This document shows, piece by piece, positions 1-64,000 of a stretch of 64,000 bases of DNA. The DNA comes from Rhizobium sp. AAP43 (GTDB taxonomy: Bacteria; Pseudomonadota; Alphaproteobacteria; Rhizobiales; Rhizobiaceae). A program made the translations under genes and the position numbers. Below the pieces are notes generated by a model that made no database searches, had not been told where the DNA came from, and saw only the letters and a program-made list of their open reading frames with translations. The DNA is taken from positions 62,001 through 126,000 of the forward strand of contig NZ_LJHS01000016.1 in NCBI RefSeq assembly GCF_001296045.1, given 5' to 3'. Position 1 is the first letter of the stretch, and every line of letters starts with the position of its first letter.

Positions 1-440
1 CACTCAACCTGGTGCGCAATCCGCTCATTATCGGTCTCATCGCCGGCATTATCGTGCAAACTCTCGGTTTGCCGATCCCTGCCGTTCTTGACAATGTCGT
101 CGGACAGGTTGCCGGCATGGCCGCACCGGCGGCCCTGATTTCACTGGGCATGACCCTTAATCAATATGGCATGGCAGGCAATGTTCGAATTGCCGGCGTC
201 GTCTCCACGATTAAGCTGGTGCTGATGCCAGCCTGTGTGTGGGCTGTCGCGACACTTCTCGGCCTCTCGCCGCAATGGACAGCCGCACTGGTTCTAACCT
301 CTTCTGTGCCGACGGGCATCAATGCGTGGTTGATCGCAAACCGCTTCGGCGTCGGCCAGGGGCTGGCCGCAAGTGTCATCACGCTGTCAACGGCAGTCGG
401 CGTCCTAACCGTCTCTCTTTGGGCTCTTCTTCTTTTATAA
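1..440 (+). CDS. AEC (auxin efflux carrier) family transporter, C-terminal part
   Basis: The open frame runs in from the left edge without a stop, so the start lies outside the window. The last 142 or so residues are strongly hydrophobic and form about four membrane segments. They include a PAALISLGMTL-like stretch and a glycine/alanine-rich final helix, as in the C-terminal half of AEC-family carriers, which are ten-helix permeases for small organic acids or amino acids. The substrate cannot be told. The gene converges on the cytochrome gene and shares a bidirectional terminator with it. Family assignment is from sequence resemblance only. Confidence 0.75.
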   Translation, partial: LNLVRNPLIIGLIAGIIVQTLGLPIPAVLDNVVGQVAGMAAPAALISLGMTLNQYGMAGNVRIAGVVSTIKLVLMPACVWAVATLLGLSPQWTAALVLTSSVPTGINAWLIANRFGVGQGLAASVITLSTAVGVLTVSLWALLLL

Positions 441-455
441 AGAATGCACAAACGA

Positions 456-481
456 AAACGCCCGGCCGAAGCCGGGCGTTT
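456..481. terminator. Bidirectional intrinsic terminator between convergent genes
   Basis: An 11-bp stem (AAACGCCCGGC / GCCGGGCGTTT) closes a CGAA tetraloop. It has A-rich sequence on its left and T-rich sequence on its right, so it can terminate transcription from both sides. It sits between the AEC carrier and the cytochrome c gene. Confidence 0.85.
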
Positions 482-507
482 CCGATAGACATTAAACCTG
501 AGATCAA

Positions 508-1203
508 TCAGTTCGCCGGTGCGGCTGCCGGCGCTTCGGCGGGAGCAGCAGGCGTCTCAGCAGGAGCGGCCGGAGCAGCAGCAGCCGGGGCTTCTGCCGG
601 CGCTGCGGGAGCAGCAGCTGCATCAGCAGCCGGGGCTTCGGTCGCAGCAGCAGCATCCGGGGTCGGCAGCGCAACCGGGCTGTCAGCCATGGTGTGCAGA
701 TACATGATCAGGTTGGCGCGCTCGTCATCCTTCTTGATACCGGCGAAGCCCATGGCGGTGCCAGGAATGTGCTTCTTCGGAGCCGTGAGGAATTCGTTCA
801 GGTGATCCCAGGTCCAGAGCTCGCTGCCACCCTTGGAGAATTCCGTGATGGCTGCGGAGTAGCTGAAACCTTCATGCGAAGCGATCGGGCGGTCGACAAG
901 GCCGTAGAGGTTCGGGCCAACCTTGTTGGCGCCGCCCTTGTCGACGGTGTGACAGCTCGCACACTTCTTGAATACGCCTTCGCCGGCAGCGGCATCAGCG
1001 CTGGCCAGAAGAACGGCGATCGGGGTGGCTGCAGCAGCCTCCGGTGCGGCACCAGCCTCGGCCGTTTCTTCGGCTACGATGGCAAAGCCTTGCTGCTCCG
1101 GCTCTTCCGCATGGAAAATACCTTCCGATGCGATGGAGACGGACATCAGGACGAATACGGTGCCGAGAAACGCACCGACGCCCATGTTGGTATAAGAGTT
1201 CAT
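508..1203 (-). CDS. cycM: Membrane-anchored c-type cytochrome (CycM-like)
   Basis: 231 aa. An uncleaved N-terminal membrane anchor (about residues 8-28) is followed by a short linker and a class I cytochrome c domain. The haem attachment motif is CASCH near residue 80, and an axial Met is likely in the GTAMGF segment. The C-terminal 60 residues are an Ala/Pro/Glu repeat tail of low complexity. This matches rhizobial and Bradyrhizobium CycM, which carries electrons from the bc1 complex to the aa3 oxidase on the periplasmic face. The ATG at 1203 is chosen because GGGGAG lies 8 nt upstream; a TTG two codons earlier is less likely. It stands divergent to kdsB, the usual rhizobial arrangement. The exact tail length is prone to variation because of the repeats. 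Confidence 0.88.
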
Positions 1204-1358
1204 CTGCAAAGCTCCCCATGCAGTCGGCTGATCAGCAACCGGACGACCTTGAAATCGGGCGGAACCTATGTCTTTTGCATAACACTTGCAACACGATTAT
1301 GGTCCCGCAACTGGGACTTTTTGACACTTCTCTGCGGTGATTTGAAGGGGTTAGGACC

Positions 1359-2114
1359 ATGAATAGCGGCAAAAGCGACGAAACGCTGGTCCTCATCCCT
1401 GCACGCATGGCGTCCACCCGTTTGCCGGGCAAGCCGCTGGCCGATATTGCCGGTCTTCCAATGATCGTGCAGGTGGCCAAACGGGCGCAGGAAGCGGATG
1501 TCGGACGAATCATCGTGGCCGTCGATGACCAGCGAACCTATGATGCCGTAGAGGCGGCGGGTTTCGAAGTCGTGATGACGCGGGTCGATCACCAATCGGG
1601 CTCGGACAGGATATTCGAGGCGCTGAGCAAGGTCGACCCGGAAGGTCGCGCCAAGATCGTGATCAATGTCCAGGGCGACCTGCCGACGATTGATCCGCAA
1701 ACCATCCGTGCGGCACTCCGGCCGCTTGAGGATCCCGCCGTGGATATCGCGACGCTCACCGTCGAGATAATCGATGAGCACGAAAAGACAAATCCGAACG
1801 TCGTGAAGGTAGTGGGCTCGCCGCTCTCTGACAGTCGTTTGCGGGCGCTCTACTTCACCCGAGCAACCGCCCCGCATGGCGGCGGCCCGCTGTACCATCA
1901 CATCGGTCTCTATGCATATAGACGGACAGCGCTGGAACGCTTCGTCACCCTTTCGCCGTCGACGCTGGAAAAGCGAGAATCGCTCGAACAGTTGCGTGCG
2001 CTGGAAGCCGGCATGCGCATCGATGTCGAAGTGGTAAACACCGTACCGCTTGGTGTCGACACGCCTGCCGATCTCGAAAAGGCGCGGCTGAGCCTCTCGG
2101 CCTCCTCAAACTAA
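1359..2114 (+). CDS. kdsB: 3-deoxy-manno-octulosonate cytidylyltransferase (CMP-KDO synthetase)
   Basis: 251 aa, normal family length. It activates KDO with CTP to give CMP-KDO for lipid A–core assembly in the cytoplasm. The N-terminal nucleotide-binding signature [15 protein letters not shown] is present near residue 11. The NVQGD metal/substrate motif lies near residue 105, and a YAYRR segment is present in the second half. The start ATG has a GGGGTTAGGA purine-rich stretch upstream. pheA follows 13 nt downstream on the same strand, so the two are probably co-transcribed. A weak stem-loop with a T-run lies about 40 nt upstream (1302-1322). Confidence 0.95.
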
Positions 2115-2127
2115 GGACCTCATCCCC

Positions 2128-2979
2128 TTGGCCCCTACCAACAAGATTTCATTCCAAGGCGACTTCGGCGCCAATTCCGACATGGCCTGCCGCGACATGT
2201 TCCCGACCATGGAGCCCCTGCCCTGCGCCACCTTCGAGGACGCCTTCGTAGCGCTGGAGACCGGCGAGGTGGATCTGGCGATGATCCCGATCGAAAACAC
2301 GCTGGCCGGACGCGTCGCCGACATCCACTACCTCCTGCCGCTGTCGCGCCTGCATATCGTCGGCGAATACTTCATGCCGATCCGGTTTCAGCTGATGGTG
2401 CTGCCGGGCGTGAAACTCGACGAGATCCGGACCGTTCACAGTCATATCCATGCGCTTGGCCAGTGCCGGAAAATTATCCGCAGCCATGGGTGGAAGGCTG
2501 TGGTCGCAGGCGATACGGCTGGGGCTGCCAAGCAGGTTTCTGAAAAAGGCGACCGCAGCATGGCGGCGCTTGCCCCCCGACTCGCTGCCTCGCTGTACGG
2601 GCTCGATATCATTGCTGAGAATGTCGAGGATTCGGAAAACAACGTGACACGGTTCGTCGTGCTCGCACGCGATGAGGATGACCCGAAGCGGACGACCTCG
2701 GACGAACAGTTCATCACCACCTTCGTGTTCAATGTGCGCAATCTTCCCGCTGCCCTCTACAAGGCAATGGGAGGCTTTGCGACAAACGGGGTGAACATGA
2801 CCAAGCTGGAAAGCTACCAGATCGGCGGGAAGTTCACGGCGACGCAGTTTTATGCCGATATCGAAGGACATCCGGACGATGCGCCGGTCCGGCGGGCGCT
2901 GGAAGAGCTGCGCTTCTTCTCGGAGAAGGTGCGCATTCTAGGCGTGTACAAGGCGCATGCAATGCGCGGGAAGCTCTAG
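2128..2979 (+). CDS. pheA: Prephenate dehydratase
   Basis: 283 aa. It converts prephenate to phenylpyruvate in phenylalanine biosynthesis. This is a monofunctional alphaproteobacterial form with no chorismate mutase domain. An N-terminal dehydratase domain begins with SFQGDFGANS and contains the IPIENTLAGRV motif near residue 53. The NVTRFVVLARD segment ends the catalytic part. A C-terminal ACT regulatory domain (about residues 195-275) carries the GVNMTKLESYQ motif, where GALV/ESRP-like Phe-binding sites usually lie. The start is TTG with AAGGAC about 8 nt upstream; no ATG or GTG lies in a better position. It follows kdsB closely. Confidence 0.94.
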   Translation: MAPTNKISFQGDFGANSDMACRDMFPTMEPLPCATFEDAFVALETGEVDLAMIPIENTLAGRVADIHYLLPLSRLHIVGEYFMPIRFQLMVLPGVKLDEIRTVHSHIHALGQCRKIIRSHGWKAVVAGDTAGAAKQVSEKGDRSMAALAPRLAASLYGLDIIAENVEDSENNVTRFVVLARDEDDPKRTTSDEQFITTFVFNVRNLPAALYKAMGGFATNGVNMTKLESYQIGGKFTATQFYADIEGHPDDAPVRRALEELRFFSEKVRILGVYKAHAMRGKL

Positions 2980-3000
2980 GATTAGTGATCGAATAGCGGC

Positions 3001-3960
3001 TCAATGCCGCCATTCGTACCAGTCTTCCACCAAACGTCGCGCAATCGTTCCAGCAATCGGCAGAGTCCGCCCGTCAGCCACTCCTTCAGTGAGCATCTGG
3101 CCGATCTCGTTGCGAGTGAACCATCGACAATCCTCAAGTTCGACACTGTCAAAATCGATGTCGACGCTGATCGCCTCACCGTAGCAGCCGAGCATCAGCT
3201 GGTGCGGCATCGGCCAGGGTTGCGAGGCGTGATAGCGGACGCGGCCGACGGTGATGCCGGATTCCTCGCGCGTCTCGCGACGGACGGCGTTTTCAATCGT
3301 CTCGCCCGGTTCGATGAAACCGGCAAGCGAGGAATACATGCCTTGCGGGAAACGATGGCTGCGCCCGAGCAGGCAGCGGTCGTGTTTCTCATCGACCACC
3401 AGCATGATCACAACGGGATCGGTGCGGGGAAAGATTTCGTGGGCGCAGCCTGTGCAGATGCGCTTGTAGCCGCCGATGCGGCCTTCCATGACCGCGCCGC
3501 AGCGACCGCAGAACTTGTTGTCGGCATTCCAGCGCAGGAGGCTGAGCGCTTGAGCGACTTCGCCGAGCAGATCCTCGCCGATGAGGGCGTCGCGGAACAG
3601 CGCGCGGGGATCGGCGGGCTTGAACTCAGCCGACAAGTCTTCCGGCTTCAGCGCGACAGGGACCGCCAGGCGCGGCTCGCCGGTCGGCTGGTGGCCGAGG
3701 AGAATTGCACTGTCGAAATCAGGCTGTAACGCTGCCAGTTCGTAAGGCGCAAAGAGCGGATCGAGCACCTGCCCATCATGCTTCAGCACCAGCTGTGTGC
3801 CGGAAAAGGCGAGGATGTGGGTGCCCTCCACTTTGAGGGCGTTTTCGAGCGAAGTCTCGTCGCGATGTTCGCTATCGCGGTCCAGACGATTCCCGGAGAA
3901 GGCGGTGAGTTCGCTCGGTTCAAGATGCGGAGCGTGGTTCAGGAATATGGAATTTTTCAT
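3001..3960 (-). CDS. nudC: NADH/NAD-cap pyrophosphatase (NudC-type Nudix hydrolase)
   Basis: 319 aa. Nudix enzyme of the NudC family, which hydrolyses NADH and removes NAD caps from RNA. A four-cysteine zinc knuckle is intact (C151, C154, C169, C172). The Nudix box runs from about residue 214 (GFIEPGE then REtrEEsGI), and the family-specific SQPWPMP signature follows. The N-terminal domain is typical for the long NudC form. Its ATG overlaps the TGA of the upstream HIT gene by 4 nt (ATGA), implying translational coupling. It converges on pheA. Confidence 0.93.
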   Translation of the reverse strand: MKNSIFLNHAPHLEPSELTAFSGNRLDRDSEHRDETSLENALKVEGTHILAFSGTQLVLKHDGQVLDPLFAPYELAALQPDFDSAILLGHQPTGEPRLAVPVALKPEDLSAEFKPADPRALFRDALIGEDLLGEVAQALSLLRWNADNKFCGRCGAVMEGRIGGYKRICTGCAHEIFPRTDPVVIMLVVDEKHDRCLLGRSHRFPQGMYSSLAGFIEPGETIENAVRRETREESGITVGRVRYHASQPWPMPHQLMLGCYGEAISVDIDFDSVELEDCRWFTRNEIGQMLTEGVADGRTLPIAGTIARRLVEDWYEWRH

Positions 3961-4364
3961 TGGCAGGCTTCTAGAATCCTGTTCTTCATCAACTCAAAGG
4001 CTGGGCGCTCATATGGCACGGACTGACCAAAACCCCAGATCGGTCCCGGCCAGTTCGGATCGCCTTCGCTGCGCGCGACAATATGAACGTGAAGCTGGCA
4101 CACGATGTTTCCGATGGCTGCGATATTGATCTTCGTTGCCCCGGTGACCGTTTTAAGCGCTGCGGCAACCGTAACCTGTTCGAAGGTCAGAACGGCCTGA
4201 TCCAGAGGAGCAAGGTCGAAGATTTCGCTGACGTTTCGGCGTTGGGGCACAAGGATGAGCCATGGCCAGCGACTGTCATGCGACAGTCTCAAGTCGCAGA
4301 GGCCTAGCTGCATGATGGACTCGCTGTCACGGGCGAGGCGTTCGTCAAGAACGAAGGGTTCCAA
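3957..4364 (-). CDS. HIT-domain protein
   Basis: 135 aa. A small histidine-triad nucleotide-binding protein; the HIT motif is QLHVHIVAR in the second half. The open frame extends upstream to 4481, but that part runs into the SRP RNA gene and resembles no protein. The TTG at 4364 is chosen because GGAG sits 9 nt upstream and it gives the normal HIT length beginning EPFVLDERLARDS. It is translationally coupled to nudC (ATGA overlap). Both gene products act on nucleotides, but the substrate of this HIT protein is unknown. Confidence 0.88.
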   Translation of the reverse strand: MEPFVLDERLARDSESIMQLGLCDLRLSHDSRWPWLILVPQRRNVSEIFDLAPLDQAVLTFEQVTVAAALKTVTGATKINIAAIGNIVCQLHVHIVARSEGDPNWPGPIWGFGQSVPYERPAFELMKNRILEACQ

Positions 4365-4420
4365 GGCGTTTCTCTCCGCTGCGGTTTTTTTCAAGCGTAG
4401 CAGTTTTTTTTGCGCTTGGC

Positions 4421-4449
4421 TTGCATTCGGCGATGGAATTGCCGATATG
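4421..4449 (+). promoter_or_regulatory. Putative sigma-70 promoter of ffs
   Basis: TTGCAT (4421-4426) and GATATG (4444-4449) are separated by 17 nt. The predicted transcription start near 4456 coincides with the first paired base of the SRP RNA. Confidence 0.5.
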
Positions 4450-4456
4450 TCTCCTC

Positions 4457-4554
4457 GGGAGGTTGGTGGTGGACGAGCCACTCGCCAACCGGGTCAGGTC
4501 CGGAAGGAAGCAGCCCTAACGAGCGCGGCACGGGTCATCGTGCCAGCCTCCCAC
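4457..4554 (+). ncRNA. ffs: Signal recognition particle RNA (4.5S type)
   Basis: This is the small bacterial SRP RNA that binds Ffh. The highly conserved apical domain is present: GGTCAGGTCCGGAAGGAAGC at about 4492-4511, then CAGCCCTAAC. The terminal stem GGGAGGTTGG (4457 onward) pairs with CCAGCCTCCC (4543-4552). Total length is about 98 nt, normal for 4.5S RNA. It lies divergent to the HIT gene and immediately upstream of dnaX. Ends are inferred from pairing. Confidence 0.95.
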
Positions 4555-4634
4555 CTCAACTTCATTTCCGGCCTCTGTTTCCAAACCGGGCCGCGCCATG
4601 CCCGGCAGCGGGCGACGGGGAAGCTGGCAACGCG

Positions 4635-6512
4635 ATGAGCGATTTAGAGCCCACTGCAGAGGCCAAACCCGCACCCGGCGGATACCGCGTCCTCGCCCGA
4701 AAGTATCGCCCCAAGGATTTCACAGACCTGATGGTCGGCCAGGAGCCGATGGTTCGGACGCTGACCAACGCGTTTGAGACCGGCCGGATCGCCCAGGCTT
4801 ACATGCTGACCGGTGTGCGTGGGGTCGGCAAGACGACCACGGCTCGCATCCTGGCACGTGCGCTTAACTACCGGACGCCCGAGATCGACAGACCGACGAT
4901 CGACCTTCGTATCCCCGGCGAGCACTGCCAGGCGATCATGGAAGGCCGGCATGTCGACGTGATCGAGATGGACGCCGCCTCCCATACCGGCATTGATGAC
5001 ATCAGAGAGATCATCGAGCAGGTGCGCTACCGGCCCGTTTCGGCGCGCTATAAAGTCTATATCATCGACGAAGTGCACATGCTCTCGACGGCGGCCTTCA
5101 ACGGATTGTTGAAGACGCTCGAAGAACCACCGGAACATGTGAAATTCATCTTCGCCACGACCGAAATCCGCAAGGTTCCGATCACTGTGCTCTCCCGCTG
5201 CCAGCGCTTCGACCTGCGCCGGATCAGTGCTGGCGATCTCGTCGGGCTTTTTTCGACCATCGCGTCGAAGGAAGGCATTGAGGCCGATGAGGATGCGCTT
5301 GCGATGATCGCTCGCGCGGCAGAAGGCTCGGCACGTGACGGCCTTTCGCTGCTCGATCAGGCAATTGCGCATGGCAGCGGCGTGGTGCATGCCGACGCCG
5401 TCCGCTCCATGCTGGGCCTTGCCGACCGGGCACGCATCGTCGACCTCTTCGAGCATGTGGTGCGCGGCGATGTCGCTGCGGCCCTGGCCGAATTCGGTGG
5501 CCAGTATGAGGCCGGCGCCAACCCGACCGTTGTGCTGACAGACCTCGCAGACTTCACCCATCTCGTAACACGCCTCAAATATATTCCCTCGGCAGCCCAG
5601 GACCCCTCCCTCTCGGAAGTGGAGCGCCTGCGCGGTGCGGACCTGGCCGAAAATGTCTCGGTGACGACCCTGTCGCGGATGTGGCAGATGCTGCTCAAGG
5701 GCATACCCGAAGCGGAGGCATCGTCGCGGCCGGCGGGAGCAGCCGAAATGGTTCTGATCCGGCTTGCGCATGCAGCCCATCTCCCATCGCCGGAAGATGC
5801 CGCACGGCGATTGCTGGAGTTGAACGATGGCCAGGGTGGCGCCGATCGCGGTGCTGCACCCCCCCGCCCGAATGGCGGTGGCGGCGCTTCGATGGCGATG
5901 CGGGTACAAGCCGTTGCACAGGCATCGCCGGACGCCGCCCCCCGGATCGCCAACGGACAGCCGGTGGCACATCTGACTAGCGTGCCGGCGGGCCAGTCCC
6001 TGCCGCAAGGCATGGAGCGCATCCAACCGAAAACGCAGGAAGCGCCGATCCCGACGGTTGCGATCAATTCGCTGGATGACATCGCCGATCTCTGCACGAA
6101 AAACCGGAGCCCCGTACTTCGGGCCCAACTTCGGCAGTTCGTCCATCTAGTAAAGATGGAACCGGGTCGACTGGAAATCCGGTTGGAATCGCAATGCCCT
6201 CCCACCATCGTCAATGAATTGAAGCTCCGGCTCACCGAATGGACCGGCATAACCTGGTGGGTCACGCTTTCGAACGAAAAGGGTGCGCCGACGCTTGTTG
6301 AAGTCGACACCTCCAATCGCGAGGCACGGCTTCTGGATGCGCGTCAGGATCCTGACGTGGCGGCCATCCTTTCGCGCTTTCCCGGCGCAAAGATCACCGA
6401 TGTTCGCATCAAGACGCCAGCCATCGAAGAAGACGATGCGCTACCGGCCGCACCGGCCGTGGCCGAATCCGCCGAAGGCGACATCCTTCCCGGCGACGAC
6501 ATAGAGTTCTAG
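4635..6512 (+). CDS. dnaX: DNA polymerase III subunit gamma/tau
   Basis: 625 aa. Clamp-loader ATPase of the replicative polymerase. The N-terminal AAA+ domain carries the Walker [10 protein letters not shown] (residues 60-68), the Walker B-like IIDEVHM segment and a sensor region ([20 protein letters not shown]). A Pro/Ala-rich linker (about 460-530) leads to the C-terminal tau-type domain. The ATG at 4635 fits the family N-terminus; the open frame upstream is ffs sequence. The zinc-module region between residues 77 and 105 has only one cysteine (C98), whereas the E. coli protein has four. It heads the dnaX–ybaB pair. Confidence 0.95.
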
Positions 6513-6558
6513 GACGCGACGCTGTCCGGACGATAGACAACATCCAAAGGAGACGACG

Positions 6559-6882
6559 ATGCGCGACATCATGGGCATGATGGGCAAGGTCAAGGAAATG
6601 CAGTCCAAGATGGAAAAGATGCAGGAGGAAATCGCTGCACTTGAAATCGAAGGCAAGTCCGGCGGTGGCCTCGTGACCGTCGTACTGACTGGCAAGGGCG
6701 AGATGCGCAGTATCAAGATCGACCCGTCGCTCTTCAAAGAAGATGATGTCGAGATCCTGGAAGACCTGATCGTTGCAGCCCACAAGGATGCCAAGGATAA
6801 GGGCGAGGCCCAGGCGCAGGAAAAGATGGCGGCGCTGACAGCCGGCATTCCGCTTCCGCCGGGCATGAAGTTCCCGTTCTAA
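6559..6882 (+). CDS. ybaB: YbaB/EbfC nucleoid-associated DNA-binding protein
   Basis: 107 aa. Small dimeric DNA-binding protein of the YbaB/EbfC family. The N-terminal helix ([18 protein letters not shown]) and the [21 protein letters not shown] core are typical. AAAGGAGACGACG directly precedes the ATG. It follows dnaX by 46 nt; in many bacteria recR is next, but here two opposite-strand genes intervene. Confidence 0.94.
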
Positions 6883-6906
6883 GACATCCGCGGCGATCGG
6901 GTCTGA

Positions 6907-7797
6907 TCAGATATAGACCCGATCGGCCCAAGGATTTCGCCCCTCGCGCAGGAAGTCGAGGCTCTGCCGCCAGAAGCCCTCTTCATGCCGAGCGTGGAAG
7001 AGGTCGAAGTGACCAACCCGCGCGAGACCCAGGTCCTTTGGTGACAGCAGGATCTTGGTGACGGGTGCCCGGGAATAGTAACGCATGGCACGGCGGATCG
7101 CCTTAGGCGTTGCGAATTCATCATCCGTCATCGTGACGCTGAGGATTGGGGTCGCGACACCTGCAAAGCGCTCGCGCATGACCTCGGCTGCCTGACCGGA
7201 CAAGCCCTGCTCCGCCCGGTCCTGCTGCAGCCCCCAGCCATAGGCGACCCCTTTTGGCAGATCTTCAAGCCATCCGAGACGCTTGCCAGGAAAGTAACCG
7301 AGCGCGAGCGTCATGGCAGGCATTGCGACATGCCATTTGAGAAACAGGGGAAGGCGGCGAGTTCGCGCGTAGTCACGCCAATAGCCGAATTGCCCACCGA
7401 CAGAGAGCATGGCCGCGATCTGGTTTGAGGCTGGGGAATAGCCCGGCAGGAATCCGCCGATGCTGTGGCCAACGACAAGAACCCTGCCTGTGCAGTCGAG
7501 ATCGAGCGCATGGCGCAGCGCCGCGTCAAAATCCTGCTCGCCCCACTGGCGCCAGGTGAAGGTCGATCCTTTAAGGGTCTCGGGACGAGACAGCCCGATT
7601 CCGCGATAATCATAGGTGAGGACGGCGAAGCCACGTGCGGCGATGTAGGCTGCGTAGCGATGATAATAGCGAGCGTGCACGCCGGTCGCGGGATTGATGA
7701 TGACGGTCCCTGCCGCAGAGGGCTTAGCAGCCGGCCACCAATGCCCTGTGAGCCGCACACCGTCGGCACCGGTTAGTTCTGTTATCCTCGGTTCCAT
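6907..7797 (-). CDS. Alpha/beta hydrolase
   Basis: 296 aa. Predicted serine hydrolase of the alpha/beta fold (COG4757-like). The nucleophile elbow is GHSIGG, preceded by a VLTYDYRGIGLS oxyanion/early-strand region. A VGHFDLF segment near the C-terminus supplies the likely catalytic His. The ATG at 7797 has GTGGAG about 7 nt upstream; the longer open frame to 7932 begins with low-quality Arg/Ser-rich sequence and is rejected. The substrate is unknown. It lies on the minus strand between ybaB and recR, 79 nt downstream of the MOSC gene, so the two may be co-transcribed. Confidence 0.85.
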   Translation of the reverse strand: MEPRITELTGADGVRLTGHWWPAAKPSAAGTVIINPATGVHARYYHRYAAYIAARGFAVLTYDYRGIGLSRPETLKGSTFTWRQWGEQDFDAALRHALDLDCTGRVLVVGHSIGGFLPGYSPASNQIAAMLSVGGQFGYWRDYARTRRLPLFLKWHVAMPAMTLALGYFPGKRLGWLEDLPKGVAYGWGLQQDRAEQGLSGQAAEVMRERFAGVATPILSVTMTDDEFATPKAIRRAMRYYSRAPVTKILLSPKDLGLARVGHFDLFHARHEEGFWRQSLDFLREGRNPWADRVYI

Positions 7798-7876
7798 CAC
7801 TGCTCCACTCGGGCGCCATGATGGCGAGGAGGATGGGGCGGGTAAAGCCCGGCATGACTTAGACCTTCGCCCAACG

Positions 7877-8497
7877 TCACATCTTGCCGGTACGGATCGC
7901 GTCCTTGACCTTGTAGTGAACGGGGGCCGCAAGATAGCGGGCGCGATCGGGATCGCTCAGCCTTCCGCCGAAGGTCGCCATCATCTCCCGGACTGTCACG
8001 CGCTCGCCCGACCAGGGCGTAAACTGGACGGCTTGCCCGGATTCGATCATTCCACCCTGCAGTACTCTTGCATAGGCACCCGGACGAGCCGCATGGGTAT
8101 AACGCTTGACGAAGGTCGGTTCGCCCATCTTTGCGGCGAATGTCGCGCAGGGAATCCGCGCGGAGGTGATTTCGAGGATCACTTCACCGATCTTCAGCCG
8201 ATCACCAGCGGCCAGCATGGCGCTTTCCAGACCGTCAATCACAAGGTTTTCGCCGAAGGTTCCGTAAGGCAGATCACGGCCGAGCTCGGCCTGCCACCAG
8301 TCGAGATCGATCGAACCTTCGAGGTAAACGGCCTGATCGACACCGCCGTGGTGCTTGCGATTGAGGATCGCATCACCGACCAGCCCCTCGGAATCAACCA
8401 TGATCGCCCCGTTAAGCGGCTGTTTGTTGATGCCCGTCTTGTATTTCTTGCCGGCCAGGATTTCCGGTCGGCCGAGGCAGACGGCGAGGATTTTCAT
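7877..8497 (-). CDS. MOSC domain protein (YiiM-like)
   Basis: 206 aa. MOSC domains are sulfur-carrier or molybdenum-cofactor-related modules. The conserved HHGGVDQAVY and GTFGENLV segments are present, and the putative sulfur-carrying Cys lies in SARIPCATF. The length and the C-terminal helical extension fit the YiiM subgroup, which reduces N-hydroxylated compounds. The ATG at 8497 gives the standard MKILAVCLG start; the 21-codon upstream extension is not supported. Its start is divergent from recR, with a short 56-nt gap. Confidence 0.87.
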   Translation of the reverse strand: MKILAVCLGRPEILAGKKYKTGINKQPLNGAIMVDSEGLVGDAILNRKHHGGVDQAVYLEGSIDLDWWQAELGRDLPYGTFGENLVIDGLESAMLAAGDRLKIGEVILEITSARIPCATFAAKMGEPTFVKRYTHAARPGAYARVLQGGMIESGQAVQFTPWSGERVTVREMMATFGGRLSDPDRARYLAAPVHYKVKDAIRTGKM

Positions 8498-8553
8498 TGT
8501 TCGTCTCGTGTTCTGCGATTCCGTTTGGCAACTATATGGGCTAGAAACCCGCC

Positions 8554-9159
8554 ATGGCAAAGCGAGTCACCGGCCCCGAAATCGAGAAACTCATCCAGCT
8601 TCTGGCGAAAGTGCCGGGGCTAGGGCCCCGCTCTGCGCGGCGAGCGGCCCTGCACCTGATCAAGAAGAAGGACCAGCTCCTGGGCCCCCTTGGCCACGCA
8701 ATGGGCGAGGCCTATGACAAGGTGAAGATCTGTTCCTGCTGCGGCAATGTCGACACGATGGATCCCTGCACCGTCTGCACCGACGTGCAGCGCGACCAGT
8801 CGGTCATCATCGTCGTCGAAGACGTCTCGGATCTCTGGGCTTTGGAACGGGCAGGCGCGATGAATGCGGCCTACCACGTTCTCGGCGGCACACTGTCGCC
8901 GCTCGATGGCATCGGGCCTGATGATCTTAATATCAAGGGGCTGATAGACCGCGTATCGAAGGGCGGCGTCAACGAGATCATCATCGCAGTCAATGCCACC
9001 GTTGAAGGCCAGACGACCGCCCACTACATCACCGATCATCTGACGGGACTCGAGGTCAAGGTCACCCGGCTTGCGCATGGCGTGCCTGTTGGTGGCGAAC
9101 TCGACTATCTCGATGAAGGCACCCTGTCGGCGGCGCTTCGCGCCCGTACGGCGATCTGA
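8554..9159 (+). CDS. recR: Recombination mediator RecR
   Basis: 201 aa. RecFOR pathway protein that helps load RecA at gaps. It has an N-terminal helix-hairpin-helix ([17 protein letters not shown]), a four-Cys zinc finger (CSCCGNVD then CTVC, about residues 58-73), and a Toprim domain starting [15 protein letters not shown]. The length is standard. It is normally the third gene of dnaX–ybaB–recR; here it is separated by the hydrolase and MOSC genes and probably uses its own promoter. Confidence 0.95.
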
Positions 9160-9181
9160 CGTTCCAGACGGGAGATCCCCA

Positions 9182-10441
9182 ATGGCTTTCAAGCCCCGGT
9201 CGCTTTTGCGGCTCGCTCTTGCCGTTTCAACTGCGTTCGGTTTCGCGACAGCGGCCGAAGCCGCCCCGTCACGCGCGCAGGTGGAGACACAATTCCGGCA
9301 GTGGATCGAAACAGATCTCTGGCGGGCGGCGAAAGACGGCGGTGTCGGACGCGACGTTTTCGACAAGACGCTCCGCAACGTTCAACTGAACTGGGAATTG
9401 CCCGATCTTGTGCCACCCGGCACCGCCCCCCCTAAGGAGCAGACCCAGAGCCAGGCGGAGTTTTCATCTCCGGCGCCCTATTTCGACGAGAAACGGTTGC
9501 AGGGGCTGGCAGGGACTGGCAAGTCGCTTGCCTCGCAGCATACCTCCACCCTGCGCCGTATCGAAGCCACCTATGGTGTGCCCGGTTCTATCGTCGTTTC
9601 GATCTGGGGCCGTGAATCCGGTTATGGTCGGGCGAAACTGCCCTATTCCGCGATCGAAGTGCTGGCGACCAAGGGCTTCATGTCGACCCGCAAGCCACTG
9701 TTCCAGCAGGAGCTGATTTCCGCCCTGCACATGGTGGAAAGCGGCGACGTTTCAGCGGACAAAATGATGGGCTCCTGGGCGGGCGCGCTTGGTCAGCCGC
9801 AATTCATGCCAAGCAGCTATCTAAAATATGCCGTAGACTTCGACGGAGACGGCAATCGCGACATCTGGAACTCGGTGCCGGATGCGCTCGCCTCGATCGC
9901 CAACTATCTGGTGAAGAGCGGCTGGCAGAAGGGGCGCGACTGGGGTTACGAGATCACGATCCCGGCTGGCGTTTCATGCGCGCAGGAAGGACCTGATCGG
10001 GCAAAGGCGGTATCCGCCTGGGCCGCAGACGGGCTCAGCCGGATCACGGGAAAAGCCTTTCCGCGCGGCGAAAATTCGCTGCCCGCGATGATGCTTGTGC
10101 CGGCTGGCACGCATGGTCCCGAATTCCTGGTCACGCCGAACTTCTACGTGCTGAAAGAATACAATAACTCCGATCTCTATGCGCTGTTCATCGGCAATCT
10201 CTCAGACCGTATTGCCAATGGCGGCGGCGCCTTCCGGGCACCGTGGGATAATATTGGCAAGATGCTGCGCTCCGACGTGCTTGCCATGCAGCAGGCGCTG
10301 GTGGCGCAGGGCTATGATGTCGGCAAGGTTGACGGTCTGCCGGGTTTCAAGACACGGCGTTCACTGGGCGAATGGCAGGTCAAGAACGGATTGCAGCCGA
10401 CGTGCTATCCCAGTGCGGACCTGAAGACAAAGCTTCGCTGA
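9182..10441 (+). CDS. Lytic murein transglycosylase (MltB/SLT_2 family)
   Basis: 419 aa. Periplasmic enzyme cleaving the MurNAc–GlcNAc bond. It has a Sec signal peptide (about residues 1-27, ending AEAAPS) and an SLT_2/MltB-like catalytic domain with the Glu in IWGRESGYG. The GQPQFMPSSYLKYAVDFDGDG signature is present. The C-terminal peptidoglycan-binding domain (about 355-415) contains MQQALVAQGYDVGKVDG. No lipobox is evident, so it is probably soluble rather than a lipoprotein. GGGAG lies 7 nt before the ATG at 9182. It follows recR by 22 nt. Confidence 0.92.
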   Translation: MAFKPRSLLRLALAVSTAFGFATAAEAAPSRAQVETQFRQWIETDLWRAAKDGGVGRDVFDKTLRNVQLNWELPDLVPPGTAPPKEQTQSQAEFSSPAPYFDEKRLQGLAGTGKSLASQHTSTLRRIEATYGVPGSIVVSIWGRESGYGRAKLPYSAIEVLATKGFMSTRKPLFQQELISALHMVESGDVSADKMMGSWAGALGQPQFMPSSYLKYAVDFDGDGNRDIWNSVPDALASIANYLVKSGWQKGRDWGYEITIPAGVSCAQEGPDRAKAVSAWAADGLSRITGKAFPRGENSLPAMMLVPAGTHGPEFLVTPNFYVLKEYNNSDLYALFIGNLSDRIANGGGAFRAPWDNIGKMLRSDVLAMQQALVAQGYDVGKVDGLPGFKTRRSLGEWQVKNGLQPTCYPSADLKTKLR

Positions 10442-10450
10442 TCCAGGGCT

Positions 10451-12079
10451 TTAATGATGATCGATATGCGGCTGATGAAAGACGTCGTCTGACGGCGGGA
10501 TCGCCTGGCGCTCGATCATCCGGTGAACCCGCGGAGGCTCCTTGCCGCGATGCAGGTCCCGCAGACGATCTGTGATTTCCGCATCTGCCTTGGTGCGCCG
10601 TTGATTGTGGCGCACGTAATCTACCCAGGTGGCGACGTGGTAGGTCTCCGTCCATAGATCCGGATTTTCCAGATCGCGCATCAGGGCCCAGTTCCGGGCT
10701 CCATCGCGGATCCTGATCCTGCGGCGCTCTGTCATCACGTGCAGGAACTCCGAGACGTCGGCGTCATCAATCTCGAAATCGACCTGCACGACGATCGGAC
10801 CGCTGCGGGGCCTGATGTCGAGCCGCAGTGCCGGCTCGGCAAAGCGATTGAGGGGATCGAGATCGAGTGTCTTGAAGGCGGGCATGGGCAGGAAATAGCC
10901 GATCAGCAGGCCTGCGATCATCAGGAAACTCGACGCAACCAGAGCCTGACCGGATCCATGACTTTCCGCAATGCTGCCCCAGAGCCAGCTTCCGAGCGCC
11001 ATGCCGCCGAAGGTCGCAGTCTGATAGAGCGAGAGGGAACGACCGACCACCCAGCGCGGCGTTGACAGCTGAACGACTGTGTTGAAGAGCGAGAGCGCGA
11101 GAACCCAACAGGCCCCGGCGAGTACGAGTGCCGCTGCCGTCAACCAGACGGAACTGCTGACACCGGTCATTGCGGCGGCTACCGCAAAGCCCGCAAACGA
11201 AACTCGCACGATGTCTTCGCTGGACAGGAGATCACGGAGGCGCTGGTTGTTAAGCGCCCCAATGATGGCGCCAAAGCCGAAGGCACCGAGCAAACCGCCG
11301 AAGACCAGAGGACCGCCATTCAGTTGATCCCGGGCGACAATCGGCAGGAGGGACATGATGGCAGTTGCGGTCAGGCCAAAGACGAAGCCGCGAAAGAGAA
11401 CCTTGCCAAGATTGGGCGACATGGAGACATAGCGGATGCCGGCAAAGATTGCCTGGCCGAGCTGCTCGCGTGGCAGCGGGTTCTTGGGGAACTCCGGCTT
11501 CCAGCGGTAAAGCGCATAGGTCAAGGCAAAATATGAGACCGTATTGACGGTGAAGGCTGCTGCGGCACCCGCCACCGCAACGATCAGACCGCCGATGGCA
11601 GGGCCAACACTCCGCGTGATGTTGAAGCCCATGCTGTTGAGAGAAACAGCAGCCGGCACGTCCGTACGCGGAACGATATCACCGATCGATGCCTGCCATG
11701 ACGGGTTGTTAAGCGCCGTGCCACACCCGATCAGGAAGGTGAAGCCAAGCAATCCCCAGGGGCTGAGCAAATCGAGAAAGGCAAAGAGCGCAAGGAGCGC
11801 CGAGACCATGATCATGAACAGTTGTGCCCCGATCATCACTCTTCGACGGTCGAAGCTGTCCGCAATGGCGCCGGCGATCAGGGAGAGCAGCATGATCGGC
11901 GCCGTGTTCGACGCCTGGACCAAGGCGACCATGTTTTCAGAGGTCGAAATGGACGCCATCATCCAGGCGGCCCCCACACCTTGAATCAAGCCGCCCAGAT
12001 TGGAAGAGATGCTGGCGAACCAGATCCGCCGGTAAGCTTCGTTCCGGAGCGGCAGCAGGGGGGATCTGGGATGGGACAC
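10451..12079 (-). CDS. MFS transporter of the MFS_3 (EntS-like) family with C-terminal soluble domain
   Basis: 542 aa. Twelve-helix drug/siderophore exporter-like permease in residues about 1-410; the cytoplasmic AGAIADSFDRRRVM motif between helices 2 and 3 is clear. A soluble domain of about 130 residues follows, as in the MFS_3 family. The tail is histidine-rich (ending HQPHIDHH), which is unusual. The GTG at 12079 is chosen because the protein then starts SHPRSPLLPLRNEAYRRIW, the family start. The ribosome site is weak, and the open frame extends to 12232. It converges on the transglycosylase gene with a 9-nt gap. The substrate is unknown. Confidence 0.85.
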   Translation of the reverse strand: MSHPRSPLLPLRNEAYRRIWFASISSNLGGLIQGVGAAWMMASISTSENMVALVQASNTAPIMLLSLIAGAIADSFDRRRVMIGAQLFMIMVSALLALFAFLDLLSPWGLLGFTFLIGCGTALNNPSWQASIGDIVPRTDVPAAVSLNSMGFNITRSVGPAIGGLIVAVAGAAAAFTVNTVSYFALTYALYRWKPEFPKNPLPREQLGQAIFAGIRYVSMSPNLGKVLFRGFVFGLTATAIMSLLPIVARDQLNGGPLVFGGLLGAFGFGAIIGALNNQRLRDLLSSEDIVRVSFAGFAVAAAMTGVSSSVWLTAAALVLAGACWVLALSLFNTVVQLSTPRWVVGRSLSLYQTATFGGMALGSWLWGSIAESHGSGQALVASSFLMIAGLLIGYFLPMPAFKTLDLDPLNRFAEPALRLDIRPRSGPIVVQVDFEIDDADVSEFLHVMTERRRIRIRDGARNWALMRDLENPDLWTETYHVATWVDYVRHNQRRTKADAEITDRLRDLHRGKEPPRVHRMIERQAIPPSDDVFHQPHIDHH

Positions 12080-12195
12080 GACGGATGCTCGGTTGTTTTC
12101 CGGGAGATGCCGAGGACTTAAGCCTGCGGCTGTTTGCGAACTTGCACCCTTCAACGCACCACAGGCAAGTTTGTTTTCACCGCGTGGCGAAAAGC

Positions 12196-12224
12196 TTGCA
12201 TTCCGGAGGCCATTGGCGTATACG
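12196..12224 (+). promoter_or_regulatory. Putative sigma-70 promoter of the rimP–nusA operon
   Basis: TTGCAT (12196-12201) and TATACG (12219-12224) are separated by exactly 17 nt, giving a start near 12231. It lies divergent to the MFS gene and just upstream of the attenuator hairpin. Confidence 0.6.
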
Positions 12225-12250
12225 AGCTCCAAATTCTTGATCGACAGATG

Positions 12251-12282
12251 AAGAGTGGGGCCGCAAGGACCCGCTCTTTTTT
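12251..12282 (+). terminator. Leader transcription attenuator upstream of rimP
   Basis: A 9-bp stem (12251-12259 with 12270-12278, one G-T pair) is followed by six T residues (12277-12282). It begins about 20 nt after the predicted transcription start and 34 nt before rimP. No gene of its own precedes it, so it looks like a conditional leader terminator. A second small stem (ATTGGC / GCCAAT, about 12283-12301) follows and could compete or stabilise the 5' end. Confidence 0.6.
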
Positions 12283-12315
12283 ATTGGCGATCACAGCCAA
12301 TCGGGAGTATGACGA

Positions 12316-12930
12316 TTGTCCGAAGACATGCCGATGCCGGAAGCCGGCGAAGCACGGATCATCACCGAGACGGGCCTTGACCGTCGTATCGCAGACATTA
12401 TCGAGCCCGTGCTCGTAGCGATGGATTTCAAGCTGGTTCGTGTCCGCATGATGAACCAGAACGGTTTGACGCTGCAGGTTATGGCCGAGCGCAACGACGG
12501 CACGATGACCGTTGAAGATTGCGAAGCCGTGTCGACGGCGATCTCGCCGGCGCTCGACGTCGATGATCCGGTCGACAAGGCCTATCACCTTGAAGTCTCG
12601 TCCCCGGGCATCGATCGGCCGATGGTGCGCAAGTCGGACTTTACCCGCTGGAAGGGCCATCTGGTAAAGTGCGAAACGTCGATCCTCGTCGACAACCGCA
12701 AGCGCTTCCGCGGTACGATTGCTGATGTGACGCATGAGGCCTTTACGCTTGAGCGCGACCAGGTCGCCTATGGCGAGGAGCCGCGGGTGACGATCCCATT
12801 TAATGCGCTTGCCGAAGCCAAGCTCATCCTGACGGACGATCTGATCCGTGACGCGCTCCGAGCCGACAAGCTCGCCAAGGCGCAGGCCGCGAACCAGAAC
12901 GACGAAAACGAAGACGACAGCGAAGCATAA
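12316..12930 (+). CDS. rimP: Ribosome maturation factor RimP
   Basis: 204 aa. Required for 30S subunit maturation. It has the two-domain RimP fold: an N-terminal domain ([15 protein letters not shown], then [18 protein letters not shown]) and a C-terminal SH3-like domain after [13 protein letters not shown]. The C-terminus is a Lys/Glu/Asp-rich tail. The TTG at 12316 has GGGAG 9 nt upstream; ATGs at 12328 and 12334 are alternatives that remove only a few residues. It heads the conserved rimP–nusA–infB operon. Confidence 0.93.
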
Positions 12931-12987
12931 CGTTTGACCCATAGCCCCGAGGCGATAAGCCCGGGCGTGAAGACGGAGACCTAGACA

Positions 12988-14598
12988 ATGGCAGTCAGTG
13001 CTAACCGGCTCGAGCTCTTGCAGATTGCAGATGCCGTTGCCCGTGAAAAGGTGATCGACCGCGAAATCGTGCTCGCCGCCATGGCCGACGCGATCCAGAA
13101 GGCCGCCCGCTCGCGCTACGGCAGCGAAACCAACATCCGCGCCGACATCAACTCGAAGACTGGCGAAATCCGCCTGCAGCGTCTTCTTGAGGTGGTCGAA
13201 AAGGTCGAAGACTACTCGACACAGATCGCGCTTGAACTGGCCCGCGACCGCAATGTCGACGCCAAGCTCGGCGACTTCATTGCCGATCCGCTGCCGCCGA
13301 TGGATTTTGGCCGTATCGCTGCCCAGTCGGCCAAGCAGGTCATCGTGCAGAAGGTGCGTGAAGCCGAGCGCGACCGTCAGTATGACGAATTCAAGGACCG
13401 TATGGGCGAAATCGTCAACGGCACTGTCAAGCGCGTCGAATACGGCAACGTCATCGTTGATCTCGGCCGCGGTGAAGGCATTATCCGTCGCGACGAGATG
13501 ATCCCGCGCGAAGCCTTCCGCTACGGCGACCGCGTGCGTGCCTATGTCTACGACGTGCGTCGTGAACAGCGTGGACCGCAGATTTTCCTGTCGCGTACCC
13601 ATCCGCAGTTCATGGTGAAGCTGTTCACCATGGAAGTGCCGGAAATCTACGACGGCATCATCCAGATCAAGTCGGTTGCCCGTGACCCGGGTTCGCGCGC
13701 CAAGATCGCCGTTATCTCGAACGACTCGTCGATCGATCCGGTCGGTGCCTGCGTCGGTATGCGTGGTTCGCGCGTTCAGGCCGTCGTCGGCGAACTGCAG
13801 GGTGAAAAGATCGACATCATTCCGTGGAGCCAGGATCCGGCTTCCTTCATCGTCAACGCCCTTCAGCCGGCTGAAGTCGCCAAGGTCGTTCTTGATGAAG
13901 ATGCAGAACGCATCGAAGTCGTCGTGCCGGACGAACAGCTGTCGCTGGCCATCGGCCGCCGCGGCCAGAACGTTCGCCTGGCATCGCAGCTGACCGGCTG
14001 GGATATCGACATCATGACGGAAGCGGAAGAATCCGAGCGCCGTCAGAAGGAATTCAACGTGCGTACGAACCTGTTCATGGACGCTCTCGACGTTGATGAA
14101 ATGGTCGGCCAGGTTCTGGCGTCGGAAGGCTTCGCCCAGGTTGAAGAAGTGGCTTACGTCAACATTGACGAAATCGCCTCGATCGACGGCTTTGATGAAG
14201 ATACCGCACAGGAAATCCAGACCCGTGCACGCGAGTATCTCGACAAGATCGAAGCCGAAATGGATGCCAAGCGCCGCGAACTCGGTGTGACGGACGAGCT
14301 GCGCCAGATCGAGGGCATGACGTCCGCGATGATGGTCGCCCTCGGCGAGGACGGCATCAAGACGATTGAAGACTTTGCAGGCTGCGCCGCTGACGACCTC
14401 GTCGGCTGGAGCGAGCGGAAGAATGGCGAGACGAAGAAGTTCGAGGGTCTGTTCTCGAAGTTTGAAATCTCGCGTGCCGAAGCCGAAGCCATGGTTGTTC
14501 AGGCGCGCCTTTCTGCCGGCTGGATCACTGAAGAAGATCTCGCGGCCGAAGCTGAAGTCGAAGTGGAAGGCGAGGCAGAAGCCGAGCAGGAAGCGTGA
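12988..14598 (+). CDS. nusA: Transcription termination/antitermination factor NusA
   Basis: 536 aa. Binds RNA polymerase and nascent RNA. It has an NTD (residues 1-125), an S1 domain (about 130-200, starting [16 protein letters not shown]), two KH domains (about 225-345, with the [13 protein letters not shown] motif), then two helix-hairpin-helix repeats of the alphaproteobacterial long form (about 360-500). The C-terminal 20 residues are almost entirely Glu/Ala/Val. GAAGACGGAGAC lies before the ATG. Its TGA overlaps the next ATG by one base. Confidence 0.96.
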
Positions 14599-15281
14599 TG
14601 ACCATCCAGTCGCCGGACGTGGAGAAGGACGAAGACGACTTCGACCTTTCCGACGTGAACGGGCGGATGTGCATCGTGACCCGCGAGAGCGGCGCGCCGG
14701 AAACGCTTCTGCGGTTCGTGGCTGCTCCCGATGGGACAATCGTTCCCGACCTGAAGCGGACGCTTCCCGGTCGGGGTTGCTGGGTTAGCCCGCGACGCGA
14801 GGCTGTCGACAAGGCCGTGGCGAAAAAGCTTTTCGCCCGGGCCCTGAAGCGGGAAGTCAAGGTTGATCCGGCGCTCGGATCAACCGTTGAACGTCTTCTG
14901 ATCTCGCAGCTCTGCGGGATGATGAACCTGGCCCGAAAGGCCGGACAGTTCATCAGCGGATCGGCCAAGGTCGAGGCTGCAGTCAGAAGTGGCGAGGCGC
15001 TCGCAGTATTCCACTCGCTGGATGCTGCAGCGGATGGTGTGAGAAAGATCGACCAGGCCCGAAAGGCCTGGCACCTTGGAACAGGAGCAGATGCGGAAGT
15101 TCCCGCATTTCACCTGCTTTCCGGGGCGGAATTGGACGAACTGATGGGCCAGAATGCGTTTATCCATGCTTGCGCGCTTGCAGGGCAGGCGGGTGAAGGT
15201 GTAGTGAAACGCGCAACTCTGCTCGAAACCTATCGTGGCCAAGCGCCGCAGGTTTCGCGCGCTGGCCTGAAATCACAATGA
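14598..15281 (+). CDS. YlxR (DUF448)–L7Ae fusion RNA-binding protein
   Basis: 227 aa. An N-terminal YlxR domain (about residues 20-95, with RMCIVTRE and LPGRGCWVSP) is fused to a C-terminal L7Ae/YlxQ-like domain (about 100-190, LARKAGQFISGSAKVEAAVRSG). Both are RNA-binding modules that occur as separate proteins in Firmicutes; the fusion is typical of alphaproteobacteria. The ATG overlaps the nusA stop (TGATG); a GTG one codon earlier is possible. It lies between nusA and infB, which suggests a role in RNA or translation. The exact function is unknown. Confidence 0.88.
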   Translation: MTIQSPDVEKDEDDFDLSDVNGRMCIVTRESGAPETLLRFVAAPDGTIVPDLKRTLPGRGCWVSPRREAVDKAVAKKLFARALKREVKVDPALGSTVERLLISQLCGMMNLARKAGQFISGSAKVEAAVRSGEALAVFHSLDAAADGVRKIDQARKAWHLGTGADAEVPAFHLLSGAELDELMGQNAFIHACALAGQAGEGVVKRATLLETYRGQAPQVSRAGLKSQ

Positions 15282-15382
15282 CGCGGTCACCGACGAAGGT
15301 CGGCCTCCGTGGTTTAGGACAGTATGTGAACGGCGAGGTCTGATGCACGGCATCCGGCCCCGCTCGAAGGAACGGGAACGGA

Positions 15383-18049
15383 ATGACGGACAACAAAGAC
15401 GACAAGACAATCGGCGTGAAGAAGACTCTCACCCTGAAACCCTCGGGGATGAGCCAGGGTACCGTGCGCCAGGACATGGGGCGCGGACGTACGAAGTCCG
15501 TCGTCGTAGAGACTGTAAAGCGACGCGTGACACGCCCACAGGACGAAAAGCCGATCACGCCGATCCGCGCTGAACCTGCGGCACCTGCCCCGGTCACGCC
15601 GACGCCGGCGCCCGCCCCGGTCGCCCCGCGCCCTGTTCAACAGCAGACCCGCGTGCACCAGCCGGCCCCCGCGCAGCAGCGCCCGCCGCAGCAGCAGCGT
15701 CAGCCGGAACGTCCGCGCGGCGCCGTCCTGCACGACCTGTCAGCCAGCGAAATGGACGCTCGTCGCCGCGCGCTGGTTGAAGCGCAGGCCCGCGAAGTCG
15801 AAGAAGCCAAGCAGCGCGCCATCGAAGAAGAGCGCCGCAGGGTGGAAGCCATCGAAGCTGCACGCATTGCAGCCGAAGAAGCCGCTCGCCGCGCCGCAGA
15901 GCCCGTTGTCGAGCCTGAACCTGAGCCAGCACCTGCACCTGTTGCTGCAGCGCCCGTCGCTGCACGCCCTGCGGCATCTGCACCGGCGCCGGCTGCAGCG
16001 CCCGCTGCTCCTGGTGCACCCGGCTTCGTGCGTGGCCGCAAGGCCAATGACGACGATGATGATCGCGGACCGCCGCGCGGCTTGCCTGGTCGCGGCAAGG
16101 TCGTTGCACCAGCACCGGCGAAGGTCCCTGCCCGTCCGAAGGCAGAGGAAGATCGTCGCCGCGGCAAGCTTACGGTTACCAGTGCTGGCGTGGATGACGA
16201 AGGTGGCGCACGCGGTCGTTCGCTGGCCTCCATGCGCCGCCGCCAGGAAAAGTTCCGCCGCTCGCAGATGCAGGAAACCCGCGAAAAGGTTATGCGCGAG
16301 GTTATCCTTCCGGAAACCATCACCATTCAGGAACTGTCGCAGCGTATGTCTGAACGCGCCGTCGACGTCATCAAGTACCTGATGAAGGAAGGCCAGATGA
16401 TGAAGCCGGGCGACGTCATTGACGCCGACCTCGCCGAACTCATCGCGACCGAATTCGGCCATACCGTAAAGCGCGTCTCTGAATCCGACGTTGAAGAAGG
16501 CATCTTCAACAAGGCCGATGACGCCGTTGAAATGGTTTCGCGTCCGCCTGTCGTCACCATCATGGGTCACGTCGACCACGGCAAGACCTCGCTGCTCGAT
16601 GCCATCCGTCAGGCAAACGTCGTTTCTGGCGAAGCCGGTGGCATCACCCAGCATATCGGTGCCTATCAGGTCGAGCAGAACGGTCAGAAGATCACCTTCA
16701 TCGACACCCCCGGCCACGCCGCCTTTACGGCCATGCGTGCCCGCGGTGCGCAGGCGACGGACATTGCGATCCTCGTGGTTGCGGCCGACGACAGCGTGAT
16801 GCCGCAGACGATCGAATCCATCAACCACGCCAAGGCGGCCAACGTGCCGATCATCGTGGCGATCAACAAGATCGACAAGCACGAAGCCAAGCCGGACAAG
16901 GTCCGCCAGCAGCTTCTGCAGCACGAAGTCTTCGTTGAATCGCTCGGCGGTGAAGTGCTCGACGTCGAAGTATCGGCGAAGAACAAGACGAACCTCGACA
17001 AGCTGCTCGAAGCCGTCCTGCTCCAGGCCGAAATTCTCGACCTCAAGGCCGACCCGACCCGTACTGCTGAAGGTGTTGTCATCGAAGCACAGCTCGATCG
17101 TGGCCGCGGCGCGGTTGCGACCGTTCTGGTCCAGAAGGGCACGCTGAAGCCGGGCCAAATCATCGTTGCCGGCGATCAGTGGGGCCGCGTTCGCGCGCTC
17201 GTCACCGACAAGGGCGACCATGTCAAGGAAGCCGGTCCGGCCATGCCGGTCGAAATCCTCGGCCTTTCGGGTACGCCTGCTGCCGGCGACCGTTTCGCGG
17301 TCGTTGAAAACGAGGCTCGCGCTCGCGAAATCTCCGAGTATCGCCAGCGCCTGGCACGCGACAAGGCGGCTGCCCGCCAGTCCGGCCAGCGCGGTTCGCT
17401 CGAGCAGATGATGAGCAAGCTGCAGAACACCGGCTTCAAGGAATTCCCGCTGGTCATCAAGGGTGACGTGCAGGGTTCGGTCGAAGCGATTATCGCTTCG
17501 CTCGACAAGCTCGGCACCGACGAAGTACGGGCCCGTATCGTCCACTCGGGCGCCGGCGCCATCACGGAATCGGATATCGCGCTTGCTGAATCCTCAGATG
17601 CCGCGATCATCGGCTTCAACGTCCGCGCGAATGCACAGGCACGAACCGCTGCAGACCGCGGTGGCATCGAGATCCGCTACTACAACATCATCTACGATCT
17701 GGTGGATGACGTGAAGGCAGCGATGTCGGGTCTTCTGTCGCCGGAACGTCGCGAGACTTTCCTCGGCAATGCCGAAATCCTCGAAGTCTTCAACATCACG
17801 AAGACGGGCAAGGTTGCCGGTTGCCGTGTTATCGAAGGCAAGGTCGAACGTGGGGCTGGCGTGCGCCTGGTGCGCGACAACGTCGTCATCCACGAAGGCA
17901 AGCTCAAGACGCTCAAGCGCTTCAAGGACGAAGTGTCCGAAGTGCCGATGGGTCAGGAATGCGGCATGGCCTTCGAGAACTACGAAGACATCCGCGCCGG
18001 CGATACGATCGAGTGCTTCCGCGTGGAACACATCACGCGTACGCTCTAA
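15383..18049 (+). CDS. infB: Translation initiation factor IF-2
   Basis: 888 aa. GTPase that places initiator tRNA on the ribosome. The long N-terminal part (1-300) is Ala/Pro-rich and then strongly charged and coiled ([19 protein letters not shown]). An IF2_N domain precedes the G domain, where GHVDHGKTS (about residue 391), DTPGHAAF (about 440) and NKID (about 494) are intact. Two beta-barrel domains and the C-terminal fMet-tRNA-binding part follow. GGGAACGGA precedes the ATG. The low-complexity N-terminal region varies in length among strains. Confidence 0.97.
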
Positions 18050-18054
18050 AGGTC

Positions 18055-18483
18055 ATGACTGCCTCTGGCGGCCAGCGAAACAAGCAGACGGTGGCGATAG
18101 TCATCGTCTGTTTTCTTTATGCGACGAACGGCTTCGCGGAGGTCTGCGACAAGGGTGGCTGGGGTCCAGCGAGTGGCCCTATCACAATCACCAGCGAGAT
18201 CGCCGGCAGTGCGGTATGGTCTCTGATCATCACAATCCTATTGTCCGTCGGCATTCTCAAGCGCTGGCGCTGGTTGGCTTGGCCGATCACATTGCTATCG
18301 ATGGGCATGGTGCTGCTGGGCCTTTCGGACGATCCCGAGGACCCGGCCATTCTGTCGATGATCGCCGGAGGTTGCAGAACGGGCTCGTCTGGGCTCATCA
18401 TGTCGATCTCTTTCGTTATGCCACTGCTGATAGGCACAGTTGTCGCGGCGCTTAAATCTAGATTGAAGTCAGGAACAAAATGA
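18055..18483 (+). CDS. Small exported or membrane protein of unknown function between infB and rbfA
   Basis: 142 aa, not recognised. Residues 12-30 form a signal-peptide-like hydrophobic segment with a plausible cut after NGFA. A short Cys/Gly-rich stretch (EVCDKGGWG) follows, then three predicted membrane helices at about 49-66, 70-88 and 112-131. Aspartates and prolines lie in the loop between helices 2 and 3. The ATG is 6 nt after the infB stop, and its TGA overlaps the rbfA ATG (ATGA), so it should be translated as part of the operon. Placement inside such a conserved translation operon is odd. The start is clear from context although no strong SD is seen. Confidence 0.7.
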
Positions 18484-18884
18484 CAAAACCAACCTCTTCG
18501 GCACCTTCGCAGCGCATGCTGCGCGTCGGCGAGCAGGTGCGCGCCGCAATCACCCAGGTGCTTCAGCGCGGGGAAGTGAACGATGATCTCATCGAAAAGA
18601 CGGTGATCTCGGTCTCGGAAGTCCGGATGTCGCCGGACCTCAAGATGGCGACTGCTTACGTGGCGCCGCTCGGTGTGAAGGATCATGACGCGGTCATTGC
18701 CGCTTTGAACAAACATGCGAAGTTCATACGCGGTCGCTTGGGCAACCAGCTTCGGCAGCTGAAGTACATGCCGGAAGTACGCTTCCGCGACGACACCAGC
18801 TTTGACAACTACCAGAAGATTGATGCGCTCTTGCGCTCGCCGGAGGTCCAGCGTGACCTCGGGACCGATCAAGATCAAGACTAA
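18480..18884 (+). CDS. rbfA: 30S ribosome-binding factor A
   Basis: 134 aa. Cold-shock-related 30S maturation factor with a KH-like fold. The N-terminal [15 protein letters not shown] and the central [14 protein letters not shown] segment identify it. The C-terminal end is short and acidic. The start codon overlaps the stop of the preceding membrane-protein gene, so its translation is probably coupled to it. truB follows 12 nt later. Confidence 0.95.
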
Positions 18885-18896
18885 GAAAAGACTTAG

Positions 18897-19826
18897 ATGT
18901 CCAAACCCAGAAAGCCCAAGGGCCGCCCGATCTCGGGCTGGCTCATTCTCGACAAGCCGGTGGATTTCGGCTCGACCGAAGCGGTCGGCAAGATCAAGTG
19001 GTTGTTCAATGCCCAGAAGGCCGGTCATGCCGGCACGCTCGACCCGCTGGCGTCGGGCATGCTGCCGATTGCGCTTGGCGATGCGACCAAGACCGTGCCT
19101 TACGTCATGGACGGCCGTAAGATCTACGAATTTACCGTGACCTGGGGTGAAGAGCGCGCCACCGACGATCTCGAGGGCGAGGCCACACAGACCTCCGACA
19201 AGCGCCCGACGGAGGACGAAATCCGCGCATTGCTGCCAAACTATACTGGCACGATCAACCAGATCCCGCCGCAGTTTTCGGCAATCAAGATTGCCGGCGA
19301 ACGGGCCTATGACCTTGCACGCGATGGCGAAACGGTCGAGATCCCCTCGCGCGAGGTCGAAGTGCATCGCCTGACGCTTCTGAAATGCGAGGACGACAAG
19401 GCGCATTTCGAGGTGGAATGCGGCAAGGGCACCTATGTGCGATCGCTTGCCCGCGACTTCGGTCGTGACCTAGGCTGCTACGGCCACATCTCGACCCTGC
19501 GGCGCAGCTATGTCGCACCCTTTGCCGAGGACATGATGGTGCCGCTTGCAGAGCTCGTTGCCCTGGAAAGCATCGAAGACCGGGACGAGCGTCTGGCGGC
19601 ACTCGACGCCTTCCTGCTCGACACGGCAGAGGCTCTCTCCAGCTTGCCACAACTGCGGATCACCGATGACCAGGCCCACCGCCTGCGCATGGGCAATCCG
19701 ATCATCGTGCGTGGACGTGACGCGCCTGTGGCCGAGCCTGAGGCTGTTGCGCTTTCCGGCGGGAAGCTGATCGCCATTGGCGAGATCGCAGGCGGAGAGT
19801 TCCATCCCCGCCGGGTCTTCACCTGA
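18897..19826 (+). CDS. truB: tRNA pseudouridine-55 synthase
   Basis: 309 aa. Makes pseudouridine 55 in the T-loop of tRNAs. The catalytic Asp is D49 in [12 protein letters not shown]. The [24 protein letters not shown] and [11 protein letters not shown] motifs of the family follow in order. The C-terminal 60 residues form the small PUA-like extension. It is the last gene before rpsO, which starts after a 151-nt gap that probably carries a separate promoter. Confidence 0.95.
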
Positions 19827-19977
19827 GGCCTTCCTTTAGGCGGCTCTTTCCTTTCCGCAGGGAATGGAGTATAGGCCGCACCAGCTGGCACCTCTGGTGC
19901 CTGCATTCATGGCCAATGCTGGACGACATCCCGGCCTTTGGCGTCCTTATCCTCAAGTTATCCAGAAAGGATTTCCG

Positions 19978-20247
19978 ATGTCGATCACTGCAGAGCGCAA
20001 GGCTGAGCTCATCAAGGAATACGCGATCAACGAAGGCGACACTGGTTCGCCGGAAGTCCAGGTTGCGATCCTGACCGAGCGTATCAACAACCTGACCGAT
20101 CACTTCAAGGGCCACAAGAAGGACAACCACTCGCGTCGTGGCCTTCTGACCATGGTTTCGAGCCGCCGTTCGCTTCTCGACTACGTTAAGAAGAAGGACG
20201 AGGCCCGCTACACGACCCTGATCACGCGCCTCGGCATCCGCCGCTAA
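19978..20247 (+). CDS. rpsO: 30S ribosomal protein S15
   Basis: 89 aa, the exact family length. Primary 16S rRNA-binding protein. The [16 protein letters not shown] start and the [16 protein letters not shown] signature are unmistakable. AGAAAGGAT lies 5-10 nt upstream of the ATG at 19978; the longer open frame from 19864 is leader sequence. It precedes pnp as in E. coli, with a strong hairpin between them. Confidence 0.97.
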
Positions 20248-20255
20248 TCGAATTC

Positions 20256-20286
20256 CCGGCGGACCTTCTTCGCGAAGGTCCGCCGG
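20256..20286 (+). terminator. Strong hairpin in the rpsO–pnp intergenic region
   Basis: A perfect 13-bp stem (20256-20268 with 20274-20286) closes a five-base loop just 8 nt after the rpsO stop. There is no clean T-run, so it may be a partial terminator or an RNA-processing site, by analogy with the E. coli rpsO–pnp region where RNase III cuts. The rest of the 315-nt gap up to pnp contains no convincing gene. Confidence 0.6.
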
Positions 20287-20562
20287 TCGCCTTTCCGGGT
20301 AGGGCTGAAACAACCCGCGACCGGTTCCGCGCAACAATGCCCGGAACGACTGACAGCCCGGATGGGCCGGTGCTGTCGATGCCAACCGATGACCTGTCAT
20401 GGGGCAGGATTGTTGGATGCTTCCCCGCCGAACCGGCGAGACATCGGCCAGCGCCGAAACCGAAGCCTCCCACTGTCTTGCCCGTGATGCGTCAGCACAA
20501 TGCGAAATGCCCTCCCCCGCGCTTACGTAGGTGACCGAGCTTTCGCATATGAAGGACAAGAT

Positions 20563-22698
20563 ATGTTTGACACCCATACCGTCGAAATCGAATGGGCAGG
20601 CCGTCCGCTGAAGCTGGAAACGGGCAAGATCGCCCGTCAGGCTGATGGCGCCGTTCTCGCGACCTACGGCGAAACCGTCGTTCTCGCGACCGTTGTTTCG
20701 GCCAAGTCGCCGAAGCCGGGCCAGGACTTCTTCCCGCTCACCGTCAACTACCAGGAAAAGACCTATGCCGCCGGCAAGATCCCGGGTGGCTATTTCAAGC
20801 GTGAAGGTCGTCCGTCGGAAAAGGAAACGCTGGTTTCCCGCCTGATCGACCGTCCGATCCGCCCGCTCTTCCCGGAAGGCTACAAGAACGATACGCAGGT
20901 CGTCGTCACCGTCGTGCAGCACGACCTTGAGAACGACCCAGACGTCCTGTCGATGGTCGCGGCTTCTGCAGCGCTGACGCTCTCCGGCGTTCCCTTCATG
21001 GGCCCGGTTGGCGGCGCACGCGTCGGCTACATCAACGGCGAATATGTTCTGAACCCGCATCTCGACGAGATGGACGAGTCGGTTCTCGACCTCGTCGTCG
21101 CCGGCACACAGGACGCCGTCCTGATGGTCGAGTCGGAAGCCAAGGAACTCAACGAAGACATCATGCTCGGCGCCGTGATGTTTGGCCACAAGGGCTTCCA
21201 GCCGGTCATCGACGCGATCATCAAGCTCGCTGAAGTTGCCGCCAAGGAGCCGCGCGAGTTCGAACCGGAAGATCATTCCGCTCTCGAAGCCGAAATGCTC
21301 TCGATCGCCGAAACCGAACTGCGCGCTGCCTACAAGATCACCCAGAAGGCTGATCGCTACGCCGCCGTCGACGCCGTCAAGGCCAAGGTGAAGGCACACT
21401 TCTTCCCGGAAGGCGAAGAGCCGAAGTACACCAATGAAGTCATCGGCGCCGTCTTCAAGCACCTGCAGGCAAAGATCGTTCGCTGGAACATCCTCGACAC
21501 CAAGAGCCGCATCGACGGCCGCGACCTGTCGACCGTTCGTGCGATCGTTTCTGAAGTCGGTATCCTGCCGCGCACGCACGGTTCGGCCCTCTTCACCCGC
21601 GGCGAGACCCAGGCGATCGTTGTCGCCACGCTCGGCACCGGCGAAGACGAACAGTATGTCGACTCGCTGACCGGCATGTACAAGGAACGCTTCCTGCTGC
21701 ACTACAATTTCCCGCCCTACTCGGTCGGTGAAACCGGTCGCATGGGTTCGCCGGGCCGTCGCGAAATCGGTCACGGCAAGCTCGCCTGGCGCGCTATCCG
21801 CCCGATGCTGCCGTCGGCGGAGCAATTCCCTTACACGCTGCGCGTCGTCTCCGAGATCACCGAGTCGAACGGCTCGTCCTCGATGGCAACCGTTTGCGGC
21901 ACGTCGCTCGCTCTGATGGACGCCGGCGTTCCGCTGGCCAAGCCGGTTGCCGGTATCGCCATGGGTCTGATCCTGGAAGGCGAGCGCTTTGCAGTTCTCT
22001 CCGACATCCTGGGTGACGAAGACCACCTCGGCGATATGGACTTCAAGGTTGCAGGTACTGCCGACGGCATCACCTCGCTGCAGATGGACATCAAGATCGC
22101 CGGCATCACCGAAGAGATCATGAAGGTGGCTCTGGCGCAGGCACAGGACGGCCGCAAGCACATTCTCGGTGAAATGGCGAACGCCATCACGGAAGGTCGC
22201 TCGCAGCTTGGCGAATTCGCACCGCGCATCGAAGTGATGAACATCCCGGTCGACAAGATCCGTGAAGTCATCGGTTCGGGCGGCAAGGTCATCCGCGAAA
22301 TCGTTGAAAAGACCGGCGCCAAGATCAACATCGAAGACGATGGCACGATCAAGATCGCTTCTTCTTCTGGCAAGGAAATCGAAGCGGCCCGCAAGTGGAT
22401 CCACTCGATCGTTGCAGAGCCAGAAGTTGGCGTGATCTACGAAGGCACCGTTGTGAAGACCGCCGATTTCGGCGCCTTCGTCAACTTCTTCGGCTCGCGT
22501 GATGGCCTCGTGCACATCTCGCAGCTCGCTTCTGAGCGCGTTGCCAAGACCTCTGACGTCGTCAAGGAAGGCGACAAGGTTTGGGTCAAGTTGATGGGCT
22601 TTGATGAGCGTGGCAAGGTTCGCCTGTCGATGAAGGTTGTTGACCAGGCCACCGGCCAGGAAATCAAGCGGGCCGAAGGCGACGCAGCCGCCGAATAA
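20563..22698 (+). CDS. pnp: Polynucleotide phosphorylase
   Basis: 711 aa. Phosphorolytic 3'-5' exoribonuclease of the degradosome. It has two RNase PH domains (about 10-230 and 310-540), separated by the all-helical domain. A KH domain (about 555-615, [12 protein letters not shown]) and an S1 domain (about 620-690, [19 protein letters not shown]) follow. AAGGAC lies 6 nt before the ATG at 20563; the 21 upstream codons of open frame are not supported by the family start [12 protein letters not shown] rho-independent terminator follows the gene. Confidence 0.97.
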
Positions 22699-22721
22699 GG
22701 GCGCCTTGGCACCCTCTTCCA

Positions 22722-22750
22722 GGCGCGGGAAACCTTCCCGCGCCTTTTTT
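22722..22750 (+). terminator. Intrinsic terminator of pnp
   Basis: A perfect 9-bp GC-rich stem (22722-22730 with 22736-22744) with loop AACCT is followed by six T residues. It ends the rpsO–pnp unit. Confidence 0.92.
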
Positions 22751-22773
22751 GTAATTCGAAGAAAGACCGTCCC

Positions 22774-23790
22774 ATGAGCCGCGAAACACTGAAGACGCTG
22801 TTCCATCCCTTTGTTACGGAAGCCGTGGCATTGCCCCTGGCCGGCAGCCGCGTCCTGTTTCTCGGTGCCGAGGCCGGCTTTGCCAAGCCGGAAGGCTTCG
22901 AGGCTGAACTGTCGCTGGTTCAGGAGTTCCGCCCGGAATTCCTCCGGCTCGCCGCCGCGCATCTCAATCCGACCCCCGCCATCGAAGGTGATGATTTCGA
23001 TGTGGCGCTGGTGCTTGCGAGCAAGCACAAGGGACTGAGCGAAGATCGTGTGGCCGAAGCCCTGCAGCGGGTGAAGACGGGTGGCACGATCGTTATCGCC
23101 GGCGCTAAGGAAGATGGCATCCTGCCTCTCCGCAAGCAGCTCGATCGCCTTGGCCTGGCGCCCGAATCCATGCCGAAATATCATGGCGTGGCGATCTGGA
23201 TCTCTGTTCCGGCCGATGTGTCAGCGGCCGTCGCGACGCTGGCTGCGAAAACCGTCTCTGTCGAGGGGCGCTTCGAAACACGCGCCGGGCTGTTCTCGCA
23301 TGCCCATGTGGACGAAGGCTCCGAACTGCTGGCCAGCCGCCTGCCGACGGATTTCGACGGGAACGCAGCCGACTTCGGCGCCGGATGGGGTTATCTTTCG
23401 GTCATGCTGGCACAAACGTCGCCTCGCACCAACCGCATCGATCTCTTCGAGGCGAGCCATACGGCGCTTGAGCACGCGCGCCGCAATCTTGCGCGCAACT
23501 GCCCTAACCTTACGACACGCTTCTTCTGGCAGGATCTTGGCACGGAGCCGCCCAAGGAGAAGTATGATCTCATCATCATGAATCCGCCGTTCCACGAAGG
23601 CCATGCTGCCGAACCCTCCATTGGCGCGGCCATGATCAAGGCCGCAGCAGACTCGGTCAGAAGCGGCGGCAGCCTGCTGATGGTGGCCAATCGCGGCCTG
23701 CCTTATGAAAACGCGCTTGCGAGCCTGTTCAAGCACTCCGGGGAAACCTGCCGGAATTCCCGTTTCAAGGTCTTGTGGGCGAAGCGCTAA
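22774..23790 (+). CDS. RsmC-like 16S rRNA (guanine-N2) methyltransferase
   Basis: 338 aa. Class I SAM-dependent methyltransferase with the RsmC/RlmG two-domain layout. A degenerate N-terminal domain (1-170) precedes a catalytic domain containing NAADFGAGWGYLSVML (SAM site, about 200-215) and the NPPFHEG motif (about 270) used for N-methylation of guanine. The family methylates G1207 (RsmC) or a 23S guanine (RlmG), and the target here cannot be fixed from sequence. It lies 23 nt after the pnp terminator, so it needs its own promoter or read-through. Confidence 0.85.
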   Translation: MSRETLKTLFHPFVTEAVALPLAGSRVLFLGAEAGFAKPEGFEAELSLVQEFRPEFLRLAAAHLNPTPAIEGDDFDVALVLASKHKGLSEDRVAEALQRVKTGGTIVIAGAKEDGILPLRKQLDRLGLAPESMPKYHGVAIWISVPADVSAAVATLAAKTVSVEGRFETRAGLFSHAHVDEGSELLASRLPTDFDGNAADFGAGWGYLSVMLAQTSPRTNRIDLFEASHTALEHARRNLARNCPNLTTRFFWQDLGTEPPKEKYDLIIMNPPFHEGHAAEPSIGAAMIKAAADSVRSGGSLLMVANRGLPYENALASLFKHSGETCRNSRFKVLWAKR

Positions 23791-23898
23791 GCATTCTCAC
23801 CTCAGCGTGAAGTCGATGGCGCGCGATCGCCCTCGACTCCCGGTCGGCGTTGACTTAGCTTCGGGCGTCAAGCTTTTACCCTGAGGCGCCGCCGGCCA

Positions 23899-24927
23899 AT
23901 GACTGTCCGGACTGTTACAGATGAATTGACCACCGTCGCCGGGCTTGCCTCGGCGGTCGTTGTTCATGCGGCGAGCTATGGAATCGACATAGGGCCGATT
24001 TGCAAGGTGCTGGACATCGATCCCGCGAGTTTTCAGGACCTGACTGCGCGCATCAGTCTCGATCGCCTGTGTCGCCTTCTGGAGGCCTGTGCGCTTCTCG
24101 CAGATGACGAAGCCTTTGGGGTGACCAGTGTTCGCGCTTTTGAAGCGGGCGCTACGGGACCTTTTGGATACGGGCTGATGTCGGCTCCGACCGGCCTCGA
24201 CTTCGTCCGCTTCATCGACACACATATCCAGTACATCACCCATACCAGCTATTCCCGTCTGACGATCGATGACGCTGGTGCGCGCCTCGATTGGACGTTT
24301 GCCCCTGTCATCGTGAAACGTGACCAGTATGTCGACATGTCCGTGGCGCTTGTCATGGCCCGGGCACGTGATGTCGCCCCGGATGCAGCCGGGTTGATCG
24401 AGATCGAACTGGAACGGCCGCGACCGCGCAATACCCAACCCTATCGGCAATATTTATCCCGGAGGCTGGCGTTCGGTGCCGGCATGAACTCGGTGCGGTT
24501 CCCGCAAGGCTTTCTCGGCACGGTAAACCCGGTCGGAGATCGGCGTCTGTTCGAGTTGATGGACCTTCAGTGCCGCAACCTCCGGCCCACCATCGATGCA
24601 GCCACCAGTGACTTCGTCGAACAGGTCCGCCGTTATCTGCTTCTGCATGTGGCGGACGAGGACAGTCCCCTCGCCGAAATCGCCGGCTACTTCGGCCTGT
24701 CGGAACGGACATTTCAGCGGCGTCTTTCAGAACATGGGACGAGCCTCAACGACATCAAAGACGAAGTTCGGCGAGACGTGAGCTTCAACCTTCTCACGCA
24801 GAGCGATCTGCCCTTCTCGGAGATCTGCTACAGGCTCGGATACTCTGCGCCGAGCGCTTTCACGCGGTCCGTCACCCGTTGGTTCGGCGGCACTCCGACA
24901 GAAGTTCGAGAAGGCCGCTCTGCTTAA
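23899..24927 (+). CDS. AraC-family transcriptional regulator (Arabinose_bd type)
   Basis: 342 aa. The N-terminal 190 residues match the OruR/ArgR-like ligand-binding domain (PF12625 type), with GPFGYGLMSAPT near residue 90. The C-terminal AraC HTH pair runs from about residue 240. It includes the first helix-turn-helix (SPLAEIAGYFGLSERTFQRR) and the second (FSEICYRLGYSAPSAFTRS, then WFGGTPTEVR). The ligand and targets are unknown. A TTGACT-like -35 lies about 50 nt upstream. It follows the methyltransferase on the same strand after 108 nt. Confidence 0.88.
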   Translation: MTVRTVTDELTTVAGLASAVVVHAASYGIDIGPICKVLDIDPASFQDLTARISLDRLCRLLEACALLADDEAFGVTSVRAFEAGATGPFGYGLMSAPTGLDFVRFIDTHIQYITHTSYSRLTIDDAGARLDWTFAPVIVKRDQYVDMSVALVMARARDVAPDAAGLIEIELERPRPRNTQPYRQYLSRRLAFGAGMNSVRFPQGFLGTVNPVGDRRLFELMDLQCRNLRPTIDAATSDFVEQVRRYLLLHVADEDSPLAEIAGYFGLSERTFQRRLSEHGTSLNDIKDEVRRDVSFNLLTQSDLPFSEICYRLGYSAPSAFTRSVTRWFGGTPTEVREGRSA

Positions 24928-25083
24928 CAGGCGCGCTTTTTTCATGCCGTCGCTGAATTAGTGTGGGCTGATAAAAAATTGGCGGCCAAAGGCAATCAGA
25001 CGGATCTAAATCGATTTATAAGCCGCACAGGTCGCGTGGCATACGGATGCCAGCACCCCTCCTCCCGTCGGTTTGAACTTGTT

Positions 25084-25344
25084 ATGAATACACTAAGAAC
25101 TACGCCGTGTTCTGCTCGGACATCGTCCGGCCTCACGGAAACAGAAGTATCTTGCCTGCGGCTCATTGCCGAGGGACTGCAGCCGCAAGAGGCCGCACGA
25201 ATTCTCGACCTTCCGCAAGGACGGTTCGAACTCGCCCTGAGTTCCGCACAGGCGAAACTTGGCGCGCGCAATGTCATGCAGGCAATCAGTTCAGCGTTGC
25301 TGACGGGGACTATCGCAAAAGACGAAATCTCTGCATCGGAGTAA
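25084..25344 (+). CDS. Small LuxR-type HTH protein
   Basis: 86 aa. Nearly the whole protein is a GerE/LuxR-like helix-turn-helix: LTETEVSCLRLIAEGLQPQEAARIL, then a divergent recognition helix (GRFELALSSAQAKLGARNVMQA). The usual V-x-x-H in the recognition helix is replaced by FELAL, so DNA binding may be altered. No receiver or ligand domain is present. The ATG at 25084 is the best start. The open frame reaches back to 24961, but the extra residues look non-coding and no good SD precedes either. A terminator follows. Such solo HTH proteins act as small regulators in other bacteria; no function is known here. Confidence 0.6.
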   Translation: MNTLRTTPCSARTSSGLTETEVSCLRLIAEGLQPQEAARILDLPQGRFELALSSAQAKLGARNVMQAISSALLTGTIAKDEISASE

Positions 25345-25383
25345 GCCGTACTCCCACGGCTTGCGGACCACTCCGGTTTATTC

Positions 25384-25413
25384 GCCTGGCGCGTCAAACG
25401 CGCCAGGCATTTT
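25384..25413 (+). terminator. Intrinsic terminator after the small LuxR gene
   Basis: A perfect 10-bp stem GCCTGGCGCG / CGCGCCAGGC with loop TCAAA is followed by ATTTT. A second hairpin for the opposite strand (CGAGGCTG / CAGCCTCG, 25482-25501) lies between it and the fabB stop codon. Confidence 0.85.
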
Positions 25414-25519
25414 CATATCTGCCATCCGCAAAATACCGGCAGATCAATCTTCAGGCAAACTGGCCTTTACACGCGAAACCTCGAGGCTGCAGCCAGCCTC
25501 GATCAAACGAGCTAGACGC

Positions 25520-26743
25520 TCAACCGTTGTAGCGCTGGAAAACCAGCGTGGCATTAGTGCCACCGAAGCCGAATGAATTCGACAGGATCGTATCGATCTT
25601 TGCGTCGTCGATGCGTTTGCGCACGACGGGCACACCGTCGAACTCTGGATCGAGTTCGGTGATGTGGGCGCTTTCTCCGATGAACTTTTCCTGCATCATC
25701 AGGAGGCCATAGATGGACTCCTGGACGCCGGCCGCACCGAGCGAGTGCCCCGTCAGCGACTTGGTCGACTGAATATGCGGGATCTTGTCACCGAACACGT
25801 CACGGATCGCGCCAATTTCCTTCGAATCGCCAACAGGCGTCGAGGTACCATGCGTGTTGATGTAGTCGACGTCGCCGGTCACGGTCGACAGCGCCTGGCG
25901 CATGCAGCGCTTCGCACCTTCACCTGACGGAGCGACCATGTCGTAACCATCCGAGGTCGCGCCATAGCCGACGATTTCAGCGTAGATCTTCGCGCCACGC
26001 GCCTTGGCGTGTTCGAGTTCTTCCAGGATCAGGACGCCCGCACCACCGGCAATGACGAAACCATCACGCGAGATGTCATAAGCACGCGACGCCGTCGACG
26101 GCGTATCGTTGTATTTCGAGGACATTGCACCCATGGCATCGAAGAGAGACGACATGGTCCAGTCGAGATCTTCGTGACCGCCGGCGAAGACCATGTCCTG
26201 CTTGCCCCACTGGATCATCTCATAGGCATTTCCAATGCAATGGGCCGAGGTCGAGCAAGCAGACGAGATCGAGTAGTTGACGCCGTGCAGCTTGAACCAG
26301 GTGGCAAGCGTCGCAGACGCTGTCGAAGACATGGCCTTGGGGACAGCAAACGGCCCAATGCGCTTCGGGCTGTTGTTCTGGCGCACGATGTCCGCGGCTT
26401 CGACAATCTGTTTCGTCGACGGGCCACCGGACCCCATGATGATGCCGACGCGCTCATTCTGGGCGTAGTCGCCTTCTTCAAGACCCGAATCGGCAATTGC
26501 CTGTTTCATCGCAACATGGTTCCACGCCCCGCCCTGCGACAGGAAGCGCATGGCGCGGCGATCGACCATCTCTGTCGGATCGAGACTGGGCTTTCCCCAA
26601 ACCTGGCACCGGAAACCGTGCTCGGCAAAATCGGGAGAAAAACTGATGCCCGACTTCGCATCGCGCAGCGACGCGGTCACTTCGGCTGCGTCGGCGCCGA
26701 TGGAGGACACCACGCCAAGACCTGTTACTACAACCCGTCTCAT
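25520..26743 (-). CDS. fabB: Beta-ketoacyl-ACP synthase I
   Basis: 407 aa. Elongating condensing enzyme needed for unsaturated fatty acid synthesis. The thiolase fold has the active Cys in [12 protein letters not shown] (about residue 163). The two histidines lie in [12 protein letters not shown] and [12 protein letters not shown], completing the C-H-H triad of the KAS I/II class. The ATG at 26743 gives the standard [16 protein letters not shown] start, with AAGG 10 nt upstream. It lies 43 nt downstream of fabA in the same operon. In related rhizobia an enoyl-ACP reductase (fabI) often follows; none is present here. Confidence 0.95.
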
Positions 26744-26786
26744 TTCTCTGACCTTCTTACTGAATTTCGGATTCGGACAGGCCGGA

Positions 26787-27302
26787 TCAGGCCGTCTTGT
26801 CCTTCGACAGACCGACACGCAGATCGGTTGCCTGATAGATAGTTTCGCCATCGGCCTTCAACCAGCCGTCCGCAGTGCCGAGCACCAGACGACCGCGCAT
26901 GACGCGCTTGAAATCGATGCCATATTCAAGAAGCTTGGTTTCCGGACGCACCATGCCCTTGAACTTAACCTCACCGGTCGACAGCGCCATACCGCGTCCC
27001 GGCTCACCGAGCCAACCAAGGTAGAAGCCGGTCAACTGCCACATGCCATCAAGACCCAGGCAGCCCGGCATGATCGGGTTGCCCTGGAAGTGGCAGGGGA
27101 AATACCAGTCATCGGGCCGAACGTCATACTCTGCACGGAGGAAGCCCTTGTCGAAGGCGCCGCCGGTTTCGGAAATCTCCGTGATCCGGTGAACCATCAA
27201 CATAGGCGGCAGCGGAAGCTGCGCATTGCCGGGACCAAAAAGCTCGCCACGGCCGCAGGAGAGGATTTCTTCGTAATTGTAGCTGGACTGTCTCGTAACC
27301 AT
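26787..27302 (-). CDS. fabA: 3-hydroxydecanoyl-ACP dehydratase/isomerase
   Basis: 171 aa, the family length. Dehydrates hydroxyacyl-ACPs and isomerises trans-2 to cis-3-decenoyl-ACP, the branch point for unsaturated fatty acids. The catalytic pair is H71 in [14 protein letters not shown] and D85 in GLDGMWQL. The ATG at 27302 follows a purine-rich GGGGGGAAGAAGAAG ribosome site. It is the first gene of fabA–fabB and divergent from irr, an arrangement also seen in other Rhizobiaceae. Confidence 0.96.
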
Positions 27303-27601
27303 TTTGCTTCTTCTTCCCCCCACTCGCTTCATTCGGATGACGGGACCCAATAGAGCAAGACAGAGGCAATTTGAAGCCCTGGCCGATCGGGGTTCCGTTT
27401 CACTGGCCGTGCGCTGCTCGGCATGTTGATTTCATGATGTCGAATACATTAACGACCGTTCCATCACCAGACCCGAGGCTGTAAAAAGACCATGCTTGAA
27501 GCGCGCCGTTGCCCAATGCTCCGGATCTATTGAAAGAGCCTGATTTTGCAGCTATATCCAGAGTGTTCGAATTGAAACGTCGATTACACCGGAGTTCGTC
27601 T
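27303..27601. other. Intergenic region between fabA and irr
   Basis: About 300 nt that must hold the divergent fabA and irr promoters. No open frame in it resembles a protein. A TTGATT (about 27436) with a TTAACG 17 nt later is a possible promoter for irr but is weak. No clear iron-control-element (ICE) palindrome or IRO box was found by eye. Confidence 0.5.
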
Positions 27602-28024
27602 TTGACGATGGCCACCTGTCAAACAGGCATCGAGCTGAAATTGCGCCGTTCGGGTTTGCGCCCGACACGGCAGCGCATTGCATTGGCCGACCTTTTGTTC
27701 GCGAAGGGTGATCGACACCTGACGGTGGAAGAACTTCACGAGGAAGCCATCGCGGCCGACGTCCCGGTTTCGCTTGCTACCGTCTACAATACGTTGCACC
27801 AGTTCACCGAGGCCGGCCTGATCCGAGTGCTGGCGGTGGAAAGCGCCAAGACGTATTTCGACACGAATGTCTCCGACCACCACCACTTCTTCGTCGAAGG
27901 CGAGAACCGGGTACTGGACATTCCAGTCAACAATCTCAGCATTGAAAATCTCCCGCCGGCGCCCGAGGGCATGGAAGTCTCCCATGTCGATGTGGTGATC
28001 CGGCTGCGCCCGAAGCAGGGCTGA
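27602..28024 (+). CDS. irr: Fur-family iron response regulator Irr
   Basis: 140 aa. Global iron/haem regulator of Rhizobiales. The winged-helix DNA-binding domain (LRRSGLRPTRQRIALADLLF, then VSLATVYNTLHQFTEAGLI) is followed by the Irr-specific haem/metal-sensing histidines in NVSDHHHFF. The N-terminal Cys-Pro haem regulatory motif of Bradyrhizobium Irr is absent, as in Rhizobium Irr. The TTG at 27602 is chosen because GGAG lies 7 nt upstream; the ATG at 27608 is the alternative and has a 13-nt gap. The open frame extends to 27509 without family similarity. It is divergent from fabA. Confidence 0.92.
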   Translation: MTMATCQTGIELKLRRSGLRPTRQRIALADLLFAKGDRHLTVEELHEEAIAADVPVSLATVYNTLHQFTEAGLIRVLAVESAKTYFDTNVSDHHHFFVEGENRVLDIPVNNLSIENLPPAPEGMEVSHVDVVIRLRPKQG

Positions 28025-28029
28025 TCTCC

Positions 28030-28665
28030 TTACATCACTTCGTCAGGATGGCGTCCGGGCTTGTGCCTGTATGTCGGAAACGTCCAGCCGAAATAGAGTG
28101 CGCCGCCGCGGATGGCAAATGCCGCTGCAGCACCGATGACGGACGCCGCATAAAGAGGTGCGCCCAGCGCCTCGGCCGCCGTGAAGACCGCCGCTCCAAT
28201 CAAGGCTGCGGTGATGTAGATTTCCGGACGCAGCAGGACCGATGGTTCATTGGCCAGCAGGTCACGCAAGACACCGCCAAAGCTTGCGGTCAAAGTGCCG
28301 GTCACGATGGCGATCGTCGGCGAGCCCGTTGCCGCCAGGCCCTTTGCGGCCCCCATGACGCAATAGGCAGACAGGCCGATCGCATCGAGCCAAATCAGCA
28401 ATTTGTATCGTGATTCGACGAGGTGCGCCGTGAAGAAGACGATGACACCGATCGCACAGCAAATCAGGATATAGTCAGGGTTCAACACCCAGAAGACCGG
28501 CACGCGCCCCAGGACGACGTCACGCACGGTACCGCCACCAAGCCCGGTCACAACAGCGAAGAACAGAAAACCGATCACGTCCAGTTGCTTGCGCGACGCT
28601 GCAAGCGCGCCTGTCGCGGCAAACAGCGCAATGCCGGCATAATCGAGATAGGATAGCAGGGACAC
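28030..28665 (-). CDS. UPF0126/YicG membrane protein (TRIC-type cation channel family)
   Basis: 211 aa. It contains two tandem UPF0126 repeats, each of three helices. The conserved GLGGGTVRDVVLGR loop is in repeat one and SFGGVLRDLLANEP in repeat two. Members of this fold resemble trimeric intracellular cation channels, and some are linked to glycine uptake; the substrate here is unknown. The start is GTG with an excellent AAGGAGAGACC ribosome site. It converges on irr with a 5-nt gap, so there is little room for a terminator. Confidence 0.88.
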   Translation of the reverse strand: MSLLSYLDYAGIALFAATGALAASRKQLDVIGFLFFAVVTGLGGGTVRDVVLGRVPVFWVLNPDYILICCAIGVIVFFTAHLVESRYKLLIWLDAIGLSAYCVMGAAKGLAATGSPTIAIVTGTLTASFGGVLRDLLANEPSVLLRPEIYITAALIGAAVFTAAEALGAPLYAASVIGAAAAFAIRGGALYFGWTFPTYRHKPGRHPDEVM

Positions 28666-28768
28666 GGTCTCTCCTTCTTCTTTTCAGGGATTACAATCAC
28701 GCCGTTAAGGGTGACGCAAGCAGGAGCGGATAGTCTCAGCAAACACTCTCGTTTCGGAGCCCGACACC

Positions 28769-29242
28769 GTGTCCTTGTCCTTACGCGTTTTTCTCTCCAG
28801 CATCATGCTTCTGGCAGCAGCACCGTCCCAGGCGCAGCAGGAACTGCTGCAGGATCCCGAGAGTTACGAGAAGGCCTATTACGGCAAGCGCTGCGAAGAG
28901 GTGCGCTATGGAAGCGGCTTCATTGACCGGATCGACGTCAACAATGACGGCATTGTCGATGCGGTGACAAATAGCAGTGAAGTCATGTGCGATGGCGTTC
29001 GCGGTCCAGACTGCACGGCGGAAGGCTGCCCCTATAACTTCTACCTGCAGGTCAAGGAGGGTGGCTATCTGATGATTGCCACCGCTCAAATCTACGCCTA
29101 CGACTTCATCAAGCGCTTCGGCAACATGGTTTTCGTCCTCAAGATGCACCCGAAGTTTTGCGAGCGTAAAGAAGGCGAAGCGCCCTGCCAGATGACGGTC
29201 AGGGTTCGCGGGACCAAGTTTCTGACGATTTCGAAGAAATGA
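28769..29242 (+). CDS. Exported hypothetical protein with EF-hand-like loop
   Basis: 157 aa, no recognised family. It has an N-terminal signal peptide (about residues 1-22, cut near SQAQ). The mature part contains an EF-hand/dockerin-like DVNNDGIVD calcium-binding loop (about 55-63) and six cysteines (RCEEV, MCDG, DCTAEGCPY, KFCER, PCQM) that could form disulfides in the periplasm. The start is GTG with CGGAG 10 nt upstream. It stands alone between divergent and convergent neighbours. Confidence 0.7.
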   Translation: MSLSLRVFLSSIMLLAAAPSQAQQELLQDPESYEKAYYGKRCEEVRYGSGFIDRIDVNNDGIVDAVTNSSEVMCDGVRGPDCTAEGCPYNFYLQVKEGGYLMIATAQIYAYDFIKRFGNMVFVLKMHPKFCERKEGEAPCQMTVRVRGTKFLTISKK

Positions 29243-29245
29243 GGC

Positions 29246-30037
29246 TCATGGCTGGGGATAGAGCACGTCGATCCGTCCCATCAGCCTGTAACTTGCAAGA
29301 CCTATCCATTCTCTCACAGCCGTTGCGGTCTGTTGGGCATTCAGTGTGGGTTGCGTGAAGTCGAGAGTAAACCGCACCTTTCCGCTCGTCCGGAAATCTG
29401 TGGGCCATGGCGTCACATCCAGCATCTGCTTGCGAAAGAGCCCCATCGCCCGCGGCATATGGAACGCGGACGTGATCAGCAGACAGTTCGAGAGCCCGGC
29501 TTGCTGAAGCAGGACGCGGCTGTTTCCAACATTCTCGTCCGTGTTGCGCGAAGTCTGCTCCTCGATCAGACGTGAGCGCTCGATGCCGAAGGCCTGGAAA
29601 TACCGCACCGACGCTGCCGCATCCCCTTCGTATTGGCCACTGAGCGACCCATCACCACCAGAGACCAGAATGCGCGCTTGCGGATTGGCGACGGCGAGCC
29701 GGAGCGCTTCAACGAATCGATCTGCGGCCTGATTGAGTTCGATCCCGCCACGCGACGTCGTCACTTCCGTTTCGAAGGCGCCACCCAACACAATCATGCA
29801 GGCAACGCTGTGCGGATCAGCATCTGGTCGCGGAAAACGTGCTTCAAGCTGCTGGAGCAGAACCGTCCCGAGCGTGGTGTAAAGCGTCAAGAAGAGTATG
29901 GAGAGTGACAGAGACAGGACAACGAATCCCGCCTTGCGCCAGCGAATCGCGAAGAGGGCAAGCGCCGCCAGCCCACCGAAGAATACCAGAGAAAGCGGCT
30001 GCACCAGCATCCAGAACAGCTTCGATATGACGAACAT
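29246..30037 (-). CDS. YdcF/ElyC-like DUF218 membrane protein
   Basis: 263 aa. Two N-terminal membrane helices (about 10-30 and 38-60) anchor a DUF218 domain. The domain shows the VLGGAFETEV, ILVSGGDGS, SRNTDENV and LLITSAFHMPRA motifs in order. E. coli ElyC/YdcF-type proteins of this family influence envelope and peptidoglycan or lipid-carrier metabolism; the reaction is not established. It converges on the exported protein gene with a 3-nt gap. Confidence 0.85.
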   Translation of the reverse strand: MFVISKLFWMLVQPLSLVFFGGLAALALFAIRWRKAGFVVLSLSLSILFLTLYTTLGTVLLQQLEARFPRPDADPHSVACMIVLGGAFETEVTTSRGGIELNQAADRFVEALRLAVANPQARILVSGGDGSLSGQYEGDAAASVRYFQAFGIERSRLIEEQTSRNTDENVGNSRVLLQQAGLSNCLLITSAFHMPRAMGLFRKQMLDVTPWPTDFRTSGKVRFTLDFTQPTLNAQQTATAVREWIGLASYRLMGRIDVLYPQP

Positions 30038-30163
30038 GCGCTCTCTTTCTCCAACAACCTGATGGAATGGGACGAAAAATGTCCAGCTTCACTCAAGCAG
30101 GCCGTACTAGAAGCCCACTCTATTGTCATTGGTTTCAGCATCACTTTTCAGCCAGGAGCCCAG

Positions 30164-30370
30164 ATGCGCTTCGCCATCGATACCGTAGACGACACAGGCG
30201 CCGACCGCCTTTATATTGGCACTCCAATCGCCATCCGTGACCACCGTCTGACGCTGCGCCTGCGCGAAGGCGAGATCAGCATCGACACCCGGAAGATCAT
30301 CGACTGGTTCCAGGTCGATCTAGGCGCGCAACGCGAACGCGGCAATCTGTTCGATTGTGTGGCGGGGTGA
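30164..30370 (+). CDS. Short conserved-looking hypothetical protein
   Basis: 68 aa, unknown. The sequence begins MRFAIDTVDDTGADRLYIG and shows a plausible beta-rich pattern with ordinary composition. AGGAG lies 6 nt upstream of the ATG, which favours a real gene. The open frame extends to 30062 without support. It lies between the YdcF-like gene (divergent) and tRNA-Ala (convergent). Confidence 0.5.
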   Translation: MRFAIDTVDDTGADRLYIGTPIAIRDHRLTLRLREGEISIDTRKIIDWFQVDLGAQRERGNLFDCVAG

Positions 30371-30441
30371 GATTGAGACAAACAACAGCCGGATGCACCC
30401 AGCGCCCGGCTTCAATCTAAAGTTTCCGTTCGGGGAAAATT

Positions 30442-30517
<76 letters not shown>

Positions 30518-30629
30518 ATCAGGGTACCGGGTTAATCTCCGGCTCCGGGAACCCCGTGGAAAGCAGCGCTCTCGGTGGGGTGGCGGCTTGATACTTCCGG
30601 TAGTCGGAGATGGCAAGCCGAAAAATGAA

Positions 30630-30657
30630 AGCCCGGGCATTTTTTTGGGCCCGGGCT
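30630..30657 (-). terminator. Intrinsic terminator of the TIGR02300 gene
   Basis: A perfect 9-bp stem AGCCCGGGC / GCCCGGGCT (30630-30638 with 30649-30657) is followed on the minus strand by TTCATTTTTC. It lies 16 nt after the TIGR02300 stop codon. Confidence 0.8.
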
Positions 30658-30673
30658 CGAAATCCTTGAAAAA

Positions 30674-31060
30674 TCAGACTTCGTCGTCGTCGCCGGTGAC
30701 GCCGATGAGACCAGTCATGTCATCATCATCGTCATCTTCATCGGCTTCGAGGAAGGTGTCATCGTCGTCGCCGTCGATCTCGACTTCGTCGTCACCGAGA
30801 TCCGGCAGGTCGTCGCCGCCAGCGGCGTCATCACCGTCTTCGAGCGAGACCAGTTCGACATCCGTGTTCTCGGTATCGACTTCCGCGACCTCTTCTTCCT
30901 CAGCCTTCTCCATAATGGCGGCAACCGAGGTTTCCTCGAAGTAGGAGAGCGGCCAGGACTTCTTCGTGTACGGTGACACGATCGGATCCTTGTTCAGGTC
31001 GTAGAATTTCTTGCCGGTGTCGGGGCAAGTCCGTTTCGTTCCAAGTTCTGCCTTCGCCAC
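30674..31060 (-). CDS. TIGR02300 family protein with acidic tail
   Basis: 128 aa. The N-terminal 40 residues (AELGTKRTCPDTGKKFYDLN, then DPIVSPYTKKSWPLSYFEE) match the alphaproteobacterial TIGR02300 family of unknown function. The C-terminal two thirds is extremely acidic, with long Asp/Glu runs (about 60% D/E), so it should be disordered. The GTG at 31060 matches the family start; the open frame to 31105 is longer only by chance. Neighbours are tRNA-Ala and cmk–rpsA, the usual context. Confidence 0.88.
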   Translation of the reverse strand: MAKAELGTKRTCPDTGKKFYDLNKDPIVSPYTKKSWPLSYFEETSVAAIMEKAEEEEVAEVDTENTDVELVSLEDGDDAAGGDDLPDLGDDEVEIDGDDDDTFLEADEDDDDDDMTGLIGVTGDDDEV

Positions 31061-31361
31061 TGTCAAAGCCTCATGAAGTCGTGAAGAATAGGGGGCATGC
31101 GCCATCAGCCCGGCGCGAAGCCGGCCAAACCGTAGTCGGCTCCCTTAATCGCTGCCATCCCTTCTGTCAAAGGCAAACTCAGGGTTTTTGTACAGCTGTG
31201 CGTGCACCCCTCATCCTGAGCGGCACCGCGACCTTCATCCAAGGCAAGCCCATGCGCCTGCGTCATCGCTTGGCAAGAGCTCGACGGGCCTGTATCTGAC
31301 CTGAAAGTTGCACTGCACAGACGTTCCAGAGACCAGTCACCAAAGGGGATAGGCAACAGGC
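31061..31361. other. Intergenic region between the TIGR02300 gene and cmk
   Basis: About 300 nt with no supportable gene. It holds a promoter for cmk near its right end. aroA, which precedes cmk in many proteobacteria, is absent, and no trace of an EPSP-synthase N-terminus was seen on either strand. Confidence 0.5.
31270..31298 (+). promoter_or_regulatory. Putative sigma-70 promoter of cmk
   Basis: TTGGCA (31270-31275) and TATCTG (31293-31298) with a 17-nt spacer give a start near 31305, about 57 nt before the cmk ATG. Confidence 0.5.
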
Positions 31362-31988
31362 ATGATCATCGCCATCGACGGGCCGGCCGCAGCTGGCAAA
31401 GGAACATTGTCGCGACGGATCGCCGAAACCTATGGCTTCCACCACCTCGATACCGGCTTGACCTATCGTGCGACAGCCAAGGCCCTGCTCGATCAGGGGT
31501 TGGCACTGGACGACGAGGCCGTGGCCGAGAGGATGGCGCTCGACATCGAACTGGCCGGGCTCGACCGCGATGTGCTGTCTGCCCATGAAATCGGCGAGGC
31601 CGCATCCAAGATCGCCGTGATGCCCGCCGTGCGGCGGGCTCTGGTCGAGGCGCAACGCGCCTTTTCAGTGCGCCAACCTGGAACTGTCCTCGACGGCCGC
31701 GACATCGGCACCGTTGTCTGCCCCGATGCGGATGTGAAACTCTATGTGACGGCTTCGCCAGATGTGCGTGCGCGACGTCGCTATGACGAAATCCTGGCGA
31801 AGGGTGGAGCGGCCGATTTTGCCTCGATTTTTGCCGATGTGCAGAAGCGCGACGAACGCGACATGGGTCGCGCCGACAGCCCGTTGAAACCTGCGGAAGA
31901 CGCGCACTTGCTAGATACTTCCGAAATGAGTATAGAGGCCGCATTCTTGACGGCGAAGTCACTGATCGACGCTGCCTTGACGAAATGA
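31362..31988 (+). CDS. cmk: Cytidylate kinase
   Basis: 208 aa. Phosphorylates CMP and dCMP. The P-loop is [17 protein letters not shown] at residues 4-20; the substrate segment [14 protein letters not shown] and the [22 protein letters not shown] motif follow in order. The length is slightly shorter than E. coli Cmk but normal for alphaproteobacteria. It precedes rpsA by 148 nt. An imperfect hairpin (about 31992-32016) lies just after the stop. Confidence 0.95.
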
Positions 31989-32136
31989 ACTCAGCGAGGG
32001 GAACGGTCCTCTCGCTTCAGCCGATTTCTCATCCTCGCGCCGGATTGCTCTCACAGTAGAGCGGATGCGGGATCGGCCATGACCAACACCAACCCCCGGC
32101 GCATGCGCATCCCAAAAGATGCGATTAGGAGTTTCC

Positions 32137-33840
32137 ATGTCTGTATCTACCCCGTCGCGTGAGGACTTTGCTGCCCTCCTCGAGGAATCCTTTGCCAAGA
32201 CCGATCTGGCCGAAGGCTATGTCGCCAAGGGCATTGTCACGGCCATCGAGAAGGACGTCGCGATCGTTGACGTCGGCCTCAAGGTCGAAGGCCGCATCGC
32301 TCTCAAGGAATTCGGCGCCCGCTCCAAGGACGGTTCGCTGAAGGTTGGCGACGAAGTCGAAGTTTATGTCGAGCGCATCGAAAACGCTCTCGGCGAAGCT
32401 GTTCTGTCGCGCGAAAAGGCTCGCCGCGAAGAAAGCTGGATCAAGCTCGAAGCCAAATTCGAAGCTGGCGAGCGCGTTGAAGGCGTTATCTTCAACCAGG
32501 TCAAGGGCGGCTTCACGGTTGACCTCGACGGCGCCGTTGCCTTCCTTCCGCGCTCGCAGGTCGACATCCGTCCGATCCGCGACGTTACCCCGCTGATGCA
32601 CAACCCGCAGCCCTTCGAAATCCTCAAGATGGACAAGCGTCGCGGCAACATCGTTGTTTCGCGTCGTACGGTTCTCGAAGAAAGCCGCGCCGAGCAGCGT
32701 TCTGAAATCGTTCAGAACCTCGAAGAAGGCCAGGTTGTTGACGGCGTCGTTAAGAACATCACCGATTACGGTGCGTTCGTTGACCTCGGCGGCATCGACG
32801 GCCTGCTGCACGTCACCGACATGGCGTGGCGCCGCGTCAACCATCCTTCGGAAATCCTGTCCATCGGCCAGTCGGTCAAGGTTCAGATCATCCGCATCAA
32901 CCAGGAAACCCACCGCATCTCGCTCGGCATGAAGCAGCTCGAGTCGGATCCGTGGGATGGCATCGCTGCCAAGTACCCGGTTGGCAAGAAGATCTCCGGT
33001 ACCGTCACGAACATCACCGACTACGGTGCATTCGTCGAGCTGGAGCCGGGCATCGAAGGCCTGATCCACATCTCGGAAATGTCCTGGACGAAGAAGAACG
33101 TTCATCCCGGCAAGATCCTTTCGACCACGCAGGACGTCGACGTTGTCGTCCTCGAAGTCGATCCGTCCAAGCGCCGTATCTCGCTCGGTCTCAAGCAGAC
33201 TCTCGAGAACCCGTGGCAGGCATTTGCCTTCAGCCATCCGGCCGGCACTGAAGTCGAAGGCGAAGTCAAGAACAAGACCGAATTCGGCCTGTTCATCGGC
33301 CTCGAAGGCGACGTTGACGGCATGGTTCACCTGTCGGATCTCGACTGGAACCGTCCGGGCGAGCAGGTCATCGAAGAGTTCAACAAGGGTGACGTGGTCA
33401 AGGCCGTCGTTCTCGATGTTGACGTCGAGAAGGAACGCATCTCGCTCGGCATCAAGCAGCTTGGCAAGGACTCGGTTGGCGATGCCGCCGCTTCCGGCGA
33501 CCTGCGCAAGAACGCCGTTGTGTCTTGCGAAGTTATCGCGATCAACGATGGTGGCGTTGAAGTGAAGCTCGTTGCTCACGAAGACATCACCTCGTTCATC
33601 CGTCGTGCTGACCTTGCTCGCGACCGTGACGACCAGCGTCCTGAGCGCTTCTCCGTTGGCCAGGTTTTTGACGCTCGCGTCACGAACTTCTCCAAGAAGG
33701 ACCGCAAGGTTATGCTGTCGATCAAGGCTCTCGAGATCGCAGAAGAGAAGGAAGCCGTCGCACAGTTCGGTTCGTCCGACTCGGGCGCTTCGCTCGGCGA
33801 TATCCTGGGCGCAGCCCTGAAGAACCGCAGCAACGACTAA
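32137..33840 (+). CDS. rpsA: 30S ribosomal protein S1
   Basis: 567 aa. Six S1 domains in tandem, each about 75-85 residues. Clear repeats of the ITDYGAFVDL, GLLHVTDM and GLIHISEMSW type identify domains 3 and 4. It binds mRNA at the ribosome platform. TTAGGAG lies 6 nt before the ATG at 32137. A perfect 6-bp hairpin (32106-32111 with 32118-32123) sits immediately before the SD and could take part in S1 autoregulation. A strong terminator follows the gene. Confidence 0.97.
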   Translation: MSVSTPSREDFAALLEESFAKTDLAEGYVAKGIVTAIEKDVAIVDVGLKVEGRIALKEFGARSKDGSLKVGDEVEVYVERIENALGEAVLSREKARREESWIKLEAKFEAGERVEGVIFNQVKGGFTVDLDGAVAFLPRSQVDIRPIRDVTPLMHNPQPFEILKMDKRRGNIVVSRRTVLEESRAEQRSEIVQNLEEGQVVDGVVKNITDYGAFVDLGGIDGLLHVTDMAWRRVNHPSEILSIGQSVKVQIIRINQETHRISLGMKQLESDPWDGIAAKYPVGKKISGTVTNITDYGAFVELEPGIEGLIHISEMSWTKKNVHPGKILSTTQDVDVVVLEVDPSKRRISLGLKQTLENPWQAFAFSHPAGTEVEGEVKNKTEFGLFIGLEGDVDGMVHLSDLDWNRPGEQVIEEFNKGDVVKAVVLDVDVEKERISLGIKQLGKDSVGDAAASGDLRKNAVVSCEVIAINDGGVEVKLVAHEDITSFIRRADLARDRDDQRPERFSVGQVFDARVTNFSKKDRKVMLSIKALEIAEEKEAVAQFGSSDSGASLGDILGAALKNRSND

Positions 33841-33863
33841 TTCTCGTTACTTGCATTATAAAG

Positions 33864-33896
33864 AACCCGCCAGGAGCGATCCTGGCGGGTTTTTTT
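33864..33896 (+). terminator. Intrinsic terminator of rpsA
   Basis: A perfect 12-bp stem (33864-33875 with 33880-33891) closes a GCGA tetraloop and runs into seven T residues. Confidence 0.95.
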
Positions 33897-33915
33897 CATG
33901 CCTCGAGCGTCTTGT

Positions 33916-35646
33916 TCAGATGCCGTCTGACAGGCGCAGGTAGAGACCCTGCGCTCTGTCTATGCCGTATGGAGCCGGTAGGGTGGCGGTCCGCGGAGCC
34001 TGTCGATCGTCTGCAACCTCCGTTGTATTGATCAGAACCAAGTGACCCTGCTCGGTGTCGAGGGCTGAGTCTTCAGCCATTTGATCTGCATCGTCGAGCG
34101 ACATCTCGGTCTCAGAGCCATCTTCATTGTCGCTCTCGCTCCCTGCCTCTTCCTCACGATTTTCTCGCTGCTCCGCGTCATCCTCTTCCTCATCGCTACG
34201 CGCCGGTCCTTGGGTCTCTGCTGGGTCGTCGAAGAGATAGTGGACGATCGCGTAAGGGAGGCCTTCGCGCTGAATCTGGGTTTGCGCGTTGAAGTCAGCG
34301 GCTTCAAAGGCAAGCGGTGGGGGAGCGAGTTTCGATTTCTCTTTCGCCTCGAAAAAGGTCGGCTGCTCTGACGTCGTGGTGCCATCCTTTTCCAACTGCC
34401 CTCGCGCAGCCGCGGATTGGCTACCCTGCTCAGCTGGGCCGCTTTCTGGCGGATGGCGAGATGAGACGGTTTGATCGGCAATCTCCATCTCGTCCTGCGT
34501 CCACCCCAAACGCAGTAGTGCACGCAAGAGTTCGGCCTCATCCGCAATGTCTGGCGTGAGCGACAACGGGACCTGGATGGACACTGGACCAGTGGGGCCA
34601 AAGAAGACCGGCAAGTCGGGTATGCGACCTTCCTTCCTTGCCTGCACCGCCGGCGCACCATCCGCTATGTTCGATAAGGGTTGCGGAGCATCTGGCGGAG
34701 CGCCCGATTTGCCCTGTGCGGAGTTTGGCAGCTTGGGGCTTGGCGTCGCCGTCGGATTGCTTGCGGTCACCCTTGCGTCCGGCCCCAACTTATCCATCGT
34801 TCGAGTTGCACCAGGGATAGTGGCTGTTTCGTTTCGAGTGAGCGGCGGCTGGGCCACTGGTCGGGCGTCGCCCTCCTGTGCATTCGCTCTGCTTATTTTT
34901 ACGGTCGTTGCATTGAGGTCGACGGCAGGTGCGGCGGTGCGCGACAATTGCTCGCCGTTGGAGTTCAGAGTTTCGACCCGTCTGCCCGCAGGCGGTAACA
35001 GCGCCTCTGCTGCAGCTGTCTGGCCGCGCCCGACTGGGCCCGTTGTGGGTCCAGCAGGCTCCCATCTCGTCTGTTTTTCCAATGGGAAGGCTACAGACTG
35101 TCCGTTGCTCTGTGCCACAGCCGTGTTCGACGGTGGCACCTTCGTTGATAAGACGGGCTGCTCGAGTTCGTTCATTTGGTAAGAACGGACGACTGCCGAC
35201 TGACCATTCTTCGCCAACGACGCTTCCAGATCGAGGGTGAAGGCGACCAATTCGCGGCCGGAAGTGTTCCGGGTTGCCGCCAGTAAGGTTCCGAGCTGAA
35301 GAGACGAGAGCGCTTTCGACACCAATGCCTGTAGGCGCGTCCGATCCGATGGAGACAAGGCAGCGAGGCTGTTGCCCAACCGGCCGAGATAGTCACTTGT
35401 CGTTTCGTCGGGGCGGCGCTCCATGCCGAGTGCCTCCCCGATGCGATCGGCAATGACCGTGGCTGGATCAGCGTTCGGCCGTGACAGCATCGCGACATTC
35501 AGATGCCCAGTCACCGCCTCTGCCATGCCCGACAGCTGCATAACAGGCACAGTGGCGACGGATCGCGCGATTGGCGCAGCGTCTGAAGGCTTCGAGCTGA
35601 TCTGTGGGGCGGGGGCGGCAGACACCCCCGCTACGGGCGTAAACAT
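33916..35646 (-). CDS. Large low-complexity protein of unknown function
   Basis: 576 aa, not recognised. The N-terminal 170 residues are moderately ordered, with a helical segment around ALSPSDRTRLQALVSKALSSLQ. The middle (about 180-350) is a Pro/Ala/Thr/Ser-rich linker. Residues about 360-400 hold a folded-looking GPVSIQVPLSLTPDIADEAELL stretch followed by LGWTQDEMEI. The C-terminal part has a strongly acidic block (about 470-520) and then a short YGIDRAQGLYLRLS tail. Such a three-part layout recalls flagellar hook-length (FliK-like) proteins, but no family motif was found. GAGGAACAG directly precedes the ATG. It probably has its own promoter; the upstream gene is divergent. Confidence 0.7.
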   Translation of the reverse strand: MFTPVAGVSAAPAPQISSKPSDAAPIARSVATVPVMQLSGMAEAVTGHLNVAMLSRPNADPATVIADRIGEALGMERRPDETTSDYLGRLGNSLAALSPSDRTRLQALVSKALSSLQLGTLLAATRNTSGRELVAFTLDLEASLAKNGQSAVVRSYQMNELEQPVLSTKVPPSNTAVAQSNGQSVAFPLEKQTRWEPAGPTTGPVGRGQTAAAEALLPPAGRRVETLNSNGEQLSRTAAPAVDLNATTVKISRANAQEGDARPVAQPPLTRNETATIPGATRTMDKLGPDARVTASNPTATPSPKLPNSAQGKSGAPPDAPQPLSNIADGAPAVQARKEGRIPDLPVFFGPTGPVSIQVPLSLTPDIADEAELLRALLRLGWTQDEMEIADQTVSSRHPPESGPAEQGSQSAAARGQLEKDGTTTSEQPTFFEAKEKSKLAPPPLAFEAADFNAQTQIQREGLPYAIVHYLFDDPAETQGPARSDEEEDDAEQRENREEEAGSESDNEDGSETEMSLDDADQMAEDSALDTEQGHLVLINTTEVADDRQAPRTATLPAPYGIDRAQGLYLRLSDGI

Positions 35647-35862
35647 CTGTTCCTCATCAAGAGGTTTGGACGGAAACTGGAAAAATCGCGGCGCTCATCA
35701 TCCAATTGGCAGGCGGTCTTTGGTCGGCAGGCCTTGAAGACGTCGCATGGACAAGCGGGAATCATGCGCCATCATGGTTAACAAATGCTAAAGGGGTCAG
35801 CCTCGCGCATTGCACAGCACCCAATATGGGTCGATGCGCATTCCACCGAGAGTATCGACTGC

Positions 35863-37260
35863 ATGAGACAGAATCTGATCCTGAACACCGACAGCTACAA
35901 GCTCGGCCAGTATCTGCAATATCCGGCAGGTACGCGGGCGATCAGCACAGTCGCGACCACGCGCGGTCAGTCGTTTCGTCCAGAGCTCATGTTCTTCGGC
36001 TTGCAGATGTTCCTCAAGGAGTATCTCTCGCAGCCCATTGTGATGGCGGACATCAAGGAGGCTGCCGATATTGCGGGCATCCATGGGCAACCCTTCGACA
36101 GCGAGGGATGGCAGCGCATTGTCGACGTTCATGGCGGCTACCTGCCCCTGAGAATCGAAGCTATTCCCGAAGGCGCGGCTCTCAGGCGTGGCGTGCCCAT
36201 GATGCAGGTCGTCAATACGGATCCGAACCTGCCCTGGTTGACCTCGCATATGGAGACCGCTTTGCTTCGCGCGATCTGGTATCCGTCGACCGTGGCCACG
36301 ACTGCATGGCGCATTCGCCTTGCACTTCAGCCTTTCCTCGATCGGACGACGGATGATCCTGCCGCGCTCCAGCCAAGCAGGATCAGCGACTATGGCTGCA
36401 GGAGCACCACCAGTCTCGAACAGGCGGCCATCGGCGGCGCCGCACATCTCGTCCACTTCAACAGCTCGGATTCACTGCCGGCGATCCTGCATGCGCGGCG
36501 GCATTACGGCATCGACATGCCCGGCTATTCAATCCCGTCTGCGGAACATGCGAGCATCACCGCGTGGGGCCAAGCCGGTGAGACTGACGCTTATTCAAAC
36601 ATGATCGAACGCTTTTCCGGCTTCAGCGCCTATTCCGTCGTATCAGACAGCTACGACCTCCATACCGCGGTCACAGAAATCTGGGGCAAGTCTCTTCAGG
36701 CGAAGGTGCGAGAGGCGGGTGGCGTTCTTGTCGTGCGTCCGGACAGTGGCGATCCTATCGACACACCGGTACAGGTCGTCGCGCAGCTCGCCTATGCCTT
36801 TGGCACGCGGCTCAACGGCAAGGGTTTCAAGGTCATAGATGGCAATGTCCGGGTGCTCCAGTCGGACGGCGTATCGCTTCAGGACATTCAGATGATTCTG
36901 GGACGGCTCGAAAGCATGGGCTTCTCGGCAGAGAATATCTCCTTCGGCATGGGCTCAGGACTGCTGCACAAGATCAACCGCGGGACGGTCTCCTTCACCA
37001 TGCGGGCAACGGCCATGCAGGACGCCGGAGGTCAGTGGAAGGGCATAGGACGTCGCGCGCCGCATTCTCAGGAAAAGCTCACGATCCAAGGGCGTGTCGC
37101 GGCCATCGCCGATGGCATCGACATTGTTTCGATCCCACTGACGGAGCTCGGAGGCCGCCAGAACATGCTTCAGCCAGTCTGGGAGAATGGCCAGTTGCTG
37201 GTCGATTGGACGATGGATGAAATCCGCGCTCGGGCTACCGAGGCCAGCCGTGCCGCCTGA
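35863..37260 (+). CDS. nadV: Nicotinamide phosphoribosyltransferase (NAMPT/NadV-type)
   Basis: 465 aa. It transfers phosphoribose from PRPP to nicotinamide, giving NMN for NAD salvage. NAMPT-like features are NLILNTDSYKLGQYLQYP at the N-terminus, GYSIPSAEHASITAWG in the middle, SDSYDLHTAVTEIWG, and the phosphate-binding VVRPDSGDP motif near residue 290. The length fits NAMPT rather than the shorter PncB class. The ATG at 35863 gives the family start; the SD is weak (CCGAGAG). No NMN adenylyltransferase or nicotinamidase gene is adjacent. PncB-type specificity for nicotinate cannot be excluded from sequence alone. Confidence 0.82.
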   Translation: MRQNLILNTDSYKLGQYLQYPAGTRAISTVATTRGQSFRPELMFFGLQMFLKEYLSQPIVMADIKEAADIAGIHGQPFDSEGWQRIVDVHGGYLPLRIEAIPEGAALRRGVPMMQVVNTDPNLPWLTSHMETALLRAIWYPSTVATTAWRIRLALQPFLDRTTDDPAALQPSRISDYGCRSTTSLEQAAIGGAAHLVHFNSSDSLPAILHARRHYGIDMPGYSIPSAEHASITAWGQAGETDAYSNMIERFSGFSAYSVVSDSYDLHTAVTEIWGKSLQAKVREAGGVLVVRPDSGDPIDTPVQVVAQLAYAFGTRLNGKGFKVIDGNVRVLQSDGVSLQDIQMILGRLESMGFSAENISFGMGSGLLHKINRGTVSFTMRATAMQDAGGQWKGIGRRAPHSQEKLTIQGRVAAIADGIDIVSIPLTELGGRQNMLQPVWENGQLLVDWTMDEIRARATEASRAA

Positions 37261-37262
37261 GA

Positions 37263-37520
37263 TCAATCTGCTATGCGCAGGAAACCCGGATAGAGACCTG
37301 CTTCGTCACAGGGTGCCGGAGCTCGTGGTGGCAGGGTCTGCCCTGCCCTGCACCGATCATCGACACTCACGGCATCCAACCATGTGGCCGGTGCGTGGTC
37401 CCGGAGAACTTCGTTCGCGGTGATTTCACCAACCGGCGGATCAAAATCGTCTATTCCAAGATCGAGAAGGCTTGTTGCCCCGATCATTGCCGTCAGAAGC
37501 GCATTGGTCGCTACCGTCAT
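37263..37520 (-). CDS. Possible small hypothetical protein
   Basis: 85 aa if real. The N-terminal half (TNALLTAMIGATSLLDLGID, then DFDPPVGEITANEVL) has normal composition; the C-terminal half is Pro/Arg/Cys-rich and less convincing. No strong ribosome site is seen. It converges on nadV with a 2-nt gap. It lies in a 442-nt stretch (37261-37702) that otherwise holds no clear gene. Confidence 0.3.
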   Translation of the reverse strand: MTVATNALLTAMIGATSLLDLGIDDFDPPVGEITANEVLRDHAPATWLDAVSVDDRCRAGQTLPPRAPAPCDEAGLYPGFLRIAD

Positions 37521-37702
37521 GGTGGCCTGTCTCAACAATACCTGTTTCCAGTGCGCCTATGACGCACCGCTCACTGCTCTAGTCCGGCCTGCATGATCGT
37601 CAGCTAAAGTTAACGAAGTCTTTGCCCGGATCAAACAGTCCACCTTATTAATCATCGGAGAATTCTGACAGCGTGGCAGGCTGGCAGGGTGGCGCCTGCA
37701 TT

Positions 37703-38677
37703 TCATACGACCAGTGTTCTAAGTCGCTCATAGAGACCATCTTCGATATAGATCGAGACAACTTCATCCAGAGTGTCGGTGGACGCCGCAGAGAGCACTT
37801 CAGCCTCGCCGCCGATGGCCAGAATGAACTGTGTCTGGTCCGCAGGCGGACGCGCCGCAACACCACTTGTCTCGCTGGATTGGGTGCCAGACTGCTGATC
37901 CGCCATGTAAGCAAGCATGGAGAGTAGTTTCTCTGCCGAGGCCGGAGCATGCATCGCGCCTCCGGCCGTCGCGCTATCCGACAACACCTTTTGAATCTCG
38001 CCGACCTGCTCGAGGCGTTCGGAAGCCAAGGCCGCCTGCAGGGATGCAAGTCGCTCCTGACGGCCTTTCTCGTCATCCACGCGCGCAGGGTCGGCTATCT
38101 CTTCCTGAACGGCGACTTCACTTGCCGACTTCGGGTCAGCCGCATCCTTCAGTCGCGTGAACACACGGTTGACGGCATCTGTGACACCACCGCGCCCTGC
38201 CGATTTTTCCAAAGCCGCATTCAAGCGCTCCGTGCCATCGCCAGTGGGGTCACTGAGGGCGGAAACGAAAGTCGTCAGCGAGATTCCCAGTTTGTCGAGA
38301 CCAACAGCCCGCTCCAGTTCACTGCGAGCCATGGCATCCATTTTGGAGACAATGTCTTCGATGAGTTTTCCCAAAGTGAAGTAGGAGCGGGATCGATCAA
38401 CATCGAGACCAAGTTTCTCGGCCAGCTTGTCGGCGACCTTCATCTTCAATTCGTTGACACTGACATTCTCATGATTGAACATGGAGGAGACGATTTTTGC
38501 CCGGGAACGTCGGGCTTCCTCGCTTACCGTCATACGCGCTTCGACCAGCGGATCGGCCTTTTGCGCGATGCCCGCTTTTTCGTTCTCTTCCTTGTGACGC
38601 GCATCCCACTGCTCTGCGATCGACCGGAGTATGTCCGTCGCCACAAGGCCTTGGGCTTTCTCAGTCGGAAAAAGCAT
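37703..38677 (-). CDS. Predicted alpha-helical protein of unknown function
   Basis: 324 aa, not recognised. The sequence is rich in Ala, Glu, Lys and Asp with long predicted helices. Notable stretches are NVSVNELKMKVADKLAEKLG and SYFTLGKLIEDIVSKMD in the first half, and a Glu/Ala-rich helical segment around 200-240. No signal peptide or membrane segment is present. The C-terminal 60 residues (DQTQFILAIGGEAEVLSAAS, then TLDEVVSIYIEDGLYERLRT) form a more ordered block. The ATG at 38677 has AAGG 8 nt upstream. Downstream it faces the 37261-37702 gap; upstream it is followed by the RNase D-like gene on the same strand. Confidence 0.7.
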   Translation of the reverse strand: MLFPTEKAQGLVATDILRSIAEQWDARHKEENEKAGIAQKADPLVEARMTVSEEARRSRAKIVSSMFNHENVSVNELKMKVADKLAEKLGLDVDRSRSYFTLGKLIEDIVSKMDAMARSELERAVGLDKLGISLTTFVSALSDPTGDGTERLNAALEKSAGRGGVTDAVNRVFTRLKDAADPKSASEVAVQEEIADPARVDDEKGRQERLASLQAALASERLEQVGEIQKVLSDSATAGGAMHAPASAEKLLSMLAYMADQQSGTQSSETSGVAARPPADQTQFILAIGGEAEVLSAASTDTLDEVVSIYIEDGLYERLRTLVV

Positions 38678-38751
38678 GAGGCACACCTTAGATTACACGG
38701 AAAGGGTTTTCTCCATCTTTCCGATGCAACCTGAAGAAAAACTTAAACCCG

Positions 38752-39378
38752 TCAACTATGTGCAAAAATATCTGTCTCGTTCCAGCCGAGCAGATCAAGT
38801 TTCGCTCTTGTCGGCAGGAATTGAAAGCAGGCCTCAGCATGTTCAAGGCGACCATCTCGGATCAGCCGGGCATGAAGTTTGTCCCGCAGCGCATGGAGAT
38901 AGAGCACATCAGAGGCTGCGTATTCCATCTGTGCTTGCGAAAGCACTTCGGCTGCCCAATCCGAAGATTGCTGGGCCTTGGAAATGTCTACCTCGAGCAT
39001 TTCCTTGAGATTATCTTTCAACCCATGGCGATCTGTATAGGTCCGCGACAGACGGGATGCGATCTTGGTGCAAAAGACTGGAGCCGATGTCACACCAAAG
39101 GTGTGAAAGAGCACCGCAATGTCAAACCGACCATAGTGAAAGATCTTCTGACGCATGGGATCAGCCAACATGGCGACGAGGTTTGGCGCTTGCGTCTGAC
39201 CGGCTGCAATCCGGATGACATCGGCGCTCCCGTCGCCTGGAGACAGCTGGACAACGCATAGACGATCTCGACGCGGGACCAGGCCGAGCGTCTCTGTGTC
39301 GATTGCAATCGCATCCGTGTATCGCGCCGCATCTTCGGCAGAAATGTCACATTCGTGATAGCGGATCGTCGCAGGCAT
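38752..39378 (-). CDS. Short ribonuclease D-like 3'-5' exonuclease
   Basis: 208 aa. DEDD-type exonuclease domain only. Exo I is IAIDTETLGL (D and E), Exo II is KIFHYGRFDIAVL, and Exo III is MEYAASDVLYLHAL, with Tyr and Asp at the expected YxxxD positions, so it is the DEDDy class. The HRDC domains of full RNase D are absent; this short form is common in Rhizobiaceae. It should trim the 3' ends of RNAs. GGAGACGGAC lies just before the ATG. Confidence 0.9.
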   Translation of the reverse strand: MPATIRYHECDISAEDAARYTDAIAIDTETLGLVPRRDRLCVVQLSPGDGSADVIRIAAGQTQAPNLVAMLADPMRQKIFHYGRFDIAVLFHTFGVTSAPVFCTKIASRLSRTYTDRHGLKDNLKEMLEVDISKAQQSSDWAAEVLSQAQMEYAASDVLYLHALRDKLHARLIRDGRLEHAEACFQFLPTRAKLDLLGWNETDIFAHS

Positions 39379-39675
39379 GTCCGTCTCCAGTCCTTCGTCA
39401 TTGCTGGAAGCCTATAGCTCAAAGAGCCCGTCCCCGCCATCGATACAAGACACAAGTCAATCGGACCCAAGGAGAAGACGACCATTGGTTGAGCATTGCT
39501 CAAAATGCATGATGGCGGGAACTCTAAACCGTCGGCAGTGTCGAAATGATCAGACGTAGCTTTCGATTTCGCGCGAAAATGAGGGAACCAAAGGCGATGA
39601 TGCTCGTATCATCGCATAATTGAACATAAGTGATGTTTGCCCTAATCACAGCTATGCACTACGCGCACTGGTGCG
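39379..39675. other. Intergenic region upstream of the CCTCC small RNA
   Basis: About 300 nt between the RNase D-like gene and the predicted promoter of the small RNA. It must hold the RNase D-like promoter on the minus strand. I see no gene or strong motif in it. Confidence 0.4.
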
Positions 39676-39704
39676 TTGCAACAAAGATAGTTGGCATACC
39701 ATAC
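39676..39704 (+). promoter_or_regulatory. Putative promoter of the CCTCC small RNA (RpoH-like)
   Basis: TTGCAA (39676-39681) and CCATAC (39699-39704) are 17 nt apart and resemble the heat-shock sigma (RpoH) pattern of rhizobia more than sigma-70. An alternative is TTGGCA (39691) with TAAGAA (39714). Either gives a start near 39711-39726. Confidence 0.35.
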
Positions 39705-39710
39705 GACTCG

Positions 39711-39846
39711 CCTTAAGAATAAAGCATCGAAGCGACGCACTCCTCCTCCCAGCGTCGCTCGAGAGGATCGGCAATACTCCTCCTCCTCCCAATTGCCGAT
39801 CGAGTTTAAGAGCCTGGCGCATCCTCCTCCCGCGCCAGGCTCTTTT
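39711..39846 (+). ncRNA. Small RNA with three anti-Shine-Dalgarno hairpin loops (alpha-r14/Cuckoo-type)
   Basis: There are three consecutive perfect stem-loops. Stem 1 is 8 bp (39731-39738 / 39752-39759), stem 2 is 10 bp (39766-39775 / 39792-39801), and stem 3 is 11-13 bp (39810-39820 / 39832-39842). Stem 3 is followed by TTTT and acts as the terminator. Each loop displays a repeat of CCTCC: ACTCCTCCTCCCA, ACTCCTCCTCCTCCCA and ATCCTCCTCCC. CCUCC is the complement of the ribosome-binding site, so the RNA could pair with many mRNAs. This matches the description of the rhizobial alpha-r14/Cuckoo sRNA class. The 5' end is inferred. Confidence 0.75.
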
Positions 39847-39956
39847 CGTTTCAGCCTCCACGAAACTATTCTGGTGTTATGCCGTTGCGCTCCTTGCTTG
39901 AGAAAGCAAGACTGCCAATGTACACGCGGTTGAAATCAGCAAAGGGAGGGGTTCGG

Positions 39957-41378
39957 ATGGCTGTCAAATTCGGAACAAGTGGGCTTAGAGGCCTGTCTGT
40001 CGATCTGGTTGGCTCGGTATCGGCTCTCCACGCAACCGCCTTCTGCCGCCATCTTGTTGATCTTGGTCTTTCTTCCGGATCCCCGATCGTAATCGGTCAG
40101 GATTTCCGCCCTTCAAGCCCAGAGATTGCCTCCACCGTAATGGCAGCCGTGGCACGGATGGGATTCAAGCCGGTGGATTGCGGCACCATCCCGACACCCG
40201 CGCTCGCGCTTTATGGCACGTCTATTGGCGCAGCAGGCCTGATGATCACGGGCTCGCATATTCCAGCTGATCGAAACGGGATCAAATTCTATCGCCCTGA
40301 CGGCGAAATCGACAAGCAAGACGAAGACGCCATTACCAGGCTAGCACGCGAGCTCGCCACTGATGCTAGCGCCAATCTCGTCGAAACCGGCAGCGGTGAG
40401 CAGGCAGAGACAGAAGCAACCGGACTTTTCCTGAAGCGGAATTTAGGCGTCCTTGCTCCGGAGGCTTTAGCCGGCAAGCGCATTGGCGTTTACCAACACA
40501 GCTCTGTTGCACGAGACATGCTGGTCAGCATGCTAGAGGCTTATGGCGCGACCGTCTTTCCTCTCGGTCGTTCCGACCGATTCATTCCGGTCGATACCGA
40601 AGCGGTCTCGGATGATACGATCCGGCTTCTAGCAGGATGGTCGGATGAACTCGGCCTCGACTCGATCCTCTCAACAGACGGAGATGGCGATCGTCCATTG
40701 GTGACTGACGAGCATGGCCTTCCCCTGCGCGGAGATTTCCTTGGCTTGCTTTCTGCGGGCTTCCTCGATGCGCGAGTGGTGGCGACACCTGTGACCTCAA
40801 ACTCCGGACTGGAACGTGACAAGCGTTTCGAGATCAGCAGGACACGGGTAGGTTCGCCCTATGTCATTGCCGCGATGAATGAAGCGATTGCCGCCGGACG
40901 CGATCGGGTGCTCGGTTTCGAGGCCAATGGGGGCCTTATGCTGGGAACAGACTTTTCCCTTGGCACAAAAAACCTGAAGGCGCTGCCGACACGCGACAGT
41001 TTCCTGCCGGCGCTGGCAGCACTCGGAACGGCTGCGAACCGAGGCTTGCCACTCTCGCGACTCGTTGATGACTTCAAGCTGCCGGTCGCCCTTAGTGACC
41101 GGCTGGAGAATTACCCAACCGAACGTAGTCAGGCGCTGATGCAGGCCCTCACGACGTCGCGGGCGGCGCTTGATGACTTTCTATCGCCTTTGGGGAATGT
41201 GCGCTCCATCAACGAAGTTGATGGTCTGCGACTTACACTGACGGACGATCGCGTGATCCACTTGCGGCCTTCGGGCAATGCCCCGGAGATGCGCTGCTAT
41301 GTAGAAGCTGCGGACCAGAATTCTGCGAGAGACCTTTTGGAACGCGGCCTCGCCCTGATCGCATCGTGGAAGGGTTGA
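39957..41378 (+). CDS. Phosphomannomutase/phosphoglucomutase-family alpha-D-phosphohexomutase
   Basis: 473 aa. Four-domain phosphohexomutase. The N-terminus VKFGTSGLRG holds the substrate loop, and the phosphoserine loop is ITGSHIPADRNGIKFY (about residues 95-110). The Mg-binding loop STDGDGDRPLV and the sugar-binding GFEANGG motif follow. Domain 4 contains the phosphate-binding RPSGNAPEMR. The phosphoserine context GSHIP differs slightly from the usual ASHNP. GGGAGGGG lies 6 nt before the ATG. It interconverts hexose 1- and 6-phosphates, probably for surface polysaccharide; the substrate is not fixed by sequence. It follows the small RNA by 110 nt. Confidence 0.9.
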   Translation: MAVKFGTSGLRGLSVDLVGSVSALHATAFCRHLVDLGLSSGSPIVIGQDFRPSSPEIASTVMAAVARMGFKPVDCGTIPTPALALYGTSIGAAGLMITGSHIPADRNGIKFYRPDGEIDKQDEDAITRLARELATDASANLVETGSGEQAETEATGLFLKRNLGVLAPEALAGKRIGVYQHSSVARDMLVSMLEAYGATVFPLGRSDRFIPVDTEAVSDDTIRLLAGWSDELGLDSILSTDGDGDRPLVTDEHGLPLRGDFLGLLSAGFLDARVVATPVTSNSGLERDKRFEISRTRVGSPYVIAAMNEAIAAGRDRVLGFEANGGLMLGTDFSLGTKNLKALPTRDSFLPALAALGTAANRGLPLSRLVDDFKLPVALSDRLENYPTERSQALMQALTTSRAALDDFLSPLGNVRSINEVDGLRLTLTDDRVIHLRPSGNAPEMRCYVEAADQNSARDLLERGLALIASWKG

Positions 41379-41430
41379 ACCACCCGAGCGAAAAACACGT
41401 ATCTGTCATGAAACAACAGATGAGGATTTC

Positions 41431-42174
41431 ATGACGAAGATCGCCTGGATAACCGGCGCAAGTTCCGGGATTGGCAAGGCCCTTGCCGAACGACTCGCCC
41501 GCGGCGGCTACAAGGTCGCCATTAGTGCAAGAAGTGCGGAAGCCCTTGATGAGATCGCCGGGTCTTTTCCCGGTAAGATCCATGCCTTTCCGCTCGATGT
41601 CACCGATCCGCCGTCTGTCGATCGTGTTCGCTTAGAGATTGAGGCCCAGCTCGGACAGATTGATCTCGCGGTTTTCGCGGCAGGCTCATACACGCGAGAT
41701 TACGCATCCGACTTCAGTGCCGCGCGGACAAAGCAGATGTTCGACCTGAACGTGATTGGCACGGCATCCTGCCTTGAGACCATCATGCCATCAATGATTG
41801 CCCGCAAAGCCGGCCACATCGCCGTCATTGCGTCGGTCTCCGGCTATGTTGGGCTGCCAGGTGCTGCGAGTTACGGTGCCACGAAGGCTGCACTCAACGC
41901 ATTGTGCGAATCGCTCTATCCGGAACTTGACCAGCACGGCGTGAAGATCACGATCATCAACCCTGGCTTTATCGATACTCCGCTGACGAAGAAGAACGAT
42001 TTCCCGATGCCTTTCCTGATTTCGGCCGAGGAAGCGGCAGAAATCATCGTTGCAGGTCTCGGCAGCGGTCGGTTCGAGATCATCTTTCCGTGGAAGATGG
42101 CTTTGGCTGTCCGCTTTCTCCACGCGTTGCCGCACGCGTTACGATTCGCGCTCACGCGTCGGATGCTCAGGTGA
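41431..42174 (+). CDS. Short-chain dehydrogenase/reductase
   Basis: 247 aa. Rossmann fold with TGASSGIG (cofactor), NVIGT, catalytic Ser in IASVSG, and YGATK with Tyr and Lys. The C-terminal end has a hydrophobic stretch (FPWKMALAVRFLHALPHALRF) that may bind membranes. In many proteobacteria such an SDR sits in the cfa–DUF1365–flavoprotein operon; here it lies next to it but on the opposite strand, ending 12 nt from the cfa stop. The reaction is unknown. Confidence 0.88.
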   Translation: MTKIAWITGASSGIGKALAERLARGGYKVAISARSAEALDEIAGSFPGKIHAFPLDVTDPPSVDRVRLEIEAQLGQIDLAVFAAGSYTRDYASDFSAARTKQMFDLNVIGTASCLETIMPSMIARKAGHIAVIASVSGYVGLPGAASYGATKAALNALCESLYPELDQHGVKITIINPGFIDTPLTKKNDFPMPFLISAEEAAEIIVAGLGSGRFEIIFPWKMALAVRFLHALPHALRFALTRRMLR

Positions 42175-42186
42175 AGGCGTACCAGT

Positions 42187-43404
42187 TCAAGCCGGATTTT
42201 CGAGCTTGAACTGGACCACGTCGATGCGGCCGTGGCGGAAGCCGACGGCGCAATATTGCAGATACAGGCGCCACATGCGGTAGAAGCGGCGATCAAAGCC
42301 CTGTGGCTCGATCTTCTGCCAGTTCGCCATGAAGGCGCCGTCCCATTCAACCAGCGTCCGATCATAGTCCGCGCCAAAACGGAAAGCGTCCGTCACGGCA
42401 AGACCTGAGCTGACCGCTTGCTTTCCGAAGACCTCGACAGACGGCAGCATGCCGCCAGGGAAAATGTAGGTCTGGATGAAGTCGGCACTCCGGCGGTAGT
42501 GCTCAAACCTTTGTTCGTCGATGGTGATCGTTTGAACAAGCGCCGCACCACCTGTGACCAAACGTGACCGCAGGGTGTCGAAATAGGTCGGCCAATTCTC
42601 TTCGCCGACCGCCTCAAACATTTCGATCGACACGATCTTGTCAAACTGGCCATGACAATCACGGTAGTCCTCGAGCCGGATGTCTGCACGATCGGCGAGA
42701 CCAGCGCGCGCCAGGCGTTCCCGGGCGAATTGCGCCTGTTCGGTCGAGAGCGTCAGACCTGTCACCCGGCAACCGGTCGTCCTAATTGCATATTCCGCAA
42801 AGCCACCCCAGCCGCAGCCCACTTCCAGCACATGGTGGCCGGGACCGATCGACAGTTCGCGCAGGATGCGTGCGTATTTGGCCTCCTGTGCTTCGGCAAG
42901 CGACATTCCCGGTGAGGTATACAGAGCCGATGAATAGGTCATCGTCCTGTCGAGCCAGAGACGGTAGAATTCATTGCCCAGGTCATAGTGGAAGGCAATA
43001 TTCCGGCGGCTGCCTTTCTTCGAGTTTCGGCGTAACAGATGCCGGAGCCGTGCCAGGCGCCCGAAGATCGCCGAGGACTTCAGGACACTGCCCAGATGCG
43101 CTTCATTCATCACCGCCAGTTCCAGGAGATCGCCAAGATTGGGCGTCTCTAGCTCTTCATCAATGTAAGCCTGCGCAAATCCAAGTGTCCCGCCGGTCAG
43201 AATGCGAAACATGGCCTTTGCACTGCGCACCTGCAGGATGGCATGAGGCCCCGGCCGTTTGCCCGTGGCGTCGTGATCAGCATGCCCTTCGAACCGCAGC
43301 GTCAGGCGCCCTATGGCGATCCGATCCGCCCAGGCGCACAGCACGCGCTGCCAGAGGGGGCGCCCGATCTGGGCAGCGGCAATTTCACGTTCTGCATGAC
43401 TCAT
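42187..43404 (-). CDS. cfa: Cyclopropane-fatty-acid synthase-like SAM methyltransferase
   Basis: 405 aa. SAM-dependent enzyme acting on unsaturated fatty acyl chains of phospholipids. An N-terminal lipid-binding domain (1-110) precedes the methyltransferase core, with FHYDLGNEFYRLWLD, VLEVGCGWGGFAEYA (SAM site, about 195) and the EMFEAVGEENW segment. The ATG overlaps the DUF1365 stop (ATGA). It is the last gene of a three-gene operon divergent from rpoE–chrR. In Rhodobacter the corresponding genes belong to the RpoE singlet-oxygen regulon and include UfaM of furan fatty acid synthesis, so the product may be a methylated rather than cyclopropanated acid. Confidence 0.92.
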   Translation of the reverse strand: MSHAEREIAAAQIGRPLWQRVLCAWADRIAIGRLTLRFEGHADHDATGKRPGPHAILQVRSAKAMFRILTGGTLGFAQAYIDEELETPNLGDLLELAVMNEAHLGSVLKSSAIFGRLARLRHLLRRNSKKGSRRNIAFHYDLGNEFYRLWLDRTMTYSSALYTSPGMSLAEAQEAKYARILRELSIGPGHHVLEVGCGWGGFAEYAIRTTGCRVTGLTLSTEQAQFARERLARAGLADRADIRLEDYRDCHGQFDKIVSIEMFEAVGEENWPTYFDTLRSRLVTGGAALVQTITIDEQRFEHYRRSADFIQTYIFPGGMLPSVEVFGKQAVSSGLAVTDAFRFGADYDRTLVEWDGAFMANWQKIEPQGFDRRFYRMWRLYLQYCAVGFRHGRIDVVQFKLENPA

Positions 43405-44192
43405 GGCTTGCTCATTCCGTTCTGCATGACAATCGTGGACGCAATTGGCTCACTGGCAGGCTTGTGACGATGCAGCGGCACGCCTTTGCCCCAGAGCTTG
43501 AAGGCTTCCCAGTGAATTCCAGCAGTTACCTTGAGGGTCATCAGTGGGTAGGTCACAAGCATCCAGAACAGGCTCCGGTCGGACAATGCGATGCGGTTGC
43601 CGGAAAAGCGGGCAAAGAGAAGCGGGCCCGCCTCGTCGGATTCCCCGATATGGATATCGATTGCTTCAGCCGGCGGCTTGATCCGGAAATCATAGCGGCA
43701 GTTCATCGGTATGAACGGCGACACATACATTTCCTTCGCGCATTGATGGCGCAGCACAGGCTCGTCGCTATCGACCGGAATGACGTAGGTGTGGCGCTCG
43801 TGGAAAGTATTGCTGACTTCGTAGAGCATCGCTTTCATTTCCCCCTCGGAAGTCTGGCAGAAGTAGACCGTCAGAGGATTGAAAACATATCCGAAAATCC
43901 TTGGATAGCAGAGCATGCGAATGGTCATGCCCGCGGGATTTATGCCCGCCTCCTGCAGGCGCGCGCCAATCCAGGCGCGCAGCTCACCGGGAACGCCATC
44001 GCCATGATCAGCATCATGCACCGAATAGACAGCCCGGCGATTATGTCCGAACAGGCGAAGCGAGCGATCGAGTTGATCCAGTTCATCCAAGTCGATCAAC
44101 AGCGAGAAGACGCTGTAGCTGAGCTTATGCTGCTTGGGTCGTTTTCTGACATGCAGAACCTGACCAGCATAGATTGCTGACGATATGCTCAT
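43401..44192 (-). CDS. DUF1365 family protein
   Basis: 263 aa. DUF1365 proteins are of unknown biochemistry and almost always neighbour a Cfa-like methyltransferase and a flavin amine-oxidase-like protein. Typical motifs are GHVRKRPKQHKLSYSVF-type sequence at the N-terminus (here AGQVLHVRKRPKQHKLSYSV), CYPRIFGYVFNPLTVYFC (about residue 115), EVSNTFHERHTYVIP and PFIPMNCRYDF. Both ends overlap neighbours by 4 nt (ATGA), so the three genes are translationally coupled. Probably lipid modification at the membrane. Confidence 0.93.
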   Translation of the reverse strand: MSISSAIYAGQVLHVRKRPKQHKLSYSVFSLLIDLDELDQLDRSLRLFGHNRRAVYSVHDADHGDGVPGELRAWIGARLQEAGINPAGMTIRMLCYPRIFGYVFNPLTVYFCQTSEGEMKAMLYEVSNTFHERHTYVIPVDSDEPVLRHQCAKEMYVSPFIPMNCRYDFRIKPPAEAIDIHIGESDEAGPLLFARFSGNRIALSDRSLFWMLVTYPLMTLKVTAGIHWEAFKLWGKGVPLHRHKPASEPIASTIVMQNGMSKP

Positions 44193-45547
44193 TCGGCCGC
44201 CTCGAGCTGGCGCTCAACGACAATGCGGCCTGATTCATTTTCAACGTTCCAGGGACGTCGCACACCTCCGAGGGCCTCCGCGACGGCCAGTCCCGATTGA
44301 AGGCCATCCTCATGGAAGCCACTTCCGAAGTAGGCACCGCAGAACCAGGTATTACGCTGGCCCTGAAGGCTCCAGAGTTTCTTCTGGGCCATGATCGCCC
44401 CTGTGTCGAAAAGGGGATGTTCATACTGGAAGGTTCCGAACACCTTCGCTGGATCGACTGGCCTGCAAGGATTGAGCGTGACGAAAACGGGGCGGTCCGT
44501 CTCAAGCGATTGCAGCAGGTTCATCCAGTAGGTCACGCAGAGTGTTTCTGTTCCCTGGTCCGTTTCGTCGGCCACATAATTCCAACTTGACCAGACCGCC
44601 TTCCGCTTTGGCATCAGGTTTTCATCGCTATGCAGCACTGCGACATTTGGTGTGTACTGAAATGTACCCAGCAGCGTCCGTTCGCGCTCATCGGCATCTT
44701 CAAGCATGTCAAGGCTTTGGGTCGCATGAGTGGCAAGAACCACATGATCGAAGCGATCGACCCCACCATGGACGTCGAGAATTTCGACACCCGCACCACT
44801 CCGACGAATCCGTGAAACTGCCGTCGAGAGACGGACCTCGCCCGAAAAATCGGCCAGTATGCGCGCCACATATTCCCGGCTACCACCCTTGACCGTTCGC
44901 CATTGCGGCCTGTCCTTCAGAGACAAGAGCCCATGATTGGCGAAGAAACGGATAAAGGCGTGCAAAGGATAGAGGCGCATTTCCCTGGCCGTTGTGGACC
45001 AGATCGCGGCTCCCATTGGGAGAAGATGATCCTCAATGAAGGATGGCGCATACCTAGCTCTATCCAAATAATCACCGAGGGAGACAGCCTCCAGATCGAC
45101 GCGATCAAGAAGCGTCGGAGCCTCCTTATAAAAGCGGAGAATGTCGCGGATCATTTTCCAGAAGCGCGGACGCAAAAGATTGGATCTTTGCCCGAGCAAA
45201 CCAGACAAGCCTGATCCCGAATACTCGAAGCGTCCACGTTCCAAAGAAGCAGCAAATGACATGCTGGACGGAAGCGTTGGGACATTAAGGTGTTCGAAAA
45301 GCTTGACCAGGTTTGGATAATTCCGGTCATTGTAGACGATGAAGCCGGTATCGACTGGCAGACCCTTCGGGCCAGCATCGACACGAACCGTGTTCGAATG
45401 CCCCCCTGGACGGCCTTCGGTTTCGTAAAGCACGACCTGCGCACTCTTGGAGAGCAGCCAAGCCGAGGACAAACCAGAAATGCCTGATCCTACAACCGCA
45501 ATTCTCGGACTTGAACCAGATGCTGTCTTTGATACGCCGGCGTCCAT
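44189..45547 (-). CDS. FAD-dependent amine-oxidase-like protein (COG2907)
   Basis: 452 aa. Flavoprotein with the N-terminal dinucleotide site RIAVVGSGISGLSSAWLL and the RPGGHSNTV arginine/glycine motif, then VDTGFIVYNDRNYPNL. A C-terminal FAD-binding segment (NTWFCGAYFGSGFHEDG, then SGLAVAEALGG) closes the fold. The ATG at 45547 has AAGGAC 7 nt upstream, while the ATG at 45586 coincides with the predicted transcription start and is rejected. First gene of the operon with DUF1365 and cfa. By context it may desaturate or oxidise a methylated fatty acyl chain, as UfaD is reported to do in Rhodobacter; this is inference. Confidence 0.9.
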   Translation of the reverse strand: MDAGVSKTASGSSPRIAVVGSGISGLSSAWLLSKSAQVVLYETEGRPGGHSNTVRVDAGPKGLPVDTGFIVYNDRNYPNLVKLFEHLNVPTLPSSMSFAASLERGRFEYSGSGLSGLLGQRSNLLRPRFWKMIRDILRFYKEAPTLLDRVDLEAVSLGDYLDRARYAPSFIEDHLLPMGAAIWSTTAREMRLYPLHAFIRFFANHGLLSLKDRPQWRTVKGGSREYVARILADFSGEVRLSTAVSRIRRSGAGVEILDVHGGVDRFDHVVLATHATQSLDMLEDADERERTLLGTFQYTPNVAVLHSDENLMPKRKAVWSSWNYVADETDQGTETLCVTYWMNLLQSLETDRPVFVTLNPCRPVDPAKVFGTFQYEHPLFDTGAIMAQKKLWSLQGQRNTWFCGAYFGSGFHEDGLQSGLAVAEALGGVRRPWNVENESGRIVVERQLEAAE

Positions 45548-45590
45548 CTCAAGTCCTTCATAAAGCAATGTTTCAGACAATCTCATAGCT

Positions 45591-45619
45591 CTCTACGAAG
45601 TCCCATCGCGAGTGGATCG
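45591..45619 (-). promoter_or_regulatory. RpoE (ECF sigma) promoter of the flavoprotein–DUF1365–cfa operon
   Basis: On the minus strand CGATCC (45619-45614) is followed after 16 nt by CGTAGAG (45597-45591). The predicted start is near 45584. The arrangement matches the ECF pattern TGATCC…CGTA and mirrors the facing promoter on the plus strand. Confidence 0.7.
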
Positions 45620-45645
45620 GAATCCCAGGAATTTTTCGCTGACGG

Positions 45646-45674
45646 TGATCTGGCTTAAGTGAGCCGACGTAGAG
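45646..45674 (+). promoter_or_regulatory. RpoE (ECF sigma) promoter of rpoE–chrR
   Basis: TGATCT (45646-45651) is followed after 16 nt by CGTAGAG (45668-45674). Spacing and -10 are identical to the divergent site. The predicted start is near 45682, which suggests autoregulation of the sigma factor and rules out the ATG at 45681 as a normal start. Confidence 0.72.
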
Positions 45675-45785
45675 CTTTGCATGTTTGATGCAATTTCCAT
45701 CTCGGCAGAGGCGTGCCACAATGATGTCCGGCCCAGGGCTCCGACAGATGTGACCGCGAGTCGCCAAAGAAGGAAGAAAAGCGTC

Positions 45786-46358
45786 TTGAAGACAATAAGG
45801 ATCGACGAATCCGAGCAGGTGAATTTTTCGAAGCTCCTCGCATCTGTCGGTCAGGAACGGGACGTTCAGGCGTTCGAGACCATTTTCAAGCACTATAGCC
45901 CGAAGGTCCGCGCCTACATGGCGAAGCTTGCTCGGGATGGGCAGGCTGCCGAAGAGTTGATGCAGGAAACGATGTTGGCGGTGTGGAACAAGGCTGAGCA
46001 GTTCGATCCAGCGCGAGGAAACGTCTCAAGTTGGATCTTTACAATTGCCAGAAATCTCAGGATTGACGCGTTCCGGCGGGAAAAGAGGCCGACTTTTGAT
46101 CCAACTGACCCGGCTTTCGTGCCAGACGACGTGATGCCCGCCGATGTCGAATATGAAGAACGCCAAGAGGCTGACCGGCTGCGGCGTGCGATGGAAACCC
46201 TCCCACCGGAGCAATATGAACTGTTGAAGATGTCATTCTACAAGGAAGTCTCGCACAGTGCGATCGCGGATGAACTTGGCCTGCCCATGGGAACTGTGAA
46301 ATCCCGCATTCGCCTGGCCTTCGCCAAACTCCGCGCAGCCCTGGAGGAGCGGGCATGA
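45786..46358 (+). CDS. rpoE: ECF sigma factor, RpoE/ChrR-partner type
   Basis: 190 aa. Sigma region 2 spans about residues 20-90, with the core-binding and -10 recognition segment AEELMQETMLAVWNKA through GNVSSWIFTIARNLRIDAFRR. Region 4 spans about 130-185, with LPPEQYELLKMSFYKEVSHS and LGLPMGTVKSRIRLAFAKLR. The TTG at 45786 has GGAAG 9 nt upstream; the open frame extends to 45681. The downstream gene is a ChrR-like anti-sigma factor with ATGA overlap, identifying this as the RpoE type that responds to singlet oxygen and peroxides in Rhodobacter. It probably drives its own promoter and the facing cfa operon. Confidence 0.92.
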   Translation: MKTIRIDESEQVNFSKLLASVGQERDVQAFETIFKHYSPKVRAYMAKLARDGQAAEELMQETMLAVWNKAEQFDPARGNVSSWIFTIARNLRIDAFRREKRPTFDPTDPAFVPDDVMPADVEYEERQEADRLRRAMETLPPEQYELLKMSFYKEVSHSAIADELGLPMGTVKSRIRLAFAKLRAALEERA

Positions 46359-47035
46359 TGATCCAAGTAAACCACCATATCAGCGACGAACTGTTGCTCG
46401 ACTATGCGTCGGGCAACCTGTCTGAAGGATGGAGCATTGCTGTTGCCACGCATCTCGCCCTGAGTCCAGCATCGCGCGGCAGGCTCAAGCTGATGGAGCA
46501 TATGGGCGGCGGCTTCCTGGAGGCATGCGAGGCGGAGCCTGCGTCTAAAGAAGTGTCTACCGACGAGAGTTGGGCCCAGATGAAGGCTCGTCTGTCAAAC
46601 CCGGCATCGGTGCCTTCTCAGACAGTTGTGGCGTCCCCTGCGGCGGCCTCACCCGTGTTGCCTGAACCCCTTCGTTCTTATCTAGGCGGTGATGTCGACA
46701 AGCTGAAATGGCGCGCACTGGGACGGGGCGCATATCATATTCCGGTCGAAACGGCTGATAAGGATAGCCAGGTCAGGCTGCTGAAGATTCCCGCTGGGAA
46801 ACCCGTGCCTGAGCACTCACATGGTGGACGTGAGTTGACTGTAGTCCTCAAGGGTGCCTTCAGCGATGGTGCAACGGTATTCCGTCGTGGAGACATCGAG
46901 GAAGCCGACGAAACGCTGACACATCAGCCGGTGGCGACACCGGACGAGGACTGCATCTGCCTCGCCGTGACGGATGCCCCGCTGAAGTTCAAAAGCCTAC
47001 TGGTGCGCCTGGTGCAGCCAGTGCTTGGCATATAA
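46355..47035 (+). CDS. chrR: ChrR-type anti-sigma factor with cupin domain
   Basis: 226 aa. An N-terminal anti-sigma domain (about 1-85) joins a C-terminal cupin (about 110-220). In Rhodobacter ChrR the anti-sigma domain binds zinc through H6, H31, C35 and C38. Here H8 and H33 are kept, but the cysteine positions are S37 and S40 (HLALSPAS). The cupin metal set is intact: H154, H156, E160 and H190. It overlaps rpoE by 4 nt, so translation is coupled. It should hold RpoE inactive in the cytoplasm until a stress signal; how it folds without the zinc site is open. Confidence 0.92.
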   Translation: MMIQVNHHISDELLLDYASGNLSEGWSIAVATHLALSPASRGRLKLMEHMGGGFLEACEAEPASKEVSTDESWAQMKARLSNPASVPSQTVVASPAAASPVLPEPLRSYLGGDVDKLKWRALGRGAYHIPVETADKDSQVRLLKIPAGKPVPEHSHGGRELTVVLKGAFSDGATVFRRGDIEEADETLTHQPVATPDEDCICLAVTDAPLKFKSLLVRLVQPVLGI

Positions 47036-47072
47036 TGCCGCATCGCAGCGGTAAATATAACGGAGAGACGGC

Positions 47073-47474
47073 ATGACTTATGTGATCGCCTATGCCTCTA
47101 CGGCTGCCGTTTTCTTTGCACTCGACTATATCTGGCTCACGCGCCTCGCCATTGGATTCTACCGACAGAACATCGGTGATTTGCTATTGGCGACGCCCAA
47201 CTTCGCAGCTGCCGGCATTTTCTACCTGTTCTACGTTGTAGGGCTTGTCTACTTTGCTGTCCTGCCCGCCGTAACAGCTCAGAGCATTGTCACTGCTGTG
47301 GTCAATGGTGCGCTGCTTGGCCTCCTCGCCTATGGCACATATGACATGACAAATCTGGCGACCCTCAAGGGTTGGTCGCTCTCGGTCAGCATTGTTGACA
47401 TGGCCTGGGGTGCCTTTCTCTCCGCCACGGCATCTGCGGCTGGGTATTGGGTTGTCTCGCGCTTTGCCTCTTAA
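47073..47474 (+). CDS. DUF2177 membrane protein
   Basis: 133 aa. Four predicted membrane helices (about 4-22, 45-64, 73-92, 108-127). Characteristic segments are FFALDYIWLTRLAIGFYR near the N-terminus and YGTYDMTNLATLKGW in the third quarter. Function is unknown; members of this family often accompany Cfa/DUF1365 genes and RpoE–ChrR. GGAGAGACGGC precedes the ATG, 37 nt after chrR, so it is likely the third gene of the rpoE operon. Confidence 0.88.
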   Translation: MTYVIAYASTAAVFFALDYIWLTRLAIGFYRQNIGDLLLATPNFAAAGIFYLFYVVGLVYFAVLPAVTAQSIVTAVVNGALLGLLAYGTYDMTNLATLKGWSLSVSIVDMAWGAFLSATASAAGYWVVSRFAS

Positions 47475-47513
47475 GCGCTGGCAGGCTGGCTTTGGCTGCC
47501 CTATCTCTTTCAT

Positions 47514-48527
47514 ATGATAAAGCCGGACCACCTTCTCCATCCGACACCCAGCGGGCTTTATTGCCCGCTGGGTGATTTTTATGTCGATCCGGTCCGTCCC
47601 GTTGAACGGGCACTCATCACCCATGGGCACTCCGACCACGCCCGCGCCGGCCACGCACATGTGCTCGCCACCCAACAAACGCTCGACATTATGGCGATCC
47701 GCTATGGAGCGGATTTCTGTGGCACCTCACAGCGTGCCGCTTTCGGGGAGACCATCTCCGTCAACGGCGTGGCGGTGCGCTTTCATCCAGCGGGCCATGT
47801 TCTGGGTTCGGCACAAATCGAGATCGAGGCGCAGGGAACCCGGATTGTGAATTCCGGCGACTACAAACGCGGGGCTGATCCGACCTGCGCGAGCTTTGAA
47901 CCGGTGCCCTGCGATGTCTTCATCACCGAGGCGACCTTCGGTCTTCCCGTTTTTCACCATCCGGAGCCGAAACTGGAGATCCAGAAGCTGCTGACCTCGC
48001 TGCAACAGTTTCCAGAGCGCAGTCATCTGATCGGGGCCTATGCGCTGGGAAAGGCGCAGCGGGTGATCTCGCTGATCCGCCGCGGCGGCTACGAAAAGCC
48101 GATCTATATCCACGGCTCGATGGCAAAGCTTTGCGACTACTACACCGAGCAGGGTGTAGAGCTTGGAGAGCTGAGGCCTGCGACGACGGAAGACAAGAAG
48201 TCGGGTCATCTCAAGGGCGCCGTGGTGATCGGTCCGCCTTCGGCCTTCAACGACCGCTGGGCGCGGCGTTTCGACGATCCGCTCGCAATCTTCGCCTCCG
48301 GCTGGATGATGGTGCGGCAGAGAGCCAAGCAGCGCGGTGTCGAGCTGCCACTGGTGATTTCCGATCACTGCGACTGGCCGGAACTGTTGGACACGATCCG
48401 CGAAGTCGGTCCGCAGGAGGTTTGGGTCACCCATGGGCGGGAGGAAGCGCTGGTGCGCTGGTGCGAACTTGAGGGCATCAAGGCACGGCCGCTACATCTC
48501 GTCGGTTACGAAGACGAGGCAGACTGA
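47514..48527 (+). CDS. Ligase-associated DNA exonuclease (metallo-beta-lactamase fold)
   Basis: 337 aa. MBL/beta-CASP nuclease of the TIGR04122-like ligase-associated class. The metal motif THGHSDHARAG begins near residue 36. FHPAGHVLGSAQIEIE and NSGDYKRGADP supply further ligands, and ISDHCDWPEL and VWVTHGREEAL lie near the end. It occurs with ATP-dependent DNA ligase genes in many bacteria and is proposed to process ends in DNA repair. Its stop is 1 nt from the ligase ATG, so the two form an operon. Confidence 0.92.
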   Translation: MIKPDHLLHPTPSGLYCPLGDFYVDPVRPVERALITHGHSDHARAGHAHVLATQQTLDIMAIRYGADFCGTSQRAAFGETISVNGVAVRFHPAGHVLGSAQIEIEAQGTRIVNSGDYKRGADPTCASFEPVPCDVFITEATFGLPVFHHPEPKLEIQKLLTSLQQFPERSHLIGAYALGKAQRVISLIRRGGYEKPIYIHGSMAKLCDYYTEQGVELGELRPATTEDKKSGHLKGAVVIGPPSAFNDRWARRFDDPLAIFASGWMMVRQRAKQRGVELPLVISDHCDWPELLDTIREVGPQEVWVTHGREEALVRWCELEGIKARPLHLVGYEDEAD

Positions 48528-48528
48528 G

Positions 48529-50148
48529 ATGAAGGCCTTTGCCCGCCTCCTCGACCGCCTCGTGCTGACACCAAGCCGCAACGGCAAGCTGACGCTGCTG
48601 GTGGACTATTTCCGTGAGACCCGTGATCCTGATCGTGGCTATGCACTGGCCGCGCTCAGCGACGGTCTCGACATTAAGGGCGTGAAGCCGGCGCTACTGA
48701 AGGAATTGGTGCTGGAGCGGATGGACCCAATCCTGTTCCAGTATTCCTATGATTATGTCGGTGACCTTGCCGAGACCATCTCGCTCGTCTGGGAGCCGCA
48801 GGCGCTGGAGGCCGCAGGCGAGGAAGATCTCGAAAATCTATCAAAGATCGTCGAGCGCCTGCAGCGTCTGGGGCGCAACGAGACGCGCTCAGTCATGCGC
48901 GACCTCTTTGACAGGCTCGATACGTCAGAACGGTTCGCGCTAATCAAGCTCGTGACTGGAGGCCTTCGGATTGGCGTCTCGGCGCGCCTCACCAAACAGG
49001 CGCTGGCGCTCTATGGCGACAAGGATGTCGTTGACATCGAGAGCCTGTGGCATGGGCTGAAGCCGCCTTATACCGAGCTCTTCGCCTGGCTGGAAAATCG
49101 CGTCGAGAAACCTGTCTTGTCGACGCCGGCGATCTTCCATTCGGTGATGCTCTCGACACCGATCGAAGATAAAGATCTTCCCAATCTCGATCCGAAGGAT
49201 TTCGCTGCTGAATGGAAATGGGATGGCATCCGGGTGCAGCTATCCTGTTCTGGCGGTCGCAACCGGCTCTATTCGCGCTCCGGCGACGATATCTCTGCTG
49301 CCTTTCCGGATATTGTCGAGGCAGCACGGTTTGAGGGCGTGATCGATGGGGAACTTCTCGTCGGCGGCACATCCCGCACCAATGCACCGACGCGAACCTT
49401 TTCGGACCTGCAGCAGCGGCTCAATCGCAAGACGGTGACGACTAAGATGCTGGAGGACTATCCGGTCTTCATCCGCGCTTATGACATCCTGTTCGACGGT
49501 GACGCAGACGTTCGACCGGAGATCTTCCTCACGCGCCGCGATCGGCTTAGCGCACTGGTCGAGCGGCAGGAGCCGCGTCGCTTTGACCTGTCGCCGCTCG
49601 TTTCCTTCTCGACCTGGGAGGAACTGGAACAGTTGCGCGCAGCCCCACCAGATCCCGTTATCGAAGGTGTGATGCTGAAGCGGCTGGACAGCAATTATCA
49701 GGCGGGACGTGCGAAGGGTCCGTGGTTCAAGTGGAAGCGGGATCCGATGAATGCCGATGCCGTGCTGATGTATGCGCAGCGCGGTCACGGCAAGCGCTCC
49801 AGCTACTATTCGGATTTCACCTTCGGGGTCTGGACGGCAATTCCCGGCGAAGGGGATGTTCTGGTCCCCGTTGGCAAGGCCTACTTCGGCTTCACCGACG
49901 AGGAACTGGAAGTGCTCGACCGCTTCGTTCGCAACAACACCACTGACCGATTTGGTCCAGTTCGAGCGCTCCGGGCGGAGCCGGAGTATGGCTTTGTTGT
50001 AGAAGTGGCCTTTGAAGGACTGGCACGTTCGACCCGGCATAAGTCAGGGGTGGCGATGCGCTTTCCTCGCATCGCCCGACTTCGTCAGGACAAAGTGCCG
50101 AAGGACGCAGACCGGCTTGAGACGCTGGTCTCGCTGATCGACAAGTAA
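48529..50148 (+). CDS. ATP-dependent DNA ligase
   Basis: 539 aa. Three-domain ligase: an N-terminal helical DNA-binding domain (1-190), an adenylation domain with the AMP-lysine motif EWKWDGIR (about residue 225), IDGELLVGG (motif III) and EGVMLKRLDSNYQAGR (motif IV/V), and an OB domain at the end. It belongs to the bacterial ligase class found with the MBL exonuclease, usually together with an Lhr-type helicase and a phosphoesterase, both missing here. The ATG at 48529 follows the exonuclease stop. It converges on glpK with only 2 nt between the stops. Confidence 0.92.
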   Translation: MKAFARLLDRLVLTPSRNGKLTLLVDYFRETRDPDRGYALAALSDGLDIKGVKPALLKELVLERMDPILFQYSYDYVGDLAETISLVWEPQALEAAGEEDLENLSKIVERLQRLGRNETRSVMRDLFDRLDTSERFALIKLVTGGLRIGVSARLTKQALALYGDKDVVDIESLWHGLKPPYTELFAWLENRVEKPVLSTPAIFHSVMLSTPIEDKDLPNLDPKDFAAEWKWDGIRVQLSCSGGRNRLYSRSGDDISAAFPDIVEAARFEGVIDGELLVGGTSRTNAPTRTFSDLQQRLNRKTVTTKMLEDYPVFIRAYDILFDGDADVRPEIFLTRRDRLSALVERQEPRRFDLSPLVSFSTWEELEQLRAAPPDPVIEGVMLKRLDSNYQAGRAKGPWFKWKRDPMNADAVLMYAQRGHGKRSSYYSDFTFGVWTAIPGEGDVLVPVGKAYFGFTDEELEVLDRFVRNNTTDRFGPVRALRAEPEYGFVVEVAFEGLARSTRHKSGVAMRFPRIARLRQDKVPKDADRLETLVSLIDK

Positions 50149-50150
50149 CG

Positions 50151-51644
50151 TCAGCGGTTGGTCAGGCAGCGTGAGACGCTGTCCTGCCAGCCAGCGATCG
50201 CGGCCTCCCGTTCGCTGACGTCCATGCCCGGCTCGAAGCGGCGATCGCGCTTCCAGGTCGCGGCAAAGCCCTTCTGGTCGGGCCAAAGGCCGGCGCGGGA
50301 GCCCGCGAGCCAGGCGGCACCGAGGACTGTGGTTTCCAGCACGACAGGACGATCGACGGGGGCAGCCAGGATGTCGGCGAGGCGCTGCATCGTCCAGTCG
50401 GAGGCGACCATGCCGCCATCGACGCGCAGCACCGTCTTTGACGCACTGCCATTCCAATCCTTCTTCATTGCCTCCAGGAGATCATGGGTTTGGTAGGCGA
50501 CGCTTTCGAGCACAGCACGAGCGAATTCGGCCGGACCCGTGCCACGCGTCAGTCCGAAGATCGCGCCCCGAGCATCGGCATCCCAATGGGGCGCGCCAAG
50601 CCCGGTGAAAGCCGGGACCAGATAGACGCGCTGAAGCGGATCAGCCTTACTGGCCAGCGCGTCCGTCTCCGAGGCGACCTTGACGAAGCCCATTTGGTCG
50701 CGCAGCCATTGGACCGCGGCGCCGGCAATGAAGATCGAGCCTTCGAGGGCATAGGTCGTCTCGCCATTCAGGCGATAAGCGATGGTGGTGAGCAACCGGT
50801 TCGATGAGGTAACACGGTCCGTGCCGGTATTGAGCAAGGCGAAGCAGCCGGTGCCATAGGTGGATTTCATCATGCCCGGTTCGAAGCAGGCATTGCCGAT
50901 AACGGCGGCCTGCTGGTCACCGGCGACGCCGAGGATCGGGATTGCAGCTCCAAGAACTGCGGCATCGGTGATGCCGAAGTCGTCGGCGCAGTTCTTGACC
51001 TCCGGCAACATGGCGCGCGGAATGTCGAGAATAGATAGAAGCTCGTCGTCGAAGCGGTTTTCGCCGATGTCATAGATCAAAGTGCGCGAGGCATTGGTCG
51101 CGTCGGTGGCATGGACCTTGCCGCCGGTCAATTTGAAAATTAGCCAGCTATCTATTGTTCCGAAGCAGATCTCACCCTGCTCGGCTCGCGACTTCAGGCC
51201 ATCAATATTCTTTAGCAGCCAGGACAGCTTGGTCCCGGAAAAATACGGATCGAGCAGCAGCCCTGTCTTCTGCGTGAAGAGCGGCTCTAGCCCTTTGTGC
51301 TTAAGCTCATCGCAGAAGCGTGCGGTGCGGCGATCCTGCCAGACAATGGCGCGATGAACCGGAGTTCCTGTGGCTCTATCCCAGACCGCGACAGTTTCAC
51401 GCTGATTGGTAATGCCAATGGCAGTGATGTCTGTGATGGCAATCCTGGCAGCGGCGAGCGCTTTTTCGATGGTCGAGAGAACACTTTGCCAGATCTCATC
51501 AGCATCATGCTCGACCCAGCCGGAATCGGGGAAATGCTGGGTGAACTCCTGCTGTGCGACGCCCACGATATGCATCTCGTGATCGAAGATCATCGTCCGG
51601 GTGGAGGTGGTGCCCTGGTCGATGGCCAGAATGTAGCCGCTCAT
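50151..51644 (-). CDS. glpK: Glycerol kinase
   Basis: 497 aa. Phosphorylates glycerol to sn-glycerol 3-phosphate. FGGY-family fold: the ATP-site start [42 protein letters not shown], and the C-terminal [19 protein letters not shown] signature. Last gene of the glp operon, 79 nt after glpV with a GC-rich hairpin in the gap that may lower its expression relative to the binding protein. Its product feeds glpD. Confidence 0.96.
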
Positions 51645-51670
51645 TCGTCTGAAACTCCCTTATAGAAGAA

Positions 51671-51695
51671 GCCGGGGCGTAGATCCCGCCCCGGC
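51671..51695 (-). terminator. Attenuator-like hairpin between glpV and glpK
   Basis: A perfect 9-bp stem GCCGGGGCG / CGCCCCGGC with a 7-nt loop. On the minus strand it is followed by TTCTTCTATAA, a weak U-tract. It probably causes partial termination or protects the 3' end of the binding-protein message. Confidence 0.55.
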
Positions 51696-51723
51696 AGTTG
51701 TCAATTCAACAGAGCGGGCTCGC

Positions 51724-53445
51724 TTACTTCTGCCAGCTCTTGACCAGTTCGTCGTAGTTGACGGTGATCGGCTTTTCTTTTTCCTCGGCGATCTTCAGCT
51801 GCGGTGCCAGGTTGCCCTTGGCGACAGCGTCGGCATTCCACTCTTCGAGGGTCTTTTCCTCGGCAAGTGCCGGACCGATGTCACCCTGAACGCCTGCACG
51901 CTCAAGACGCTGCAGGACCTTTTCCTGCTCGGCGCAAAGCGAGTCCATGGCTTCCTGCGCGGTCTTTGCACCCGAGGATGCATCGCCGATCGCCTGCCAC
52001 CACAGCTGTGCCAGCTTCGGATAGTCCGGGATGTTCGTGCCGGTCGGCGACCACTGGACGCGGGCCGGCGAACGGTAGAACTCGATCAGACCACCGAGCT
52101 TCGGCGCACGGTCGGTGAACGACTTGTGCTGGATCGTCGATTCGCGGATGAGCGTCAGGCCAACCTGGCTCTTCTTCACGTCCACGGTCTTTGAGGTGAC
52201 GAACTGCGCATAGAGCCATGCGGCCTTGGCGCGGTCATCGGGGGTCGACTTCATCAGTGTCCAGGAGCCGACGTCCTGATAACCGAGCTTCATGCCGTCT
52301 TTCCAGTAGACGCCATGCGGGCTCGGCGCGAAGCGCCACTTCGGCGTGCCGTCGGCGTTGACGACGGCGAGGCCTTCCTTGACGAAGTCGGCCGTGAAGG
52401 CAGTGTAGGTGAACATCTGCTGGGCGACGTTGCCCTGGGCCGGCACCGGACCAGCTTCACCAAAGGTCATGCCCTGGGCTTCCGGCGGTGCATAGGCCTT
52501 CAACCAGTCGAGATACTTCTGAATGGCGTAGACCGAGGCCGGGCCATTGGTGTCTCCACCACGGGCGACGCAAGAGCCGACCGGCTGGGACTTTTCGTTG
52601 ACCTTGATGCCCCATTCGTCGACGGGCAGACCGTTCGGCAGGCCCTTGTCGCCGTTGCCGGCCATGGAGAGCCAGGCATCGGTGAAGCGCCAGCCAAGCG
52701 ACGGGTCCTTCTTGCCGTAGTCCATATGGCCGAAGACCTTCTTGCCGTCGATTTCGCGACCGGTGAAGAACTCGGCGATGTCTTCGTAAGCAGACCAGTT
52801 GACGGGAACGCCGAGGTCGTAGCCGTACTTCGCCTTAAAGTCGGTCTTGTTCTTCTCGTCGTTGAACCAGTCGTAGCGGAACCAGTAGAGGTTGGCGAAC
52901 TGCTGGTCGGGGAGCTGGTAGAGGTCGCCATCCGGAGCGGTGGTGAACTTGGTGCCGATGAAGTCGTCGAGGTCGAGACCGGGATTGGTGACGTCCTTGC
53001 CTTCATTGGCCATCCACTTGGTCAGCGAGCGGGCCTGCTGATAGCGCCAGTGGGTGCCGATCAGGTCCGAGTCGTTGACATAGGCGTCATAGATGTTCTC
53101 GCCCGACTGCATCTGGGTTTGCAGCTTTTCGACGACGTCGCCTTCGCCGATCAGGTCATGCGTGATCTTGATGCCAGTGATGGCCGTGAAGGCAGGTGCC
53201 AGGACCTTGGATTCATATTCGTGGGTGGCGATGGTCTCAGAGACCACCTTGATTTCCATGCCGGCAAAGGGCTTTGCCGCATCGACGAACCACTGCAGTT
53301 CGGCTTCCTGAGCCGCACGGTCGAGCGTCGATAGATCGCCGATCTCCGTGTCCAGGAATTTCTTCGCCGCTTCCATGTCGGCGAATGCAACGCCGGTCAT
53401 GGCGAGAAGCATCGTCGCCGTCGTCGTTAAAAGGTGCTTTCGCAT
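51724..53445 (-). CDS. glpV: Glycerol ABC transporter substrate-binding protein (GlpV-like)
   Basis: 573 aa. Periplasmic solute-binding protein of the large (type II, about 60 kDa) class. A signal peptide is at residues 1-22 (cut near AFA-DM). The mature protein shows IGEGDVVEKLQTQMQSGENIYD and YQLPDQQFANLYWFRYDWF. The order of the whole operon matches the glpSTPQUV glycerol transporter described in Rhizobium leguminosarum, where V binds glycerol. GGGAGGATACT lies just before the ATG. A two-cysteine pair (GSCVARGG and SLCAEQ) is present. Confidence 0.92.
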   Translation of the reverse strand: MRKHLLTTTATMLLAMTGVAFADMEAAKKFLDTEIGDLSTLDRAAQEAELQWFVDAAKPFAGMEIKVVSETIATHEYESKVLAPAFTAITGIKITHDLIGEGDVVEKLQTQMQSGENIYDAYVNDSDLIGTHWRYQQARSLTKWMANEGKDVTNPGLDLDDFIGTKFTTAPDGDLYQLPDQQFANLYWFRYDWFNDEKNKTDFKAKYGYDLGVPVNWSAYEDIAEFFTGREIDGKKVFGHMDYGKKDPSLGWRFTDAWLSMAGNGDKGLPNGLPVDEWGIKVNEKSQPVGSCVARGGDTNGPASVYAIQKYLDWLKAYAPPEAQGMTFGEAGPVPAQGNVAQQMFTYTAFTADFVKEGLAVVNADGTPKWRFAPSPHGVYWKDGMKLGYQDVGSWTLMKSTPDDRAKAAWLYAQFVTSKTVDVKKSQVGLTLIRESTIQHKSFTDRAPKLGGLIEFYRSPARVQWSPTGTNIPDYPKLAQLWWQAIGDASSGAKTAQEAMDSLCAEQEKVLQRLERAGVQGDIGPALAEEKTLEEWNADAVAKGNLAPQLKIAEEKEKPITVNYDELVKSWQK

Positions 53446-53527
53446 AGTATCCTCCCTAAGGTTGCGATTGCAGATTCACCAGTCGTCTGGATGGCAGCCT
53501 CCCGCCGCCATCCGCCGTTGTCTTGCT

Positions 53528-53809
53528 CTATACGTAGCGAAATACGCCGATGGCGTAGACCACGGAGAGAGCGAGAGCCCACCACAGGTTCGGCCCAACA
53601 AGGCCGAGCCAAGCGAGATGAATGAAGGCTGATCCGAGCAGCGAGACGAAGAGCCGGTCGCCGCGCGTGGTTTCGAAGCGCAGCACCCCGACCCGCGGAT
53701 TGCCGCCGGGCGAGACGTATTCCCAGATCGCCATCGACACGATGAGCGTCAGGATCGCGATGAAGAAGAGCGCCGTCGGAAGCGTCCAGGCCATCCATGT
53801 GAAGTTCAT
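53528..53809 (-). CDS. glpU: DUF2160 small membrane protein of the glycerol transporter (GlpU-like)
   Basis: 93 aa. Three hydrophobic segments (about 5-25, 50-65 and 70-88) around a short charged loop (GNPRVGVLRFETTRGDR). DUF2160 proteins are found in glycerol and related ABC operons, in R. leguminosarum as GlpU, but their role is unknown. The ATG at 53809 has GAGGAGGCG 3-10 nt upstream, which decides the start; the open frame to 53839 overlaps glpQ. It is followed 82 nt later by glpV. Confidence 0.88.
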   Translation of the reverse strand: MNFTWMAWTLPTALFFIAILTLIVSMAIWEYVSPGGNPRVGVLRFETTRGDRLFVSLLGSAFIHLAWLGLVGPNLWWALALSVVYAIGVFRYV

Positions 53810-53819
53810 CGACGCCTCC

Positions 53820-54638
53820 TCAGACGCGGCCCAGGGCAAAGCCCTTGGCGATGTAGTTGCGGACGAAATAAATCACGAGCGCCCCCGGGATGATGGTGAG
53901 CACGCCGGCGGCTGCCAGCACACCCCAGTCCATGCCCGAGGCCGAGACCGTGCGGGTCATGATGGCGGCAATCGGCTTGGCATCGGTGGTGGTGAGGGTC
54001 CGGGCAATCAGGAGCTCGACCCAGGAGAACATGAAGCAGAAGAAGGCGGCGACACCGATACCCGAGGCGATCAAGGGTATGTAGATCTTCACGAAGAAGC
54101 GCGGGAAAGAATAACCGTCGATATAGGCGGTTTCGTCGATTTCCTTCGGCACGCCGGACATGAAGCCTTCGAGGATCCAGACCGCGAGCGGCACATTGAA
54201 CAGGCAGTGTGCAAGCGCCACCGCGATATGCGTGTCGATGAGGCCGAAGGCGGAATAGAGCTGGAAGAAGGGCAGCGCAAAGACGGCGGGCGGCGCCATG
54301 CGGTTGGTCAAAAGCCAGAAGAACAGGTGCTTGTCGCCGAGGAAGCGGTAGCGGGAGAAGGCATAAGCCGCAGGCAGCGCTGCCGCCACCGAGATCACCG
54401 TGTTCAGGCAGACATAGATGATCGAGTTGATATAGCCCTTGTACCAGGACGGATCGGTGAAAATCACGGCATAGTTGGCGAGCGTCGGATTGACGGGCCA
54501 GAGCGACAAGGCGCCCGTGATTTCCGAATTGGTCTTGAAGCTCATGTTGACCAGCCAATAGATCGGCAGGATCAGGAAGACGATGTAAATCGTCGGGATC
54601 AGGAAGCCGAAGCGCGAACGATCGTCGGAGCTGCTCAT
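53820..54638 (-). CDS. glpQ: Glycerol ABC transporter permease (GlpQ-like, MalG family)
   Basis: 272 aa. Six-helix permease of the carbohydrate-uptake type. The cytoplasmic EAA-like loop EIDETAYIDGYSFPRFFVKIYIPLI is intact and contacts the ATPase. The N-terminus is short and charged, followed by the first helix FLIPTIYIVFLILPIYWL. It pairs with glpP 13 nt upstream; glpU follows 10 nt downstream. Confidence 0.92.
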   Translation of the reverse strand: MSSSDDRSRFGFLIPTIYIVFLILPIYWLVNMSFKTNSEITGALSLWPVNPTLANYAVIFTDPSWYKGYINSIIYVCLNTVISVAAALPAAYAFSRYRFLGDKHLFFWLLTNRMAPPAVFALPFFQLYSAFGLIDTHIAVALAHCLFNVPLAVWILEGFMSGVPKEIDETAYIDGYSFPRFFVKIYIPLIASGIGVAAFFCFMFSWVELLIARTLTTTDAKPIAAIMTRTVSASGMDWGVLAAAGVLTIIPGALVIYFVRNYIAKGFALGRV

Positions 54639-54651
54639 CGAGTGCGCCTCC

Positions 54652-55521
54652 TTACTGGCTCTTTGCGTCGCTGACGGTCATCACGGTGTAGAAGACCCAT
54701 GACATCAGCAGGATGATCAAGAAATAGATGATGGACATGGCGGCTGCCGGACCGAGGTCGAACTGGCCGACGGCCATCTTGACGAGGTCGATCGACAGGA
54801 AGGTGGTGGAATTGCCGGGGCCACCGCCGGTGACGACGAAGGGTTCGGTGTAGATCATGAAGCTGTCCATAAAGCGGAGCAGCACGGCGATCAGGAGTAC
54901 GCGCTTCATCTTCGGCAGCTGGATATAGCGGAAGACCGAGAAGCGCGAAGCGCCGTCGATTTTGGCGGCCTGATAATAGGCATCCGGGATGGATACGAGG
55001 CCTGCATAGCAGAGCAGCACGACGAGGCTGGTCCAGTGCCAGACATCCATGGCGATCACCGTGATCCAGGCGTCGACCGGATCCTGGGTCAGATTGTAAT
55101 CAATGCCCATGGCATTCAGCGTGTAGCCGAGAAGGCCGATGTCAACGCGCCCGAAGACCTGCCAGATGGTGCCGACGACGTTCCACGGGATGAGCAGCGG
55201 CAAGGCCATCAGGACGAGGCAGACCGGCACGCCCAGCCCCTTCTTCGGCATGTTGAGCGCGATCAGGATGCCGAGCGGCACTTCGATCGCGAGGATGATC
55301 ATCGAGAAAATCAGGTTGCGGGCGAGCGCGTTCCAGAATCGGTCGGAGGAAAGGATCTCGGTGAACCAGTCAGTGCCGGCCCAGAAGAACTCGTTGTTGC
55401 CGAAGGTGTCCTGGACGGAATAGTTCACCACGGTCATCAGCGGGATGACGGCCGAGAAGGCCACCAGCAGCAGGACCGGAATGACCATGAACCAGGCCCT
55501 GTTGTTCCAGGTCTTTTCCAT
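54652..55521 (-). CDS. glpP: Glycerol ABC transporter permease (GlpP-like, MalF family)
   Basis: 289 aa. Six-helix inner-membrane permease. The coupling loop SIPDAYYQAAKIDGASRFSVFRYIQLP (EAA motif equivalent, about residues 195-220) is well conserved. The first helix is FMVIPVLLLVAFSAVIPL. It starts 2 nt after the glpT stop. It should form the translocation pore together with GlpQ. Confidence 0.92.
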   Translation of the reverse strand: MEKTWNNRAWFMVIPVLLLVAFSAVIPLMTVVNYSVQDTFGNNEFFWAGTDWFTEILSSDRFWNALARNLIFSMIILAIEVPLGILIALNMPKKGLGVPVCLVLMALPLLIPWNVVGTIWQVFGRVDIGLLGYTLNAMGIDYNLTQDPVDAWITVIAMDVWHWTSLVVLLCYAGLVSIPDAYYQAAKIDGASRFSVFRYIQLPKMKRVLLIAVLLRFMDSFMIYTEPFVVTGGGPGNSTTFLSIDLVKMAVGQFDLGPAAAMSIIYFLIILLMSWVFYTVMTVSDAKSQ

Positions 55522-55523
55522 CG

Positions 55524-56594
55524 TCAGCCCTCCAGACCTACGCGCCAGGAATCGGCGAAGATGCCGATACCTGCGGGGTCGAACGTGATTTTCGGATCGG
55601 TAGGAACCTCGGCATTTTCAGAGACGACGATCGACAGCGGCTGGTCGCAGAAGCGGGCGCGCACGATCTTCTGGCGACCGATATCCTCGACCTTGGAGAT
55701 CGTGACCGGCATGCCTTCGCGACCAAGCCGGATGAATTCGGGGCGGATGCCGAGTTCGATCTTCGCCTGGTTGCCGAGCTTCGGCGCACCGGGAAGCGCG
55801 ATTGCCTGGTCGCCGACAGTTGCCGTTGCGCCGCTGACCTTGGCCGGCATCACATTCATGCCGGGGGAACCGATGAAGTAACCGACAAAGGTGTGGCTGG
55901 GGCGCTCGAAGAGTTGGGCCGGCGTGCCGATCTGGACGATCTGGCCGTCATACATGACGACGACCTTGTCGGCGAAGGTGAGCGCTTCGGTCTGGTCGTG
56001 GGTGACATAGACCATGGTGAAGCCGGACTGGCGGTGCAGACGCTTGAGTTGCGAGCGCAGGACCCATTTCATATGCGGGTCGATGACGGTCAGCGGTTCG
56101 TCGAAGAGGATGGCGTTCACGTCGGAGCGGACAAGGCCGCGGCCGAGCGAGATCTTCTGCTTCTGGTCGGCGGTCAACCCTTGTGCCCGCTTGCGGGCCA
56201 TGGGCTGGAGATCGATCATGTCGAGGATCTCATTCACTCGACGACTGACCTGATCTTCTGGCACATGGCGATTGCGCAAGGGGAAGGCCAGATTGTCGAA
56301 GACGCTCATGGTGTCGTAGACGACCGGGAACTGGAAGACCTGGGCAATGTTGCGTGCCTGGGTCGGCAGATTGGTGACGTCGACGCCGTCGAACTCAATG
56401 CGGCCATCCGAGGGATGCAACAGGCCTGAGATGATGTTCAAAAGGGTCGTCTTGCCACAACCGGAGGGGCCGAGAAGCGCATAGGCGCCGCCGTCATCCC
56501 ACTCGTGATGAACTTCCTTCAGGGCATAGTCGCCGGCAGCCCGGGCAGCCGGGGTGTAGGCGTGGCGGATATGGTCGAGATTGATGCGCGCCAT
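55524..56594 (-). CDS. glpT: Glycerol ABC transporter ATPase (GlpT-like)
   Basis: 356 aa. MalK-type ATPase with a C-terminal TOBE/OB regulatory domain (about 235-350). Walker A is GPSGCGKTT (residues 42-50), Walker B ILFDE (162-166), and the switch His is H199 in YVTHDQTEA. The ABC signature is not LSGGQ but LTADQ (140-144), so this subunit gives an abnormal signature to its partner. It should work as a heterodimer with GlpS, whose defects are complementary. glpS stops 12 nt upstream. Confidence 0.93.
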   Translation of the reverse strand: MARINLDHIRHAYTPAARAAGDYALKEVHHEWDDGGAYALLGPSGCGKTTLLNIISGLLHPSDGRIEFDGVDVTNLPTQARNIAQVFQFPVVYDTMSVFDNLAFPLRNRHVPEDQVSRRVNEILDMIDLQPMARKRAQGLTADQKQKISLGRGLVRSDVNAILFDEPLTVIDPHMKWVLRSQLKRLHRQSGFTMVYVTHDQTEALTFADKVVVMYDGQIVQIGTPAQLFERPSHTFVGYFIGSPGMNVMPAKVSGATATVGDQAIALPGAPKLGNQAKIELGIRPEFIRLGREGMPVTISKVEDIGRQKIVRARFCDQPLSIVVSENAEVPTDPKITFDPAGIGIFADSWRVGLEG

Positions 56595-56606
56595 GTCAGT
56601 CCTCCC

Positions 56607-57686
56607 TCACGCTGCCAGTTCGGGCGAGACGCCGAGAGCGCGACCCTCGGCACCGAAGGCCATCAAGTGTCGGATGTCGACATAGACGTCGATTTCCCGG
56701 TCGGGCTCGATGTCGTGGATGCCATGCTCCAGGCTAACCCAGCGAGCATTGCCATATTCGACATGGATGAAACTTTCCGAGCCGGCGATTTCCGAGACGA
56801 GGGTTCGTGCTCTCAGAGCAACCGATCCTGACGGAGCCGACAAGGAGAGATGGTGCGGGTGGAAGGCAACGGTGACGGGGCCGTCCGAGATGGCGGCCAG
56901 ATGGGCGGGGACCGCAAGCACGGTCTGTCCGTCACGCTGAAACTGGGTGCCGCTCTTCACGACCTCAAGCGTGTTGAGCGGCGGATCGGCGAAGATGCGG
57001 GCGGAAGCGAGATCCGCCGGCTTGCGGTAGACCGAGATGGTGCTGCCGAACTGCGTGATGCGGCCTTCGCTCAAGGTTGCGGTATTGCCGCCAAGAAGCA
57101 GGGCTTCGGAGGGTTCGGTCGTTGCGTAGACGAAGATCGCGCCGGATTCGGCGAAGATCTTCGGTAGTTCTTCGCGCAATTCCTCGCGCAGCTTGTAGTC
57201 GAGATTGGCGAGCGGCTCGTCGAGCAGGACGAGATTGGCCTTCTTGACGATGGCGCGGGCGAGCGCCGTGCGTTGCTGCTGTCCTCCAGAGAGGCTGAGC
57301 GGCGTACGGTCGAGATAAGGTGTCAGGCGCAGCAGGTCGGCTGCCTTGCGGACTTCGCGGTCAATAGTGGCCGCGTCCTTGCCGGCAACGCGCATCGGCG
57401 AGGCGATGTTTTCGTAAACCGTCAGCGCCGGATAATTGATGAACTGCTGATAGACCATCGCGACGTTGCGCTTCTGGACGGGAACAGCCGTAACGTCCGC
57501 GCCATCCACAACAATGCTGCCGGACGTCGGCTTGTCGAGCCCCGCCATAAGCCGCATCAATGACGTCTTTCCCGACAAGGTCGGGCCGAGCAGGACGTTG
57601 AGCGTTCCCCGCTTCAACGTCAGATCGGTCGGATGGATGTGATATCCCCCCGCGACCATTTTCGAGATATTTCGCAGTTCAAGCAT
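56607..57686 (-). CDS. glpS: Glycerol ABC transporter ATPase (GlpS-like)
   Basis: 359 aa. MalK-type ATPase with a C-terminal regulatory domain. Walker A is GPTLSGKTS (residues 34-42), with Leu-Ser in place of the usual Gly-x-Gly. The signature is intact, SLSGGQQQR (131-139), and Walker B is VLLDE (153-157). The switch histidine is missing: the segment reads YATTEPSEA, with T190 at the His position. The ATG at 57686 has GAGG 5 nt upstream; the ATG at 57719 is a less likely start. It lies 44 nt after glpD. Confidence 0.92.
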   Translation of the reverse strand: MLELRNISKMVAGGYHIHPTDLTLKRGTLNVLLGPTLSGKTSLMRLMAGLDKPTSGSIVVDGADVTAVPVQKRNVAMVYQQFINYPALTVYENIASPMRVAGKDAATIDREVRKAADLLRLTPYLDRTPLSLSGGQQQRTALARAIVKKANLVLLDEPLANLDYKLREELREELPKIFAESGAIFVYATTEPSEALLLGGNTATLSEGRITQFGSTISVYRKPADLASARIFADPPLNTLEVVKSGTQFQRDGQTVLAVPAHLAAISDGPVTVAFHPHHLSLSAPSGSVALRARTLVSEIAGSESFIHVEYGNARWVSLEHGIHDIEPDREIDVYVDIRHLMAFGAEGRALGVSPELAA

Positions 57687-57730
57687 TTTTCCTCGGGCCT
57701 CCTCCAAACCGTCGGTCATTCACGTCTGCA

Positions 57731-59242
57731 CTATGCGGCGGCACCCATCCTCAGATAGATGTCCAGTCCCTTCGCCTCCTCCGGCGTCAGGAATAATCCT
57801 TGCTTTGTCCGGCGCCACAGCACGTCTTCCGCGCTGACCGCCCACTCCCGCTCAACCAGCCAGCGAACCTCAGCCTCGTAGAGCGTACCACCAAAATAAC
57901 GGCCAAGATCCTCGATCCTTTGGGCCGCACCAAGAATCTGCTTTGCGTCTGTCCCATAGCAGCGGACAAGCCGCTCGGCATGGTGACGCTGAATGAAAGG
58001 GTAGGCCTTGATGAGATCTACAACCACAGATGCGGCAGCTGTCGCATCGAAATCACCCCCGGGCAAACGGCTTCCCGCCGTCCAGGATTTTCCCTTTTCT
58101 CCGATTGCGTCAGCGATCTTCTCGACAGCATGCTCGGCCAAACGCCGGTAGGTCGTGAGCTTGCCGCCGAACACGTTCAGGAGTGGCGGCTCGCCGTCTT
58201 GCCCCTCGACCTTCAAGACGTAATCACGCGTCGCTTCCTGGGCCTTGGATGCGCCATCATCATAAAGCGGGCGCACGCCCGAATAGCTCCAGACAATGTC
58301 TTCGCTTCGAACCGGCTCCTGAAAATATTCGCTCGCGGCATTGCAGAGGTAATCGACTTCCTGCGCGCTGATACGAACATCCTTGGGATCGCCAGTATAA
58401 TCCTGATCGGTCGTGCCGATCAGGGTAAAATCGCCCTCATAGGGGATGGCAAAGATGATGCGGTTATCCGGATTCTGGAAGAAATAGGCCCGCGGATCTG
58501 AAAACTTCTTCCGGACGACGATATGGCTGCCCTGCACGAGGCGAACATTGTGCACGTTGTTGCGGCCGAAGGCGCCAGCAAGAACCTGATCGACCCAGGG
58601 TCCAGCCGCGTTGACCAACATCCGAGCCCGATGCGTCTCTACGGATCCATCGCGCTGGGATTTTGTCGTGATCAGCCAATGACCATCTTCGCGGCGAGCC
58701 GACGTCACCCGTGCTCGGCTCAAAATCCTGGCGCCCCGGATTTCGGCGTCCCGGGCATTCAAGACGACCATACGCGCATCATCGACCCAACCATCGGAGT
58801 ATTCGAAGGCCTTGGAGAAAATCGGCTTGAGCGGCCGCCCGGCAACGTCGCGCCGAAGATCCAGGGTCTTCGTCGCCGGCAAGAGTTTGCGGCCACCCAG
58901 ATGGTCGTAAAGGAAAAGCCCGAGGCGGATCAGCCAGGCCGGTCGGATGCCACCCTTCTGGAACGGCAAGACGAAACGCAGCGGCCAGATGACGTGCGGG
59001 GCCATCTGCCAGAGAACCTCGCGCTCCATCAGCGCCTCGCGAACGAGACGAAACTCGTAATGCTCAAGGTAGCGAAGACCGCCGTGAATAAGCTTGGTGG
59101 CGCCCGATGACGTACCGGAGGCGAAATCATTCATTTCCGCGAGCGCGACGCTATACCCCCGCCCCGCAGCATCCCGGGCAATGCCACACCCATTGATCCC
59201 GCCGCCGATGACGAAAAGATCGTAGATGGGATGCTCAGACAT
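57731..59242 (-). CDS. glpD: Aerobic glycerol-3-phosphate dehydrogenase
   Basis: 503 aa. FAD enzyme of the inner membrane oxidising glycerol 3-phosphate to dihydroxyacetone phosphate and passing electrons to quinone. The N-terminal FAD site DLFVIGGGINGCGIARDAAGRG and the GTSSGATKLIHGGLRYLEHYEF signature are clear. ARDAEIRGARILSRA and PLLNVFGGKLTTYR follow. The ATG at 59242 has TGGAGG 5-10 nt upstream; the longer open frame lies in the operator region. First gene of the large glp operon. Confidence 0.95.
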   Translation of the reverse strand: MSEHPIYDLFVIGGGINGCGIARDAAGRGYSVALAEMNDFASGTSSGATKLIHGGLRYLEHYEFRLVREALMEREVLWQMAPHVIWPLRFVLPFQKGGIRPAWLIRLGLFLYDHLGGRKLLPATKTLDLRRDVAGRPLKPIFSKAFEYSDGWVDDARMVVLNARDAEIRGARILSRARVTSARREDGHWLITTKSQRDGSVETHRARMLVNAAGPWVDQVLAGAFGRNNVHNVRLVQGSHIVVRKKFSDPRAYFFQNPDNRIIFAIPYEGDFTLIGTTDQDYTGDPKDVRISAQEVDYLCNAASEYFQEPVRSEDIVWSYSGVRPLYDDGASKAQEATRDYVLKVEGQDGEPPLLNVFGGKLTTYRRLAEHAVEKIADAIGEKGKSWTAGSRLPGGDFDATAAASVVVDLIKAYPFIQRHHAERLVRCYGTDAKQILGAAQRIEDLGRYFGGTLYEAEVRWLVEREWAVSAEDVLWRRTKQGLFLTPEEAKGLDIYLRMGAAA

Positions 59243-59256
59243 GGGACCTCCAATTA

Positions 59257-59330
59257 TTTCGCAATGCAGCATATATTGCAATTGCGAAAGCTCATATATC
59301 TAATTTGAAAATCAAACGAGTGTCAAACGA
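59257..59330. promoter_or_regulatory. GlpR-type operator cluster upstream of glpD
   Basis: Two elements are visible. An inverted repeat TTTCGCAAT (59257-59265) / ATTGCGAAA (59281-59289) lies immediately downstream of the predicted transcription start. Two direct copies of TCAAACGA (59312-59319 and 59323-59330) sit over the -35 region, 11 bp apart. The same TTCGTTTGA motif recurs before glpR. Binding by the DeoR-family repressor is inferred. Confidence 0.55.
59298..59326 (-). promoter_or_regulatory. Putative sigma-70 promoter of the glpD operon
   Basis: On the minus strand TTGACA (59326-59321) and TTAGAT (59303-59298) are separated by 17 nt, giving a start near 59291 and a leader of about 48 nt. 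Confidence 0.65.
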
Positions 59331-59333
59331 AAC

Positions 59334-60122
59334 TTAATTTTCGGTTCGATTCACCGGCAGCGCGTCCGTTTCGACGAGGCTTACTTCCTGTTCTGCGCAG
59401 ATCGCCCGCAAAGCGGCGGAAGGGCAGTGATCGGTGATAAAGGTCTGAACCTGCGAGATATGGCCGATCCGCACCGGTGCGGTTCTTTCGAATTTCGACG
59501 CATCGGAGACTAGAATTACGTGTCGGGCATTGGCGATGATCGCCTGGGCCACCTTCACTTCACGGAAGTCGAAATCGAGAAGTGCGCCGTCCTCATCGAT
59601 CGCCGAAACCCCGATCACGGCGTAGTCCACCTTGAATTGCCGGATGAAATCGACCGCCGCTTCGCCGACGATGCCGCCATCAGCTCCGCGCACAACCCCA
59701 CCGGCGATGACGACCTCAATCGAGGGGTAAACTCTCAAGCGATTGGCAACATTGATGTTATTTGTAATCACCATTAATTCACGGTGGTCAACAAGAGCTT
59801 CACCGACTGCTTCCGTTGTGGTGCCGATGTTGATGAAGAGCGAGGCATTGTCCGGGATCATTGCGGCGGCCGCCCGGCCGATCGCCTGCTTTTCCTGGGC
59901 CGCCATCGAGCGGCGGGCCTCGTATTTCACATTCTCGTTGCTGCTGGGGAAGACCGCACCGCCATGAATACGGTTCAAGGCCCGGGCATCGCAGAGATCG
60001 TTGAGGTCCTTGCGGATGGTTTGCGGCGTCACAGCAAAGCGTGCCGCGAGTTCCTCGACAAGCACTCGACCATGTTCCTTAGCCAAGGCAATGATCTCGG
60101 CCTGGCGTGCAGACAACAACAT
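59334..60122 (-). CDS. glpR: DeoR-family repressor of glycerol genes
   Basis: 262 aa. An N-terminal DeoR winged helix (RQAEIIALAKEHGRVLVEEL, then FAVTPQTIRKDLNDLCDARALNRIHGGA) is followed by a sugar-phosphate-sensing domain with FINIGTTTEAVGEAL and AVIGVSAIDEDGALLDFD. The effector is likely glycerol 3-phosphate, by analogy with E. coli GlpR. GGGGAGG lies before the ATG. The gene is upstream of and in the same direction as glpD, separated by 91 nt that hold the operon promoter and operators. Confidence 0.92.
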   Translation of the reverse strand: MLLSARQAEIIALAKEHGRVLVEELAARFAVTPQTIRKDLNDLCDARALNRIHGGAVFPSSNENVKYEARRSMAAQEKQAIGRAAAAMIPDNASLFINIGTTTEAVGEALVDHRELMVITNNINVANRLRVYPSIEVVIAGGVVRGADGGIVGEAAVDFIRQFKVDYAVIGVSAIDEDGALLDFDFREVKVAQAIIANARHVILVSDASKFERTAPVRIGHISQVQTFITDHCPSAALRAICAEQEVSLVETDALPVNRTEN

Positions 60123-60138
60123 GTTTCGCCTCCCCTAC

Positions 60139-60170
60139 TTCGTTTGATTTCAGTTTATGGGAAAACGAAA
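60139..60170. promoter_or_regulatory. Putative GlpR operator upstream of glpR
   Basis: TTCGTTTGA (60139-60147) and AAACGAAA (60163-60170) form an imperfect inverted repeat 17-23 nt before the glpR start. The first half is the exact reverse complement of the TCAAACGA repeats before glpD, suggesting autoregulation. Confidence 0.5.
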
Positions 60171-60193
60171 CTTGGGCAATAGGGCTGGGCGCG

Positions 60194-61204
60194 CTATCGC
60201 CGGCGCAAAAGGAGGATGAAGGTTACCCCACCGACAAGTCCCGTCACGACGCCAATCGGCATGTCCTCTGGCGCCATAATGGTTCGTGCGACAATATCGG
60301 CCAACACCAGGATGACCGCGCCGAAGACGGCAGAGATCGGGATGACCCGGACATTGTCGCTGCCAAAAACGAGGCGCACGAAGTGTGGCACCAACAGGCC
60401 GACAAATCCGATCGCTCCGGAAAAAGCGACCATGACCCCGGTCAACAAGGCAGTCACCACGAAGAGGGTGGCGCGGAAGCGCACCACCGAAATGCCGAAG
60501 GTCGCAGCCGTCTCATCACCCATCGCAAGCGCATTGATCTCACGGGACCGGACGATCAGGAAGGCAAGCGAACCGAAAAGAGCGATCGCCGGATAGAGCA
60601 AATGCGACCATTGGGCGAGGCCAAGCCCACCGAGCATCCAGAATATGACCGTATGAGCGGCACGCGGATCCGCAAGGAAGATCGCCAGATTGCCGAGTGC
60701 CGTCGCGACAAAGGCGATCGCCACGCCGGACAGGACTAGCCGGTCTGCTGCGGCACCGGCATAGCGGGACACCCCCATAACGGCGAACGTTGCAAGCAAG
60801 GCACCGGCAAAAGCGAAAAGCGGCACTGTGACCAGCCCGAAGATCAGGCCGGAATGGAGCAATGCGATAATTGCGCCAAGCGCGCCGCCGGAAGACACGC
60901 CCAGCAGGTGCGGATCGGCCAGCGGATTGCGGGTGACCGCTTGAAGAACCGCCCCCACAACGGCAAGTCCGGCGCCGACCAGAGCGGCAAGAACAACTCG
61001 GGGAAAACGAACATCCCACACAATGCTCTCGCGCCCCGGCGACCAGGTCGGCTCAAACCAGTCAGGCACGAACTGATTGCCGACGATCTGCCACACGGTT
61101 TTCGCTGGGATGGGCGACGAGCCAAAGGAAACGCCTGCCGTGATGCAGAGAATGATGACCAGGCAGGCAATCCCTGTCCAGCCGATAATCTTGGTATGGG
61201 GCAT
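60194..61204 (-). CDS. btuC: Cobalamin-type ABC transporter permease (BtuC/FecCD family)
   Basis: 336 aa. About ten membrane helices. Family motifs: FPRVVLAALVGAGLAVVGAVLQ after helix 2, NPLADPHLLGVSSGGALGA, and GAIGFVGLLVPHFVRL in the coupling region. It could equally carry an iron siderophore by family alone. The upstream cobalamin riboswitch makes vitamin B12 or a corrinoid the likely substrate. It lies 54 nt after the binding-protein gene with a hairpin between. Last gene of the operon; it converges on nothing visible before glpR. Confidence 0.88.
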   Translation of the reverse strand: MPHTKIIGWTGIACLVIILCITAGVSFGSSPIPAKTVWQIVGNQFVPDWFEPTWSPGRESIVWDVRFPRVVLAALVGAGLAVVGAVLQAVTRNPLADPHLLGVSSGGALGAIIALLHSGLIFGLVTVPLFAFAGALLATFAVMGVSRYAGAAADRLVLSGVAIAFVATALGNLAIFLADPRAAHTVIFWMLGGLGLAQWSHLLYPAIALFGSLAFLIVRSREINALAMGDETAATFGISVVRFRATLFVVTALLTGVMVAFSGAIGFVGLLVPHFVRLVFGSDNVRVIPISAVFGAVILVLADIVARTIMAPEDMPIGVVTGLVGGVTFILLLRRR

Positions 61205-61228
61205 GGAAATTCCGTTCGCACGCAGAGA

Positions 61229-61246
61229 GGGCCGCGACAGCGGCCC
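61229..61246 (-). terminator. Intercistronic hairpin between btuF and btuC
   Basis: A perfect 7-bp stem GGGCCGC / GCGGCCC with a 4-nt loop, without a T-run. It probably stabilises the upstream message or attenuates expression of the permease gene. Confidence 0.4.
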
Positions 61247-61258
61247 CGGCAGAGCGGT

Positions 61259-62218
61259 TTACATGTTGCGCGGATGGAAGGCATCGGCAAGTCGGCCGAT
61301 GGCGTCAATGTTGCGCGGACCGGGCGTGGCTTCAACATATTCGAGTATGACAAAGCGGTCTTGCTTCACGGCGTCCATGGACTTGAAGGCAGGGTTCTCC
61401 TTCATGAAAGCAATCTTCTGCTCGGCGGTCACATCGCCGTAATTGACGATCACCACGACTTCCGGATTGCGCTCGATGACCGGTTCCCAGGAGACTTCCG
61501 TCCAGCTTTTTTCGACATCATCCATGATGTTCACCCCGCCGGCGGCTTCGATCATGGCTGTCGGGATACCGAAACGACCTGACGTGAAGGGCTTCTCCGT
61601 GCCGGAATCATAGACGAAGACGCGCGTCGGCTTTTCGATCGCACCGATGCGGGTGGTGATCTGATCAAGGCCCGCGCGATAACCGGCAACCAGCGCCTCT
61701 GCTCTATCTTCGACCGCGAAAATCCGGCCAAGATTGATGATGTCGGTGAACATGTCCTCCATCGTCGGCTTGTTCTTTGCCATGATGTGGATGCAGGATT
61801 CGGTCAATTCGTAGACCTTGATGCCGAACAGTTCGAGCGTTTCGGGGGTGACCTCGCCGCCAACCTTCATGCCGTAGTTCCATCCAGCAAAGTAAAGGTC
61901 AGCGTCCACGTCGAGCAGCACTTCCTTGGTCGGGTACTTCGGCGAAAGCTCCGGAAGTTCCTTCACGCCTTCACGCAAGGTCTCATCCAGCGTCTTCCAT
62001 CCCGAGACACCCGTATAGCCGACCATGTGATCCTGTAGCTTCAAGGCGAGCATCATCTCGGTCAGATTGACGTCGTTTGAAACGGCACGCTTTGGCGGCG
62101 CGTCGAAGGTGACTTCTCGATTGCAGCTCTTCACCGTCACCGGAGCCGCCAGTGCGCTGGTTGCGAGGAACGTGGCGACAGCACCGAAGACCAATCGGGA
62201 GAACAAGGCGGCAGGCAT
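61259..62218 (-). CDS. btuF: Periplasmic cobalamin-binding protein (BtuF-like)
   Basis: 319 aa. Class III solute-binding protein of the TroA/FecB fold. A signal peptide ends near residue 24 (SALA-AP). The mature start VKSCNREVTFDAPPKRAVSNDVNLTEMMLAL is typical, and ligand-side segments AGWNYGM and SGRFGIPTAMIEAAGGVNI follow. The ATG at 62218 has AGGG 7 nt upstream; the TTG at 62233 is an alternative. It lies between the ATPase and permease genes. Ligand assignment rests on the riboswitch. Confidence 0.87.
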   Translation of the reverse strand: MPAALFSRLVFGAVATFLATSALAAPVTVKSCNREVTFDAPPKRAVSNDVNLTEMMLALKLQDHMVGYTGVSGWKTLDETLREGVKELPELSPKYPTKEVLLDVDADLYFAGWNYGMKVGGEVTPETLELFGIKVYELTESCIHIMAKNKPTMEDMFTDIINLGRIFAVEDRAEALVAGYRAGLDQITTRIGAIEKPTRVFVYDSGTEKPFTSGRFGIPTAMIEAAGGVNIMDDVEKSWTEVSWEPVIERNPEVVVIVNYGDVTAEQKIAFMKENPAFKSMDAVKQDRFVILEYVEATPGPRNIDAIGRLADAFHPRNM

Positions 62219-62235
62219 GAGAGACCCTTTCAAAA

Positions 62236-63030
62236 TCAGGAAGCGGCAAGGGAAAATGTGAAGCCGGACAATCGGCCGTGATCATCGGCTCTGTGATTGG
62301 CCGTCACACCGAAGGTACGAGATAGAAGTTTTTCGGTCAGAACCGATTTAGGATCGCCGAAAGCCGTCAGGGACCCGGCATTCATCAAGCCCACATGGGT
62401 GGCAAAATCGGTTGCCAGATTGATGTCGTGCAAGGTGGTGATGATGGTCAGCTTCAGCCGTCCCAGGAGGTCGAGAATCTCGAGCTGGTGTCGGATGTCG
62501 AGATGATTTGTCGGCTCATCGAGGATTATGATCTGCGGCTGCTGCGCCAGCGCGCGGGCGACGAGCACCCGCTGCTTCTCACCACCCGACAATGTCGAGA
62601 ACTGCCGCTTGCCCATATCCGCCAGCCTCAAGTGTTCGAGCGCGTGATCAACCTGGTCGCGATCCTCGGCCGTCCAGCCGGATAGCCCGGTGCGCCACGG
62701 AATTCGGCCCATCATCACGACATCGCGGACGTTGAATGGAAAGTCGGCCGGCATTTCCTGCAGAACAACGCCAACTTTCTGGGCAACGCGCCGGGCCTGC
62801 ATCTGCCAGATGTCTTCGCCTTCAATATGAACCTGACCTTCTCGGGGCATAAGGTTACGGTAGAGGCAGCGAAGCAGGGTGGTCTTGCCTGCTCCATTCG
62901 GACCGATAATAGCCAATCGATCGCCGGCTTTCAGAGCGAAGCTGACGTCACGGATGAGAAAGCGTGCGGCATCCGGCCCCCAGCCGAGATCTGAGACCTG
63001 GATACCAACTCCTTGCGTGTCACAGCTCAT
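62236..63030 (-). CDS. btuD: Cobalamin-type ABC transporter ATPase (BtuD-like)
   Basis: 264 aa. FepC/BtuD-type ATPase with Walker A IIGPNGAGKTTLLR (about 40-53), Q-loop VVLQEM, signature STLSGGEKQR, Walker B IIILDEPTNHLD and switch His in TLHDINLA. The ATG overlaps the stop of an upstream 42-codon ORF (TAATG). AGGGG lies 9 nt upstream but can be covered by a GACGCC / GGCGTC hairpin (about 63034-63052). First transporter gene after the cobalamin riboswitch. Confidence 0.9.
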   Translation of the reverse strand: MSCDTQGVGIQVSDLGWGPDAARFLIRDVSFALKAGDRLAIIGPNGAGKTTLLRCLYRNLMPREGQVHIEGEDIWQMQARRVAQKVGVVLQEMPADFPFNVRDVVMMGRIPWRTGLSGWTAEDRDQVDHALEHLRLADMGKRQFSTLSGGEKQRVLVARALAQQPQIIILDEPTNHLDIRHQLEILDLLGRLKLTIITTLHDINLATDFATHVGLMNAGSLTAFGDPKSVLTEKLLSRTFGVTANHRADDHGRLSGFTFSLAAS

Positions 63031-63158
63031 TAGAGACGCCCCTGCTTGGCGTCAGGGGGCAGCGGGGTCCAAGGCATCCGCGCGCGAACCATGTCAGCCA
63101 TGCCGATGCCACAGCATCCCGGGCAATGGATTAGCTGGTGATATGTGAGACTGGCCAC
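63030..63158 (-). CDS. Small cysteine-containing ORF coupled to btuD
   Basis: 42 aa, unknown. It starts with GTG at 63158, with GGGGGG 6 nt upstream, and ends TAA overlapping the btuD ATG by one base. The peptide contains HQLIHCPGCCGIG, a His/Cys cluster that could bind a metal, and ends with a basic/proline part. The upstream CCTCCC (63182-63187 on the plus strand as GGGAGG) can pair with its GGGGGG ribosome site, a typical riboswitch switch for translation. No family was recognised; it may be a leader peptide. Confidence 0.5.
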   Translation of the reverse strand: MASLTYHQLIHCPGCCGIGMADMVRARMPWTPLPPDAKQGRL

Positions 63159-63279
63159 GACTTTCCCCCCAAGGACTGACCGGGAGGCGAAATGGCAAAT
63201 TTTTCATGCGCTGGCGACCAGCGCAATTTTCCATTCAGATCCATCGGAACACCCCGTCCGCTGCAGTTACATTTCTCTT

Positions 63280-63450
63280 GACGGCAGGTCTCCTGGCTCA
63301 CGGATATGTGCAGATCATCAACCTTCCCGCGAAACTTCGCAGTGGCTTGGCGCTCTCACGCCACCAGGATGAACGGCAATCCGCTTACAGTTGCGGGGGC
63401 AGCCACGGTCTTGGTCCCTGTATGGGTCGTCCTCACCGTGTTCCCTATTA
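63280..63450 (-). ncRNA. Cobalamin riboswitch
   Basis: On the minus strand the aptamer starts near AGGGAACACGGTGAGGACG. It contains GCCACTGCGAAG, the B12 box (plus-strand 63335-63347), then GGGAAGG, and ends with GAGCCAGGAGACCTGCC. All typical conserved blocks occur in order over about 170 nt. It lies about 120 nt upstream of the small ORF and 250 nt upstream of btuD. No T-run terminator follows, so translational control is favoured. Confidence 0.93.
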
Positions 63451-63785
63451 ATCCCCTCGAAGTCATCCGATGAGGGAACCGTCCCCTTCTGAATAGGGTG
63501 CCAAAGCTCTGCTGGTCAAGCCCCTCGCCTGCGCATCAATCAATTTCTGCGTTCTGTAATATCATTACACTACGAATGCAAGGAAATTTCCATGCATAGG
63601 CGCATGCCGTCTCAGACGATGAAAGCCTGGAGAAAAACCGGGCAAACGCGGGTAGTGCAGTCCGATCCCCCCATTAAGGGACAGTCGCCAATCCGCCGCC
63701 TGCGGAAGTGGCATCTCCGGGCCAGCTCAGCAAGCCAGCCGGAGATCAGGCGCCGTTCTTACCTGTGCCGGAGGTCGATTGGAGA
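63451..63785. other. Intergenic region between the riboswitch and the partial permease
   Basis: About 335 nt. It must hold the promoter of the riboswitch transcript; a weak candidate is TTGCAT (63581-63576) with TACAGA (63558-63553) on the minus strand. A hairpin ATCTCCGG / CCGGAGAT (63713-63720 with 63739-63746) could mark the 3' end of the permease transcript. The open frame at 63592-63795 on the plus strand has poor composition and is not accepted as a gene. Confidence 0.45.
63555..63569. promoter_or_regulatory. Palindromic operator candidate
   Basis: TGTAATATCATTACA is a 15-bp palindrome with 6-bp arms (TGTAAT / ATTACA) around a 3-bp centre, placed over the possible promoter of the riboswitch transcript. 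The AT-rich form resembles binding sites of Fur-superfamily metal regulators, but no regulator can be named from this alone. Confidence 0.35.
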
Positions 63786-64000
63786 TCAAACCTGAGGGCG
63801 GCCCACGCTGCGACGGCGGATCTCGATAATCAGGACGCCGAGCAGGGTCGCGGCGATCAGGATGACGCAGAGCGCGTTGATCGTTGGCGTAATGCCGCTT
63901 CGGACCTTCGAGAAAACGTAGACGGTCAAGGTATCGTAAGGGCCGCGTGTGAAGAGCGTTACGTTGAAGTTCTCGATCGACTGGAAGAAAGCGATAACGG
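63786..64000 (-). CDS. ABC transporter permease (PotC/PotI-like), C-terminal part
   Basis: The last 71 residues before a TGA at 63786; the start lies beyond the window edge. The sequence contains SIENFNVTLFTRGPYDTLTVYV, FSKVRSGITPTINAL and a final helix VILIAATLLGVLIIEIRRR, as at the C-terminus of spermidine/putrescine-type (PotC, PotI, YdcV) permeases. The substrate cannot be told from this part. It runs in the same direction as the cobalamin operon and ends about 335 nt upstream of it. Confidence 0.8.
   Translation of the reverse strand, partial: VIAFFQSIENFNVTLFTRGPYDTLTVYVFSKVRSGITPTINALCVILIAATLLGVLIIEIRRRSVGRPQV

Follow-up and report, generated by a model that had tools for sequence, protein, structure and literature searches.

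Organisation of the locus and fold of the RNA

The window, a 64,000-nucleotide stretch of the genome of Rhizobium sp. AAP43, contains a small RNA (sRNA) gene of the ar14 family between an exonuclease gene and a phosphohexomutase gene. The features of the locus are as follows, with the basis of each assignment in parentheses.

38752-39378, minus strand: ribonuclease D-like 3'-5' exonuclease (Pfam PF01612)
39653-39682, plus strand: conserved box ahead of the core promoter, with TGCA-N6-GCAC at about -72 relative to the putative start, similar to the LsrB site of the NfeR1 promoter (alignment)
39691-39720, plus strand: sigma-70-like core promoter TTGGCA-N18-AAGAAT (scan, 9 of 12)
39722-39847, plus strand: ar14 small RNA gene, NfeR1-like (Rfam RF02344)
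39727-39763, plus strand: hairpin 1, with CCTCCTCCC at 39742-39750 (fold)
39766-39801, plus strand: hairpin 2, with CCTCCTCCC at 39782-39790 and an extra CTC triplet in the loop (fold)
39808-39844, plus strand: hairpin 3, with CCTCCTCCC at 39823-39831, followed by TTTT and probably a Rho-independent terminator (fold)
39957-41378, plus strand: phosphoglucomutase/phosphomannomutase family gene with Shine-Dalgarno (SD) sequence GGGAGGGG (Pfam PF02878, PF02879, PF02880, PF00408)

An Rfam scan matches window positions 39722-39847 (+) to ar14 (RF02344) with 114.8 bits and an E value of 1.6e-20 over model positions 1-123, the gathering score of the family being 58.8 bits. The match extends over the full model, and the alpha-r14/Cuckoo class that an earlier note on this DNA had proposed is confirmed. 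The predicted fold of the same positions contains three stem-loops with CCUCCUCCC unpaired in every loop, the loop sequences being ACUCCUCCUCCCA, ACUCCUCCUCCUCCCA and AUCCUCCUCCC, in agreement with the anti-Shine-Dalgarno (aSD) display suggested earlier. The fold energy is -56.7 as compared with -32.4 ± 3.4 for shuffled sequences (z -7.1), and none of 200 shuffles equalled it. Within the window CCTCCTCCC occurs four times (0.73 expected; four or more in 1 of 100 shuffles), and three of these copies are inside the sRNA.

The stem of hairpin 1 consists of 7 perfect base pairs followed by a 1-nt bulge and 4 further pairs; the earlier description of three perfect stem-loops therefore holds for the number of hairpins but is slightly generous for this one. 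The stems of hairpins 2 and 3 are perfect over 10 and 13 bp, respectively. With its 13-bp stem and TTTT tail, hairpin 3 is probably a terminator, as had been claimed; it is absent from the output of an intrinsic-terminator scan with a loop limit of 8 nt, the loop of hairpin 3 being 11 nt. Judging from the -10 element at 39715-39720, the 5' end of the RNA would lie near 39726.

By description, the RNA is similar to ar14/NfeR1 (Smr14C2, SmelC397) of Sinorhizobium meliloti in its three hairpins, CCUCCUCCC loops, variable stems and T-tailed terminal hairpin, as well as in its sigma-70-like promoter, its box near -72, its length of about 122 nt and its presence in more than one copy per genome. The available text on that family likewise describes three hairpins, the aSD motifs of which are identical and ultraconserved and the stems of which vary greatly (PMC10746234, PMC7143759, PMC3927594). 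The window RNA differs from NfeR1 in that its box reads TGCA-N6-GCAC instead of TGCA-N6-GCAT, the NtrC site TGC-N11-GCA is absent upstream, and loop 2 has an extra CTC. SmelA075 and SmelA099 of the 'cuckoo' family, located at other loci, share the loop motif and modular hairpins with the window RNA by description; in the available part of PMC3927594, the former S. meliloti RNA has three CCUCCUCCC loops and the latter four.

Because all three hairpins of the Rfam consensus carry CCUCCUCCC, the ar14 family is defined by the three-loop form. The suggestion in the earlier note that this form would need defining has thus been overtaken by both the published description and the Rfam model. The window RNA is an ordinary, well-conserved ar14/NfeR1-type sRNA and is new as a locus only. 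AbcR1 and AbcR2 presumably belong to a different RNA family than the window RNA. They resemble it as alpha-proteobacterial sRNAs that act on transporter mRNAs and have a partial aSD loop, and the AbcR1 promoter carries an LsrB site, as far as the available portions of PMC10746234 and PMC3927594 describe them.

Elsewhere in the window, an RpoE-like sigma factor and a ChrR-type cupin protein are encoded beside a cyclopropane synthase at 42187-47035, with what we take to be a DUF1365-like gene and an FAD protein lying between, and the region is an RpoE-ChrR type stress module. The pair pointed out earlier as a nearby RpoE module is therefore real, but it starts 5.8 kb away, at 45681, and nothing tying it to the sRNA was found. 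A cobalamin riboswitch (104.7 bits) is located on the minus strand at 63266-63498.

Conservation of loops, stems and neighbours

The 31 genus loci examined (29 from the genus scan, together with L001 and L021) are among the best-scoring copies of 60 genomes, and all of them contain three exact motifs. The phosphohexomutase gene is located downstream in the same direction in 28, and 14 have it together with the exonuclease gene upstream, within 1.5 kb on either side. Both neighbours are also present in the named records UBNV01000021 and Rhizobium sp. RU33A. The aligned stretches of these records are letter-identical to L186 and L182, so that RU33A is probably a member of the genus as well. Around the exonuclease loci of 29 other genomes (28 from other genera and one from the same genus), the exact three-motif pattern occurs within 1.5 kb in one (L207). 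By coordinates, ar14 is 1.6-1.8 kb from the exonuclease in G017 and G107, and in a second scan the two were 0.2 kb apart in L078 and about 1.7 kb apart in L139.

The alignment comprises 30 rows from 28 distinct loci, L098 and L136 being duplicates of L186 and L182. Its rows were located via the exact motif, by which all 30 orthologues were retained and none was lost; L172, L175 and L178, in which the phosphohexomutase was not found, were excluded from the orthologue counts. The entropy is 0.00 in the loops, 0.00 to 0.58 in the stem arms, 0.64 in the box at 39655-39682 and 1.25 in the core promoter stretch at 39683-39721, reaching 1.72 and 1.33 in the flanks at 39612-39652 and 39850-39940, respectively. 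The earlier note had made its reading depend on loops that are better conserved than the surrounding DNA, and this is what the comparison of 0 with 1.33-1.72 demonstrates.

Among the 28 orthologues (23 distinct), 98.8% of the cells are paired. Thirty cells are changed on both sides as compared with 10.3 ± 3.7 in shuffles (0 of 500), six pairs are changed on both sides as compared with 2.6, and the covariation score is 0.161 as compared with 0.112 (0 of 500 shuffles); for further pair types, the count does not exceed that of the shuffles (14 vs 15.2). Changes on both sides are found in 2 of the 11 pairs of hairpin 1 and 4 of the 13 pairs of hairpin 3; in hairpin 2 there are none, and 8 of its 10 pairs are invariant in the genus. 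When 31 family sequences, mostly top-scoring copies, are compared, compensatory change is seen in 26 of the 28 predicted pairs, and loop 3 reads UCUCCUCCC in 3 of the 31 rows. How many CTC triplets loop 2 (39776-39791) contains differs between orthologues, the extra one being missing in 10 of the 28. Conserved loops on differing stems, as described in the earlier note, are thus a property both of the single molecule and of the comparison across species, and the invariance of the loops in the genus, the covarying stems and the far less conserved flanks argue for the selection on the loops that it had proposed.

Promoter, proposed mode of action and alternative readings

A promoter scan upstream of the sRNA yields one sigma-70-like site, at 39691-39720. 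With one consensus sequence for each type, the best sigma-70 match in the 28 orthologues averages 8.68 of 12 (lowest 8) as compared with 6.78 in shuffled sequence, and the best RpoH match averages 7.04 as compared with 6.86; the sigma-70 score is the higher one in 27 orthologues and equal in 1. The -10 element of the window is weaker than in most orthologues. None of the loci examined contains CTTAGAC-N16-18-CTATAT, the core promoter published for NfeR1.

In the upstream box (39655-39682), 11 of 28 columns are invariant as compared with 1 of 41 further upstream. Relative to the inferred start, its TGCA at 39655 is at -71 or -72, which matches the NfeR1 promoter, for which the available text of PMC10746234 gives an LsrB site TGCA-N6-GCAT at -72 to -57. 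TGC-N7-[GA][CA]A is present in the box of 27 of the 28 orthologues (2.6% of shuffles), TGC-N7-GCA in 20 (0.4% of shuffles) and TGCA-N6-GCAY in 11. The complete LsrB motif as published, TGCA-N6-GCAT, is present in 3 of the 28 and missing from the window promoter. TGCA-N6-GCAY occurs 9 times in the window as compared with 6.3 expected, which is unremarkable; therefore, the evidence for the box is its conserved position and not the motif alone. The NtrC site of the NfeR1 promoter, TGC-N11-GCA according to the available parts of the source set PMC10746234, PMC7143759, PMC3927594, PMC10253847 and PMC3616915, does not occur between 39500 and 39722, and TGC-N10-GCA is read by eye at 39601-39616. The conserved promoter box and the clean set of genus orthologues are useful for asking whether LsrB-type control extends beyond Sinorhizobium.

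It seems improbable that the locus is an ar14 copy that is silent or degenerate, or a mere terminator, without function of its own. Since ar14 is a multicopy family and only one of six copies in S. meliloti is reliably detected, as stated in the available text of PMC7143759, the window copy could be silent, and the weaker -10 element would be consistent with this. The compensatory changes and the promoter box conserved at the same locus argue against this reading, and so does the opposite orientation of the upstream gene.

We consider it very improbable that the RNA is an RpoH-dependent heat-shock stress sRNA of the CcsR/CIN1 type. In the available text of PMC10253847, the CcsR1-4 RNAs of Rhodobacter sphaeroides are placed with the cuckoo/CIN1 RNAs and use an RpoHI/II promoter, and a Rhodobacter RNA that is related and has two aSD loops is named in the available text of PMC3927594. 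The CcsR RNAs are processed from the ccaF1 (DUF1127) operon and have an RpoH promoter, but neither is found at the window locus, where no DUF1127 gene adjoins the sRNA and the neighbours are the exonuclease and the phosphohexomutase. NfeR1 is listed as RpoD in the accessible part of PMC7143759. The RpoH-like promoter put forward in the earlier note was rejected because RpoH-type matches in the 28 orthologues are no better than those in shuffled sequence, and the sigma-70 type is favoured.

We conclude that the window RNA is very probably a trans-acting, NfeR1-like sRNA of the ar14 family, about 122 nt long, that has a sigma-70-type promoter and a probable activator of the LsrB kind and that would block translation by pairing of its loops with SD sequences, as reported for NfeR1. 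The direct basis of this reading is the family, the structure, the conservation and the conserved promoter box. From these we infer transcription and its start, the regulator, the repression of targets and the growth conditions. Transcription would proceed from the sigma-70-type promoter and end at hairpin 3; the box near -72 is the probable binding site of an LsrB-like activator of the LysR type. The three stems would keep the three CCUCCUCCC copies single-stranded, and each loop could pair with the SD stretch of many mRNAs and exclude the 30S subunit; the three loops would therefore be redundant. By analogy with S. meliloti, the likely targets would be ABC-transporter mRNAs and ntrB. The available text of PMC10746234 reports that NfeR1 lowers an ntrB fusion and that a three-loop mutant does not.

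Loop pairing is stronger with the 20 nt preceding 54 start codons of the window (mean -5.13) than with 270 control stretches inside open reading frames (mean -3.04; p 3e-4), a difference that any aSD sequence would be expected to give. The ntrB gene of Rhizobium sp. AAP43 has AGGAGG before its start codon, and its duplex with the sRNA, at -11.8 to -13.9 kcal/mol, is split across separate short stretches. Since pairing with SD sequences is generic and the ntrB duplex is split, pairing names no target. The Hfq gene is present in the genome; the assembly yielded no 16S rRNA from which to take the ribosomal aSD sequence.

A cis-acting 5' leader controlling the phosphohexomutase, for example by loop pairing with its SD sequence, is very improbable: the gene starts 110 nt downstream of the sRNA on the same strand, this neighbourhood is kept in the 28 genus copies mentioned above, and GGGAGGGG pairs at -15.1 kcal/mol, a strength found at 1 of the 54 window starts, but hairpin 3 resembles a terminator, the gap to the gene is poorly conserved and varies up to about 0.8 kb, ar14 copies elsewhere have different neighbours, and the strong pairing is not conserved in 26 other orthologues (-4.9 to -12.9; L166, a match without a protein start, is omitted from this comparison). 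Cis control was rejected on the ground that the SD sequence is unusually complementary in the window and not in these orthologues; the adjacency that the earlier note singled out is that of a usual neighbour.

Copies in bacterial genomes and phages

Four ar14 matches at E ≤ 0.001 are present in the genome itself, two of which, the window RNA and C40:17076-17197, are above the cut-off. One of the weak matches, L003, is without CCTCCTCCC and was ruled out as an ar14 gene, and the other, L004, is a two-hairpin element in C23. The exact two-motif pattern is found at 5 places in 3 loci (window, C40, C23), neighbouring places sharing one motif; the reversed control gave none in this genome and one match in one other of 41 genomes.

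Above the cut-off, ar14 was detected in 60 of 60 genus genomes and in 137 of 151 family genomes (146 at E ≤ 0.001), the family scan having used stricter filters by which weak matches are lost. Both the distribution in the Rhizobiaceae and the multicopy occurrence of ar14 are thus found. Across the order, 4 of 41 genomes (41 genera, 40 families) contain the exact two-motif pattern, and these 4 represent three families. In a plasmid collection, 371 records, mostly of Rhizobium and Sinorhizobium, have DNA similar to a 221-base query, and none covers 80% or more of it. By title, at least 8 of 120 three-motif stretches come from outside the alphaproteobacteria (Streptomyces, Bacteroidales, Lachnospiraceae and others). 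In L115, L046, L053 and other Rhodobacterales loci, three-motif arrays lie near one another in groups of two or three, clusters that are perhaps CcsR-like.

In the element L004 (C23:60332-60442; L004:1501-1640), a pair of CCTCCTCCC hairpins immediately precedes an ATG. A repressor of phage type (PHROG 4, E 1.6e-27) is encoded opposite the element. The protein following the ATG has no PHROG match, and the next one matches PHROG 7674, the function of which is not known. Four of nine further open reading frames in the region match PHROGs, including an integrase and a DNA methyltransferase. L004 is possibly a phage leader of aSD design in an integrated element.

When viral contigs were scanned for the two-motif pattern, at least 120 stretches (L220-L339) were obtained, of which 118 provide at least 142 places with flanking sequence, three-motif arrays sharing motifs between neighbouring places. 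Both motifs are in stems of 8 bp or longer at no fewer than 52 of the 142 places and 36 of the 118 loci, as compared with a mean of 0.08 places and a maximum of 1 in shuffled flanks. The 36 loci among the matches listed fall into 17 sequence groups; they include at least L300, which looks like a coding repeat, and L324, which resembles an ar14 pair of the host. In general, flanks of host origin are possible within such viral contigs. Rfam scans of 13 sources gave scores that attain the ar14 cut-off for L222 and L225 only.

The element of L225 is located between phage helicase and exonuclease genes, that of L222 between helicase and Gam-like genes, that of L317 directly 3' of the major head gene, and that of L277 near a RecT-like gene; that of L256 precedes a processivity factor, its first stem being just 6 bp. 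PHROG matches were obtained for 14 of the 20 open reading frames scanned, and for none of the 5 from L245 and L253. In three of the groups, 7 of 31, 9 of 26 and 5 of 20 pairs are changed on both sides, in folds predicted from the same alignments and without a shuffle control; the folds of the second and third groups include pairs outside the hairpins.

Named phage records contain no match to two phage elements; for a third, the Sinorhizobium phage phiLM21 has a relative that is diverged. By eye, this relative (L340:3500-3580) is a diverged two-hairpin version in which the exact motif is missing; it lies between gp22 and gp23, downstream of repressor and Cro-like genes. No paper describing such phage RNAs was recognised in the literature searched, which did not include the main cuckoo paper (PMC4615179), and the novelty of the phage-borne forms is not established. 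We see about even chances that aSD hairpin RNAs, besides being a bacterial stress class, are a module taken up many times by alphaproteobacterial phages, with loops retained on stems that change in step, that they could tune phage or host translation, and that the class is common to host and phage. If so, the chromosomal ar14 RNA would be one branch of a riboregulator class common to both, and if the phage versions are functional, it would become testable whether phages control their own or host translation by a generic aSD RNA. RNAs of two or three hairpins with CCTCCTCCC loops are also carried by the phage contigs L226 and L245.
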